From NCBI RefSeq assembly GCF_013426205.1, contig NC_089425.1:4568032-4632031 (forward strand): a DNA stretch of 64,000 nucleotides, given 5' to 3'. Both the position numbers and the translations under genes were made by a program. Below are positions 1 to 64,000 of this stretch, piece after piece. The DNA comes from Metarhizium brunneum. Taxonomy: Eukaryota > Ascomycota > Sordariomycetes > Hypocreales > Clavicipitaceae. How positions within the stretch are numbered: the stretch's first letter is position 1; the number at the start of each line of letters is the position of its first letter. The notes beneath the pieces are model-generated. The model was not told the origin of the DNA and did no database searches. It saw nothing but the letters and a program-made list of their open reading frames with translations.

Positions 1-1699
1 GGTTTTCTTATACTAATTATTTAATTACTTATAATTTATTTCCTATAAAATTTATAATTTTCTTTTTTAGTTTTCTTAGTTCTTTTAGAAACTATTCTCT
101 TTCTTATTTATTACTTATATAAACGTAGTAATTATTATTATAATAAAAAGTCTAATTAAGGTTCTTATATTCTACTTTTAATTTAATAACTTTGATTTTT
201 TATTAGTTAATAAAATTAAGTTATTTTTTACCTTTTTTTAGTACTAGCTTTTATTTTTTCTTAGGTTTCTTATATTTATTAGTAAAATATCTTAGTTTTT
301 TATAATTATAATATTTCTTTTCCTTTTTATTATTTTTCTTAGTAATATTAAGCTTTATTTATTTAGGGTTAAAAGTATAATTATAAGTAATAAATTTATT
401 ATACTTTTTATATTAATTAGCTTAGTAACTTTTCCTTTTAATAAGGCTTTAGGTTCTTTTACCTTATTTCTTTTATATATATTATTAATATTATTTATTA
501 TTAATTTATATTATTATAATAATATAATCTAATAAGTTATTTAGTTTATTCTTTTTATAAAGTTTATTTTTAACTTCTTCCTTAAATCCTTTATAAAAAG
601 CTAATATAAAAGGTTTATCCTCTTAATTAAGCTAAAATATAAGTTATTTAAAGTAAGCAGTATAATCAGATATTAATCTCTTTTACTTAAGCCTATTAAT
701 ATAGTACTTAATAGCTTTAACTTTATTAATTATTTTAAAGGCCTTTTTAATAGCTTTTTTAAATTTATTATAACTTTTAAAAATAATATTAGTTTTTTCT
801 TTATAATTATTTTTTTCTTTATTAAAGTAATCCCTTATAATAAGTTTAAATTATATAAGTATTACTCCTATTATATATTCTCTTATATAAAATATCTTAA
901 TAAAGGATTTTTTTATTTTATTTAAGAATTATTAGTAATAAGCTTTAAGTTAAGTAAGGAATCCTTAAAGTATACCTAGGGATTTATTATATAATTTTAG
1001 TACTTTAGGTTTAAGGATTTCTCTTAAGTTCTTTTTAATTATAATAATAATTATAGCTTATTTTTATTATTCTTCTTTTATTTATTAAACTTATTCTTAA
1101 AAGTATATAATCTTAGTAAGTATTTTATAAATAAAAATAATTATTAGTTTTTCTTAGGTTTTATTTAATCTAAATATAATAATAATCTTATATAATACTA
1201 TATTAATAGTTATTAGGTATTACTTAAAGTAACATAGTAATAATCTAAATAAAAGCTTTTAATATATAATAATTAAGGTTCTTAAAAGATAAACTAGTTA
1301 TAGTTTATATTAATAAAGCTACTAGGGTAATTAATCTAAGTAATTAGGTATTATATTAATAATAGGTTATAAATTATAACTAAGTAATTAGAGTTAAAAA
1401 GTTATAAGTAAAGCTTATTTAATATAATAATTAGTATTAAAAGCTAAGAAGTTAAAGTCTATTTATAAAGTAAATTTAAGGGTTCTTATATATTATAATT
1501 ATTAGTTATTATAAAGGTAAGTATTCTTAATACTTACTTTTAAATACTAATAAGTATTATATATACTTACTTATAATAACTAAGTATTCTTCTTATTAGT
1601 TCTATTATATTAACTAATATTCTATAGCCTATTATACCTGTGCTGCCTAGCGGCTCTATATAGCCGGCCCAACCTGCAGCCTACGTGCTAGGTCGTAAC
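1..1699 (-). mobile_element. RIP-mutated Ty3-type LTR retrotransposon fragment (left copy)
   Basis: This AT-rich block is the reverse complement of the element at 60757-63883. Its LTR edge, read on the minus strand from 1699, begins TGTTACGACC, and the next 80 or so bases match the start of the right copy closely. Further in, at about 255-330 (minus strand), the same mutated gag zinc-knuckle region is visible. No open reading frame survives, and nearly all C:G pairs outside CC/GG contexts have become T:A, as expected of RIP. The element runs off the window start, so its length is unknown. Confidence 0.85.
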
Positions 1700-2474
1700 A
1701 TGAACAGTAATTTTGTTATATCTATAAATCTGTCTTAGCTAGAGGTTGTGGATGTTAACATGTTTTAGTTTTGATATTAGTTGTGGTCTCTCTTTCTGGA
1801 TTCTACTGTTTGTTAATTATCGCAGAGAATATAAACTTGTTATTCAGGATTAAACTCTATTTGTTGGAATAGCCGGTATAGAGATATTATCTCCCCTCGC
1901 TGTGTGAGGCAGTAATAAGAGCTCAGCTTCAGTTGTCAATGTGGTTACAATTTTCTGTTTCGAAGACTGCCACATAATTGCCTTGTTAAATAACTTTTAC
2001 TAGGTAACCCTATCATGTTATAAGACTTATTATTAATTAAGCTTATTATTAAAAAAGAATTAATTATTATTTCTATTCTTCAGAAGGGTTCATGTCTTTT
2101 ATCCTTAGTTTAGAAGACTTCTCAGCTACCTGATTTTATGATATCTAGTAATTACGTTAAGTCTGCTTGTTCAACTAACAGAGGAAGATTTATCTGACAC
2201 AAAACGTGATAGTTATTGAGGCTGCAAATAAAAAGGCATATACTAACGCCAAAAAGTGGTTTTTGAAGCTGTAAAAAAGGCACGTAAATAGCGTATAACT
2301 TTAGTACTAGAACTACTAGAAATTCATAACGAACAGGACGTACAAATTATGCGAAGAGGTTAATTGAGCTATTAGGCCTAAAAAGTGCCCGAGCTGCTAA
2401 TCTGCCCGCACTTTGGTGATGCGAGCCAAAGCGAGCCCAAAAAAGTAGGGCGTGGCACGAGTAATAGCAAGATA
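1700..2474. other. Intergenic, no gene recognised
   Basis: Mixed-composition DNA follows the LTR edge. There is no long reading frame with coding character and no recognisable RNA gene. A short AT-rich patch lies near 2030-2080. Confidence 0.5.
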
Positions 2475-2799
2475 GAGCCGGAATCTACCCCGTACAAGAC
2501 CTCAAATACGAAGCCCCATAAAAAATGCAGAACATATTTTCGGAAAACTAACCAATAAAAATACTATCCGCTCCGTACCTAGCACGAAGTAGGTAGTGGG
2601 GTATAATAGCAAAGAAATTACTAGCCGGTGCTGTGGGCCCCACACCTTGACCAGCGGGTAGAGCCGGAATTTACAAGACCGCGGAAAGTCCCGCAAAGAA
2701 TGCAGAAAATACTTCGGAAAACTAACCAATAGAAGCATTATCCGTTCCGTACCTGGTAGAGGGGTAGTAGAGTATTACGACCAGTAAATTACTAGCCGG
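2475..2799. repeat. Two-copy tandem duplication, period about 186 bp
   Basis: Copy 1 (about 2475-2628) and copy 2 (about 2661-2799) share GAGCCGGAAT at their starts (2475 and 2661), ATGCAGAA, TTCGGAAAACTAACCAATA, TATCCG and TCCGTACCT in the middle, and AAATTACTAGCCGG at their ends. They are diverged by substitutions and small indels. The duplication ends just upstream of the aldolase gene, so it could carry duplicated promoter elements; that is inference. Confidence 0.8.
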
Positions 2800-2986
2800 T
2801 TTAGGGTTCTAGTTTATAGAAACGGCTAAGTGCGGATGTACCGGAAGTATTTATATTGACTGCCAGGATAGAACCTTGACCCTTTTGGCCGCCTTGAAGC
2901 AGTTCCTATATTTATATAAATTCACAGACAAAGATATTCTACAAAAGGAGTTAAGCATAACAACCATCCTAACAGTCTCTTTCAAT

Positions 2987-3904
2987 ATGGGAAATACAAG
3001 GAACATTTTTCAAGGCCTTTCGGCGTTCGCGATTACCCCCGCTGATCCGGATGGCAAGGTCGACACTGCCGCCCTCGGTCGAATACTTGAGAGGTTAGAC
3101 ATGCCCGGTATTGATTCGATTGGACTATTGGGGAGTACAGGAACCTACATTTATCTGACGAGGGAGCAACGCAAGGTGGCGATTGATGTGGCTATACGAA
3201 CCCTGCGGGGTAGAAAACCAATTATTGTCTCTGCTGGTGCGCTTCGGACGGACGATGCACAGCATCTAGCTAAAGACGCAGAGGAAGCAGGCGTCGATGG
3301 GCTGCTACTTGCACCTGTCTCGTACAATCCGTTGACTGAGGAAGAGGTCTACCGGCACTATGAGTCAGTTGCTGGCTCTACCACGCTACCCATCTGTATC
3401 TACAATACTCCGAGCACGACGCATTTCACCTTCAGTGATGCACTTCTTGCTCGCATTGCCGGGTTGCCAAATGTCGTTGCGCTCAAGCAGCCCGCCCCCA
3501 TCAATGAGCCGAAAGGAAGGCACGAAGCGCTTCGCGCAAACCTTCCCTCTGGTTTTTCTGTCGGATACAGTGCGGACTGGCTGGTGGCCGACTCGTTAAT
3601 GGCGGGAGGCTCTGTATGGTACAGTGTGATTGCGGGCGTGCTTCCGGCACCGTCTGTCGCGCTGATGGATGCCATTCGCAGAGGGGACGACGCCGAAGTG
3701 AAGCGCATCTCGGCTCTCCTTGAGCCCATCTGGGAACTATTCAAAGAGTTCGGTGACCTCAGGGTGGTCTACGCACTCGCAAACGAGCTTGGCCTCTGCA
3801 AAGCAGCCCCCCCTCGGCCTATTCTTCCCATAGCCGCCTCGCATCACCGTCGGATTGTCTCGGCGTTAGCAAACGTTAATGAAAGCATGAAGGTGCCATC
3901 TTGA
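2987..3904 (+). CDS. DapA/NanA-family class I aldolase (dihydrodipicolinate synthase-like)
   Basis: An intronless gene of 305 aa, the usual length for the family. The start is the ATG at 2987; the open frame extends 5' only through non-ATG codons. Family marks are visible: GSTG at residues 49-52 in the substrate-carboxylate position, the catalytic tyrosine in IYNTP (about Tyr139), and the Schiff-base lysine in VVALKQ (about Lys167). The protein should be a TIM barrel condensing or cleaving pyruvate-type 2-oxo acids. The exact substrate cannot be read from sequence: fungal members act on 2-keto-3-deoxy sugars, hydroxyproline-derived keto acids or sialic acid, and fungi usually make lysine by another route. 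There is no signal peptide, so it is probably cytosolic. Normal base composition between AT-rich blocks and the lack of introns are compatible with acquisition by transfer, but do not prove it. Confidence 0.85.
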   Translation: MGNTRNIFQGLSAFAITPADPDGKVDTAALGRILERLDMPGIDSIGLLGSTGTYIYLTREQRKVAIDVAIRTLRGRKPIIVSAGALRTDDAQHLAKDAEEAGVDGLLLAPVSYNPLTEEEVYRHYESVAGSTTLPICIYNTPSTTHFTFSDALLARIAGLPNVVALKQPAPINEPKGRHEALRANLPSGFSVGYSADWLVADSLMAGGSVWYSVIAGVLPAPSVALMDAIRRGDDAEVKRISALLEPIWELFKEFGDLRVVYALANELGLCKAAPPRPILPIAASHHRRIVSALANVNESMKVPS

Positions 3905-5304
3905 AACAAGGGCGGGCTGAAGTGGGGTCCAAGGCCGCGCTGGTCCCATTAGTCGGTCGTTATTGTACCTCGGAGGACAGACGAGCAGCAAGGATTTTTC
4001 AATCCTGATAGGCGAGTCAAGTGGGAGGCATCTTGAAGACTTGCGGTGTAACCCGCAATTCATAGGCTCTGGATCGTTTCAACAGATACAGACACACTTA
4101 GTATACACAAGCAATTTATATTATAGACTGAACGCTGTTCTCGATACTATCCTAGCCGCACACTTTTTGAACTATAAGACACAACATTCTTGCTGAATGG
4201 CGAAACGTAAAGAGGTAAGCAAGTAACGTAACAAATCAGTGACGCAGCTATCTGTTATAGCCTATTATTATCAACCGTCGCTACTACCCTTTTAATACCT
4301 GTTGTGAATTAATACTTGTAAATTTAGCTGTAGTATCCTAGCGTCTGACGACTTCCGACAACGCCGTTAAGCTTGATATGCAAGGAGTTGCTAGTTGTGA
4401 ACACACTCGACTAGAACGAATACCAATTAAACATGTGTCACACACAGGATTGTACGGGACAGCTTGGGCAGAATAAATGACTCTTGATTTTTTTACCTAA
4501 AGAGTGGAATAATACAAAACTAAATACTTATTATAATACTGTTACCTGGCAGGCAGCAGTATAACAATAGCTGTTGCCTTGAATGAGCGACCTGACCTTG
4601 ACACCATGCGTGAGCTCGCTTTTGGGGTACTTTCATCCATATAATCACTGACAACCACATTGTGGCTCGAGGAAACCCCAGTCTACTTACCATGCACCGG
4701 TTTGTCCACGTCTGGTGGGTGTAACTGTACCAGTCGTTGCAAAATCGGCTAAACCGAAGAAAGCCCAGGCACAAAGGCAAGCCTTTGAGGGACGGATCCA
4801 GCACACCAACAGGCAGCGGCCTCAAACAACTATATTCAACTCAGATGCAGGCATGAACAGACGGTATTACTACTTGCAAAGTCATATTATTACATAGCCC
4901 TGCTGCTGTATGAGTAGACATCCCTGGTCGATAAATGCTTCTGCCCCTTGTAATATGAGCCGGCATTCTGGAATCAGGCGATGTGGCTACGGCAGCGCGC
5001 AATACGCATGACTCGTGATGACTGTAGTTTCTGGTTTCTCGTCAAGGTACTGCAGCCCAGGCCACGTAGCTCCGCCCGATTACGAGTTGCAATTTTATCT
5101 CGTAATGTATCCTGAGATTTAGCTGGCCTCAGGTGGTAGCAGTTTGGCGAAGGCCAACGGTAATATTGCGTGGGAATATAAGTCCATCAATCCTACGTCG
5201 GGTTGACAACTCAATATCTACATCTCAAAGTGAGCATCTCAAATCCCCAAAATATTCTCGATCACCTGCCAAACTGCGACTAAGAGCCCCTCGTCTTCGT
5301 AAAA
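3905..5304. other. Intergenic, no gene recognised
   Basis: About 1.4 kb without a convincing gene; only short overlapping frames occur. The last 200 bases should contain the promoter of the secreted protein at 5305. A TATA-like GAATATAAG sits near 5174, about 130 bases before its ATG. Confidence 0.4.
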
Positions 5305-6288
5305 ATGAAGATATACGTGACGCTCGTTTCCGTGTTGGCTTTTGCGGCAAGCGCTCACCCGACTGCAGACACGGGCGTTAACCTGCATGCCATACGTCAG
5401 GACGATGCTGGGTCGTATGCTAGGTCAATGCTCACCGACCTTGAGGCGGCGTTTACAGTCAATAATGCGAGCCTGCCAGAGCTGGGGTTCACCAAAGAGT
5501 GGCAATATATTTGCAGCCCAAATATTTGGACAGCAGACCAAGTTGCATTCTGGCATACAGGGACGATCCGCCACGATGATGTAAGAAGTTTGACCGCCTA
5601 TTATGTCCCCCATGTGGAAACCACTGCGACCAATACAGGACATAAAAAGGACGTCAAAATGGTTGTCACCAAATCCACCACTACTTTGCAGGTAGAGACT
5701 AAGGGCTGGACGGTTAGTGCAAAGCTTTCCGGCACAGGTGGCAAAAAAGACGTGGCAGGCGGTGCCGTCGAGGTCTCTGCATCGTATTCAAACACAAAGT
5801 CCAACACCCACACGGAAACAAATACAATATCCCACGAGGCGTTCTGCGAGCCTGGCTATGCGTGCCGAATTGAAACATGGGCATTCCATTTAGGTTTATA
5901 TGCCAAACCAGCTCACTGGCCGTATTATCAGTTGTGGAGTCTTGTTTATGGCTATGACGACGAACGCTACCTCTGTGACATGGATGTCCACTTGAGAGAT
6001 TGCGACCAATTTACAGATAGGCTCAACAAGTGGTGCGATCCCAAAGACGGAGGACTGCTGGACGATAAGGGTGGCTATTGGGTTAGCATGCAACCCAAGT
6101 ACTACGATGTCGAGATCAAGCTACCGGTATACGAAGAGAATGGGTTTCAGCCAATGAGTCGAGTAGTTTTAGTCTCGGAGCCGATCTCGAAGAGGTCGAG
6201 GGACGTGTCAGAGGTTGCCAAGGTGGGAACAAAGAAGGATATTACGGAGGCCATGGCGAAGGGGATTAAGTACCAGTTTCTTGACTAG
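5305..6288 (+). CDS. Secreted beta-rich protein of unknown function (aerolysin-like segment possible)
   Basis: An intronless gene of 327 aa with a good start context (AAAAATG). The first 17 or so residues are a clear signal peptide (hydrophobic run, then ASA before HPTA). The middle (about residues 110-180) is a run of alternating Ser/Thr/Val residues with a glycine- and lysine-rich hinge and the repeated pattern VSASYSNTKS, followed by FCEPGYAC. Such alternating Ser/Thr strands resemble the membrane-inserting segment of aerolysin-type beta-pore-forming proteins, but the resemblance is weak and I do not recognise a family with certainty. About seven cysteines in the mature part suggest disulfides. 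A KR dibasic site (ISKRSRD) near residue 290 could be Kex2-cleaved. It lies between degenerate repeats, a typical address for fast-evolving secreted factors. Confidence 0.75.
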   Translation: MKIYVTLVSVLAFAASAHPTADTGVNLHAIRQDDAGSYARSMLTDLEAAFTVNNASLPELGFTKEWQYICSPNIWTADQVAFWHTGTIRHDDVRSLTAYYVPHVETTATNTGHKKDVKMVVTKSTTTLQVETKGWTVSAKLSGTGGKKDVAGGAVEVSASYSNTKSNTHTETNTISHEAFCEPGYACRIETWAFHLGLYAKPAHWPYYQLWSLVYGYDDERYLCDMDVHLRDCDQFTDRLNKWCDPKDGGLLDDKGGYWVSMQPKYYDVEIKLPVYEENGFQPMSRVVLVSEPISKRSRDVSEVAKVGTKKDITEAMAKGIKYQFLD

Positions 6289-6505
6289 GGGTTAGTTAAC
6301 TAGAAAGAGAAACTGGGGAGTTGCCGATGCTAAGTGACATGCCAGCAATACTTTAACTTGTGCGTCTCAACAAGGCTTGTCAGCAGTCAATATTGATTGA
6401 TACGGTCAGTATTGATATTGATATCCAAGATTTAGTTATCTGATTTCGTTGCGTTACGAAGTTAGGGTAGAAGAAATTAGCTGACCAAAAAATGCCAACC
6501 AAAAA

Positions 6506-6910
6506 TCACCCGGTGGTGTCACCTGGTGGTGCCTCATCTCCATCGCCGTCACAAATAAGCTGGCCATGCAGTCCTTGACCTCCATAGTCTATACCTCTCC
6601 GATAGTCCTCGATGGCTTCAACATGTCGCCTGTCTGATTCCCAGGCGCGGGAAATGGATTCGCGGCAGCGTCTAGTTGTAAACACTCGTTCTCGATCCTT
6701 GGTCATTGATGAGTCCAGGTCCTGAATCATATCCTGAGTCAAAGCCATCAGAGCGAGGTGGGGCGAGTTGTACAAGCTGTAGTGGCTGAACATGACACCA
6801 AAGAGCTCTTTGTTGTAGCTATAACTATGTCTTGGCCAGATAGTTCCGATCTGTCTGTAATTGAGGTGACCAGCATTGCGTATCTTCGTGGTTGTTGTCT
6901 TAGACACCAT
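6506..6910 (-). pseudogene. Gene fragment, unknown product
   Basis: On the minus strand a frame of 166 codons is open from about 7006 to the TGA at 6506. It has no ATG until codon 33 (6910), which is the start of the span given here. Upstream, the minus strand shows a donor-like GTATGTAAGT at 6980-6971, and the RIP-mutated block begins at about 7070. The encoded sequence has mixed charge and coding-like composition but no motif I recognise. The simplest reading is the 3' part of a gene whose 5' part was lost to the neighbouring element. It could also be a chance frame. Confidence 0.3.
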
Positions 6911-7079
6911 GTTGCCGGCGTCCCGAAGTAGAAAAGAACGGTAGTGCGTTGCTGACAGGGGCGATTCGGGACTTACATACAATCTACCCCCTGTAAGTTT
7001 AGCCACCAGTGACTTCTAGTAGGTGTTACAGGGGCTAAGGGCCCTATCAGGCATCGTCTAGGAAATTAGTAATACTTTA

Positions 7080-8900
7080 GGTGGAGTAAGAGGTATAAAA
7101 AAAATAATATATTTTTTATAAAAAAATTAATACTTTTAATTCTAGCTAATAAGTTATATATTTTTCTTATATTATTTTAATAATAATAATTTAATAAAGT
7201 ATTAAATATATAAGCTTTAATAAAAAGTCTTTTAATATAACTTTCTAAGCTTTATAAATAGCTTTTAATAATATTTTACTTTTAGGCTTTTTTATTATAT
7301 ATATAGTATTAATTTAATACTTTATTTAAAGCTATATATACTTTATAAAATTAAGATTAGTATTATATAATAGCTATAAAATGAATTTCTTACCTAAAAA
7401 TATCTTCTTAATTATACTAATAATTAATTATACTTTATATAATAGTATATTATTTTATTAAAGCTTAAAGGTCAGATTCTAAACCTAAAAATCGTATAAA
7501 AGTAATAAAATTTACTATAAGTAAAACGTAGCTATTATTATACTTTATTTCTTATCTTATATAATATATATACCCTTTTAAAAGCCAATAAAGCAGGCCT
7601 AAAATATCTAATTATTAGCTTATATTTTTATCTTATTAAATTCCTTAATATTATTATTTATAATAAGTATATTAGTCTTATAGGAAATTACTAGGAAAAA
7701 GGCTTATAACTTATAAATATTATTATAAATCGCTTATTACTACTAGTTCTATTATACCAGGTTTTATTAGATTAAATCTAATACTCCTAATTTTTAGTAA
7801 TTAAATAACCTTATTATTATATAAAATTAAGGCAAAAGTATTATATATTATAGCTAAGCTTATAATTTAATAGCTAAAATTACTTATAAGCACTAAGATT
7901 TATTAGGGTAATAAATATAGCTTAAGCTAAGAAAAGTTAAAGGAAAATAAGGCTATTATAAAGCTATTTTAGTAATAAAAAGCGCTTTAAATATAATAAA
8001 ATCTAAATAGCTTTTTTTAATATAACTTAAATTTTTATAGAAATAATAAGCAGCTAGCTATAATTCCTATAAGTAAGCTTAATTAAGTAAAGAATTATAT
8101 ATTAAACCTATATATAGGAAAGATTTAATATTATTACTATATTATTAATAAAGTAATTACTAGTATTATATAAGATTTTAATTATAATCCTATTTTTATA
8201 TATTATTATATTATATTTTTAAAGGTAATAATAAGCTTTAATAAAAAGCTGGTTTTTAAGGGCTTAATAGCTAAAAAATATTAAATTAATAAGAGGATTT
8301 AAAGGGTAAATAAAATAGGAATTTATTACTAATTTATAATATTATAATTTATATTTATAACTTTAAAATCTTTATTATTATTATTAATATTAATAGTATT
8401 ATAAGCAAAAAAAATTTATATTATTATAAGGCCTTTAAGTATATATAATAATACTAAATTTAGGCTTTTTAGCATGGTATTAAAAGGTATATTAAAATTA
8501 AATTTAATAGTATTATAAGCTTTTAAAAGTAACTTAAAGCTACTTAACTTAGAAGTTACTTATTTAAGTATATTATAAAAGTTTATAATAAATTACTTAA
8601 TTAAGGTATAAAGTATACTAGAAAGTAATTTTATAAGGGGTTCTAGTAAAATTACCTGCTTTTAAGGCAGTACTTAAAGTATTTTTAATAGCTAAAAACC
8701 TATATAAAAAAAGGTGTTTTTTAGAGCCTAGGCTATATTATATAAAAGAAGGTTAAAGTAATAAGTTAAGTACTATTTATATATAAATCCCTTATAAATT
8801 TTATCTTATTAATTATATAATTTTCTTAAATTTAAAAAATTAATAAAAATACTTTATTTTTTATAACTGATTTTTTTATAGGATTTATACAAAAAAAAAT
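7080..8900. mobile_element. RIP-mutated AT-rich relic of an unidentified repeat
   Basis: About 1.8 kb of almost exclusively A/T with surviving CC/GG doublets (AAGG, TTAGG, CCTT), as in the RIP-mutated retrotransposon copies of this window. No frame survives and I could not recover diagnostic residues of a transposase or reverse transcriptase. The edges are sharp against normal-composition DNA: GGCATCGTCTAGG at about 7050 on the left and CTACCCTGGCAGC at about 8915 on the right. It does not obviously match the Ty3-type element. Confidence 0.6.
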
Positions 8901-9750
8901 TTTAGTGTATAAGCTACCCTGGCAGCTATTAGTAGATTACCTTTGATAACCTTATAGCTGCCCCCACCTGTTAAATATCACACCTGGCTAAACTTTCAGG
9001 GCTTAAATTGTATGTCAAGGTAGCTTCCCGAGATTTTCATGGGCACGCCGATTACACCGACTCTTCTACTAACCCTAACCCCAACCGTCTCTGGCTGCCA
9101 CGGCAGCCCTTACGTAGACCTGCGGTCTACCAGAAACACGACCCGCACATCCCGCTGACAGGTGTGAGAATAGATTGTGAGCGCCTTTTAGCTGATGTCA
9201 TGCTAGATGGTGTCTTGTTTACGTTGCGATAGAGTCGCGTCTAAGGATGGGACCCGGACTCGTGCTACACCTTTACTTTTCGGGTAAGGGTGCAGCCAAG
9301 TTGCGACCCGAAAAGTAGGGGTATAGTATAAGTAGCTGAATATAAAAGACCAGAAGCTAAGGCAGAACAACTTAATATACCACATTCTCACTAACCTTTC
9401 TTCTACTTAGCAATACCCTAATCTCCCTTTTCTTCTAGTTTAACAAGATATTCGAGGAAGGGGGAGGAGATGCGGAAGGGGATACTCTGCGGCGACCGAA
9501 GGTATTCCGGTATATTATCTAAGAAAAAAGCGCATGCGGAAGACCATCGTTTCATGACGAGTTAATACCGTTACACCCACCCGAATATCCGCCTCTGCTT
9601 ACAATTTCCCCTGCGCAACCGAACTCTAAAAATACATTCATAAAGAAGGTGACCCCGGCCAATGTCCCAATGGCATCTTCTTATCGTAGTCCAGAGAAAG
9701 GCCTCCTTCGTCTCGTATACAACACCAAGCTCGACCATACTGGCCATAAC
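8901..9750. other. Intergenic, with a short hairpin repeat
   Basis: No gene is recognised. The notable item is the inverted-repeat sequence at 9256-9322, listed separately. The last 300 bases should hold the 3' flank of the zinc-cluster regulator. Confidence 0.4.
9256..9322. repeat. Hairpin and inverted repeat, partner of 12482-12527
   Basis: TACTTTTCGGGT and ACCCGAAAAGTA face each other here about 20 bases apart, forming a 12-bp stem. The right arm reads GGGTGCAGCCAAGTTGCGAC then CCGAAAAGTAGGGG. The reverse complement of 12527-12493 is nearly the same sequence. The left arm, starting ACTCGTGC, also matches 12483 onward in direct orientation. Confidence 0.65.
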
Positions 9751-12305
9751 TCAAAATAGAACATCGCCGGCTGACGTGTTCAGCCACACCATGTCGTCAA
9801 CATTTAATTGAATATCATTTAGGTTGACGCCGCTCAAATCCAGGTCTCCACCCAGATCTCCAAGTACTCCGTACTGTCCGCGAGACTCCTGCGTAGTGTT
9901 CGAGTTTGTTTCACCAATCCAAGTTGACGCGTACTGTGCTGGGTTCTGGCTTGTATGATGCTGGAATTTCGCTGACAGAATCTCCAATGCAGCTATGCAT
10001 CGTCTTGCGGACTCTCCGACTTGTGAGTACGCTTTCAAAAGTTGCATGGCTTTGTCCCATGTGGCACCTGGGTCGCCAAGACTGGAGACAAAGGCTCGAG
10101 GTTCTGAAGGCCCGAAGCGTTGCGCAAGCAGAACTGTGGCAGCCTGATACACAACTAGTTGCGGCAGGATTTAGTCTCATGCCGTAACAAATAGCGACGA
10201 GAACAATCAAGGGTATTCTTACATAATACGGAAAACCACCACGCCGGTGTAGGCCCCGTCACGGTCTCGCGGTCGAGATGCGTGTATATCATATCAATGG
10301 TTTCGTGAGCAGCTCCGAAGCACAGAGTCAGGCATTCGTCCACGATGCCTTGCGATAAAGCTCTGTCTTCGAATCCCAAAAGTTGGGCCCGACTCGGTTT
10401 AGGCTGCTTAAGATGGTATTCGGCCACAATAGGACGCAGAAGCAGGATCCGGGCATGAAGATATCTGGGGCGTCTAACATTAGCCTTTTCGACGTAGTGA
10501 CTCAACAGACACAATCCCTTACCGAGCGCGAAGCACAATACGCTGCCTCTGCAAGATGAAATCTTCAGCTGAACTCGAAACCGAGTAGAGCAAATTCTCC
10601 GGTATGGACGAAAGCCACTTTGAGAGCCTACTATCATGATGCACGACCGTCAAAAGTTTCACATCATCTTCAGTCGACTTGTTCTCTGGGTTCATATATA
10701 TCTCAAGAAGAGAATCGTTCACAATCTCGTAGAGAGTGGTTGATTCTATGAAAAAGCTTACCTTCGTAGCCTCCCCGTCAGGGCGCGTGGAGTTAGATGT
10801 GGTCTGCGTGTCAAGGTAATCATCGTCTATCATCCGTGGAAGTGGAACGGCCACTGACATCCAATTTGCGATCATGCTTGGCCGCCCAAATGTCATGGAT
10901 AAGATACTATCGAGAGTTCAGCACGAGACGGCCCCATTCCGCTGCAGATATCCCACGATTGGTGGTCTATAGAGATGCAACGGCTTTGGTTCTGCTGGCA
11001 TCGGGGTCGGAAGGTACTTACCGATCCATAGAAACGCATCCATGCCACACTCTACGAGAAATCTCAAGCTCGCGGAAACTTTCGTTGCTAACAGTAGAAG
11101 CCATGTGAAGACCAAGACTTTGAGCCATCCGAACAGCTGAACCAATGGCCATCCAACATTGGTGGGACTCAGATGTGCCCTGAAGGAATAGCCCCATCAT
11201 CAACAGACACTGGACACCCCCGAGGGTAGCAGTGGGCTGTAGACGTGGATCGTACAAAGCCTGAGCCCTCTTCCAAAAGGTCTGGCCGAGCTCGTTCCTC
11301 TTCCCTGGAGACACCTTCTCGGAAAATTGGCTACCCAGTGCAAAAGCAAGATTGACCATGTAGTACAGCTCTTTCTCCGGTAAGGGTAACGGTTCGCCAA
11401 GCCAGATAGCTCGATAGCCCTTCTCAAAGACGAGCCAGTCATGGATAGGTAAGATGACCCATACAAGTCTGTAATAGTCCTGCATGAGGCCATCAGCAAA
11501 GGCCCTTGAGGGCAGAGTACAAGTCATGGGGTCGACGACACCCCCATCGATGGGGACCGCCTCAATACTTGTTTGAGAGAACTGCGCGACACCGCTTCCA
11601 GAGTGCGCCGCCACTTGTGACCTCCCTAACAACGTGTCAATGGCAGTGTTGATCTGACGCATGAAGGAGATGGCGCTGCTACTTCCAAAGTACTCCACGT
11701 TGGCAGTGTGATCGCCGACTAGGCCCGTCATGGCATCTGCATTTTTGAGACCCGAGGTCGGAGCACTGGTAAGTGATACCGTGCTCCCAGGAGCGAGCTC
11801 AGGAGCAACAGCATTGGGGAAACTTCTAGGGGTGCCGGTTGACGGCTGAGAACCAGCCATGTCGCCTGGTGGAGGGGCAGTCGGTGTCTGGTTCACTGCT
11901 TTGCCTTGGTCCGCAGACGTCTGCGCTGCCCTATCTGGCGAGGATTGGAATGGAGACAGAAGCGCGGGGGGTGGATGCGGTGCCGCAGGATGTATTGACC
12001 GAGTAGCATAAGCAGGATGAAGAGGGTGTGAGACAGGCAACTCAGATCTTGGTCCCGACGTCTGTGGAATCAACGGGCGGGTTGTACGTCGAACATGGTT
12101 GCCTCGGCTGTAGACACATAGAGTATCCTGGCGAGACAGACATGGCTGACACTCTAGAACAGAAATGGCCGTGTAAGCCCACACCGAACAAAGGAGTGAA
12201 CGGTTGCATGAATGTTTGATCTAACTCACTGGGTTGTTGGCCGTCACATTTCACTTTTCTACGGCGGCAATTGTCACACGCTGCCGTGACCTTCTGACGA
12301 TTCAT
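9751..12305 (-). CDS. Zn2Cys6 fungal transcription factor with MHR domain
   Basis: A nuclear DNA-binding regulator, 745 aa in five exons: 12305-12230, 12153-11022, 10906-10523, 10464-10223 and 10154-9751 (2238 nt, a multiple of three). All introns have GT-AG ends (76, 115, 58 and 68 nt). The binuclear zinc cluster is split by intron 1: exon 1 gives CDNCRRRKVKC and exon 2 supplies the last three cysteines (CQPCLSRQDTLC), giving C-X2-C-X6-C-X6-C-X2-C-X7-C. A low-complexity Pro/Ser linker follows. Then comes the fungal-specific middle homology region with its hallmark RRVWHGCVSMDR joined across intron 2 to a segment containing MTFGRPSM. The start is the ATG immediately before NRQKVTAAC; no upstream in-frame ATG exists. 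The target genes are unknown. The gene sits between inverted repeats (9287-9322 and 12493-12527) and lacks a metabolic cluster beside it. Confidence 0.93.
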
Positions 12306-12481
12306 CGCAACGCACGAGGAGTCCTCTTCCAATCATTTGATGAGGTTCGGCCAGGTGTGGCAAGCCGTCAGCGTAGACCGTAGGACTGTCCGCAGATAAT
12401 GTAAGTGTTGTCTTCAGTGAGCACCTGGTTGAGCAAAGCTTTTCTATACTCCGACCAGACCCCTCTGCCCGCGATCGCGTG

Positions 12482-12527
12482 TACTCGTGCCGCGCCCCCA
12501 CTTTTCGGGGCAGCGACTTCGCTGCAC
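12482..12527. repeat. Inverted-repeat partner of 9256-9322
   Basis: It contains CCCCCACTTTTCGGGGCAGC followed by GACTTCGCTGCACCC. Read on the minus strand it begins GGGTGCAGCGAAGTCGCTGC and continues CCCGAAAAGTGGGGG, about 80% identical to 9287-9322. It lies about 180 bases upstream of the regulator's start codon, so it may be inside the promoter. Confidence 0.6.
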
Positions 12528-12539
12528 CCTCTTTGAGGG

Positions 12540-12900
12540 TGCTCCTTACTAAAACGCTTTATTAGTAAAACGCGCTAGTTTTATTTTATTCTAGTACTTT
12601 TTTACTTATTTAATAGTTAGTATAATAAGTTGTATTAAATTTAAGGTTAATTTATATATTAAAAAAACTATTTAATATCTTAAAAATAATTTAAAAGTTA
12701 AGTAAAAAAAATAATTTAATATTTTAATAATTTTAATTTTTAGTAATTTTATTTTATAATTATATAAAATTATATATATAATATAAGTATTATATAAGCG
12801 TAAAATCTAAAATAATATTAGGCTATACTAGGCCAAGAATAGTAAGAGACTAGAAAAGTAGACCGTCTGTACGCGCTATATATATAGTTTAACCAGAAAG
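12540..12900. repeat. Partly RIP-mutated repeat fragment related to the right-arm clusters
   Basis: An AT-rich stretch whose part at 12760-12880 (starting ATATAATATAAGTATTATAT) recurs in heavily mutated form at about 53620-53710 and 60240-60330, and inverted at about 59670-59780. This copy is less mutated: it keeps AGGCCAAGAATAGTAAGAGAC and TAGACCGTCTGTACGCG where the others are A/T only. It shows what the repeat looked like before RIP. Confidence 0.6.
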
Positions 12901-13541
12901 CAAGTAGGCGTTAGCGTTAATAGTACAAATAGAGCAAGTTACTGCCGAACCTTCACAAGGTAGCTTCGTTGCATACTTCAGAAACAACTTGGCTATTGCT
13001 TTCCTTGATGGCTTTAGCAACTCACGTATTACAGATCCTGAAGCTTGTTTGCAGAGTTGAAGGTTGTCCCGCTATAGGCAAGTGAATGTGCTACAAGGAC
13101 AACATCCGCCGGTTTGGACACGACGCTGTTGCTCATGCCACCGTACCCTAGCATGATACCACTGCTCGTTTTTGGAGGCTTTAGGGCATTTGTTTGGGCA
13201 TTGCACGTCTGGTTGGTCGGTTGGCTCTTGGCTTGGAGAATTTTGTTGCTTAGTTGGAGCAATTTGGACGCCGAGGCAACCGTAAAAGCTCCATTATTGA
13301 GATGAAGAGTTAGCAAGTAAAGTTCCCATTATTTCAGGTTCGCTGTGCAATCGTGCGGCAAATCCGTCGGGATCCCGATCACCCCCGGGTCCTGGGTCTT
13401 CCACGTGGCTATGGCATGGTCATAATGTAAGTGCCGTTTGTGCCAGCGCCGAAAAACAAACCAGCAAGCTGTTCAAGACATGAGCAACGTTATACTCTGT
13501 ATGTATTATTAGCTTGGCCCTCCAAGAATGTGACAAAGTCG
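12901..13541. other. Intergenic, no gene recognised
   Basis: A 95-codon minus-strand frame at 13029-13316 has no recognisable motif. Nothing else is evident here. Confidence 0.35.
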
Positions 13542-14265
13542 CTAAATTGTTTCATCAGGGTCTGACTTGAGTATCATGGAGTAATGTGGTACATCAAAAA
13601 TGGACAGTTCCTGCAAGGTTCGAAAGCCAACGCTCTCATAGAGTGATTTTCCCGCCGGCGTGGCGACCAAGTAGCAATCCCGCCCGTCATGTTTTGCCTT
13701 TTCTATACCCCAGTTTAACAGAAGTTTGCCAATACCCCTACGCTGATGCCTCGGATCAACAGCAAGATGGTCCAGATCTAAGCATGACAGCAACGTTGTC
13801 AGTATCGATTGATCCATGTGGATTGGAAAGGTAGGATTGCTGCGCACGCCACATATTGCTTGTTCCTTGGTCCCCAAAGTGTTTGCGAACATGGTTTACG
13901 AGTATTCTTTGCATCTCCTCAAACGCGCCCTCATCCAAGCCGGGCGAGGATACTGCTGAAGGGAGCAACTCGCTATCCGATGCATTTGGTGCGGGAATTT
14001 CCCACAGGGCAAACCCGACAATTTGACCTCGCAAATCATCATCGACGGCAACTATCAAATTGATTCTCTTGTCGGTCAACTTGATGGACTTTCGCGCCAG
14101 TCTCCATAGCCGCAGCGTGTCTCCCGCTGCACAGTCGGCTGGCTGCAGATGTTGTGGAAATAATCGGCGGCTTATGGTGTCCGTATCTGGGTGAAATGCG
14201 TCTGCGGCCAGCGTTGCAATCGCTTCAGCATCGGCGTCTGTCGCGATTCGAAGTTGCACAGTCAT
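13542..14265 (-). CDS. GNAT-family N-acetyltransferase
   Basis: A 217-aa protein in two exons, 14265-13848 and 13777-13542 (654 nt). The 70-nt intron has a GTGCGC donor, a TACTGAC branch-like site and a CTTAG acceptor. Splicing restores a continuous acetyl-CoA-binding motif A: WHLDHLAVDP followed by RHQRRGIGKLL, where Q/R-x-x-G-x-G/A binds the pyrophosphate of acetyl-CoA. Motif B (ATPAGKSLYESVGF) follows near the C-terminus. The N-terminal half (RIATDADAEAIATL) is the usual first strand and helix of the fold. The substrate is unknown; in fungi such stand-alone GNATs often modify small amines or antibiotics. The start is the ATG at 14265, as the longer frame upstream has no ATG. No signal peptide, so probably cytosolic. 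Confidence 0.88.
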
Positions 14266-15002
14266 TGCGGAAGAGTCGTTTGAAAACAGGAAATAGAGAT
14301 TGCAAACCAACAGGATTTGACTTGGATCTACCGACACTTTATCACATCAATTAGCTCTCATAGTGGTCCTGACTAATCACTCACGAAACAGACGGCGTCT
14401 GGCCGGCAGGTTCAAGTCGACTCACCTGACACCAGGTACCCCGATGAGTCCCCACCAGAGGCTTGGCGGGTCAATGTTCTCATTGATCGGGAACTAGCAA
14501 GAGTCTGGTAGTCTGGTGGCACAAAAGCGGGCTAGTGAGTTAGTTACGGGAACAGTAAACAAAATAGCACCACCTTGCTTGTTTGCCAACTCACAACTGT
14601 TGCGTCTGAAGTATTAACTGGAACGCCGAAAACGAAGAGAAAAGGTTGAGAGCAGCAATCAAGCTTAAACTATATCTCAAGTATCCGCAATATACATACT
14701 ATTCCCCTGCATCAACCTTGTAAACTATATCAATATAGTGTCTACAAGTATTTCCCATACTTCTATCCTACTTTCTGGTGCATCTAGTTCTAATAATATC
14801 ATGTTCGAGCTATTGCATTTGTTCATAAACTTAAAGTGGCCCGCCGAATTCGTGTAGATTGCACGTTAGCTCTGAGCGCTACAAATGAACAGCCAGTGTC
14901 CTCGCCCGCCTCCTCGTATATACTAATAGCGCGTACATTGGACTCGAAGCAAATCTCATTTATTTTACACCTCGTCTCCCCTTTCTGGTGGGCAATAGCT
15001 TG
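14266..15002. other. Intergenic, no gene recognised
   Basis: Promoter side of the acetyltransferase plus about 500 bases in which I see no gene or RNA. Confidence 0.4.
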
Positions 15003-15007
15003 GTTGG

Positions 15008-15195
15008 TGTTACACGGAAATGGCTGGTTACACAAGGGCTACGGTCACGAGACCTAGGGCAAAGTCCCTCACCGACTTCTTGTATAAATAGACGTCTTTG
15101 GTCCCTCAAGGCCTTGAGGAAAACCAAGGACCTTTGATACCAAAGACTGTTATTAGATGAATTGAGTAATTGCTCCAAGCTAGGCCCTTGTCACA
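15008..15195 (+). mobile_element. 188-bp solo LTR with a perfect 5-bp target-site duplication
   Basis: The unit begins TGTTACACGGAAATGG and ends TTGTCACA (TG...CA). It is flanked by GTTGG on both sides (15003-15007 and 15196-15200). Inside are a TATAAATA box (about 15083) and a 16-bp perfect palindrome CCTCAAGGCCTTGAGG (15104-15119), flanked by GTCTTTGGT and ACCAAAGAC as a further inverted pair. RIP-mutated relatives occur at 52092-52285 (minus orientation), at 54412-54503 and at 58845-58940. Alternatively this is a MITE, because its ends are also short imperfect inverted repeats (TGTTACA/TGTGACA). It is too short to attract RIP, which fits its clean state. Confidence 0.85.
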
Positions 15196-15200
15196 GTTGG

Positions 15201-17781
15201 CATCTAGGCACATGTTGTGATGGGACTCCTCCTAATTACTTATGAGTAATCTCCAAATGAGAAAAATTTCAATTGTTAATCAGAGCTATACATACTTATT
15301 GTGCCGCTCCGAGATGAATATGGTCATTCGGAAAAGGGTCTGCTCGTAAATTGTGGGGTTTCAGTCCCCTATATGACAAGACCTCACTGAGGTCTTGGAG
15401 TCGTAGCTCAATTCATTTCATAACAGTCTTTTGTATTGAAGGTTCTCAGGGCCTGTATGGACCAAAAAGCTTTTATTTACATAAGAATCCGGTGACAGCC
15501 TTTGCCCTGGGTCCCGTGATCGTAGCCTTGGCTAACTGTGACGCCTGATCTGCTTGTAGTTCTTCTTTCCAATCCACTATACGTCCCAAGGGCATGTCGT
15601 GGTGATAATATCGTAGTGTCTTGCAAATTTGTCTTTTATTAAAAAGAAGTGGCCAAGAACCCATTTAAAACTCATTTGAAACTCTTGGCCGCGTACAGAC
15701 ATCGAGCGCTGTCATGACATCAAGGCCAGACACATCCGTACTGAAAGATTAGGCTCTTTGAAAACATCGGATATAACTATGTATGTATTGGTACGCCGTC
15801 ACTTACTTCCTCAATTCGGTACTATTATTTACCCGTCCGTATTTCACGGTGGGTGGTTGGCACTACATCAGCTGTGGACAAGGGTTAGGGTCAGCCCACT
15901 CATCAACTCGCCTTGACCGTGAAATAGGAATACCCGAGTCATCAAAACCCTGCAGCATCTCAAAGTACCCATCATGTCCATCAGATACAAGAGTCTTGGG
16001 TACCACCAGCATGCAAAGGTGTGTACTCATACGCCACTATTTCCTTGGGATTCTTGGCAGGGTTGCAAGAGATGCCCGAGGTGGACACACCCAGCAAGTC
16101 AAGGATGGAGTGGAAATTGGAGCGTTCCATCACAGGGCTGTCGTCTGGTAGAGTAGCAACGCTAGCGCGGCTTATTCCGACAGCAACCCCATTTGGTCCA
16201 ATAGAAGAGCTTCTTGCGCCGCCATGATGATATGGTGGTATTAGACGTCAATGTGTTACTCTACTGAGGTAATTTTGTGATATCATCCGAAGCAAATGCG
16301 TTTGGATATGATATCATCACACAGTTATGCCATCCTGCCTACCAAACTGTTGTTTATATTCTGTGAGCCATGGTAATCAGCCTCCAACACGATATGGCAT
16401 GGAGTAGGAGCAACCAGGTAGTAGAACTATGTTTCGTAACCATCAAAGACGTCATTACAACTCTACTGAGATACTCTTCGACACTACTCCGCTGAATCAT
16501 GGAATCATTCAACTAACTGTGCAACAATGTCAAGTGGTGCACCCACTCGGCTTCCCATGCTTTTTTCAACAACCTCAAATCAGGCTTGCTACATGACTAG
16601 AAGCTTAGCCATCCCAACAGTGAATGTGTCATTCTCTTGTCGCTTCATCACAAAGCTTGAAGTGACGAGGCTTCGGCTACCTCTTGCTATGGCAGCTTCT
16701 TCTGACCATACACCATCCGGCTCAATGGATTACGTCCTCAGTTCAGTCCCCCGCCTCCACAACGTCAGCTGAAGCCATGACTTTGGCCACGGAGACCGGG
16801 CATGATCCATGTGACCCCCATAAGCTGGTTGACTTGCGCAAGAATCTCACGTAATTCGGAACCTCCCCCAGATGGTTCTTTGACCAATATTGGCCGCGAT
16901 TTGTGGCCATGCTGGTAATGGGGGCAAATCAAAATACGAGACAAAAAATAGACGGGCCCGGCCTGATTGAGCTCGGGCGATGCCTGCATTGTTTCCCCGC
17001 GGGGAGGAGGGCGCATATGACCAACGACGAGCGTATCAGCCCCCAAAGGTCTAGTACCTAGGTATGTCGTGCATCGCAAACCGCCGAGTGGAGGCGGTGT
17101 CTCAGACAAATAGACTTTAAGGAAAACGCCTCTTGTTCTCCGCAATATCGCAAATTGTCCGTGTTGTGACAGAAATAGTGACACTTCTGCTCAGCCCGCC
17201 GCCACTTTTATGCGAATGCCGCTCGTATAACGCCTACGGCTTCTTCGACAGCGAGTCACACGCCAACAATCTTGACACCAATACGCCAGAAAGGCCCGAT
17301 CCAATCACGAATGGCAGTCGCTTGCGGGCAAATGTCAGCGCACTTTGGGGCACTCGACGGGTCTGGATTACACCGAGACATCAGCGCCTTTCCGGGGCAC
17401 AGCCACCTGCTGCTGTCGGACACCAGCTCCATTGGAATGTTTGAAGATGGCTTCGCGGCCGAGCTGGATTCGGATGCAAACATCTGACCGTCCGATATCC
17501 CGACGCAGCGAGTGCCCGACGCCACGCTGGGAATACGAGCCCAACACGCCAACTTCGACGGAACAAGGTGACTGAAGGAGTTCGCAAGCGACGCATCTAT
17601 TTCATCCATGTATCGAGCCAGGCGTACAAAAACTATATAAACTACAGCTCCTCCGGTGTGTTTACCATTCTGCTCTCGTCCTCATCAGCCATCTCATCTA
17701 CAAGACCTTTGCAGAAGTACCATCAACTTTACTCATTCTTCCAAGTTTATTTCGTCGCAAACGCTTTCCAAATTCATCATC
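15201..17781. other. 2.6-kb intergenic region, no gene recognised
   Basis: Several frames of 60-140 codons overlap on both strands without motifs, signal peptides or consistent splice structure. The downstream end is the promoter of the secreted protein at 17782, with a TATA box (TATATAA) at 17634-17640. Confidence 0.4.
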
Positions 17782-18082
17782 ATGAAGTTTATCATTGCCT
17801 CCGTTGCCGCTCTGGCTTCCGTCGCTATCGCTGCACCAGGCTCAGAGACCCCTGAGCGGTGCAAGCCGGCCACTTATCGATGCGATCCTAACGTGAACGG
17901 TTGGGATGTTTGCAATACCAGCAACCTGTGGGTGGTAAGTATCTTGTTCGCTTCTGACTTGATCAGGTTCGTAATATTAATCGTCTTAGTTTGCTGGTAA
18001 CTGCCCACCAAAAACCATCTGCAAGTTCTTCCAGGAAAACGGCAGCCCCTACTGCGTCCCTCCCAACTTCACGATCCCTTAG
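17782..18082 (+). CDS. Small cysteine-rich secreted protein
   Basis: An 81-aa protein in two exons, 17782-17934 and 17990-18082. The 55-nt intron has a GTAAGT donor and a CTTAG acceptor and is in phase 0. Residues 1-18 are a clear signal peptide (hydrophobic core ending AIAA). The mature 60 or so residues hold six cysteines in the contexts ERC, YRC, DVC, GNC, TIC and PYC, so three disulfides are likely. The size, signal, even cysteine number and single intron are typical of hypocrealean effector-like or antimicrobial small secreted proteins. No enzymatic motif is present and I do not assign a function. The TATA box lies about 145 bases upstream of the ATG, and the leader is rich in CT and CA, as usual for strongly expressed fungal genes. 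Confidence 0.88.
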
Positions 18083-18561
18083 GCATAGCTCATTGAGCGA
18101 GAGTGGTTCAATTTTCACCCGACTGCCATCCGTCAAGATTGGTTGCATATATAAGGATACATTTGGCAGTTTGTCGTCTTCAGCTAGATTCAGTCAGCTT
18201 TAGTAGCTATAGACATCTTAAATTGATACTACCAAGTTTTTAAATTATACCTTACCGAAGCACCACCAATTGGGACTTTCTCCGCTTGAATGGCCAAAAA
18301 GAAAAGAACACTATTTGCGATAAAGTGTCGATTTATAGAAATTGCTAGTTTAATATCTGCCCGAAATATGAGTCCCGATAAGCTGACAATAAGCATCGTC
18401 CAAGCATGGGTAAACTCTTCCCATCCCATTACGGCTAGCAGCGCCTAGGTTCGGCTTCCTCATAATGCGTGGACCTCTAAAAGGCAAAGGACGGTCTACA
18501 ATCCAGGTGTTACACCAAGAGTAACCAGGACACGAATAATACCGAAGCCATCTTGTATATG

Positions 18562-18600
<39 letters not shown>

Positions 18601-18765
18601 GACATTTGAGAGGTGTTGCTACAGTGAATAATTTAGTTGGAAGCACATTAGCCAGCGGTATTGCCACATACCTGGCATCAGTGCTGGGTGCTAGCGATAG
18701 CAAACTTTCTCAACCAGACTCCATCTTAGAGTTGCTCCAAGGAATAATTTCTTGCCTCTTGGTAT
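18083..18765. other. Intergenic with an ATT microsatellite
   Basis: No gene is recognised. A perfect TTA/ATT triplet array occupies about 18562-18599. Confidence 0.5.
18562..18599. repeat. (ATT)n microsatellite
   Basis: About 12 to 13 uninterrupted ATT units. Confidence 0.95.
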
Positions 18766-19831
18766 TTAGTGAAGAACTACCATTACTAGCGCTCCCATTA
18801 CTATAGGGGAATTGCACGTTATGTCGTCGGGTTTAGGTTTTGGATTAGTACGTGCGGTGTGGAGCTCAAAGGCTAAAAACAAGGCGTAGTAAGTCATACA
18901 ATAGAAGCCATTCAAAACTTTGTGCGGCTCCGCAAGGCCGAAGAAGGACATGAAACTGCCGTAGGCCCCGAATTGGATCTCAAATTTGGCACTACCGGCC
19001 TTGACACCAACGACATGTTGCAAGAATTCAGAATCTACCCGGCATGCACATATTCGTTATAACTCAAACGGAATAAGTTGCTTTATAGGACAAGTTCTAC
19101 TCATGGGTTGAAGCAAGGCTATAAAGTCAACTGAGGGTCTCTCCTGTCAGGTGCTCATGAGCAGGGATAGGGGATTTGTGAATACGGACGACGTTACTCA
19201 TGTCAAAAACTAGATGCGAGTCAATACATGAAATTTGGGAACTATGGTCAGAAAAACGACAGTCCGTGCCATGTCCGTTGTTGAAATTAGCGGAGCTGGG
19301 ACCGTGAGAACCATTGATGACAGGTAATAAGCTCTGATAAAGTGACTTGTCATTCTTGAAGGCTGTTTGATACTCTGTAGAAATAAAGTAGTTATTTTAG
19401 GCTGCATGATTCACTTATCACTAGGAAATATTCTCAACATCGTTGCTCATAATCCCACTAGCCACTGCTCCAAACGGGACATACCGGTAGCCACCCAGCG
19501 CCGCCCCGATTTTTGAGCCATCCGCCGAGGCCTCCTCAATTCTGGTAGGCGGGTAGAGGCCTTGAAGAGAGGACATGGCATCGTCAGGCGAACTTTCCTG
19601 GGAGCTGAGCTGTGACAGCAACACCCGGGCTCATGCGGCGTCATGCCAGCAATACGCAAGTGCGAGATGAGTAAGATCCGAGTCCGTGACGTAAACTGGG
19701 TTCCAAGCCTTGCCAGTTCCATTTCCGTGCCGATGGAAGATGTAAATGGCCAGGATACGTTCACTGGCTGCAGCTTCTGGCCAAATGCTCAATATCAAGA
19801 AGGCGGTGCTGCGGTAAACTATCAAATGCAT
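18766..19831 (-). pseudogene. Histidine acid phosphatase (phytase/acid phosphatase family), decayed
   Basis: Conserved blocks of a secreted histidine acid phosphatase occur in the right order on the minus strand, but stops and shifts separate them. From 19831: a signal-like N-terminus, then YIFHRHGNGTGKAWNP, where the family has RHGxRxP, so the active-site Arg and Pro are replaced by Gly. An in-frame TGA follows near 19633. Next come FLQGLYPP-like SSLQGLYPPTR and YRYVPFGAVASG (about 19560-19450). Several stops follow around 19380-19425, one looking like CAA to TAA before NNYF. Then STEYQTAFKNDKSLYQSLLP (about 19370) and finally FEIQFGAYGSFMSFFGLAEP (about 18980-18920) near the C-terminus. The order and spacing match the family; at least four lesions make it nonfunctional. 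The many C-to-T type stops could be mild RIP. Confidence 0.8.
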
Positions 19832-21421
19832 CTTTTCTTTTCTTGTAGTCAAACCGGCAGCTAGTTTTAGGATGTTATTGTTCTTCCTGGAACTAAAGGT
19901 TGTTCGGCTTATCCTTGACTTTTCTTCTTAGTGTTTTAGCAGCGTCTTCTCTTCGTGGTGCTCCTCACCGTCGTGCGTAAACGAGTGGCGCCAGACTACT
20001 TTATATGTAGGGTTCACCGCGAAAAATAAGGGCCAATGGGAAAGCATGAGCCCGGAGGCTGCTAATAAATAAGCTTACATCAATCCAATATTCTCCCAGA
20101 CGTGCAGACATTATTATCAGTCCATGCTGCTCGCCAGGCTAGATGCGGTGCAGATTTCAGCTTTCGAGCCTAGTGCGGCTCCCCATTAGCTCTGCATTTA
20201 TTTCAATATTTCAGCGCCAGTCTTCGTAGTCGTTGACAGTGGCTATCTGCAGGGTCAACGGATCATATCATACAGAGTAATAGTTCCTCAGGGCCTCACC
20301 TATTCGCCTCGCCCCTCTCATCCCCTAGTGCCCTCTTCTTGTCGACACGGAATCCGGCTATCATCGAGTCCAGTCCAGGTACGTCGTACGGAGTCTGTGG
20401 CTGGACCGAGGCGCAATGCCGACCCGCCCGACGGCGACGGGATTGTCTTGTTCACCAAGGCTTCCATGTTGGCGGTGGGCAGGGTTAGAAATGGAAATCA
20501 CACTATTCGTCCACGACATCGAATTGGCACCGAACGGTAGCATTATTATCCCTGTTTACCCCACTTTCAAGGCTACCCATCTGTGCATCAGGCTTCGATA
20601 GACCAGGGCCACCATGTTTGGTGGTGGAGACTTGCAAGGCCGCTTTCCGAATATGACGGCAGTATTCAGCCAATGAGAAGGTTTAATTTGCAGATCTATC
20701 TCGTCAGAGGGCCATAAAATATCGAAGAAAAAAAAGCGGGACGGTTGAGACGCAGGCATCCTGTAGTAGTAACTCCAAAAGCAGCATGAAGCCCCGCGGG
20801 AAGTTGGCATTTCGCCGTAGCTTCTTGATACACCGTCCAAATCATATGAACCGCTTTTTTGATGGACAAACCCCGCCGCTTGGCCGTCTTCTGTCATGGG
20901 ACGCTATTTCCAATGAAGTCAGGGCATTAATTGGACGCGTTTTTATGAGCAACTAACGAATTTAAACTCTAATACGCGTTTCTCTCTTGAACAGCTCCAG
21001 ATAATCTTCATGGTCCCAAATCAAGACTAGACAGTTGATCTTTTAACCATTGTCTCAATATTGCATCCTAATAGCATAGTCACTGCTTCGGCATAGCCTT
21101 GAGTCCATTTTACCCCGTATTCATCTCGAAGGGAACCACAGCGAGAAGAGCCCTATTATATGGATCACGAGTACCAATTGAGCCTGATAATATCGCAAAT
21201 TGTTTGAGAGTACTGCCTGCTCAACAGGTCCTACCAAGAGATACATGGTACCTTTTTGGGGGCCTGTCCTCCTATCCCGAACTCATCCAGCCCTCCCAAG
21301 CACCCAGTTGCACAAAACCTACTCCAGTCTCGTTCATTTTGCAAGCCCATCGGCGAGACATTTCTTCAATCCGGGGTCCACTCTTCCAAAATAATCTGCA
21401 AGTAACAGCATTAGACAAAGT
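19832..21421. other. 1.6-kb intergenic region, no gene recognised
   Basis: Short frames of up to 113 codons with no motif. Part of this is the 5' flank of the dead phosphatase and the 3' flank of the catalase. Confidence 0.4.
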
Positions 21422-23221
21422 TTACGTGACATGACTGGTTGGTAGTTTTGACTGACCCAAGACTTCCTTCTTTAGGTTGTTTGGAATATCTCGCAGTGTG
21501 GGGATGATGTTATGAAGGAGTTGTTCTTTTCCATTGAGCTCCTTGCAAATAATCTCCCACAGTTTGCGAGGCTGCTCAAAATCCTTGTCAGTGAGCGAGG
21601 TAGCAAAGCACGTCACATTCCCCGTCCACATTTCATGAACTGGCAGCTGAATTCTGTTGCTCTGAGACACGGGGCGAAGCTCTGAGTAGACGTAATCGGG
21701 ATCACCTCCGTAATTTCCATTCATGGTTCCGGGTCCATCTCGTATATATGGAGCGTAGACCTTGTTCACTGGCCGGTTCGGCGGAAGTTGAAAGTAGTTT
21801 GGTCCTACGCGATAGCGGTGCGCGTCCGGGTAGCTAAACATTCTTGCTTGCAGAACTGAATCGACATGTCAATTCGATATGCCACTTCCGGGTAAGAGTT
21901 TTGCTGCAAGTACTGACCTGGATCCGCGGAAGGTCCGATACCGGGCACCATGTTTGATGGCGAGAAACAGGCCTGCTCAATGTCTTGAAAGTAATTGTTC
22001 GGCTGCATGTACTCGTTAGTGCACGGCTACAATGTACCATGGACATCATTCAACACACATTCTTGTTGAGGGTCAAACGACCGACACGACGCAGTGGGTA
22101 ACTTTCATAAGGCCAGGTATAGGTGCAATCAAAGATGTCAATCGGTGCCGACTTCACCTCGTCGGGCTTGATAACCTGCACGTATACCGTCCAGGTCGGG
22201 AAATTTCCACCCTCGATGGCATTAAAAAGATCTTTGACGTGATAATCAGGCTCTGATCCTGCCAGCCGGGCTGCGGTGTCTGCATCCATGGTCCTGATGC
22301 CGTCGTCGGGTTTGAAATGCCACTTGACGTAGACATAGCTTCCATCCTAGCACTTATCAGTCGTTGCGATAAATGATGCCATATTCACGGTAGCTCACAG
22401 CTTTGTTTAGCGTGTAGGTGTGGACACTGAAACCATTGATGTTTCTCAGCGAAGACGGAATACCGCGCTGCCCAAATAGGTGCATGAGAGCGTGGATTCC
22501 CTCGGGGTTATTCTTATGAAAATCCCAAAACATGGTGTTATCCGGCACATTTGTCTGAGGATGTCTCTTGTGGCTCCGATTCATGGAGGGGAATTTAATG
22601 GGATCCCGGATGAAGAAGACGGGCAGATCGTTGAATACAAAGTCTTGCACGCCCTCCTCGGTATAAAACTTTGTGGCCCAGCCCCGAACATCGCGAACGG
22701 TGTCACTAGATCCTTTTTCTCCACCAACGGTCGAGATGCGGGTCAAGATTGGCGTCTTCTTGCCAACTCCAGTGAGGAACTTGGCATCGGTCAAATCAGA
22801 TACATCCTCGAGAACTTCGAATTCGCCAAAGGCGCCGGCGGCTTTTGCATGAACACTCCTATTCCAATCATGAGTCCGAGAGATTCTGGCATGTTTGACG
22901 TGGTGGAGAGGTCCCCTTACCGTTCTGGAATGCGCTCCCGTGCAAAATGAGCAAGGACTTCAATGGTTTGGGTATCAGCCAAGGTGACTAGGCCGCCATT
23001 GCTGTTACCGTAGCGAATCTGGTGGACAGACCCCGGGTTTGGGCTCGGTTGACCTGTGATGATTGGTGTCAGTCTTGCATCCCAGCAAGCTTGCAGGAGA
23101 GGCAATGAGCCCAATGGATGGCTTACCATTAGCCAGTGTGCATACAGGATTAAAGGCAGACTATAGTTTGTTAGCGAATAGTTCACTTCACCAGATGGCC
23201 TCGAGGGTGTGAGCTGACCAT
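21422..23221 (-). CDS. Monofunctional haem catalase (small-subunit type)
   Basis: Disproportionates H2O2 to water and O2. The protein has 478 aa in seven exons: 23221-23219, 23160-23127, 23053-22921, 22858-22399, 22346-22059, 22002-21918 and 21855-21422 (1437 nt). The first exon is just the ATG; its intron has a perfect CGCTAAC branch site, and joining gives [15 protein letters not shown]. Catalytic His lies in [14 protein letters not shown] and the distal Asn in [14 protein letters not shown]. The proximal haem-ligand Tyr lies in [17 protein letters not shown]. No signal peptide or SKL-type C-terminus is visible (it ends SHVT), so I expect a cytosolic or piggy-backed peroxisomal enzyme. It is transcribed away from sulfite oxidase, sharing the 23222-23797 intergenic DNA, which suggests co-regulation. 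The 3-nt coding exon is the only part I would recheck. Confidence 0.93.
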
Positions 23222-23797
23222 GATGACTGTGGATATACACAATATCTCTGCAGAGAGAATCAAGAAGAGATGGGAGCCTCATAATGTTGCTTTTATATCC
23301 ATCAAAACCGGGAAGCTGTCAATGCGTGCCTAGCCCCAATGCAGCAGAGCCGTGGTGGTCATGATGTCCAGTTAAAACCTTAACGATGGTAGTGCCCACC
23401 CTCCCGATACATCCGACCAGCCCTTTTGTGAAGCCAGATGCATTAGTCTGTAAGGATAGCAGGTTTTCCAATAGCTTCGCGGGACAAGACGGCAGTCAAA
23501 CGGACCGGCGACTTGACCAACGTGGCGCCGGTTTATCACGCCACCATGATGCGGGGCAAAAGCATATCACAAATTCATCGTCGCCCATTGGGCCGATTGT
23601 CCTTCCGCTTTGAGCGTCTTGCATGACGACTTCATCATGGCAAAAGCAACGTGAAAATGGGGAGAGCGAAAACAGGTTTAGCACGGGGTCTCGGCCGCCA
23701 TGGTGTGTGAATCAGGTATAAGTGCTTCTCCATCGGCTTTCCCCTCCGCGGCTCAGATGTTGACAAGCTTGAACGCATCAAACACTCGTCTGTTGCA
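23222..23797. promoter_or_regulatory. Shared divergent promoter of catalase and sulfite oxidase
   Basis: 576 bp between two start codons facing away from each other. It contains a TATAAAAG-like box on the catalase side (about 23290) and GGTATAAGTG on the sulfite oxidase side (about 23715). I see no intervening gene. The arrangement would permit joint control; that is inference. Confidence 0.55.
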
Positions 23798-25588
23798 ATG
23801 CCTCCCCAGCCCAAGAAAGCTGCTCCCGCCAAAATGAAGACGACGAATCGCCCCGACGAGTGGAAGATTGAGCAGGGGCTGTCGGGCGCTGTGCTCCCGC
23901 CCCTGGATATGACCAAGCCGCAGACCAAGGCTCTTCCCATCCAGACCTTTGGCCCACTGACCAAAGATGAGAAGGCTATCAAGGCTGTGGGAGACCCAAA
24001 CAAGCTGTTTTCCATGGAGAGAAAGGGCTGGACGGGGTACGTGTGACCTTGGTCAAGACTGGACGTGTGCCTGTGGCCGTCCTCGCTGATCGTGTGACTT
24101 GTGCAAAGCTTTGTCGAGTGGGAGAAGTATCCCGAGAAAAAGGCCGCCGCCCATACCATCCTGACGTCCCAGACATTCCCACCGAATCCAGAGTTCCAGC
24201 TCGGTCCCATCCCTGGCACGAACCCCGTTCTTCCTGGCACGCACTGGAAAATGTGGCATCACGCCGTCGGCGGTGAGCTGACCAAGATTCCCGACGACTC
24301 CTGGGCCACCGTCCTCAAGGAGAAGCACCCCGACATGCTGCATCTTCTTCAATTTCCATACAACGGGGAGCCCCCCAAGCGCCTCGTCACCGCCAAAGAA
24401 ATCACCCCCAATTCACTTCACTTTGTGAGAAACCACGGCGGTATTCCATTGATCGACAAGGACCACTACAGCTTCCTACTCGACGGCCTCGTTGCCAAGC
24501 CCAAGGAGTTCACTCTGGACGACCTCATGGACGAGAACAGATTTCCGCGAATGGAAAAGGCCATTACCATTCAGTGCTCGGGTACGCGTCGTATTGAGCA
24601 GATTCTCAAGTATCCCGGCCAGGGCGACGAGGTTCCGCAGGCGCCTTGGGCAGAGGGCGCCATTGGCACCGCCAGATACGTCGGCATCAGTCTGAAAAAG
24701 GTCATCAAGGAGTGCGGGGGCTTGATTGACGGGGCCAAGCACTTGGAGTTTTACGGCGCCGATACCTACTTCAAGGATGACAAGACGATGAATTATCTCG
24801 TCAGTGTTCCGTGGTCCAAGGTCAAGGCCAACGAGGTGATGCTTGCATGGGAAATGAATGGAGAGGTCCTTCCCGCCATCCACGGATACCCCCTTCGTAT
24901 TGTGGTCTTTGGCTACATCGGGGCCAGAAGCGTCAAGTGGCTTTATCGCATCAAGGCCATCAAGGAGCCCTCGCGGGCACCAGTCCAGAGCCAGGAGTAC
25001 CTCTACTTCCCACAGCAGGTAGGAAAGCACAACCTCAGGATGACTGATGGAATCCAGATCCAGGAAATGCCGGTAAGCTCTGCCATCATGTCCCCATGGA
25101 CCAAGCAAGTGTGTATCCACAACGGCAAGATTCGCTGCAAGGGCTGGGCCTACTCTGGTGGTGGCCGGTGGCCGGAGCGCGTTGAACTGTCCAACGACGG
25201 CGGCTTCAACTGGTATACCGTTCCCCTCGGGAACCTTTCCAAGAAGCGGAAGTGGACGTGGCGCACCTGGGAGTTTGACCTCCCATGCGACGTCGAGGGC
25301 TGGGTCGAGATTGTCTGCCGCTGTTGGGACAACGCGCTCAACACGCAACCGCCTCACGTCCGTACAGCCTGGAACTGGGGCTTACACGTCACCAGCTCCT
25401 GCCATCGCATTTCTGTGTACAGTGTCAACAAGTCTAGGCCGCTCACCAAGGCTCGGCTTGATGAGTTTGAGCAGAAAGGCATTCCGTTTGCCCCCCTGAC
25501 GGTGCCTCTCGCATTCCCGTCTCAAACGTGGGAGGATTATGAAAAGTTCTGGCAAAACAATGACCCTCGTGACGCTGAAGATGACTGA
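23798..25588 (+). CDS. Sulfite oxidase (molybdopterin oxidoreductase family)
   Basis: A molybdenum-cofactor enzyme oxidising sulfite to sulfate. It has 572 aa in two exons, 23798-24036 and 24109-25588 (1719 nt); the 72-nt intron has a GTACGT donor and an AAAG acceptor. The molybdopterin domain (about residues 190-400) includes the Mo-ligand cysteine in ITIQCSGTRR and the GYPLRIVV plus GARSVKWL signatures near its end. The C-terminal dimerisation domain follows, with KGWAYSGGGRWPERVELSNDGG. There is no haem b5 domain and no FAD domain, so it is not nitrate reductase. It resembles the plant-type, haem-free enzyme that uses O2 and produces H2O2. The N-terminal extension of about 100 residues (PPQPKKAAPAK and beyond) is longer than usual and is not an obvious mitochondrial presequence. 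The neighbouring divergent catalase could remove the H2O2 formed. Confidence 0.92.
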
Positions 25589-28374
25589 GTAATGGGAGTC
25601 TCAGGTGTTGCAGTGAGACTCTGCTGGATGGTGTGTCAAAAACTCAAGATGAAGAATGAACCTCGAGTGATTTGCAGTTCTGTAGCTAGTTCAAGTTATT
25701 GCAAGACTTTATATGCTGTCTCGGGCCGCCTTGTACTTGATTGCTTGCTTCATTTTACCAATACTGCTGCAGTATGCGTCTAAGCTTCTACCATTACGAA
25801 TATCTCTTGTCCCACATCTCAAATAAGAGCCATCTCTTCACTTTGTTTTCCGTTCAGGTGCTGGCAGAATACACCATGGTATCTGTATCTACCATGACCA
25901 AGATTTCACAGCCGGATATCACCTTCATCTCATGGCCTATGAGAAAGGAGTCAATATGCTAGGCGTAGCCAATACGGCTTTTGTTTGAGTAATGCTTGCT
26001 GTAATTCCTGTAGCTCAAACATCCCATAATAAACTATTGATGGGGAATTTTGTACAGCTATCAGACCTATTCATGGCACAAGTCGGCGTCAGACCTCACA
26101 GCCAACCATGCAGGCTATGGAAAATTCATATGCATCGATTAGAAATTTGTTAATTGTGGAATTCTTACTCGAAAGGCGCCGAGAAGTGGCTCAGCCTGAT
26201 AGTCAGCACGTTTTCAGCCAAGGTAGTTATTATTCTAGCGAGGGTTCTGATTCCCCCAAGCATATTAGCTGAGATGGAACGTTTAAAGTAACAGATGCCA
26301 CCGTATTGTCTGCCCAAGTACATATAGACACGCTTGCAAGTATTTGTAACCAGACTTCGGCACATCAGGCTTGAGTTGATCACTCCATGTCCCTTCTGAT
26401 GCCGTAGCCGAGACCTGCCATCTAGGGTTACATCAATGCGCCTAAGCAGGTAGTGACGCATGGAATATATCATGCCAACGGGTAAACTTTTTTTTTTCTT
26501 CTGAGGCCTAACAGCTCTGTGGCTCGCATGTCGATGTCAATGAAGCATGCAATTCATCGGTCTTGAGTTCATGAAACGACGCATCTGATGTCGCATTGCA
26601 TCTCTCCTTTTTTGTAAGATATTAGCAAGGAAGGAATTAAAAGGGAAATTGGTCTTATAAGACCAGATTCTAAATTACTCCGTATATTGCTCAATTAACA
26701 TGGGTTGCTAATACTAGAAAACCGTCATGTCGCAGGCCTACCCTGTACCTCGCAGCGCAGCTACATGCAGACACTAGCGACGTGTATTCTCCACGATTTC
26801 TCGACATGAGAGCATCTCGTTGGCTGCCTCGTCTTGAGGCTGTTTCTGAAATCTGGGACACGGGCATGTGTTTCCACTGCGGGCAAATGAGCGAGTTACC
26901 CCGAGCTTGGCCAGGGCATGGACAGCGTAGTTCATTGGACGGAATGGTTCCCCGTGTCATTTTCATGGTTGTGTCGAGTTTGCGTCGGGAGCAAGCGGAC
27001 CAGGGTGGTAATCCGTAATCTGGAATCCGTGATCCTCCAAGCGATCAAATCAATGGGCTCAAAACGCCACAGCAGGCTAATTTGGACCAGGCCAGCCATG
27101 CCAGTAGGCGTCTCCGGTTGGCTGGGCCCTGGTTCTCGGGTGGAGTTTCAGGAGTGAAGCGTCGAAATGATGTCGTCTCGTCGTGACGGCCTGCCCCTTC
27201 GATCTGCAGACCAGTTTCTCAGCCGCACAATCGATTCCTGCTGTTGCTGGCTTCGGGCTGGTGAGACACCGAGGGCGAGCCAGGAAGTGGCACGCGCCTC
27301 AGACATGGACCTTGGAATGATGCTCAGCATTGAGCACCGCATTCTTCTAGAATGTGTTGAGATCTGGATCCGGATCCGGATCCGACCAGGCTCCGGGCTT
27401 GACAAATTCAATCGCCTGCCGTGTTTTGGACAACAACGCCGCCCAGGTCGAGAAAAAGAAACGAGAGGCGCACGTTCCGGACACGCATCCATGGTGAGTT
27501 GCGTGCGTGTGCACCATCACCATCGTCTTGCATTTGTCAACGCGTCATCCCAGCGCCATGGCGAGCACGCAGCCCTGGACGCAAGGGCGCGCAATTTTGC
27601 TTGCAAGCCCGTACGCTATCGGTCTCGTTGCCTGACCTTGGTATGCCACGTTGCTCGGCTGTGTGTCTTGAACCCGGCCTTAAGAGTAAACCCCGGCGTT
27701 GGTGAAGTCTGGTGCAAAGTTTCGGACTCGGCATCCTGGCCGCGAGTTTCACTGATTCAGCCCAAGTCCAAACTCCGCCGTCGCAAAGGTAATGACGGGC
27801 GGAACTCCGCCAGGTGCGGACATCAGGGACAGGCTCGAGACGAGCGCTATGAAGGCGATGTCGCACACAGGAGCCCAGCTCTGAACAAGTTTGGGCCTCA
27901 CTGAAAGGGCTCTGAGAACCCAGAGACTCCATCTCATGGCGCCAGAAGCATAAAAGAGTTATCCAGGCGCTTATAGCTCGGTCTTGTTTGAACCCCGCGA
28001 GTCCGAAATGGCACCTGGGGGCTCCGCAACCACCTTAGTTTGCCTTGATGTAGCTCCAGGATCCCTGTGCGCCTGAGTAGTCCGAGTTTCGCCTGGTGGG
28101 TAACGCCGTTGCAAAAAAAAAAAAAGAAGATTCGGTCTGGTGTAAAAAGTAAGAGTGCCCGTTGTACTTAACCGTCATGCAGGCGCCCAGGTGTCATCGT
28201 GAGCCGTGTCCCGGCTCTCGTACTTCTCGACAAAGTCAGCCTGTTTTTTTCACGAGGCGAAAGACCTGGACAACTCACCCAAACCACAGCGACAAGTGCT
28301 CTTCCCCAGAAGCATAGAACTGGGAACAGGCACTTTATTTATCTTCACTCCGGCCTCCACGGAACACCGCCACG
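25589..28374. other. 2.8-kb intergenic region, no gene recognised
   Basis: This is the 3' flank of sulfite oxidase and a long upstream region of the MFS gene. A 245-codon frame at 27167-27904 overlaps long frames on the other strand and has no motif. A small GGATCC-type hexamer repeat (three units) lies at about 27365-27385, and an A-run (13 A) at about 28112. Confidence 0.45.
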
Positions 28375-30200
28375 ATGGTCTCGTCGGAAAGCTCCACAGA
28401 CGTCACCTCCGTGTATTCCGGGCGGACGGGGAACAAGGAACCCGAACCCGGATATCCAACAAATAATGTCCCGTCTGAACAAGCCGAGAAGCAAACCGCC
28501 TTGGCAAACGTGGGGGAGGATGGCGTCGCCGCGACCAAGGAAGCCGCCGATGCTGGCTCGACGTCGGAAGCCAAGCCTGTGGAAGCGCAGGAAGATGAAT
28601 CCGAGTATCCCGCGAGATGGAGATTGGGTCTAATTACTATCGCTCTCTGCCTGTCCGTGTTTTGCATGGCATTGGTATGTTGCTTCACGCCATGCTCTTA
28701 TTGAGGGGGCCGTCTTGTCTAAGTTTCTTGTTGTAGGACAACACCATTATTGCCACCGCGATCCCTCGAATCACCGATCAGTTCCACGCCATCGAAGACG
28801 TCGGCTGGTATGGCTCGGCCTACCTTCTCACGACGTGCGCCGTCCAGCTCATCTTTGGTAAACTATACACCTTTTACTCGGTCAAATGGGTCTATCTCTT
28901 TGCCATCTTCCTCTTCGAACTCGGCTCCCTCGTCTGCGGCGCCACGCCCAACTCCGTGGGCCTCATTCTCGGCCGAGCCATTGCCGGGCTGGGCGCCGCC
29001 GGTGTCTTCTCCGGCGCCTTGCTGATCATCAACCGATCTGTACCCTTGCGCCAGCGTCCCATGTACATGGGCATCATTGGCTCCATGTACGGCATTGCCT
29101 CTGTTGCTGGGCCTCTTATGGGCGGCGCCTTTACCGACCACGTCACATGGCGATGGTGCTTTTATATCAACTTGCCCTTTGGAGGCGTCACCGTGGCCTT
29201 CATCATCGCCTTCTTGCGCCTTCCCAAGCCCAGGGTGGCCAAGACGAAGCTGAGCTTCAAGGAGCAGCTGATGTCCTTTGACCTGCTCGGGACCGTCTTG
29301 TTCATTCCCGGCATCGTGTCTCTGCTCCTTGCTCTGCAGTGGGGTGGTACCAAGTATCCCTGGAAGGACGGCCGCATCATCGCCTTGTTTGTTGTCTTTG
29401 GCGTTCTCATCGCGGGCTTCCTGGCGGTTCAAGTCTGGTTAAAGGAAAAGGCTACTGTGCCCCCCCGCGTCTTCTTGAACCGCACCGTCTGGTCCTGCGC
29501 TGTATTTGGTGCTTGCCTGGGTGCTGCCTTTTTCGTCATGGTCTACTACTTGCCCATCTGGTTCCAAGCTGTCCAGGGCACCACCGCCATCGACTCCGGC
29601 ATCAAGAATCTGCCCATGATTCTGTCTCTGGTCATCTTCTCCCTGGTTTCCGGCGGCCTCGTCACCACCCTCGGCTACTACGCCCCGTTTATGATTGCCT
29701 CGACCATTCTCATGTCTGTCGGTGCCGGTATGCTCTCTACCTTTGACGTCAACACCGGCCCTGCCCACTGGATCGGCTACCAGATCCTCTTTGGTATCGG
29801 CGTCGGTCTCGGCATGCAGCAGACCATGGTTGCTATCCAGGCCTCCCTCGACGGCGCCGACGTGGCCATTGGAACCGCCATCATCATCTTCTCGCAGACT
29901 CTCGGCGGCGCCCTGTTCATCTGTGTTGCTCAAAACGTTTTCCAGAATAAACTTGTTTCCAACGTGGCCGATGCACACATCCAGGGCCTTGATCCAGCAA
30001 GCGTCGTTTCCGTTGGTGCCACCCAGATTCAGAATATGATTCCCAAAGAATTTTTGCCCGTTGTTCTCGAGGCCTACAACGGCGCCGTCACCAACACCTT
30101 TTACGTCTCCGCCGCCATGGCTGCTTTGTCCATTATTGGATCCGCCTCTGTGCCGTGGAACTCTGTCAAGGGCAAGAAAATTGAGATGGCTGCTGCCTGA
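28375..30200 (+). CDS. MFS drug/toxin exporter, 14-TMS DHA2 type
   Basis: A plasma-membrane proton antiporter of 587 aa in two exons, 28375-28674 and 28737-30200 (1764 nt). The 62-nt intron (GTATGT donor, TTGTAG acceptor) falls between FCMAL and [13 protein letters not shown], the TM1 signature of this family. The N-terminal 85 or so residues are acidic and cytosolic. Motif D1 ([10 protein letters not shown]), a motif A-like loop ([12 protein letters not shown]) and motif C ([14 protein letters not shown] then [10 protein letters not shown]) are all present. About 14 hydrophobic segments follow from residue 88 to the end. Fungal relatives export toxins, antifungals or metabolites; the substrate here is unknown. 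It is convergent with the multicopper oxidase, with 306 bp between the stops. Confidence 0.93.
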
Positions 30201-30506
30201 GCGCAGAAGTTATCCTGTGTATAATAGATGACTAGACACGGATCGGCGTTTACGGTGTATCGTTTCTTCTTATTTTAGATGCTTCTTGGCTGCAGGCGGG
30301 GTGTTCCACTCCATTGGATGATCAAGACAGAGTAAGAATCATATAGGCTCCTCTCTAATAGAGCATGAATACTTCTAGACTATATTCCTTGCTTCATGTT
30401 GCAAGTAATGTGCATATACATGCTAACATTTCTCCCTCCCAAGCTTCTCATGGAGCGTCCACAACAGCCTCTTTATATAAGCCCTCTTCAAAATCTCGTG
30501 ACAACA

Positions 30507-32450
30507 TTAAGAATGATGGAGATAATGGGACGGAACATCTGGCCAGGCATCCACGCCGTCAAGGATAACCATCATCATACCCCCCATCATGTGGTTTTGA
30601 ATATGGCAATGTAGTAGCCACGCCCCGGGATTGGTCACATGGTACCGTACAACCACCCAATTCACGGCAGCTCTGGTTGGCATGGAGGTGAATGTATCCC
30701 GTTTCGGCGGATTCACAAGGTTGAATTGATCTGGCATCTCTCTCATGGCCCCCTCCACCGACGTCCATCGGAATGGGCCCGTTCCTGAACCAATCTGGTA
30801 CATTTTGACGCCGTGTTTGTGAATGGGATGCGGTGGCATGGGGAATTCCGAGGCAAACAAGACAAGATCCACCCACGTATCGTTTTTCGTCGTGAGCATG
30901 GCATTTTTAAAATGTGTCGCGTTTGGGCTGAAGAGAATCGGCTCAAGTGTCGTGTCCACCACCATAGGCTTGAGACCCGTCGTGTTCAATGCCCAGAGAT
31001 ACGACAACCCGTCCAACTTCATATGGAGCACATAGAGTGCGTCTGCCGTTTGGGCAACGGGATCGGCGGGGTATGGATAGGCAATCGTCTGGTTGAATGC
31101 CACAACTCCAGGAAATGCCGGGTTGCCAACGAGATCAATGTACGGCTTTGGTTCTTGCGGGCTTGCAGCAACACCCGGCACGCGAAGAATTGCATTTCCG
31201 ATAATGGTCTGCGGTGCACTGTTGGCATGAAACCGGATCTGAAAGTCCCCCGGCCTGGTCGGCTTAACCAAAACAGAGTATCTCTGGCCATTCGACATGC
31301 CGAGTGCTTGGACTTTTTGTGGCTCAATATACGATCCATCCATGGCGTACACCCACATGTCGTGGTCGTCAATGGCGACCACGCCGCTGACAAAGTTGAT
31401 TGCGGCGACGACATCGAGGGCGAGCCATTCGTTTCGGCCAGGTAGATTCGCCCTGATAACTTCTGTGTGGCCATTCGTTTCTTCGCAGCCTTGATAAATG
31501 GTTGCCGGCATCGCACTTGCGTTGTATTTGGTGACATCGCCGGCAAAGGCAGCCAGGACAATAGGAGGCAGACAACTAAAGGTTCATCTATCAGCAAGAG
31601 TGTGAAACCTCGCGGCAGTCCCAATTGTAGTGTCGTCTTACCCTTTGTCGGTCAGCTTTTGGCCGGGTACCAAGGCCAGGTCAGCCTTTTGCGTAGGACT
31701 CAAGTGCGACATGAGTTCATCCTCTGGCAGGCACCGAACTCTTCCTTTTCCATTAAAGAGAATCGAGTCATAGCAAGTAATTTCGACGCCTGCTGCGGGT
31801 GTTATGTCCTCTTTCTCCCCCGAGGTGATGTGCATGTGGTCGTACACAATAAGTGCATGTACAGCCCGTTCGGCCCTTTCCATTCCCTCGATAGCACCTG
31901 GATCGTGGGATATCATATGGAATGGCTTCATGGTACCTGGCCTTGGGCGTATCAGGATGTGTCCATAGAGTCCGTCCTCAATCTGCCCCAGCGAGTGGGA
32001 ATGGTACCAGTAGCTTCCATACTGGGTGGCTCGGAAAGTATAGGTGAAGTTGCGCCCTGGAGCAATTGGACGCTGTGATACTCCCGGTACGCCGTCGGAC
32101 CACGGGGTCTTGTCCATTTCAATCCCTTTTGGAAATGCACGGTATTAATGCACTCAGAGCGTGGAATGGCTTCGGTTTGTGGGCACATACATACCGTGGA
32201 AGTGTACCGTTGTTCCAAAAGGCGACTTATTCCGTACGTTCACGACAACCCAATCGTCTTGCTCGACTTCAATGGCAGGTCCCGGGGATTTGCCATTGAT
32301 CAGAAACATTTGCTTCACCAGACCATCTGGGGCATATTTTTGCCAGGTCACCGTCATGTCAAACACCTTGGCCCTGTTCCAGCCTGTCAGGTTGGGCAAG
32401 GCCCAAGCCACCAAGGGCGAGGCAATCGATATGACTGGGAGTAAAAGCAT
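30507..32450 (-). CDS. Multicopper oxidase (laccase-like)
   Basis: A secreted copper oxidase of 602 aa in three exons, 32450-32195, 32125-31642 and 31575-30507 (1809 nt). The introns are 69 and 66 nt with GTATGT and GTAAGA donors. Residues 1-19 form a signal peptide (MLLLPVISIASPLVAWALP). All four copper motifs are present: VHFHG at the end of exon 1, YWYHSHSLGQ in exon 2, HPIHKHG, and LLHCHIQNHMMGGM near the C-terminus. The type-1 copper axial position is a methionine-rich GGMMM stretch, and the domain order is three cupredoxins. Ascomycete relatives include conidial-pigment laccases and ascorbate oxidase-like enzymes; the sequence does not decide between them. The ATG at 32450 is the first in frame. 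No polyketide synthase is nearby, so a pigment role is not supported by context. Confidence 0.92.
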
Positions 32451-33566
32451 CACGGGCCATTTCTAGCAGTCGCGAATGCTCGGTGTCTCTGCAGCGGGCG
32501 AGAGGATACCCTTTTGAATAAAGTCTTGGGGCGTATTCCCCCAGAGATCTCGACAAGAGGTGTTTTGCCCCCAAGAACCAACATTCCCATGCCGGGTGTG
32601 CTCTTTCTTCTTTTCATCGTCTTCGTTTTCAGGGGGGCGGAAATATAGCGAGACGGCTGTCAACAAAGTCATTGGTCCAATTCCATGCTTGCGTCACAAA
32701 AATGTGAGTCGTTCATTTCCCGCTTCAACTTTCAGCTTGGATGGTTGTACCAACTAAGCAGATTCGGGATTGAAAAGTCGAGCGACGGCCCTTTGGAAAA
32801 CAAACCCAAAAAAGACGGCCAATCATTTAACATGAAGAAAAGCGTACAATGGACGTTCATTCCGATTCGCGTCTGCCCGGTGCGCCACGTTCCATGCCCC
32901 AACTTGCATCGCGAGCATGAGCAGCCACTTGGTATGCGGTCAAGGGCAGCGCTGAATGAAACAATTGGAGCTCATTGTGCCAGCGCATACTTGGCCGAAT
33001 CCATGCGCATTGCCTCACAATACGTGATGCGGATGGTTTTGCTGTACGAGGAGCAGGTTTGGATGGAAGCGCACCACAGACAGGAATTCATGCCGAGGAA
33101 ACATCTGCAGCCAATTTGGTTACACGCCTCGAACACGACCCCGGGTGCTTCTTTTCTCATTGCAGACGGTATGCGGCGATGCCAGCTGAGTTCAATACTT
33201 TGAGACACCTACTCCAAGCGTAGAAATCTCCGAAAGGAATGGTCACACTGCACATGTGATGAGGCTACTTTTTTTTTTCTTTTGCCAGCCATGTGATGTG
33301 GTCAAGTGCGCTCGCGTGTTCCGTAACACTGGCCGGATTCACGAGCTTGGGTCAGAGGCTATTGCCCGGTATTTCGTGAGTGCATCATCAAGCAGGAATT
33401 GGAACACGGCAGAAGTCCTGTTTCTATTTTTATGCTACCAGACATGTCCTGCGCAATCATGGCAGCCCGCGTCATCGGCCGAAAAGGTCCCCCATGTACA
33501 TACATACGTCCATGTCCCCATCTGGCCGCGTCGTAGACTCGTCAACTTGGCCCATCGTTCCATGCT
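32451..33566. other. Intergenic, 1.1 kb
   Basis: Upstream DNA of the multicopper oxidase and 3' flank of the phosphatase. A 172-codon plus-strand frame with an ATG at 32685 has no motif and I do not call it. Confidence 0.4.
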
Positions 33567-34244
33567 CTAGTTATCCAGGCCAGGGCAGTTCTCGGACACA
33601 ATGTCTGTGATTTCGCTGTAGGGATACGGGTCGATCCATATCTCGTCGAATCGTTTCTTGGGGTAGTCTTTGACGTCGTCGGCTCCAAGCGCCTCGGCAA
33701 TGTCACGAAGGGCCTTGTGCTCCCAGCTGTGCAAACCCAAGTCAGCCAGCCATTTCATCATTGATGGTCCAAGGTATTGACGGGTTTCGTCCAGGCTCAC
33801 CAGATCAGGATGTTCCCAGCGCCCTTGTAGTTCTTGACAACCTTCTTGACACACTTGCTGTCATTGCGGTCGCACGACGTGTCAACCTCGAGGCCGAGGT
33901 CCTGTGCCAGTGGTGAGACGGTGTCGAATGGGCGTTTTCTCGAGCCGTCTAGATGGGCGCGCGCATTCCCCGTTAGCACGGCCAACCATCCCGTATACAT
34001 GGCGCCATGGTTGCGCGGCTGGTTTATGCATACCTGGCTTGTAAGCCTGGGCCATGATATGGCCAACGTGATAGTTGGATCCAGCTCCAAAGACACTCCT
34101 CAAGCATTGAGCGCGCTGCTGTCCTTTGATGCTCAATCCTGGCTCGTCGTCATCTGCGGGTTTCTCGCCATGTCGGATCAAGAACACCATGGGTTCCGCC
34201 GCGACGACGCCGGCAATCAGAGTGAGGATATAGGCAATCTTCAT
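33567..34244 (-). CDS. Secreted histidine phosphatase-superfamily protein (phosphoglycerate mutase-like fold)
   Basis: A 172-aa protein in three exons, 34244-34034, 33948-33801 and 33726-33567 (519 nt), with introns of 85 and 74 nt. The ATG at 34244 gives a clean signal peptide (MKIAYILTLIAGVVAAEP); the longer upstream frame would bury it. The phosphohistidine motif is RHGEKP right after the mature N-terminus. The second conserved histidine is in ICWEHK, assembled across intron 2. The protein is shorter than classical acid phosphatases and resembles the small fungal branch of the superfamily. The substrate is unknown. Four cysteines in the mature part (QCL, TSCD, KCV, NCPG) suggest two disulfides. 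It is distinct from the dead histidine acid phosphatase at 18766-19831. Confidence 0.88.
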
Positions 34245-34718
34245 TTTCTCCCAACGGTGCACTTTACTTCTCCACGAGTCCACATTCTTGCGGCGGCCAT
34301 CTGACAACACTTATACCCAGTTCCTAGTGCCGACCAAGACATGCCAAGTTGAAGCCTCCCACGCTAGAGCGTTCGGGTTTCGCATCGACGGGCTATTGAC
34401 TGGTTGTCTTCCGCCCCTCGGGTCAGCCCGATGGATTCAATAATAAGATCAGCAGGTACACACATCAGCCACACTAAGTCCTTTTGGGGACCGATCCTAG
34501 TGCTGACTGAGCTGAGCATGCCGCCTCGGGCGCTGGGAAGATGACGGCGGGGTGAACTCGGGTGATTCTGGCGTCCCGGGACCAGAAGATGGGAACATGT
34601 TGGGCCTCGCTTATACTGTCTAGGGTTGCAGTCATCTAGGTTGCATGAAACTATTGATTCAACGAGTGTAAATAGTGCAGCTTGTGTGCGAATATCTGTT
34701 CCTTTCCTCCGCTGCCTG
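34245..34718. other. Intergenic, 474 bp
   Basis: Between two same-strand genes. It holds the promoter of the phosphatase and the 3' end of the 2EXR gene. Nothing else is recognised. Confidence 0.5.
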
Positions 34719-35675
34719 TTAGGATCTAAATGTCCTCACTTCAAAACCTTGGAGCAACTTCTCATCGCCAAAATGGCCAGTTCTAATAAGCCACAGCCCT
34801 ACGACCTGCGGAATGTTTCGTGCTGGAGCAGGGAGGACATGGACTAGTCCATCAAGCCTCTCTTCCTTGGCTGCATCATCATGGTCATCTTGCAGCGCCC
34901 TCACCATTTGGTCTCGGATCGTGGCCCAAGTCATCAAGCGCATCGTCAGTTCACGCCCAAATGCCACAGCGCCAACCGCAGGATCCAGCGTCGCGCCAGA
35001 GGGCGAGGTTTGGCCCCATGGTACCTTTACATGCCCGTGGAGGGTGATGAGTTGGCAAGGCTTCTCCGACGCTCCGTATGGCTCTCGTCCAAAGCTCATG
35101 CCTCCGCAATGCCGAGTTTGTGGCAGCACAAAGTTGATTGTCTGCAGATTGGGCAGGTAGAGTCTCAGCGACCGCAGAACATGCTTCCACGTCTCGTGCA
35201 TGCTCGCTTCCGACTGGAAGACTGCTATGTCCCGGAACCACGCGCGCCATTCGACCCCTACATGTTGAACCTGCTCTAGGCCCTCGACCTGGTACACGGG
35301 ATCCCCGCTTTGTCTTTGTATAAATCGTCGCTGGTTGCGGTCGATGTAGAGCATGTCCCGGTCGGGGTTGAACCAGGCCTCGGGGCATTTGGAGAGAAGG
35401 AAGCCCCGGCGGAGAGCAGCGGCTCGTGATTCTTTGCACACTCGTGTGGCTACGGGATGTTGATGCGCCATGTGGAACGTGAAGCGCTTGACGCATGGCG
35501 GGCCTCGTTCCGGGTACGTCGTGATGGAATCTCTGACGTGGAATAGGCGACCGGGCGGCAAGGTCGCTTCCCAGACGAGCTCACGGATTTCTAAAGGCAG
35601 GCCTTTGAACTGAGGAATCATGTTCACCGACGCGCATGCCGTCATGTTTCTTCCATCTTTGCAACGGCCCGCCAT
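34719..35675 (-). CDS. 2EXR-domain protein
   Basis: An intronless 318-aa gene. The N-terminal motif FKGLPLEIRELVWEATLPPG followed by GRLFHVR is the fungal 2EXR domain, a widespread small domain of unknown biochemical role. The usual following elements are present: ATRVCKESRAAAL, then an aromatic FNPDRDMLYID segment, then VQHVGVEW. The C-terminal third is mixed alpha/beta without a known signature. No signal peptide or membrane segment, so probably intracellular. The start ATG at 35675 has no earlier in-frame ATG. Confidence 0.85.
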   Translation of the reverse strand: MAGRCKDGRNMTACASVNMIPQFKGLPLEIRELVWEATLPPGRLFHVRDSITTYPERGPPCVKRFTFHMAHQHPVATRVCKESRAAALRRGFLLSKCPEAWFNPDRDMLYIDRNQRRFIQRQSGDPVYQVEGLEQVQHVGVEWRAWFRDIAVFQSEASMHETWKHVLRSLRLYLPNLQTINFVLPQTRHCGGMSFGREPYGASEKPCQLITLHGHVKVPWGQTSPSGATLDPAVGAVAFGRELTMRLMTWATIRDQMVRALQDDHDDAAKEERLDGLVHVLPAPARNIPQVVGLWLIRTGHFGDEKLLQGFEVRTFRS

Positions 35676-38600
35676 TGTTGCTTGGTCTGTGTCGCAACTT
35701 CAAGGTTCGGGTCGGTAAGCGTTGTGCCACACCAGCCAGCGGGTTGTTGAATCGGACGGCGGCCACGGCTTTGCTTTGGGTCAGGTTTTCGATGCCAAAG
35801 ATAAGGAGGGCTTAAAGACAAGATGCTGAGCTAGTTTGCCTTTGGCGCCTGTCCCCGATTTTGTATCGCAGGCACCTGGATTTCTGGTGGTCGAGAGCCG
35901 CGTCGTCCATGTTCAGCCCCAGGCACCCATATTGAACCAACCTTCAAAGTCCATCCATGGGCTCCAGGAGACTGCAACCACGAGGCGCACTCGCCTCTGG
36001 CTACTTAAGTAGGTGCCCGAGACCCTGTTGGGCCATGTTTGTATGCATGTCTTGGGCATGTCCGTTTTGTTTTACCCACCCAGCCAGGACGGACTGGTTG
36101 AGTGAGTGAGCCATGGCCATGCATGATGACGGAGTAAGGTCTGGTGTGAAAGCGTCATGGGTCTCCAGCCATGCGTAACCCAGTTGGCGCTCGTGAGCGG
36201 TGATGGGCAGTCTGTGCAGCCCTAGATATACCTGTCAATTGATCCCTTTGAGTGTGCGAAGGTGCAGTTTGGAATGCGCGGACAAGGCTGGGCCAAGGCC
36301 ATTTCCAGAGGCGACTGGTGAGAACCAGATTTATTAACATTTCCGATTTGCTGAGAGAGCGACATCCCGTGACTGCATGGGGACTGTCGTTGCGACAAGC
36401 CTTGTTCACTGATAAACGACGACGAAAGAAACAGTAGGTTTGAGCATGGAAGAAAACCCGTTTCATTAGCTGTTCCAGAGGCACGTGTATTACCTTTTGC
36501 TACAGAGACCGGGAGACATTCCGAACAATGTAGTCCTACTCTTATACCTGGGAGGTTGTTCCAGTTGTACACGGCGCAACAGCCAACAAACCTTGACAAC
36601 GGTGTGGGAAGATACCTTGAGGAAATGCACACCGATTACGATATTTTGGAATTTCTCATTACGACATATCCTAGAGCGCCAAAACAATGTTTTCTCCAAG
36701 TGGCTTAAGCAGCTGACTCAAGTCGACACAAGTCCCCAACAAGGTGACGACACAATGGGAGCACTCGACGTCAATGAGACTTGGCAGAAGCCTCTAGATG
36801 TACCGTCGATTCTGAATTTCGATTTCACCCAGCGCCTCACAAGCATTTAAACGTCTCTGGCAGGGCTGTTACCGGCGAGAAATGGATGGCGAGTCGCCTC
36901 TTGTTGCTGCGACTCCATGACATTTTCCCACAAGCAGTCTTGGCCTTGCGCTACTATCAAAGTTCTTCAGAGAGCACCGTCTTATTTCGGAGGTAATCAT
37001 TCCTAAAGCTTTCGTGTTTGGAAATGCAGACCCGACGAAATCATCCATACACGCCAGCTCTTGCCATTGGCACTGTCTATACACAGGTGCAACGGGATAA
37101 GCCAGCAGACCTCTCAATGCTGAATCGCTATGAAGATTCATTTTGGTGGGGACATGTACCAAATATAGCGCAAAGAAATTATATAGATACGATTAGGTAT
37201 TGTCTTCGAGTTCTCACAGTTAAGGGGGCCTGGGAACCCGGGATCGTAGAGTCGATGGCAATCTATGCTCGGCTGGTCAACACCACCAAGTTGAAGCCTA
37301 CGATTCTGGATATTAACTCCATTAGCCCCATGGTAGCCAATGTAATATTGACAATTGTGTAACATGAAGACAACTGGATAACATTTCGTATTGGATACTT
37401 CAAGCTTATTCATCAGCTTTTGAGGAACACGAAGAATATTCGCAAATCAGTCTTCATCCAAGCTTACGGGTGAACAGGTACATAAAAAAGCCAGGAGTAA
37501 AATAGCAGGATCAAGTCGCGCATTGAGGCAAAAGTAATTGACAAAATACTAGCTTCAGGCAGAGCCAAATTTTCGTTACAGGATCAAAAGCTTAAAAGAT
37601 ATCTTGTTCAATGGAGGGCCCTCCACCTTTGGCACAGGAATTTCAAGTTTCTACATGTACGCAATCGTGTTTGGTCGATATTGCGCGACGGTGCCTCTAA
37701 TAGACTCTTTGCAATACTCCATGTCACTCACGTGCTATCCCGAAGAATCTTTCCTGGCACTACTTGCATCTGCAAGGACTCTTCCCTGTCTGTTAAATGC
37801 GATGAACTGGTCAACTTTGTGTCCAGCAGCTCCGTCCACACTATTCATAACGCTGTGATACGTCTTGATGACTCTGTATAGCCGCCAAACGAAACCGTAA
37901 AAGGCTTAATTGCAAGGCGAACGATTCCTTGGGTTCAAAAGTATTACCCTGTATGCTGATGTTGGCCATGTTCCCCGTTCGATGCTGTATCAAGTGATGG
38001 AATCAGTGAGAGTACTAACACCACATTTTGATGGTATGTGACGTTTAGGCCTGATGCGCGGCAACAGATCTGCAAAACAAACTAGCATTCTCATTTTCGT
38101 GGTAATGAGCTTGCTTCTTTGCGCCTCATTGTTTCTGCCCCTATCAGCAATAAATGGCAGTTCGTTGCAAGAACTTGGCGATGCAACGGTTTGTCTTGCA
38201 GGCTGCATAAAGCAAGAAGGATTGATTCCCAATAAATACTGAAAGCATTTTTCGGGCATGGTGTCACGTCATAGTCTGTGGCTGTGCTCCGCCAGTTGTG
38301 TGAATTGATGTGTAAGTTATGGAAACTGGTAACGCTCAAGATTTCGTTTACTAACGCCACGACTTGAGGGCTTTATACTGGGCTGGCAGATTGCTCATTC
38401 ACACGGTTCCAGCGCCTCTCTGTTTCTCCTCTGATGTCCATGTGGCTAGGCAGTCCAGAACACCAGTAAATATACGAGATCTAGAGAAGCCCATCAGGCT
38501 GGCTGGTCGAAACTGAGCCTCATTGCCGTGAATTGCTTTGAATGTGACCAGGGATTTTATTACGACCTGTAGCTACGACGAGAGAGTCTAGTATCTTTTC

Positions 38601-38695
38601 ATGTGGCTGTTGGCTGTTCAAACATGGCAAAAAATAGCAGAGTCTTCACCTAGACATGAACCGTCACCGTCATGCTCCAAACCTTCATTAATTTC
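35676..38695. other. 3-kb gap with no recognised gene
   Basis: Frames of 60-136 codons occur on both strands, for example 36485-36850 and 37018-37362 on the plus strand, without motifs or a splice pattern I trust. A low-expressed or lineage-specific multi-exon gene could be hidden here. Confidence 0.35.
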
Positions 38696-39133
38696 CTATT
38701 CATCAATACCCAGACCACTATTATCTCGCAATATGAATCCAAGCTCGTCTCCCTCACGCTTGCCTAACTTTTGCACAAAGGCAACGTATATGTCGGCGAT
38801 GCGGCGGCACTCCACACCCTTGAAGGACCAGATGCCCGAGAATTGGGAATAGTGCTTGTAAAGGTCCTTCTTAAAATTGTCGTCGATCCGAGTCTTCATA
38901 TCGCTTGTGAAGCGCTTTTGAGTTTTGGTGTTGCGGTAACTGAAATCGTGACAGTGGCAACTGTGGATGAAGTTGAAACCGTCGGGCTTATCGGGAGACC
39001 AGGAGCAATTGTCAGAGGACCAGTTACAGCCCGAAGGACCCTTGGCGTTGCGAGATTTTCGAAGCTGACGGCAGTCGGGGAAGCGGCTGGCGCAGTTCAG
39101 TGTTTGGGGCGTAGAAGATACTGCCGATTTGAC
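38696..39133 (-). CDS. Secreted phospholipase A2 (fungal/prokaryotic type), 5' end unresolved
   Basis: Hydrolyses the sn-2 ester of phospholipids in the presence of Ca2+. The frame from about 39133 to the TAG at 38696 encodes GCNWSSDNCSWSPDKPDGF, then the catalytic motif SCHCHDFSYRN (His-Asp pair and YR) and RFTSDMKTRIDDNFKKDLY, the classic arrangement of this family. A further conserved cysteine (GVECRRIAD) follows. Upstream the frame is closed by a TGA that is part of a GTGAGT donor at 39137. An intron from 39137 to 39087 ending CCAG, with a preceding exon running to 39138, would give a continuous frame, but I could not fix the start codon or the signal peptide. The 3' two thirds look intact. 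If no upstream exon exists, the gene is truncated. Confidence 0.75.
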   Translation of the reverse strand, partial: VKSAVSSTPQTLNCASRFPDCRQLRKSRNAKGPSGCNWSSDNCSWSPDKPDGFNFIHSCHCHDFSYRNTKTQKRFTSDMKTRIDDNFKKDLYKHYSQFSGIWSFKGVECRRIADIYVAFVQKLGKREGDELGFILRDNSGLGIDE

Positions 39134-39138
39134 TCACT

Positions 39139-39543
39139 TGTCTGCTACCAATTGGGCGAGGATTGTCCTCGGGCTTACGTATGATGCTGATGGCCATTAA
39201 TTGCATGACTTGTGTTGCCCATCTCGGTAGAGTCTCAGTACTGGAGCGTCTTATTCACTAGTCAGTAGCTCTCTACCTATTAGTAGTATTTACCTGCCTC
39301 TCAATGGTCATGTACGACGAAAGTTGAGGAGTTGAAAATAGACGACAGGATTATGCCTGGATTTATGTGGTGGGAAAATAGGCTGAGTGAGAGGCTTGGA
39401 AGCTACTTGGTTATCTGTTCAGGAAGCCAAAACGAGCAGACACTTGGACGCCGCGATTCTTCAAGGTAATAATTTGAGGCGACGAGTGCTTTTCCATCCG
39501 GGGCTCGAGTTACATCCTATAAAGAGACGGATGTTAGCGCGTA
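39139..39543. other. Intergenic; presumed 5' end of the phospholipase gene
   Basis: It should contain the first exon and promoter of the phospholipase and the 3' flank of the tRNA synthetase. Exon boundaries here are uncertain. Confidence 0.4.
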
Positions 39544-41529
39544 TTAAATGAACGCAAGGGAACCAATGCTGTTGCGTGGGACGTGCCTATCAACTGGCGT
39601 AAGATCTAGCAGTCTCATTCCATTTTCCAAGACCTGACGTGCACCTTCATAAAGGCCAGCCCGACTAAGCATCACATCGCGGCCTTCATTGGTGCCAGTA
39701 ACTTGTACGACGTCATAGCAAGACGAAAGTTGATGTGTCAGCCGGAAGAGATATGTTAATATGGTTGAAGGCTCCAGGTTGCGCAGTGCAGCGGCGGTCA
39801 CGTCCGGGTACTGAGCAATCAGACGGAGTAAGTTGACGCAGTGTGGTGTGTCCGAAAATTGCTCCTCCAGCGACGTCGGATGGCGAAGGCAATGCTCCGC
39901 AACCTCTTGACGCGTGAGGCCGGCCTTGCGAAGAATCGAGTTGACGCGAGCATGGCTATACTGCAGGTACGGACCAGTGTCTCCTTCAAAGGAAGTCATG
40001 CGGGTGATGTCGAAAGGGTAGTTGTTGATACGCTTGCCGGACATGTCTTGGACCATGACGGCGGATATGCCAACAGACTCGGCCACTGCTTCAGGGTCCT
40101 CCACCTGGGCATACTTTGTAGTGTTTCGACGCATAACGTCATGCATGGCGTCCCTAGACTGGTCAAGTATGTCACCAAGGAGTTGAACATTGCCTAATCG
40201 AGAAGACATGCCCAATACCTTGCCAAAATTTACGTGTTGCAGTCGACCAGCCAAGTCAGAGCGACCCATGAGTTCCAATGTTCTGAAAACACGCTTAAAG
40301 TACAGATCTTGCTCGCAGGAGACGACGTATATCATCTTGTCAAAATTATACTTGACTTCTCGCTCAAGAATCGCTGCCACATCCCGCAGAAGATAGGTGG
40401 TGCTTCCTGTGCGTCCACGGACGACAGCCGTCCCTAAGCCCTTGAACCCGTATTCTTCAAAGTCAATGATCCATGAGCCGTCGTGCTCCTTGTAGACACC
40501 TTTTCCCTTTAGTGAGCTCTCAACCGCGTCCACTGTAGTACTCTTGACTTGAGACTCGCCAGAATATTCGTCAAAGTCAATGCTCAGACGTGCATATGTT
40601 TCGATATATCTGTCGATGCTTATATCCCTAAATCGCTGCCAGAGTGCAATGGCGTCTGTATCCCCTGTCTCCATACGGCGAAAATAGGCGTTTCGCTGGG
40701 CGTAGAGGCCTCTAGATTCGATTTCGGACGTATCGCGGCCCTCGGCGCGGGCTTTGTTGCTCTCCTCTTCCTCTGGCTTGAACAAGGCGTTGATTCGGGC
40801 GTACACGTCGAGCAAGTGCTTCAGTGGCTCTTGGGCCAGCAGCTGTTCGGAGCCAAAGCGCTCCCAGCCGACAGCAAGCAGGCCAAACTGTTTGCCCCAA
40901 TCCCCTAGGTAGTTGACCTTGGTGACGTCCCAGCCCATGCTTTCATACAAGTTGGCAATGTATGCGCCGATAATCGTGCTTCGCAAATGGCCAGCGTGGA
41001 ATTCCTTGGCGATGTTGGGTGAGGAGAACTCAATGATGATTTTCTTTCGTCTCTCTGTTGGGGCAGAAGAATCAAGGCCCATAGTCAAGTCACGCCCATA
41101 CGCCTCATGCCTCTCAAAAAGGTAAGGCAGGACGAGGTGTGACAGGGATTTCGGAGTGAAGAAGAAGGGAAGATGGATGCCACTTGCTGTTGGGTGTTGG
41201 AATAACGGTTGGTTTTCTGGGAAAGACGCGGCCAGCTCGACGGCGTGAACGTTTGGTTTTGGACCTTTTAGTCGCAATCGAGGCACAGGAAGTACCAGGT
41301 CCCCGTTGGGCAGGGTGTTTGGTAGCTGGATGGACTCATAAATAAGGGTGGCATCACATCCTGTCAAGTTGGCTAAAATATTGGTGAGGAGAAGGCGGTA
41401 TATATCGGTTGGCCGACTCTGAGGGTGGGCGTTGGGAAAGTGCGCGCAAAGTGACTGGAAATCATACACGCCGACTTTGGTGAGTAACGAGCCAAGGTCG
41501 GTCAAAGTCAATGTAGACATGTTGAACAT
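39544..41529 (-). CDS. Arginyl-tRNA synthetase, class I
   Basis: Charges tRNA-Arg with arginine. An intronless gene of 661 aa if the ATG at 41529 is used, or 658 aa from the ATG at 41520 (MSTLTLTDLG). Both are near the yeast enzyme length, and no ATG precedes them in frame. The HIGH signature appears as FHAGHLRSTIIG, preceded by IIEFSSPNIAKE and followed by VNYLGDWGKQFG. The KMSKS loop is relaxed, as usual in this enzyme (around VNFGKVLGMSSRLG). The C-terminal anticodon-binding helix bundle carries DTGPYLQYSHAR and ends LLDLTPVDRHVPR. No mitochondrial presequence is evident. All motifs are intact. An essential housekeeping gene about 22 kb from a telomere is unusual, so it may be an extra copy. 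Confidence 0.95.
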   Translation of the reverse strand: MFNMSTLTLTDLGSLLTKVGVYDFQSLCAHFPNAHPQSRPTDIYRLLLTNILANLTGCDATLIYESIQLPNTLPNGDLVLPVPRLRLKGPKPNVHAVELAASFPENQPLFQHPTASGIHLPFFFTPKSLSHLVLPYLFERHEAYGRDLTMGLDSSAPTERRKKIIIEFSSPNIAKEFHAGHLRSTIIGAYIANLYESMGWDVTKVNYLGDWGKQFGLLAVGWERFGSEQLLAQEPLKHLLDVYARINALFKPEEEESNKARAEGRDTSEIESRGLYAQRNAYFRRMETGDTDAIALWQRFRDISIDRYIETYARLSIDFDEYSGESQVKSTTVDAVESSLKGKGVYKEHDGSWIIDFEEYGFKGLGTAVVRGRTGSTTYLLRDVAAILEREVKYNFDKMIYVVSCEQDLYFKRVFRTLELMGRSDLAGRLQHVNFGKVLGMSSRLGNVQLLGDILDQSRDAMHDVMRRNTTKYAQVEDPEAVAESVGISAVMVQDMSGKRINNYPFDITRMTSFEGDTGPYLQYSHARVNSILRKAGLTRQEVAEHCLRHPTSLEEQFSDTPHCVNLLRLIAQYPDVTAAALRNLEPSTILTYLFRLTHQLSSCYDVVQVTGTNEGRDVMLSRAGLYEGARQVLENGMRLLDLTPVDRHVPRNSIGSLAFI

Positions 41530-42559
41530 TGCAGTCGGAGGATTCAGCGAGGGTGATGGAAACACATGGCAGATTGACTCTTTCAAGCAGATGTCGCAAG
41601 TCTTTGAGTCAGAAGTTTCCGGTTTCTGGTGGGAAGAGCAGCGCGCACGTGATCCCGGATGAGTCACGCCTGCCTGGGCTGTGAGCACGCAACATTGAAC
41701 ATTGCAACAGACGGGTCACCAACACATGCACGTATATTTGTGCGACGCACGTGCTGAGAAATCGCGGTTTTAATATACCAGACTGTACATACATATTCAA
41801 GCGGGTGACATTGCTCGGAATACATGCGGGTACTACTAATTCTTTTGGGTCCAATGTTTGCTGGTGCATGTGGGTGGGTACTGGTCGTGACTTGCTGGCT
41901 TTGTCAACGGTGCTTTGGGTGGCTCGCCCACCAAATGGCACATTCAGTCCCGCACGCATGATGTTGAAACAAATAACCGCCCAACTTTTTTTGCACACAG
42001 ATGGCCAAAGACACTGCGTGCGCTGCCTGATTGTGCATGTTTCAGAGTTCCTGCAGCAGCCGTGAACGCGGAATGGACGGCATATGGATTGGCCAGCGCA
42101 GCACGACGCATCAAACCGATGAAAGCGCTTAGCCGCCGTCGCGACAAAGCCGCCCATTCAGCGCAAAATGGTTGGCTGCCATGGCCAGTTTGCTCCTAGA
42201 GTCGAAACACGACCCAACATTGAAGGCGGCCGCCTTTTTGTCCAGAATCTGCACCACTGACCCTTTGTCAAAAAAAATCCTGCTCAAGGTATTAAAACGA
42301 AGGTTGTCGTGAACAGCCGTCTTTTTTCTTTTTCTCGCCATTTCTTTTGTCTTGATATTGACTGCCACATGTGCGCAGGAGCTGGCCTTGACGATTGTGT
42401 TTGTCTCTTATTTATACACGACGCTGCTGCTGCTACTGTGTCAACCAGGCTCATCCTCAACATCGACCAAAAATCCTCTTGTACCACAACCACCACAACC
42501 TTTTTTCTTTAATTTTTTTTTTTTTGAATCATCCAAAGAAAGCGCAACCACCCAACACC
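41530..42559. promoter_or_regulatory. Divergent intergenic region
   Basis: About 1 kb between the tRNA synthetase start and the four-TM gene start, transcribed in opposite directions. CT- and CA-rich leader sequence precedes the plus-strand ATG (TTTTTTTCTTT and CCCAACACC). No independent gene is recognised. Confidence 0.45.
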
Positions 42560-43246
42560 ATGCCAAAGTTCACCGGCACGTTACGGACGGCCCAGCAGGT
42601 GGTCGACATTGCCAGCACTGTTCGAGGCGCAAACACGAAAGAGGTAGCCCGCGGCGTCGGTCGGCTCGCCTTCAGCCAAGGCGTCGAGCGCGGCAAGGAC
42701 GCGAGCAAGACATGGGCCAAGACCTTCGAGGTGGTTCCCCGGCTCGTCCTCCGAGGACTACAGCTCCTCCTCGCCCTCATCATCTGTGGCTTCTACGGCA
42801 ACCGGCTCAGCAGCGAAAGCAAGGGCGGCGAGGGAATCGGCCCCGTGTGGATATACGGCGTGGCCGTGGCCGGCCTTTCTGCCGTGACGGCCATCGTCTT
42901 CGCGGCGGCGGCATCGCTCGGCGCCATCCCTTGCGTCGGCAAACTGCTGAGCTCGTTCCAGCCATACCTCTTTTGGTGGTGGGACTTGGCGCTGTTTGTT
43001 CTGTGGATGGTGACATTCGGCATCTTTGCCGGCTTGTTCTTGAAGAGGAAGAGCGACGACCCTTATAGAGGGAGCAACACGACCGCCATGAAGATTGCGC
43101 TTTGGATAGATGTTGCCAATGCCGTTTCGTGGCTCTGTTCAGCCGGCTACTCGGCCTTCAAGCAGTGGACGGAGAAGAAGGCGGATCGTATGGCGGACAA
43201 GCTGGGGCAGAAGATATTTAGCAGCAAGGAATCATCTCCCGCCTAG
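42560..43246 (+). CDS. Four-transmembrane (MARVEL-like) membrane protein
   Basis: An intronless 228-aa gene. The frame is open upstream, but ACACCATGCC at 42560 is the only start with a good fungal context and it gives a sensible cytosolic N-terminus (MPKFTGTLRTAQQVVDIAS). Four hydrophobic segments lie at about residues 55-77, 92-122, 133-160 and 175-195, with charged loops and a basic, Lys-rich C-terminus. The layout resembles fungal MARVEL-domain proteins of the plasma membrane, but no signature proves it. The function is unknown. Confidence 0.75.
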   Translation: MPKFTGTLRTAQQVVDIASTVRGANTKEVARGVGRLAFSQGVERGKDASKTWAKTFEVVPRLVLRGLQLLLALIICGFYGNRLSSESKGGEGIGPVWIYGVAVAGLSAVTAIVFAAAASLGAIPCVGKLLSSFQPYLFWWWDLALFVLWMVTFGIFAGLFLKRKSDDPYRGSNTTAMKIALWIDVANAVSWLCSAGYSAFKQWTEKKADRMADKLGQKIFSSKESSPA

Positions 43247-45343
43247 GTCTGTGTCGGTTCTGCATGGCGCGGGGGACTTTGTGTATTTGTATATTGTCAA
43301 GTCAATATTGTGCATCGCATACAGCACGCTGGTTGGGCTGTAGGAGCATTTTTGTTGCGTTCAATGTTGAGGCGCGGCATCGGGAGCCATCATTTATTCA
43401 ATGTTAGTAATTTGTGTGCCAAAGGCCATTGGCCCAATACATCTAATCACGGCCCTGTGTTGCCCAGCCGTCAATAACATGCATGTGCCCCGTGCCACCT
43501 TCCGTTTCCTGCAACGCCACCAGACTGCAAGTCGGCATAATGGGTATGGTCCATGCCGATTAAGTTAAGTTAGCGTTGTGGTGGTGGATCAACGGCGAGA
43601 GCAAGCGGAAGGCGCTTTCATGTCAACTGGCTGGGTCTCTATTGACTACTAACAACAGCACTGGGCCCAAGACGCATAACTGATGTGCCGGGTTATTCAG
43701 CCCCATGTAACTGCAGATCATGTGTCAACGGAACATTTGAATTGATGCAAAATTTTCTAGTGTATTTCCACTCCACAGCACCGGGGCCAGGTTTCATTTC
43801 CGTGCCAAGCTGGCTGCCATCTACATCCTATTGGTAGGTATAAATAATAAGCCTCAACCTCCCAAGAATTGTACGTCATCGTCATGCATGTCATTGCATG
43901 TCGCCGCGCTGTCGGTTATCGGACATTTGGATAGACCTGTGCACGCGACGAGGCCCACGCAATGGCAAGGTTTTTAGAAAGGTTGTATGTGTCTGATGTC
44001 CGATTGACTTGATGTACTCGCTGGGGGGTGTCATGACCCAAGCCACGTGATGCATCTTGCCATATGGACCTCTGGTGATGGACTATGCTATGAACACAGG
44101 AGTTGGCGGCGTGTCGCAAGAGAATTTCGCCCGTACGCCCATGTTATTCCATTATATTTCAAATACTTTGGTGCCATCGTATGAGTCATGATACGAACGT
44201 CGTGTACCTTGAGCCGCGGAAATGTGCTATACACGCTACTGGTTTGCGCCGCAAAGGATGGTTTCGTAAACGCTCTCAGACCTTTTCCGTGGAATTACAT
44301 TCAACAAGGTCGCGCATAAACACCCGACTCTCACTTTTCAAGTGGATATTCTTGTAGTTTGCATTGACACAGCAGAGCTGGGCGGCAGCGCTGCGCCAAG
44401 CAGCAGCCACTGTCATTGACTAATACGATGGCGATTGAGCTTGGTGGACAGAAAGAAACTCGTCTTTGTCCCTGGTAAAATGAAACTTGTATCCATTCGC
44501 ATCATTTTCAACTGGGCAGTGCATCATCCATCTGACCAACATAGGTTCCTGCATGAGTTCCAACCCCTTATCTGATATACACACGTTCCTCCATCCGTTC
44601 TCACCCTTGTACGTTCAGCTACAAGTGACCTGACGGGCAAGTTTATGGGCTGACCAAATGAGGAAGGTCTGAATTGTATATGGACTATCCTTCCTATTCC
44701 CTTGTTTCCTACCGGGCATTGCTGTCCGGGCAAAGGAAAGGGCGTGTGCAGGTAGGGGAGCGGCCCAAGGCAGCATAACGCGCGAGGTTCGTGTGACTAG
44801 CTACCTACTTAGGCAGGTATCTATTTGTGCTCTTTTCAAAGTTACGCAAGGGTGTTTGGCTTGGATACGAGGGAAGCATACGGGTCAATTCAATGCAATT
44901 TGATGCTCATGATTTGCCACGAACTAGCCCGATTTGGCCAGCGCAGATGTCGGGCGCAGCCCTACCGGTAGTGCCGGACTCTAGTACCGTCCAGGCAGGA
45001 GCCTGCACATGTGAGCCGGCACTAGGGCCCCTTGTGATTGTCTGGTCTGGTCAAGTTCAATCGAGCATGGAGACAGGTTCCTGTGTCGCAACAAGCACGA
45101 GGTCTTCTGGGTCGGGCGTAGCCCAGGCCACAACACGAGTTGCCGGGACTTGGTGATGCCTACGCGTCCCTTGTCCTTGTTTCCTTGTTTCACGTCTTGG
45201 TATACATGTAGATGAGAGGATAAATAGTCTTGTAAGCTGCCCATCCAAATTATTGCGTTACAACTTTCTCGACAGTAAGCTATCTTGTCTGGTTCTCTTC
45301 CACAACCCTCCCCCTGGCAACTCACCTACGACATCTCGCTACA
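43247..45343. other. 2.1-kb intergenic region, no gene recognised
   Basis: Only short frames are seen. The right end is the promoter of the trypsin gene, with GGATAAATAG as a TATA-like element near 45218 and a CT-rich leader. Confidence 0.45.
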
Positions 45344-46593
45344 ATGGTACGAAAAGTTGTTACCGCACTGGCCGTCGCGCTTTCCGCCATTTCGGCAACG
45401 GCAACAGCCATCGATAAGAGGATTGTCGGCGGAGAAGAGGCTACTTTGAAAGATCTAAGTCAATACCCATACCTCGTCAGCGTTCATCCAATGGGTGGTT
45501 CGTACCATTTCTGCGGAGGCATTTTGTTGGACAGCACTACCGTCCTTACAGCTGCTCATTGCCTCTACCGGCCCGTAAAGTGCCGTGAAAAGCCAGAAGA
45601 CTGTCAAGGCGACGTCTTCCTCGTGAGGGCAGGATCTCTGGTAAACACACTCCCCTTTCAGTCATCAGCTTATCCTCTTAGCCACCAAGGTGCCTTAAAC
45701 CGTTGGCAAATGGCAAAATGTTGATCAGCACAAAGCTAATTATTATACAGGACAGGGAGACGGGCGGAACGGTTTCCGAAGTGGCATCCTTCAAGATACA
45801 CCCTAGTTACGACGGCCATGTAAATAATGCTTACCCTCACGATATTGCCATCTTGAAATTATCCACCTCGATTCAAGAGAGCAACATAATTCGTTATGGT
45901 TATGCGAAGCTGGCAGCGAGCGGTTCTGACCCCGTACCTGATTCCATCGCATTAGCCCCAGGCTGGTAGGTCTGATGGAGTGCACAACTACACTATATAG
46001 CCGGAAAAGACGCTAATGTATAGTCAAGGGGCTTACTGGAATTCAGCGGTCCTATGCCTGATAAGCTTCGCCAGGTCTATGTTCCTATTCGGGCTCGCGA
46101 TAGCTGTAAAGGCGCCACAGAGGCAATGGTATGCGCTGGGGGGGATGGCAAGGATACATGCACCGGGGATAGCGGCGGTCCTCTTATCGACCGGGAATCG
46201 GGACAGGTGGTCGGCATCGTGTCATCCGGCGTCGGTTGCGGCGGTACTGGGCTGTATACCAGGGTTGCTTCGTACATCTCCTTTATCAACGAAAACCTTG
46301 GGGACAAGGGAACACCAACAAGGGAACAGCAGCTTCAGGACCACTGTGGCCGCTCCGGTAACGACAAGGATGCCTGCATGTTCGCCGCCCGTCGCTGCAC
46401 GGGCCAAGTGAAGCCCGACGCAACAATGCTCGAGTTTCTCCAGTGCGTTGACGTGATGCAAGTGTGTGGTGAGCAAGATGTTGCGGACAAGACGAATCAA
46501 TGCATCGCCAACGCGAAGGTGTGTAGAGAGCAGGAGAAATTGCCTTTAGGCGATCTAGACAAGCTTTCTCAGTGTGCGAAGAAAGATCTTTAG
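45344..46593 (+). CDS. Trypsin-like serine protease with a C-terminal cysteine-rich extension
   Basis: A secreted protease of 358 aa in three exons, 45344-45640, 45751-45965 and 46029-46593 (1077 nt). The introns are 110 and 63 nt. There is a signal peptide (to about ATATA), then a short propeptide ending DKR before the mature IVGGEEA. The catalytic triad is present: LTAAHC, HDIAIL and GDSGGP. The aspartate in KDTCTGDSGG is the S1-pocket residue that gives trypsin specificity for Arg/Lys. The chymotrypsin fold ends at about YISFINENLG. Beyond it is an extension of about 100 residues with eight cysteines (DHC, DAC, RRC, LQC, QVC, NQC, KVC, SQC), which typical fungal trypsins of about 255 aa lack. 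The TGG of AGW/G is split across intron 2. Likely roles are nutrition or host-cuticle attack. Confidence 0.92.
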
Positions 46594-47250
46594 GTGGGAA
46601 GCATGTTCTCAGGGCCATGCGGCTATGAATAAGTGTCGCAGGCTTCCGCTCTAGGAGGAAGAATGTCTTCAGAACAGACAGAGAGAAAATTTTATTCTGA
46701 AAATAATGTCACTTTAGCATATATTTGACATGTTCTTGTTTTTGTCCGATCTTCATGTCGAGTGACTCTAAGAGATGGCGAGTCTGTCGTCCAGTCTCTG
46801 GAGCGCACAAGCGCCTCAAGTACCTGAAAATTGGCTTCATATCCAAGTGATGAGTTTCATGCGGTCGAAGAATATTCTTTATATTATTACTGCCGCTCGA
46901 CAGTGATTCGAGTCGCGAGTTGCGTTTGCAAACTGGTTGACAGCATTAATACTAGATTTCACGTGCCATGGTCACACAGATTCTGATTTCAGGTCGCTTA
47001 TGTAGTATACAATGAAATTGAAAACACTTTCCAGCGTCGATTGTAGTTGAAGCTCCAGTTCTGAAATATTTGTGTTGTCAGAAATTATGTACTTCCAGTC
47101 CTCGGTTACCCTATCACATACCCTACCAATGGCGATCGCGGAAAGCTCAAGCGACTTTCCCGTGAATTGCAGGTCCCAGATGCTCCTCGAATTACTATCA
47201 GACAACAAATTAATCCACGACAAAAACCGCTTCAGATAAGGCTGCTTTCA
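46594..47250. other. Intergenic, with a possible extra exon
   Basis: On the minus strand an open frame of 83 codons (47223-46972) has coding-like composition (SIWDLQFTGKSLELS and similar) but no ATG. It lies directly downstream of the CorA-like gene and could be its last exon or a relic. Confidence 0.35.
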
Positions 47251-49093
47251 TCAAAGATATCGTGCTTTCTTCGTTGCATGGTGCATTTTGTTTTGCAGAA
47301 GCTTGATCCAGCCCGAGAAGTTTACAACCACGAGGAAGAACGTTATGCTCAACAGTCCAATCGTCACAGCTAGCCAGGTCTTAAGCGTGAGGTTCTGCAG
47401 GCCTATGTTCATGGCGAAGAAGGATGTAGTGAAGGAAAGTGGTGCAAACAGGAAGGCCAGGAAGGTGAGTTTGCCGATCCGCTTGGATTGCTCGTATGAA
47501 TTCCTGACCTCCTTCAAGTTGATATTGTTCATAAGATTCGAGATGGCATCCTGACATTGCGCCTGCAACTTTTGTACACGTGTCTGCAGATATTCATATC
47601 GCTGAAGGATAGACTTCGCCGCCTGAGATGCTTTGGGGTCTTCCGTGCTAGTAGTGCGCCAGCCAATTCCACCAAGAAGCTGATGAAGCTTCGGCCAGGC
47701 ACTGACCTGTTCAAGTTGTCTTTGCTGTCGATACAATACATCTTTGCTGTATCTCAGGTTGGAGAGCATGTCAAAATCGTCGTAGTGCTCGTCATCAGTG
47801 AATCCGGATAATTTGTGTTCGATGAGATTGAGAAATTGGTTTACGGAAGCCGTGGTAACGTTGAACACTTCGGTCAGAGCATAGAGCGGGTCTGATGCCA
47901 TGACATCCTCATGCAGAGTTCGACCATATCCGTCACACAGCTGCGATGCCGCTTCTGCCCCTTTGATAGGATACACATGGCCAAGGGAAGTATATCTCTG
48001 CGCAGCGAGAGCTGTACTAGGCTTGTAGTCTATGACAGGCAAGAGGGATATCGCCTCGGTTTGGAATTCTTTGGGAAGGACGTTGAGATCCAGGATAGAC
48101 TTGACGCTTGTTGTACGACCTGCGTCTGTCCATACAACAACTATGCCTCAAGTCAGCTGCTGCTAGGGTATAAGGAGGGTTCACTCACGTGTCCATCGAC
48201 CGCCGTCAGAGTCTTTTATCAAGAGAGGTTGCAGGCATATCCAGATGCATTGCTCGAGGGCGAAGCAACTGTGGTCAATAATCGAGATGTCTCGCACAAC
48301 AGAAGAAGCCACTGCGACCCCATCGTTTCCGCGGAGGAGATCATGATGTACCTGGAGTTGCAGTCCTGCTTCTTTCCGCATGGTATTTATTGTAGATTGA
48401 TCGACGAGTCCTGGTAGGACCTTTCTTTCTCCTATGGTGACGATAAGAAACTCGAGAATATTCCACGTTGCAGCCGGTAGAGCGGGCAGAGAATAATTGG
48501 GTGTGGTGTCTCTAGCAGGCTTGAAGTGCAGGAAGCGCATAAAGAATTCCGAATCAATTCTGTATCTAGCACCAATGACGCCCAGCCACTCGGCGGAAGG
48601 GAAACCACGGAGGAATAGTAGCCTGCTCAAAGACTTGGATGTCTCTGAGTTTGTCTTGGTTACAAAGTCGAGGCATGACTCGTACTTGACGGCCTTGTTG
48701 AGTGTCCATCTTGCCTCATTCTGAGCAGCCTTGGAGTCGTCTTCTTGTCCAGCATGTGGCCCGGCCCGTCAACATACCATATCATACATCTTATGGACGC
48801 AGAGTACTCACAAAATATGTATGAGAGAGCAAAGTCCTCGGCTTGCTGAGGAAGCTCCGGTGACGTTGACCAATGTTGCAACAGCTTCCCGAAGAATCTC
48901 GCGAGAAGCGCATGATTGGCACCTCGACCATCAGGAAGATTTGAAAATTCTTTGACCAATTCTGCATATTTCACGGCTGCATGTTTCATGGAGATAACTG
49001 CAAAGACGGTTTAGTTCTATAGGCTATGCGCAGATATCATTGGTGTGACTCGCCTGCAGATTTGTCCAAGGTCGGCAGAGGATCCATTGTCAT
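47251..49093 (-). CDS. CorA-like divalent-cation transporter-family protein
   Basis: The core exons are 48989-48812, 48740-48189 and 48119-47251, giving 532 aa from the ATG at 48989. An upstream exon 49093-49054, joined by a GC-AG intron (donor GCGAGT), would add 16 residues and make 548 aa. The second exon junction joins YIF to YDDSKAAQ. The third has two possible acceptors six bases apart (48125 or 48119). The C-terminal region is the CorA-type end: a long helical segment (SILQRYEYLQTRVQKLQAQ) and two TM helices, FLAFLFAPLSFTTSFFAMN and LAVTIGLLSITFFLVVVNF. The family's selectivity loop GMN is here AMN, so Mg2+ transport may be altered or absent. Many fungal proteins of this type are of unknown role. 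The large N-terminal domain is not recognised. Confidence 0.75.
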
Positions 49094-49766
49094 GGATTGA
49101 ACAGGAGCCAGAGCATTTTGAGCCTGCATGTGGATGAATGAATTTGTCATTTAGTGTTGGTAGTATCTTGAGAACATGCGCTTCCGAACACAACAGGGAG
49201 AGGGACTGGAAGCACATATTGGTGCTTCATGGCACGTCTGACAGCTTGAGCAACTGCCGGAGCCGAGCTGAGTTGAGCTGAGTAACCCTTGACGTCAAGG
49301 TACAATCAAATCAAATTCTTTATCGCCCCGATTTGGCTCGGCTCAAGCCTCAGTGCTTCATTATTCAAATCTCTGGCTGATATGAGCCTTCCTACCAGCT
49401 GACATGTACTAGTTGACATGTCAACTAACTTGACATCACATGTACAAGTCACCTGGATACGGGCACCCCCTCTTTTGGGCATCTATCCTGAAGGTCCAAC
49501 CAGAATGAACGCATCCATCCCTTTCACGAATATCTTGGTCAAAAACGACTTGGAACATGTGTAAATTCGTGTGCACACGCAGAAATGTATCATGACTAGA
49601 TATACCGAAACTGACTTAAGCTGAGCAACGATTTATCATGTTTCCAAAAGTTTCATTCCCTGGCGAAAGGTCACATTTGATGCAAACCGATTCAAAAATT
49701 CATTATGGTTGACTCAATACATCAAGTCTCCTCAAGGCCTCGAAGGAACGCTCGGAATCCTCTACA
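49094..49766. other. Intergenic, 673 bp
   Basis: 5' flank of the CorA-like gene and 3' flank of the NOD-like receptor gene. It contains repeated GAGCTGAG/TGACATGT motifs near 49265-49450. No gene is seen. Confidence 0.45.
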
Positions 49767-52091
49767 TCATCGGGACATGAAGATGACCAATTCGTCGTAA
49801 TCCTTCTCTAAAAGCTCGTCCCATGGCCGAGTGTCTTGTGGTTTCAAGCTTTGACGCTGTTTGTGGGCTGCTTTGAATGACTGCTCGGCTAGCTCAGGCT
49901 TGCCTCTTGCCAGATATAGTTGGCCCTGTCTGAAGATTGTCCGAGCATGTTTGTGCTTGTGGAATGGGCGTCGAGCAAAGATTCTGAGTGCTCGACTGAG
50001 ATAATCCCTGGCATCAGGTCGTTAAAAGCAGCTGCTAAAGTACCTTCAACCGAACTTACTGCGCCTTGTCAAATTGACCCTGACCCATAAAGTCTTGGGC
50101 GATTTTATGGCCTACGTCACCAATTCGGTGATGCAATTCTCCAAGAGTGATCGACCACTGGTTGAAACATCGCAAATGACAGTCCAGTGCGCGATCTAGA
50201 TTTCCGAGAGACAGATAGACATTGCCGATACCGTAGAGAACCTTTCCTGTTCTACAACTAGATTAGCTTCGCTTCGAATCAGCGACCAAAAAGACTCACT
50301 TGAATGATTCTGTATCGTCGGGGGCGTAAGCAGTCTCAAATATTTCACGCATACGGTGTAGTGCCTCTAAGGCTGCTTGGTGGTTTCCTTGGATCCAATG
50401 CACCATTCCAATATTCGGCAATGGCCACCCAAGCCACTTCTCATCGTAGTCAGGAAGTGACTGGTATGTGGAAATGCTCTGCTGGAAAAAGTCCAGTGCT
50501 AGAGAGTACATGCTGTTCATGGCATAGGCCACACCGACTTCATTGTAGACACAGCCGAGTTCATAATCAACTACTCCCTTACCATCTGGTGATACTCTTT
50601 CACGCATCAAGCTGAGCCACATAAGATTGTGCTGCAGACTTTCTTGTGGATCATTGGTCTCGTTGGCGGCCGAACCTTGGTTGTTATGGCTTTCACGAAG
50701 CATTTTGGCTACCTTCTCGCTTGGCTTCGTATAATTGAGTGTCTCGCAAATGCTTTGGGCGAGTCTGCAAAATGGCTTCGATTCCTGTGGAAATCCTCTC
50801 TCAAACCAGTACCTGTTCCAACGTCAGTATCGCAACATGGGGACGAATCGAGGACATACCACCCGGCGTCGTTGAAGAGACAAGCTGCTTGCTCTGATGC
50901 ATTGACATTTCGAGTTTTGAACATTTCCTCGTAGTGCTGATAGATTCGGCCTACGTGTGGGAAGATGGCGGAGCATGCTTCGTATCTTGTAGTATTAAAG
51001 CGGTGTTCAAGTGGCTGATATATCCAAGCCTGTGAAATGATCCCAAGTGCCGTCACAAGCGCTTTCATCCGCATTTCGGGACTCAGAGACTCCCGCACAA
51101 TGTCTTGATAAATACGATGCATGCGGAGGGAATGAGTAGACTCGTTAAAAGAGATTAGTGAGGCCAGTTGCGGTTTGGTTTGAGCATTATTCAGCTCAGC
51201 ATGGTTTGTGGGGTATGCCTTAGGTTGTGCTCGACTTGAGTGGTCGATCAAAATCTTCTGAGGAATGCCCTCAGGATTCAGAAATGAGAGTATATAAATC
51301 AAACATTGCGTGTGCTCGTCCAAACATGCAAGACCAATCATTGAAGTGATCGATACGGTTTGCACCGAGTGCTTCTTAGGCTTGCTATCAGCTGATACGG
51401 CCTCGAAGCCATGCTGCTTCAGCAGGTTAAGCATCGTGTCATAAGTAAGATTTCGGCTTGACATGGTGCTGGCTATGGTAGTCATGATGATGGGAAGCCC
51501 GCCAGCCCATTCAGCCACAGCCTTGGCAGATGCTTGGGAGCCTCTGAGGGCTTCCGGAGAGACAGCACGTATAAACTCGAGAGACTCGGATAAGGAGAAT
51601 GGCTCGAGATCTAATCCACGTTGCGCAGTATAAATATGAGACTTTGACAATGGATCCCGACTTGTGATTAGAATAGATCCGATGCCGGTGGTAGGCCAGA
51701 AATCTTCGATTGTGCCCCAGTCGTTTACGTTGTCGAGTACCAATAGCCATGGGATTTCGTTGTCAGGGCTGCCGAGGGGTGCTTCGAGATTTTTTACGGG
51801 ATTGCAGAGCCATCCTTTGACTAGCTCGCATGCTTCTGCTAGATCTTGGGCTTCATTCTTGTCTTGGAGACCAAGATCAACCGCTATGCGTGCAAAATCC
51901 TCAAGTAGGATGTTGCGGCTGTCCCCAGTAACCCAGAAAATTGCAGAAAATTCATCTTGCCTCGTGAAGACATACTCCGAAGCTCGCTCCGTTTTTCCAA
52001 TCTCTCCTGCACCGCAAAGCGCAAATGTCTTGAGGTTTCTGGCTGAATGGATTAATTCTTCACCGATCAGCGAAGGAAAGATCTCAGGAAG
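49767..52091 (-). pseudogene. NOD-like receptor, 3' part (NB-ARC and TPR domains), split by a transposon
   Basis: Exons on the minus strand: 52091-50860, 50812-50300, 50251-50060 and 50007-49767, all with GT-AG introns and a continuous frame. The NB-ARC domain has the P-loop GAGEIGKTE (about 51990-52015), Walker B WLLVLDNV (about 51730), ILITSRD, and the GLPL-like WAGGLPIIMT. The C-terminal half is tetratricopeptide repeats (YELGCVYNEVGVAYAM, IGNVYLSLGNLDRALDC, QGQLYLARGKPELAEQSFK), ending in PWDELLEKDYDELVIFMSR, a common end of fungal STAND receptors. The proteins act in non-self recognition and programmed cell death. The frame runs without a stop right up to the element boundary at 52092, and its missing 5' part resumes at 54504. 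The exons themselves look undamaged. Confidence 0.9.
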
Positions 52092-54503
52092 TGTGACAAG
52101 GGCTTAGTAGAGGGCTTAGAGTATTTACTTAATTTATCTAATAATAATTTTTAATATTAAAAGTTTTTAATTTTTTTTAAAGCTTTAAAAAATTAAAATT
52201 ATTTATTTATATAAAAAATTAATAAAAACTTTTTATTTTAATTTTATAATTATAATTTTTATATAATTAATATTATTTTTATATAATATAAGTTTTTTTT
52301 TTAATTTAATTTTAAATTAATATTTAAATTATAATAATAATAATAATAATAATAATAATTTATAAAACCTAATATTAAAAGGTTTAATTATTAATATAAA
52401 AATACTTTTATAACTTTTATAAAACCTAATTAAAATTAAATATTTAAATACTAATATTATAAAATAATAATTTTTTATAAATTTAATTAAAAGTAAAAAT
52501 ATTTACTTATTAATATTATAAAATTTTTTTTACCCTTTATAATAAGAGGGAAAACTATAATATAAAGCTACTTTTTATTAACTAGCTTTATAATATTCTT
52601 CTTAATTTTTCCTTTTATTTTTTCTTTTTTTCTTATTTTTTTAGTTATTTTATTAAGTTTATTAACTTTTTTAATATTTTTAGCTTTTAATAATATATTT
52701 TTTTTCTTATTAATATCCTTTATAATAATAGCCTTTTTATTACCTTTTTAGGCTTATTAGTTTTAATCCTTAAAGTTATAATAAGTAATTTACTTATATT
52801 AAGCTTATTACTTTTTTTAATATTAATTATAATTATAATTATTAACTACTAACTAAGTTTAATATTAGTAAGCTATAATACTTTAGAGAGTAATATAAAG
52901 CTAAAAACCTATAAGTAGCTATATTATTTATAAAGTAATTTATTTAAATTAAGTATATAAAGGTAAAATAAAGTAATTATAAGAAAAATAATAGGTTTTA
53001 TAAAAGTTAGGTATAAACTTTATTAATTTATATTATATTAAATTACTCTAAGTTTTTTAGGGTATAACTTATATAATTATAAGTTATTATTATTATTATA
53101 TTTTTAACACGTAAAGTTATAGGCTTTTACCAGTATATAAGGTTATAAATTACCTTTTAAGCTAGTAAATTTAATATATTATAATATATATACTATTTTT
53201 TTAATTATATATTATTATTTAATTAGCTAGGTATAGCTATTAATTATATTATTAATAGGTCCTAGTAATTAACTAGCCTTTTTTTTATTTTTTTATTATA
53301 ATTTAAAAAATAAATTTTTTTTTATTTTTTATATATTTAATTAAAAATAAAATTATTTATTTATTAATAAAAAAAATTTAATATATTTTTATAATTTAAT
53401 AAAAATTAATTATTTATTAATTAAAAATAAAAAAATTTATATTTTTATTTAAAACATTATTATTTATAATAAAAGCTTAATAAAAAGCTTAAAATATTTA
53501 TTTAATTTATTTAATAATAGTTTTTAATATTAAAAAATTTTAGTTTTTTTTTAAATTTTAAAAAATTAAAATTATTTATTTATATTAATTTATAATTAAT
53601 TTACTTTATAATTAAATAAAATTATATATATAATATAAGTATTATATAAGTATAAAATCTAAAATAATATTAGGTTATATTAGGCTAAAAATAATAAAAA
53701 ACTAAAAAAGTAAATTATTTTAATATAATTAATATTATATTATAGCTGCTAGCTAAAGCTATTTTATAATAGCTTTAGTTATTATTATTATGAAGGTAAA
53801 CTTTATATATTATAGTAACTTTATATTTATAACTTATATTAAATTATATTAAAAACCTAAAATACCTATATATATAGTATATTTATATAGTTTTACTTAT
53901 ATTTTAAGTTAGTTTTATTTCTTTTTATTTAAGTTATTTACTTTTTTTATTATTAAAACCTTATTATAATAATATAACTAATTATAAATTATTACCCTTA
54001 TATATATATATTTCTTATAAGTATTTATTAATATTTATTATAGCTATTTATAAATAATAATAATATAAGCTTTAAAGGTACTAAAAAACCTAATATAAAT
54101 AAGTTATTTATTATAACTTTTAGAGGTAAAAAGCTAATAAAACTTAAAAAGTAATATAATTAATATTAAATTAAAAGCTTTTTATAATAAAAAAAATAAT
54201 TATTATAAAACTAAAAATCCTAATTTAATAAAAATTAAAAAAAATAATAAAATTATTAAAAATATAAAAAAAAAGGCTTTTAAAATTATAAAGCTAAAAT
54301 ATAATTTTAAAAAAGCTATTACATTAATTATAAAAAAGCTTAATAAAACTAATAATACTAAAAGTAAAGCTATTTAATAAATTTATATTAATAGTTTTAC
54401 TTTTTTTAAAAGGTTATTTATTTATATAAAAAGTTAATAAAAACTTTTTATTTTAATTTTATAATTATAGCTTTTATATAACTAATATTATTTTTTTATA
54501 ACA
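52092..54503 (-). mobile_element. 2.4-kb RIP-mutated element inserted in the NOD-like receptor gene
   Basis: The left edge starts TGTGACAAGGGC, which is the reverse complement of the 3' end of the clean solo LTR at 15008-15195. The first 194 or so bases follow that LTR along its full length with C-to-T and G-to-A changes. The right edge ends TATAACA, the mutated start of the same unit. Flanking pentamers are GGAAG (52087-52091) and AGAAG (54504-54508), an imperfect target duplication differing by one G/A. Removing the block and one pentamer brings the two receptor halves into frame. The internal DNA is nearly pure A/T with no frame. The right terminal unit (about 53467-54503) appears to be the LTR with about 840 bases inserted at its TATAAATA centre. 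Confidence 0.85.
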
Positions 54504-55866
54504 AGAAGCAAGCTCTTATTGATTAATCGAAGAATATTATCGCGTCCAAAAAAAGGAGATATTCGTGTTTGTGATCTGATTGAGAAACAAGGGATGGACA
54601 GCTTAGGCTTTTCTAGCTCCAAGTGTACCACCTCGTATGAGAACTGCGATGAGTAGCCAGCGCTTGCCGATGGCGTCCTGGAATTCTGCTTCAAATTCTG
54701 CTTCGGTTCCTCGCTAGGGAGTGACAAAAAGCGGTTCTGTTCAGACCCTTAGGGAGTATCAGAAGCTGAGGCGTTCTCGCTCGATGAACCCACGATTCGT
54801 TGCATCATTCTGCTTCTGTGGCTTCTCAGACTATGTATATCCCAACCATCTAGGACACTGCCATCGATGTGCACCTCGGAACGCGCTGCGAGAGAGTCAG
54901 GAGGCATCGGGATGGGTAATGACTTACCATCAAAGTCTTGAGGCGTTGACGCAAGTTTTTGTTTTGATACTGCGGCGTTAATCTTGCAAGCTATTGCTTT
55001 GTACAACTCCCCACCAATCTCTACTTTGCAAATATTTTCATGATTGCTCGAGATCCCGTAAAGCATAGCAGCAGAATTTGAAGGAAAGCTTGCCAGCTCT
55101 TGTGTGACCACCTGCTGGTTCATGAGTAGTTGATATTAATACGTATTATGGAGCAATTTCACCCGACGAGATCTTGCAAATTGGGCCTTCAATTTCACGC
55201 CTCGATATTTGCTCTCAGTAGTCTCAAAAGTTGAAATCACTTGACCTCCAAAATTCGAGAAGCCTCGTGACAACCGCACAACCGCTCGATTATCCTCTTT
55301 TGTGAAAGACAGGAACGAGAATGGAGCAGCACTCGCTCTCACTATGCTTTCGACAATATTGAGGTCGAGTCGACTGGCGTCTTCAATATGTGGGGTTCCA
55401 AGAAACACAACCCCAAATATATGATCCAGGACATTGTTGTTCTCATACCTCTTCTCAGCCATGTTTGCATAGGCCTTGGAGACGTCAGCTGAGTATGCAT
55501 TCGTCCGTAGTGGGAGATATACACACCTGTTTCCATATCAATCCACCAAGGCTTTGGCATACTATCAGGATGGACCTACGAGGCTCCTTTCTCTTTTAGT
55601 GGCAGCTTGCATTTCACACTGACTAGTGCTTACATCTCTCGGATTAAGTCGGTGAAGTTCTGCCGGAAGCACATGGCTCTGTTGTAGTAGTGACTGCAAA
55701 ATGGGCTGCCCCTTTATAGCTTCATAGACATAGTGCCAGATACAGACACTCTGGCCATGAGACTTCTGCACATCTTTGAGCCATTCTCCCGATGAGGTCT
55801 TCCAGTCGGTAGGGCGAGGAAGACCAATGCCAGGGACGATTACAACGCTGTAATCAATTAGTCCGC
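54504..55866 (-). pseudogene. NOD-like receptor, 5' part (alpha/beta-hydrolase effector domain)
   Basis: Minus-strand exons carry an alpha/beta-hydrolase N-terminal domain: VVIVPGIGLPRPTDW (about 55850), the nucleophile elbow CQSLGG (about 55545), and VVFLGTPH (about 55400), followed by VTQELASFPSNSAAMLYG and NHENICK (about 55090-55010). This is the effector found at the front of many fungal STAND proteins. The part then reaches FFGRDNILRLINKSLL at the element edge (54504). In such proteins a GRD-type motif lies just before the P-loop, and that is exactly what continues at 52091. An intron at about 55180-55110 with a weak GTGAAA donor is needed. The start codon is not resolved and may lie in an upstream exon above 55866. 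Confidence 0.82.
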
Positions 55867-57162
55867 CATAACAACTGCGGCATGGGAGACTCGCTTCAAC
55901 GCAACATCAACTCCAGAGTATATAGCTGGAGGATAGAAGAGATTCAATGACATGGTCTCGATGGACCAGAAGCAACGAGCCAACGAGTAAGCAGCAAAGG
56001 TAAGGGGCAATATGCGGATGCGATCTTGATGTGCAAAGCTCGCTGGTTCGAAATCCGGTTCACCCATAAAGGAGCAGCAGCCGACCATATAACCAGGTCG
56101 CGACTCAGGCCAGAAAGTCGACAGAGATTCCAGCCAGCTTGAAGACAAGCGCATGTGACGCACAAAGACGGAGAAGAAGGCAAAGCTGCATGCAGGAAGC
56201 CTTCAGTCGTATTCGGCGATGGCCAGGCTAATCAGAGTGCTGAGTTCTCAAGTAACGGAAATGAAGGAGCGCCTAATGTGCCGTGAAGTCTTCGATTGAC
56301 TGGACGATGCCAATGGAGTCGCTTGGACATACACACCGCGTGCGTGCCCTTCAGCCCCTTTACCAAGTAAAGAAGCAAATATCGGCAAGACAAGGCCACC
56401 AATCCTGAGCCGCAACGCTACGCCCATATTAAGAGAGCGACAGTTCACGCCACCCTCCACTTTCCTCTCTGCCGGTGAGCCTCTTTCAGCCCTGGTGAGG
56501 GGAGTTGCCTGCCTGCCGCGTGGTTGCTCATGCAGTCTTCCCTTTTTGCAGCTTTTATGGAGCCTATAAACCGGTTCGTAACAGCCCTCATTTGGCTGCG
56601 ATGAATGTGATGTAGTTCTTTATAATAGTGGCGGTTGTTGGGACATCCATTATCGTGCAATTTCTTAGTAAAGTTTAGTACGTTGACCCTTAGTATCCGC
56701 AATCTTATTGTTTTTATAGCCCTGTCAATACACTTTCGGGATGCGGCACGGCCCGTGAGGCTGAGACGGGTGCGGGGTTGATAGCGGCTTGGCATGCTGC
56801 CTAGGACGATTGAGAGACTAGATGTGACCAACTAGGTCACCTCTACGCACATCAAGAACGCTCGTGTCGCATTGCGTGCAATGCAGGGCCCGACTGCGAA
56901 AAGGCTCCCACGTTGAATAAATCGTCGTCAGCAACGTACACTGAGTTGTCGTAGCCTGACGTATGCCGACATTGGCGTTATTATGACGTACCTCTCCAGT
57001 CCATGGTGAGGTGTCCGTTAAGTAAAAATCTCCAGTGGGGTCATTGTGCATTTCTTGATCAAGTGATCACGCCTCAGACGCGCTCTTGGCTGGATACGGG
57101 CTATCCAAGTCTTAGAATTTGATCAAGCTATAGCGGCAAAAGTATCACTCCATTGAGAAATT
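55867..57162. other. 1.3-kb region, possible receptor 5' exon, otherwise nothing recognised
   Basis: Minus-strand frames at 55858-56163 and 56445-56831 have no motif. The first may contain the missing start of the receptor gene. Confidence 0.35.
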
Positions 57163-58844
57163 CTAAATTTCTGAACTAGGACCATTATCTTGCACACGAG
57201 GTGGCATAACTCGTGGAGGGAAGTGAGCTTCGAAGGCACTCAGGAACTGGAATATTAAATCCTCTCTGCCCGCCTGAGCCACTATACTGAGTCCGTACGG
57301 TCTTCCATCTTCTGGCATGACTCCAAGGGGCGCGGTCGCGATTGGGTAGCCTGTGTGCTTGTCAGATGAGTTTTCAATCAAATGAGGGATTAGGTTGCTG
57401 GACCATACCGGACGCAGCTGAGATGAATACCATAAGGCTGTCCAAGGAGAAGGCAAGCACATTCAAGTTCTGCTCGCGGAACAGTTTGTCGATGCCATTG
57501 TCTTTGGAAATCAACTTTATCCGCTCCTTGACAGTCTCATATACTTCTTGTGATGGAGGATCCCGCGAAGCTTTCAGCAACTGGTTCTGATCTGGGTGGC
57601 CTTTAGGGGAATTCCGGTCAGCATACTACAACCATCGCAGAGCGTGATACATACTCTCGGGCAGTTCCACCTCCCTATGGTCCAAGTTGAATTTGATGAT
57701 ATCTTCAATCGCTTTCAAACCTGGAATCTTGACCTCGTCGAGCCAGTTTTCAACTGCTTGCCTGCCTTCGTACGCTTTTGGTAGTTAGTTTTTGGTCATT
57801 GGGAGACCTCCAGACACTATATACACATGATGACGTCGATCGGATTCTGCCCCTTATACCACAAATCGGTGGCGGGCGGTATGTTGACCGGAGAGACTAC
57901 AGGTCCTTTGGTGTCATGTTTCTTAATGCGCTCAAGAGCTGTGAAGTAGATTTCATTCTACATAATTATTAGCTTTTACGATAAGAACAGGATTAGGATA
58001 CGCACCATCTGTTTTAGTATGATCTCGTCTAGGTTTACAATTTCGGGTGAAGAGACCATTTTGTAGGATCGAGAAAGCCTATCCGGAGCGAATCGAAATT
58101 CTTGGTCAGGAACTTTAGATAGCCTTCCTCTGATAAAAGACCCCGCTTCTCTTCCGTTAAAGCAGTCTGACTCAGAAGGGCTAGATCTGCGGTTGATGTA
58201 GCAAGACCGCCTACGACATCTAGCTCTATGGAACTTTGGAAAACACCATCCATGCCCACAGAGTCAAGTGTGGGTTTCAAAGCATACAATCCGGCTCTTG
58301 AAGCTGGCATGACTATGGAGCCAATCGACTCGGTGCCCAGAGACAACCGTGCATAGCCTGCTGATACGCCGACTGCAGAGCCTGTCGAAGAACCACATGG
58401 ATCCTGAAATACTGGTCAGCCTGGGCTGGCATGAGAGATGATGGGTTGATCGTACACTCTGTCCGAGGCCTGTCTCATTTTCCTTGCGAGCGAGATATGC
58501 AGACTGTGTTTGTACTCCGATCGCTGACCATCCATTCGAATTCACATCGCCCCTATGGTGAATTAGACTTGCGAGGAAAACTTGAGGGCGCTAGCTTACT
58601 TGAAGTTGCAAAACTTCTACATCTTACATATTAACGCAAGAACTCACAGGATTGCTCACGTTCAAATTTGTCTTGATAAGCACGATGGCATCCTAAACGG
58701 GATCAGCTAGGTTACCAGGGTAGATTGTGAAATGGCAAACTTTGACCAGTATAGGTATACCGTGAAATGGACTCCTGACACGACCTGCTGTTCGCTCGCG
58801 GTCGAGTTGCGCCGAGCGCTCCCTCAGAATATGGTTTGGGACAA
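57163..58844 (-). pseudogene. Amidase-signature hydrolase, 5'-truncated and decayed
   Basis: Minus-strand blocks of a fungal amidase-signature enzyme. At the top edge: ILRERSAQLDRERTAGR then FHGIPILVK with the catalytic Lys (about 58740-58840). Then LIKTNLNKFCNFKG across short introns, NGWSAIGVQTQSAY, and GSSTGSAVGVSAGYA with the cis-Ser/Ser pair (about 58390). Then ESIGSIVMPASR, HPDQNQLL and GYPIATAPLGVMPEDGRPYG, ending at the TAG at 57163. Three lesions are seen. The frame starts inside the gene, at the element edge (58845). About 25-30 residues expected between the catalytic Lys block and the KTNL block are missing. A one-base shift occurs at about 58058, after DPTKW. Several introns are still recognisable, so decay is recent. 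Confidence 0.82.
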
Positions 58845-59925
58845 TGTTACACAGAAATAGGCTGGTTACACAAGGGTTATAGTTATAAGATTAAAGCTAA
58901 AAGCTTTTATTAATTTTTTATATAAATAAATAACCCCTCTGGAAAAGGTAAAACCGCTAATACAAATTTATTTGGTAGCTTTAGCCTTATAGGCCTTTTT
59001 AGCCTTTTTAGCCTTTTTAGCCTTAGCTTTATTAGCCTTATTAGCCTTTTTTATAGCTAGTTTTATAGCTTTTTTAATATTATATTTTAGTTTAGTATTT
59101 TTAAAGGCTTTTTTTTTTAAATTTTTAATTATTTTTATAACCTTTTTAATTTATATAAAATTAGGATTTTTAGCTTTAAAATAAGTATTTTTTTTATTAT
59201 AAAAAGCTTTTAATTTATTAATAGCTATATTACCTACTAGGCTTTATTAGCTTTAACCCTTAAAGGTTATAATAAGTAATCTACTTATATTAGGCTTTTT
59301 ATTATACTTAGTTATCTTATTATTATTAATATATACTTTATATATAATAGTTTATAAATAGCTATAATAAATATTAGTAAGTACTTATAAAAGATATATA
59401 TATATAGGGGCAGTAACTTACGATTAGTTATGGTCTTAATAGCAGAAAAGGCAAATAACTTAAATATAGGATTAACTTAAAATACAGGAAAGACCTTATA
59501 AATATACTATATATATAGGTATTTTAGGTTTTTAGTATAACTTAATATAAATTATAATTATAAAGTTAGTAGGTTTATATAATAATATATAAGGTTTAAT
59601 TATATAATAATAGCTAAAGCTATTATAAAGTAGCTATAACTAGTAAGCTATAATATAATACTAATTATACTAAGATAATTTACTTTTTTAATCTTTTATT
59701 ATTTTTAGCCTAATATAACCTAATATTATTTTAGATTTTATACTTATATAATATTAGTATTATATATATAATTTTATTTAATTATAAAGTAAATTAACTA
59801 AATATTAATATAAATAAATAATTTTAATTTTTTAAGGTTTTAAAAAAATTTAAAAATTTTTAATATTAAAAATTATTATTAAATAAATTAAATAATTATT
59901 TTAAATTAAATTTTTATTATAAATA
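58845..59925 (+). mobile_element. RIP-mutated element related to the solo LTR, inverted relative to 53467-54503
   Basis: It begins TGTTACACAGAAATAGGC, and its first 95 or so bases follow the solo LTR at 15008. The last 110 or so bases (about 59815-59925) follow that LTR's 3' half in mutated form. Between them about 870 bases match 53570-54411 in inverted orientation. Near 58975-59060 the minus strand reads as a Lys/Ala-rich repeat (AAGGCTAAAAAGGCT units), which looks like the C-terminal tail of a former protein. It truncates the amidase gene. Confidence 0.75.
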
Positions 59926-60756
59926 ATAATTTTTTTTTTAAAAATATAAATTTTTTTATTTTTAATTAATAAATAATTAATTTTTATTAAATTATAAAAA
60001 TATATTAAATTTTTTTTTATTAATAAATAAATATTTTTTTTAATTAAATTTATAAAAAATAAAAAAAACTTTATAATATTAATAAATAAATATTTTTATT
60101 TTTAATTAAATTTTAAAAAATTATAAAAGTATTTTTATATTAATAATTAAATTTTTTAATATTAGGTTTTATAAGTTATTATTATTAATTAATTTATTAA
60201 TTTATAATTAATTTATTTTATAATTAAATAAAATTATATATATAATATAAATATTATATAAATATAAAATCTAAAATAATATTAGGCTATATTAGGCTAA
60301 AAATAATAAAAAACTAAAAAAATAAATTATTTATATATATATTATAATATATTAAATATACTAGTATAGTTAGTATTATATTATAGCTATTAGCTAAGGC
60401 TATTTTATAATAGCTTTAGCTACTATTATTATAAAGGTAAATTAACTTTATATTTATAACTTATATTAAGTTATATTAAAAACCTATATTACAACCTAGT
60501 TATAAGCTACAGTATAGGTTATAGGTTAGGCCGGCTATATAAGCTATAAAATAGCGTAAGTATAGCAGGTAATAAATTAATAGTTAAAATAAGCTATTAA
60601 TAGGAGAGAGTTTATTAATTATTTAATAAACTTTAAATAAACTAATAATATATATATAATTATAATTTATTAGAATTTTAATAAATAATAAATAAATATT
60701 ATAATATATAAAAACTCTTAAATTTATTTTATAAATAAATTTTAATTTTTTAGTGT
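59926..60756. repeat. Nested RIP-mutated repeat fragments
   Basis: 60185-60480 repeats 53590-53880 in direct orientation and 59550-59815 in inverted orientation. 60485-60756 is a diverged partial LTR of the Ty3-type family (TTACAACC, then TAGGCCGGCTATATAAGC, then a TTTATAAATAAATTTTAA end), which the next LTR abuts directly. No frame is open. Confidence 0.65.
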
Positions 60757-63700
60757 TACGACCCAGCACGTAGGCTATAAGTTAGGCCGGCTATATAGAG
60801 CCGCTAGGTAGTATAGGCATAATAGGCTATAGAATATTAGTTAGTATAATAAGATTAATAAGAAGAATACTTAGTTATTATAAGTAAGTATATATAATAC
60901 TTATTAATATTTAAAAGTAAGTATTAAGAATACTTACCTTTATAATAACTAGTAATTATAGTATATAAGAACCCTTAAATTCACTTTATAAATAGACTTT
61001 AGCTTCTTAGCTTTTAATACTAATTATTATATTAAATAAGCTTTACTTATAACTTTTTAACTCTAATTACTTAATTATAGTCTATAATTTATTATTAATA
61101 TAATACTTAATTACTTAAATTAATTGCCTTAATAGCTCTACTAATATAAATTATAACTAGTTTATCCCTTAGAAACCTTAGTTATTATACATTAAAAGCT
61201 TTTATTTAAACTATTACTATATTACTCTAAGTAATACCTAATAATTATTAATATAGTACTATATAAAACTATTATTATATCTAGATTAAATAAAACCTAA
61301 AAAGGATTAATAATTATTTTTGCTTATAAAATACTTATTAAAATTATATGCTTTTAAGAATAGGTCTAATAAATAAAAGAAAAATAATAAGAATAAGTTA
61401 TAATTATTATTATAATTAAAAAGAACTTAAAAAAAATTCTTAGACCTAAAACACTAAAATTATATAATAAATCCCTAGGTATATTTTAAGGATTCCTTAT
61501 TTAACTTAAGGCTTATTACTAATAATTCTTAAATAAAATAAAAAAATCCTTTATTAAGGTACTTTATATAAGAGAATATATAATAAGAGTAATACTTATA
61601 TAATTTAAACTTATTATAAGGGATTACCTTAATAAAAAAAAAGATAATTATAAAAAAGAAACTAATATTATTTTTAAAAGTTATAATAAATTTAAAAAAG
61701 CTATTAAAAAGGCCTTTAAAATAATTAATAAAACTAGAACTATTAAGTATTATATTAATAGGCTTAAGTAAAAGGGATTAATATCTGATTATATTACTTA
61801 CTTTAAATAACTTATATTTTAGCTTAATTAGGAGAATAAACCTCTTATATTAGCTTTTTATAAAGGACTTAAGGAAGAAGTTAAAGATAAACTTTATAAA
61901 AAGAATAAACTAAATAACTTATTAAATTATATTATTATAATAATATAAATTAATAATAAATAATATTAGTAATATATATAAAAAAAATAAGGTAAAGGAA
62001 TCTAAAACCTTATTAAAGGGAAGAGTTATTAAGCTAATTAATATAAAAAGTATAATAAACCTATTACTTATAATTATACTTTTAACCCTAAATAAATAAA
62101 GCTTAATACTACTAAGAAAAATAATAAAAAGGAAAAGAAATATTATAACTATAAAAAACTAGGATATTTTATTAATAAATATAAGAAACCTAGGAAAAAA
62201 TAAAAGCTAGTACTAAAAAAAGGTAAGAAATAACTTAATTTTACTAACTAATAAAAAATCAAAGTTATTAAATTAAAGGTGGAATATAAAAACCTTAACT
62301 AAACCTTTTATTATAATAATAACTATTATATTTATATAAGTAATAAATAAGAAAGAGAATAATTTTTAAAAAAACTAAAAAAACTAAAGAAGAAAATTAT
62401 AAACTTTATAGGAAATAAACTATAAGTAGCTAAATAACTAGTATAAGAAAACCTAAATAAATAATTAATAAAAAAAAGAATACTTATAATAATAAGATAA
62501 AAGGAACTTTATAAACTAAAATTATTAAAATATTTAAATAAAAACTTATACTAAGAAATTCTTAATTAGGTATAATAATAAGTAAAAGTAAGAAAAATTT
62601 AAAGGGAATAATAATATAAAAAGGAGTAAAATATATAAATCCTTATTACCTTTAATAAACCAAAAAATAAAGTAAAAGAAATAAGTATTAATAATAATAA
62701 TATAATCTTAGATACTTTAAAAGCATTTAAAAATAAATAAAGTAAGAAAGAAATGCTTATAAAGCTAATAGCTATATAAGAATAAGCTATATAATAATAT
62801 TTCCTTATATTAATAAGAAAATATTTTATAATTCTTATCCTAATAATAGATATTATTATAGTAATAAAAAACTAAATATTATAGTTTTTAAAAGAAAAGA
62901 AAAAAAATAATTCTAAACTCTTATTAAAACACATAAAATATACATGTTTAATATAGGTATTATACGCGTTTATAATATATTAGGTATACTTTTAAACTAA
63001 GGTATAATTAAATATATTTTTAATTAAAATAAAAGGATATTTAATTAAAGCATTATATTTTAAATAAAAACTCTTAAAATAAAAAGTAAAGATAATTAAT
63101 AATAATTAAATAATAATCTTAGAACCTAATTTAAATATACTTATTAAATACTAAGCTTATATAAATCCTATAAATATATATAAATTAAATATATATTAAT
63201 TATATATATATATAAAGAATAAGTAATAATATTAATATATATATAAGGGAAAAATCCTAATATATAAAAGAAAGCTACTACTTAAATTACCTTAATATAA
63301 AATAAAAGACTATATAATATACCTATTATTAAATTACTTAAAATATATAGTAGATAAGGCCAGAAAGTAGTATAAATAATAATATAAAATACTAGTAATA
63401 TATAAATAAATATAATAAGTATTAGATATACTTAAATAAAAAAACCCTAAGAAAACCATAAAATTAATATATTATAGTAAATAATAGTTAAATAAGTAAT
63501 ATAATAAACAGAAGTTTAACCCTAAATATAATAAGAAATATATAATAAATTATAATAACTTAAAATATAAAAAATATAAAAAAATAAAAAACTAAATTTA
63601 TAATCGCTTATATTAAATATTTAATAATAGGTTTTACTTTAAGTACCTATAAAATAAAATAAAACCTATAAAATAATACTAAGAAATAAAATAATAAATC

Positions 63701-63883
63701 ATAAAAGAATCTATTCTAAAAAACTTAAAAAATAAGGTATATTATTTATAAAAGAGCTATAAGCTAGTATAAAAAAAACGCTAATAACCCTTAATATAAC
63801 CTAGAATAAATAAAGTAATAAGATAATATTAAACGCTAAAGTTATAAGATATCACGTTTATATACTTATAAATAATAGTATAA
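60757..63883 (+). mobile_element. RIP-mutated Ty3-type LTR retrotransposon, truncated by the telomere
   Basis: It starts TGTTACGACCCAGCACGTAG. Despite the mutations, gag can be read. At about 61740-61930 the plus strand gives the retrotransposon gag pattern (GLISDYITYF, then LILAFYKGLKEEVKDKLYKK) with stops inside. At about 62137-62192 the zinc knuckle reads KYYNYKKLGYFINKYKK: every Cys of C-X2-C-X4-H-X4-C has become Tyr (TGT to TAT) and the His has become Tyr (CAT to TAT). The element runs 3.1 kb and stops at the first telomere unit, so its 3' half and 3' LTR are absent. Confidence 0.88.
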
Positions 63884-64000
63884 TAGGGTTAGGGTTAGGG
63901 TTAGGGTTAGGGTTAGGGTTAGGGTTAGGGTTAGGGTTAGGGTTAGGGTTAGGGTTAGGGTTAGGGTTAGGGTTAGGGTTAGGGTTAGGGTTAGGGTTAG
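63884..64000 (+). repeat. Telomere, (TTAGGG)n
   Basis: 117 bases of uninterrupted TTAGGG (about 19.5 units), starting TAGGGTTAGGG and reaching the window end. The G-rich strand is the plus strand, so this is a right chromosome end. No variant units are present. Confidence 0.99.

Follow-up and report, generated by a model that had tools for sequence, protein, structure and literature searches.

A subtelomeric NOD-like receptor gene of Metarhizium brunneum split by a short LTR retroelement bearing RIP-type mutations

Results

The window analysed here is a 64,000-nucleotide stretch of the Metarhizium brunneum genome (C4:4568032–4632031), and the assembly to which it belongs (7 contigs, 37,771,916 bases) was searched as its own genome. 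The window carries a NOD-like receptor (NLR) gene on the minus strand at approximately 55953–49767, with coding sequence for NB-ARC, DUF7779 and TPR regions. Telomere repeats, (TTAGGG)n, close the window at 63889–63996, and the receptor gene is therefore subtelomeric, approximately 8–14 kb from the chromosome end. With its next genomic match at 31% identity, the gene is single-copy. It is separated into two halves by a 2,412-bp block at 52092–54503.

The C-terminal half (49767–52091, minus strand) comprises four exons (52091–50860, 50812–50300, 50251–50060 and 50007–49767) that carry the P-loop, NB-ARC, DUF7779 and TPR regions and, when spliced, provide 725 open codons up to the stop. Pfam matches were obtained to DUF7779 (1e-16), to NB-ARC (PF00931; 1.1e-5, 25.3 bits against a cut-off of 23.5) and to TPR, for which both TPR_12 (1.7e-9) and TPR_1 (4.3e-8) were above the cut-off; the P-loop, GAGEIGKT, was read in the sequence. 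The N-terminal half (54504–55953, minus strand) was modelled with inferred exons at 55953–55901, 55847–55634, 55592–55527, 55474–55163, 55111–54928 and 54885–54504, a model in which the splice sites are inferred and two introns are just 41–42 nt long. The initial annotation had ended the gene at 55866, which is too short, as the inferred first exon begins at 55953. The region before NB-ARC in this half carries a CQSLGG motif and VVFLGTPH, which may be esterase-like. When an N-terminal effector domain of the alpha/beta hydrolase, sesB-like type was sought, a PGAP1 match was obtained (E 0.025) that lies below the Pfam cut-off.

The predicted structure of a relative, P0008 (not the window's own protein), had a mean pLDDT of 74.6 and a pTM of 0.51. 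With this model, Foldseek returned 6mfv, a STAND protein with TPR, as the best match, followed by Apaf-1, plant NRC3 and CED-4, with low global TM-scores. Alpha/beta-hydrolase folds were absent among the best 50 matches of each fold search, which cover mainly NB-ARC and TPR and barely the N-terminal part.

The spliced N-terminal half consists of 403 codons with one in-frame TAA at 54749–54751 (minus strand), in the linker. At the corresponding alignment column a residue is present in 10 of 12 relatives, and the remaining two begin later. Eleven frame-keeping GT-AG pairs could splice out this TAA; given these cryptic pairs and the inferred splice sites, it is a probable, not a certain, nonsense codon. 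The exons on both sides of the insert had been described as otherwise intact, a description that the probable stop contradicts.

To place the two halves relative to each other, 12 relatives chosen from at least 120 listed were aligned. Eleven of the 12 carry sequence on either side of the join, interrupted by no more than small gaps, and in the gene model of P0015, the twelfth, this region is skipped; the join fell at one alignment column for both halves. That the two halves are parts of one gene, as had been proposed, is thus upheld by the 11 relatives that carry both sides, and the same relatives contradict the prediction of unrelated sequence on one side that would follow if the halves had separate origins. 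An uninterrupted relative had also been anticipated and was found, at the protein level, in P0009, the nearest of the 12, which is 93% identical over 59% of the query and reads ...DKSLL-PEIFPSLIGEE... straight across the predicted join. P0009 thereby represents, as far as protein sequence can tell, an empty site in a relative. Being a database ORF with a changed P-loop, it counts as a homologue and does not prove that M. brunneum has a working allele.

The N-terminal half shared 195 of 396 aligned residues with P0008 and 182 of 257 with P0022. Used as a query, it matched just two proteins, P0022 and P0015, at E ≤ 0.001, in a search whose length limits excluded longer relatives. For the C-terminal half, a 523-aa protein of M. 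brunneum ARSEF 3297 (P0005), annotated as "NB-ARC and TPR domain protein, partial", was 100% identical over 72% of the query. It starts downstream of the P-loop and does not reach the insert site, and is therefore silent on the insert in ARSEF 3297.

The block between the halves begins with TGTGACAA and ends with TTATAACA on the plus strand, which gives it TG...CA ends. It is flanked by GGAAG (52087–52091) and AGAAG (54504–54508), the pair of pentamers one base apart to which the initial annotation had drawn attention; they match at 4 of 5 bp and were taken as the left and right copies of a target-site duplication. Of the 11 relatives with a residue at the join, 10, among them P0009, have one that agrees with the left copy. 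Two direct LTRs lie in the insert, with C>T and G>A changes at their inner ends. The left LTR (52092–52288, 197 bp) is followed by the left part of the internal region (52289–52532), to which an 85-bp stretch next to the LTR in another family member, L064, is similar, and then by a dispersed repeat of approximately 774 bp, E1 (52533–53306). The right part of the internal region (53307–53465) runs on from the LTR in a second copy of the element described below. The right LTR is in two parts (53466–53585 and 54414–54503, the latter with the end TATAACA) on either side of an 828-bp dispersed repeat, E2 (53586–54413), which is bounded by two copies of TTATTTATTTATAT.

The start-to-start spacing of the LTRs is 1,374 bp in the window copy and 600 bp without E1, and it is 589 bp in the two-LTR copy L064. 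On the basis of the two LTRs and these spacings, the insert is read as a short non-autonomous LTR retroelement, with two LTRs of approximately 197 bp and an interior of approximately 0.4 kb, about 0.8 kb in all. It was not filed as autonomous, as the approximately 0.4 kb between the LTRs besides E1 would be too short for pol.

A search with the 22-base LTR terminus gave 55 matches in the genome at ≤3 mismatches, against 0 for the pattern reversed. Twenty of the 55 loci were returned, and 19 were examined after exclusion of the window. An exact 5-bp duplication after the terminal CA was found at 12 of the 19 family loci and a duplication with one mismatch at two more (L050 and L059). The remaining five (L049, L052, L056, L060 and L062) had no convincing 5-bp duplication, the one-mismatch matches at L049 and L056 having been discounted for a position unlike an LTR end. 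Fourteen family loci are solo LTRs of 194–207 bp that are not AT-rich as the window copy is. The TG...CA ends, the flanking pentamers and the duplications at 12 of 19 family loci together agree with the earlier proposal that a mobile element with a target duplication cut the NLR gene.

The GC content of the block is 0.10, compared with 0.43–0.52 in the flanks, and its (CpA+TpG)/(ApC+GpT) ratio is 0.09, compared with 1.41–2.15 in eight flanking stretches, with a sharp boundary. For base-by-base comparison, the majority base per alignment column among the 14 solo LTRs served as the reference, the other five of the 19 loci being dropped. Relative to this reference, the left LTR showed 40 C>T, 32 G>A, 1 G>T, one gap and nothing else; when re-aligned, it showed 40 C>T and 33 G>A with no other substitution. 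In the right LTR, 48 of 50 differences in the first part and 38 of 39 in the second were C>T or G>A. With 72 of the 73 left-LTR substitutions being C>T or G>A, the sequence pattern makes repeat-induced point mutation (RIP) of the insert well supported, in line with the initial annotation, which had called the element RIP-mutated. Counted by context, the changes in the left LTR affected CpA at 21 of 24 sites, CpG at 12 of 12, CpC at 21 of 30 and CpT at 18 of 28; RIP should favour CpA, a preference that is weak in this LTR, perhaps through saturation. Threshold values for RIP classed 21 of 127 one-kilobase segments as RIP-positive.

Matches to PF00145 (cytosine methyltransferase) occur at two places in the genome, and a 400-aa frame at the one on C5 shares 50% identity along its entire length with a protein named rid1 in Drechmeria coniospora. 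The M. brunneum genome carries a frame for a predicted RID-type cytosine methyltransferase. RIP is not expected below 400 bp according to a passage in PMC4133081, and the unmutated LTR copies of approximately 200 bp fit what such a length threshold would spare. Strong leakage of RIP into the exons was not shown: of the window-derived replacements, RIP-type changes made up 5 of 8 at up to 150 nt from the insert and 1 of 5 beyond that distance (Fisher p = 0.27), and the dinucleotide indices of the flanks are normal.

Used as queries against the genome, the left 1,375 bp and right 1,038 bp of the block gave 311 and 343 matches, respectively, AT-rich chance similarity included. In a strict comparison, E1 and E2 were separate dispersed repeats in many of 38 loci; as both are dispersed with ends of their own, the idea that the whole AT-rich block is one element was rejected. 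Flanking repeats of at least 9 bp were found at 15 of 25 E1 copies, compared with 8 of 600 mismatched pairs, and were often 11–14 bp long, as at most of the other copies tested, and no flanking repeat was found at the window's own E1. Repeats of this kind are typical of non-LTR retroelements. E2 had flanking repeats at two of seven copies, the window's being one of them, compared with 0 of 42.

A second copy of the LTR element lies about 5 kb away at 58845–60233 (far end approximate), abutting an amidase-like gene. In it, E2 occupies the LTR site that it has in the first copy, with an identical 14-base duplication. A full E1 gave no match in the second copy (approximately 58.8–60.2 kb), apart from one 141-column stretch. 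A pattern for E2 at the LTR site recovered the second copy as its single exact match, plus three matches with 3 mismatches each, and it missed the first copy. Our guess is that the E2 junctions of the two copies share descent via local duplication or gene conversion. The presence of E2 at the same LTR site in both copies is unforeseen by a simple insert-then-nest history. In the first copy, the two LTRs are asymmetric, with E2 in just one of them.

Replacements since the split from P0009 were assigned from 25 differences, four of which were not resolved, one of these (55950) being an alignment artefact; the N-terminal part of the comparison covered 41 residues. Thirteen replacements were window-derived and eight P0009-derived (p = 0.38), which does not show that the split copy decays faster. 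At strongly conserved residues, the window copy differs from the aligned relatives by two L-to-P changes and one D-to-G change.

Discussion

The locus is very probably an NLR gene interrupted by a short non-autonomous LTR retroelement, now carrying E1 and E2 and subsequently subjected to RIP, with the receptor split as a result. The retroelement inserted immediately ahead of the P-loop exon, duplicating 5 bp. As mapped, E1 now sits in its internal part and E2 in one of its LTRs, both presumably as later arrivals. Most C and G within the repeat boundaries have been converted, with the composition of the flanking exons normal, and the converting process was presumably RIP, which would have acted before meiosis. 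The receptor could then no longer be made as one protein, and its halves bear some further changes. Because E1 and E2 lie inside the LTR element, insertion into the receptor gene probably preceded the arrival of the repeats, with RIP acting on all; of this order, the nesting itself is what is observed. As the gene is split, it is probably inactive. The initial annotation had added that loss of such a receptor would alter non-self recognition, a putative consequence here.

Two other accounts of the locus carry very little weight. The subtelomeric, AT-rich surroundings might suggest that a rearrangement brought together halves that were never one gene, but the halves lie on the same strand and meet at adjacent alignment columns, 11 of 12 relatives are continuous, and P0009 reads through; a separate origin of the halves is in effect ruled out. 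Neutral drift or AT-biased decay in place of RIP is highly improbable. It would accommodate the change of all C contexts and not of CpA alone, but just one of the 73 left-LTR substitutions is other than C>T or G>A, the flanks keep a GC content of 0.43–0.52, and solo copies of the same LTR of approximately 200 bp are not AT-rich.

The history and fate of the gene allow more room. The C-terminal half might survive as a functional shorter gene (an NB-ARC fragment with TPR) with its own start, in which case the receptor would be split, not killed. The 725 open codons and the annotated, 100% identical 523-aa P0005 of ARSEF 3297 favour this idea, which we nevertheless consider unlikely: P0005 begins downstream of the P-loop, the window copy has changed at conserved residues (two L-to-P, one D-to-G), and a lack of stops is, by our rough estimate, weak evidence at this divergence. 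Somewhat greater, though still minor, weight goes to an insertion that is recent and still polymorphic in M. brunneum, as the initial annotation had suggested. Four of the five duplicated bases are still equal, the C-terminal ORF is open and one relative is without the insert, but the insert holds two further repeats and is heavily mutated by RIP, and the gene has a probable stop and changes at conserved sites. Recency received no direct support, and neither did polymorphism; P0005, the one further named M. brunneum sequence of the gene that was encountered, ends short of the insert site. About the same minor weight goes to decay of the gene before the insertion. P0009, which is without the insert, has eight derived changes, including one in the P-loop, a number that does not differ from the 13 of the window copy (p = 0.38), but the P0009 stretch is open and sequence errors are possible in its source.

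Repeats altered by C>T and G>A are common to this locus and the Metarhizium literature on RIP. In the text available of PMC7776561, RIP indices point to RIP in M. album and M. acridum and not in the broad-host clade, in which M. brunneum is listed, and the claimed absence serves as an argument that generalist Metarhizium have lost meiosis. Parts of PMC4133081 describe low RIP in M. anisopliae, M. robertsii and M. acridum, with activity assumed in all three, and a rid homologue is reported in three other species. In the accessible text of the M. brunneum genome paper (PMC7842015), the words RIP and AT-rich are absent and repeat-induced occurs once, in a reference title; in that of a strain comparison (PMC11457142), the string "rip" occurs eight times, and those among the matches listed are RiPP gene-cluster terms. 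Judged by title and abstract opening, none of the papers listed in a search covering few subscription journals reports RIP in M. brunneum.

Set against the passages of PMC7776561, the locus would display RIP at single-base resolution in a clade reported to be without it. The M. brunneum lineage may have run RIP, and hence meiosis, after parting from the P0009 lineage, which is without the insertion; we give this reading slightly less than even weight. If true, it would contradict the view that the broad-host clade (M. pingshaense, M. anisopliae, M. robertsii and M. brunneum) is without RIP, and insertion sites with an empty-site relative could date RIP and cryptic sex in supposedly clonal biocontrol fungi. 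Taken alone, the locus is a further case of receptor loss through a mobile element. Its value lies in the unmutated LTR copies of approximately 200 bp in the same genome, against which RIP is readable base by base, and in the empty-site relative P0009, which bounds the time of RIP at the locus. The locus thereby bears on the question of RIP and meiosis in generalist Metarhizium and indicates where to look, namely in AT-rich blocks, here subtelomeric, which short-read assemblies may miss.

Elements of the TRIM type are short non-autonomous LTR retroelements, and the insert shares with them LTRs of approximately 200 bp, a short interior, TG...CA ends, a 5-bp duplication and solo LTRs; it differs in being interrupted by two other repeats. 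Among fungal NOD-like receptors, the domain order of the window gene is that of the sesB-like, NB-ARC and TPR proteins described in sections of PMC4986451, where NB-ARC is preferentially followed by TPR and a lipase is predicted at the N-terminus of the sesB-like class. Unlike that class, the window gene has an N-terminal domain below the Pfam cut-off and is split and probably inactive. The loss of a receptor gene of the non-self-recognition type is shared with Podospora anserina, for which the part of PMC1805685 seen here describes the pseudogenes NWDp1, NWDp2 and NWDp3, two lost by RIP and one beside a transposon relic. In Podospora, as portrayed there, RIP struck the receptor genes themselves, whereas the M. 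brunneum receptor gene has a single copy, with heavy RIP limited to the element inserted in it. Receptor loss of this kind is thus already known from Podospora; what sets the present locus apart is a base-resolved RIP record in a clade that has been said to be without RIP.

The LTR element that splits the NOD-like receptor gene occurred a second time at 58845–60233; this second copy contained E2, the dispersed repeat of approximately 0.8 kb found within the right LTR of the first copy (52092–54503), without the full E1, the other such repeat. E2 lay at the identical LTR site in both copies, and the 14-base duplication was also the same. The outer edge of the second copy was less mutated, with 26 C>T or G>A changes compared with 38 in the first copy across 89 columns.

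An amidase-like gene was encoded on the minus strand at 57160–58845 (PF01425, 3.3e-20 on one exon), with its N-terminal side abutting the second copy at 58845. Because this side stops against the element, the gene may be truncated there, like the split receptor gene.

The window ended in telomere repeats (63889–63996), directly preceded by approximately 5 kb of AT-rich sequence. Further AT-rich blocks were present at 1–1500, 7001–9000, and 12501–13000; the last, near 12.7 kb, included an E2-like stretch (12723–12860), and the first two showed no match to the insert at E 1e-8.

A RID-type cytosine methyltransferase, the type tied to RIP, was encoded on contig C5 (L083, 98–1300), where an open frame of 400 aa lay in a 1,301-base stretch. 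Loci L043–L062, among those matching the LTR terminus in the genome, represented an approximately 200-bp solo LTR family, mostly flanked by 5-bp duplications and not AT-rich. These solo LTRs provide a suitable reference for measuring RIP in the M. brunneum genome.
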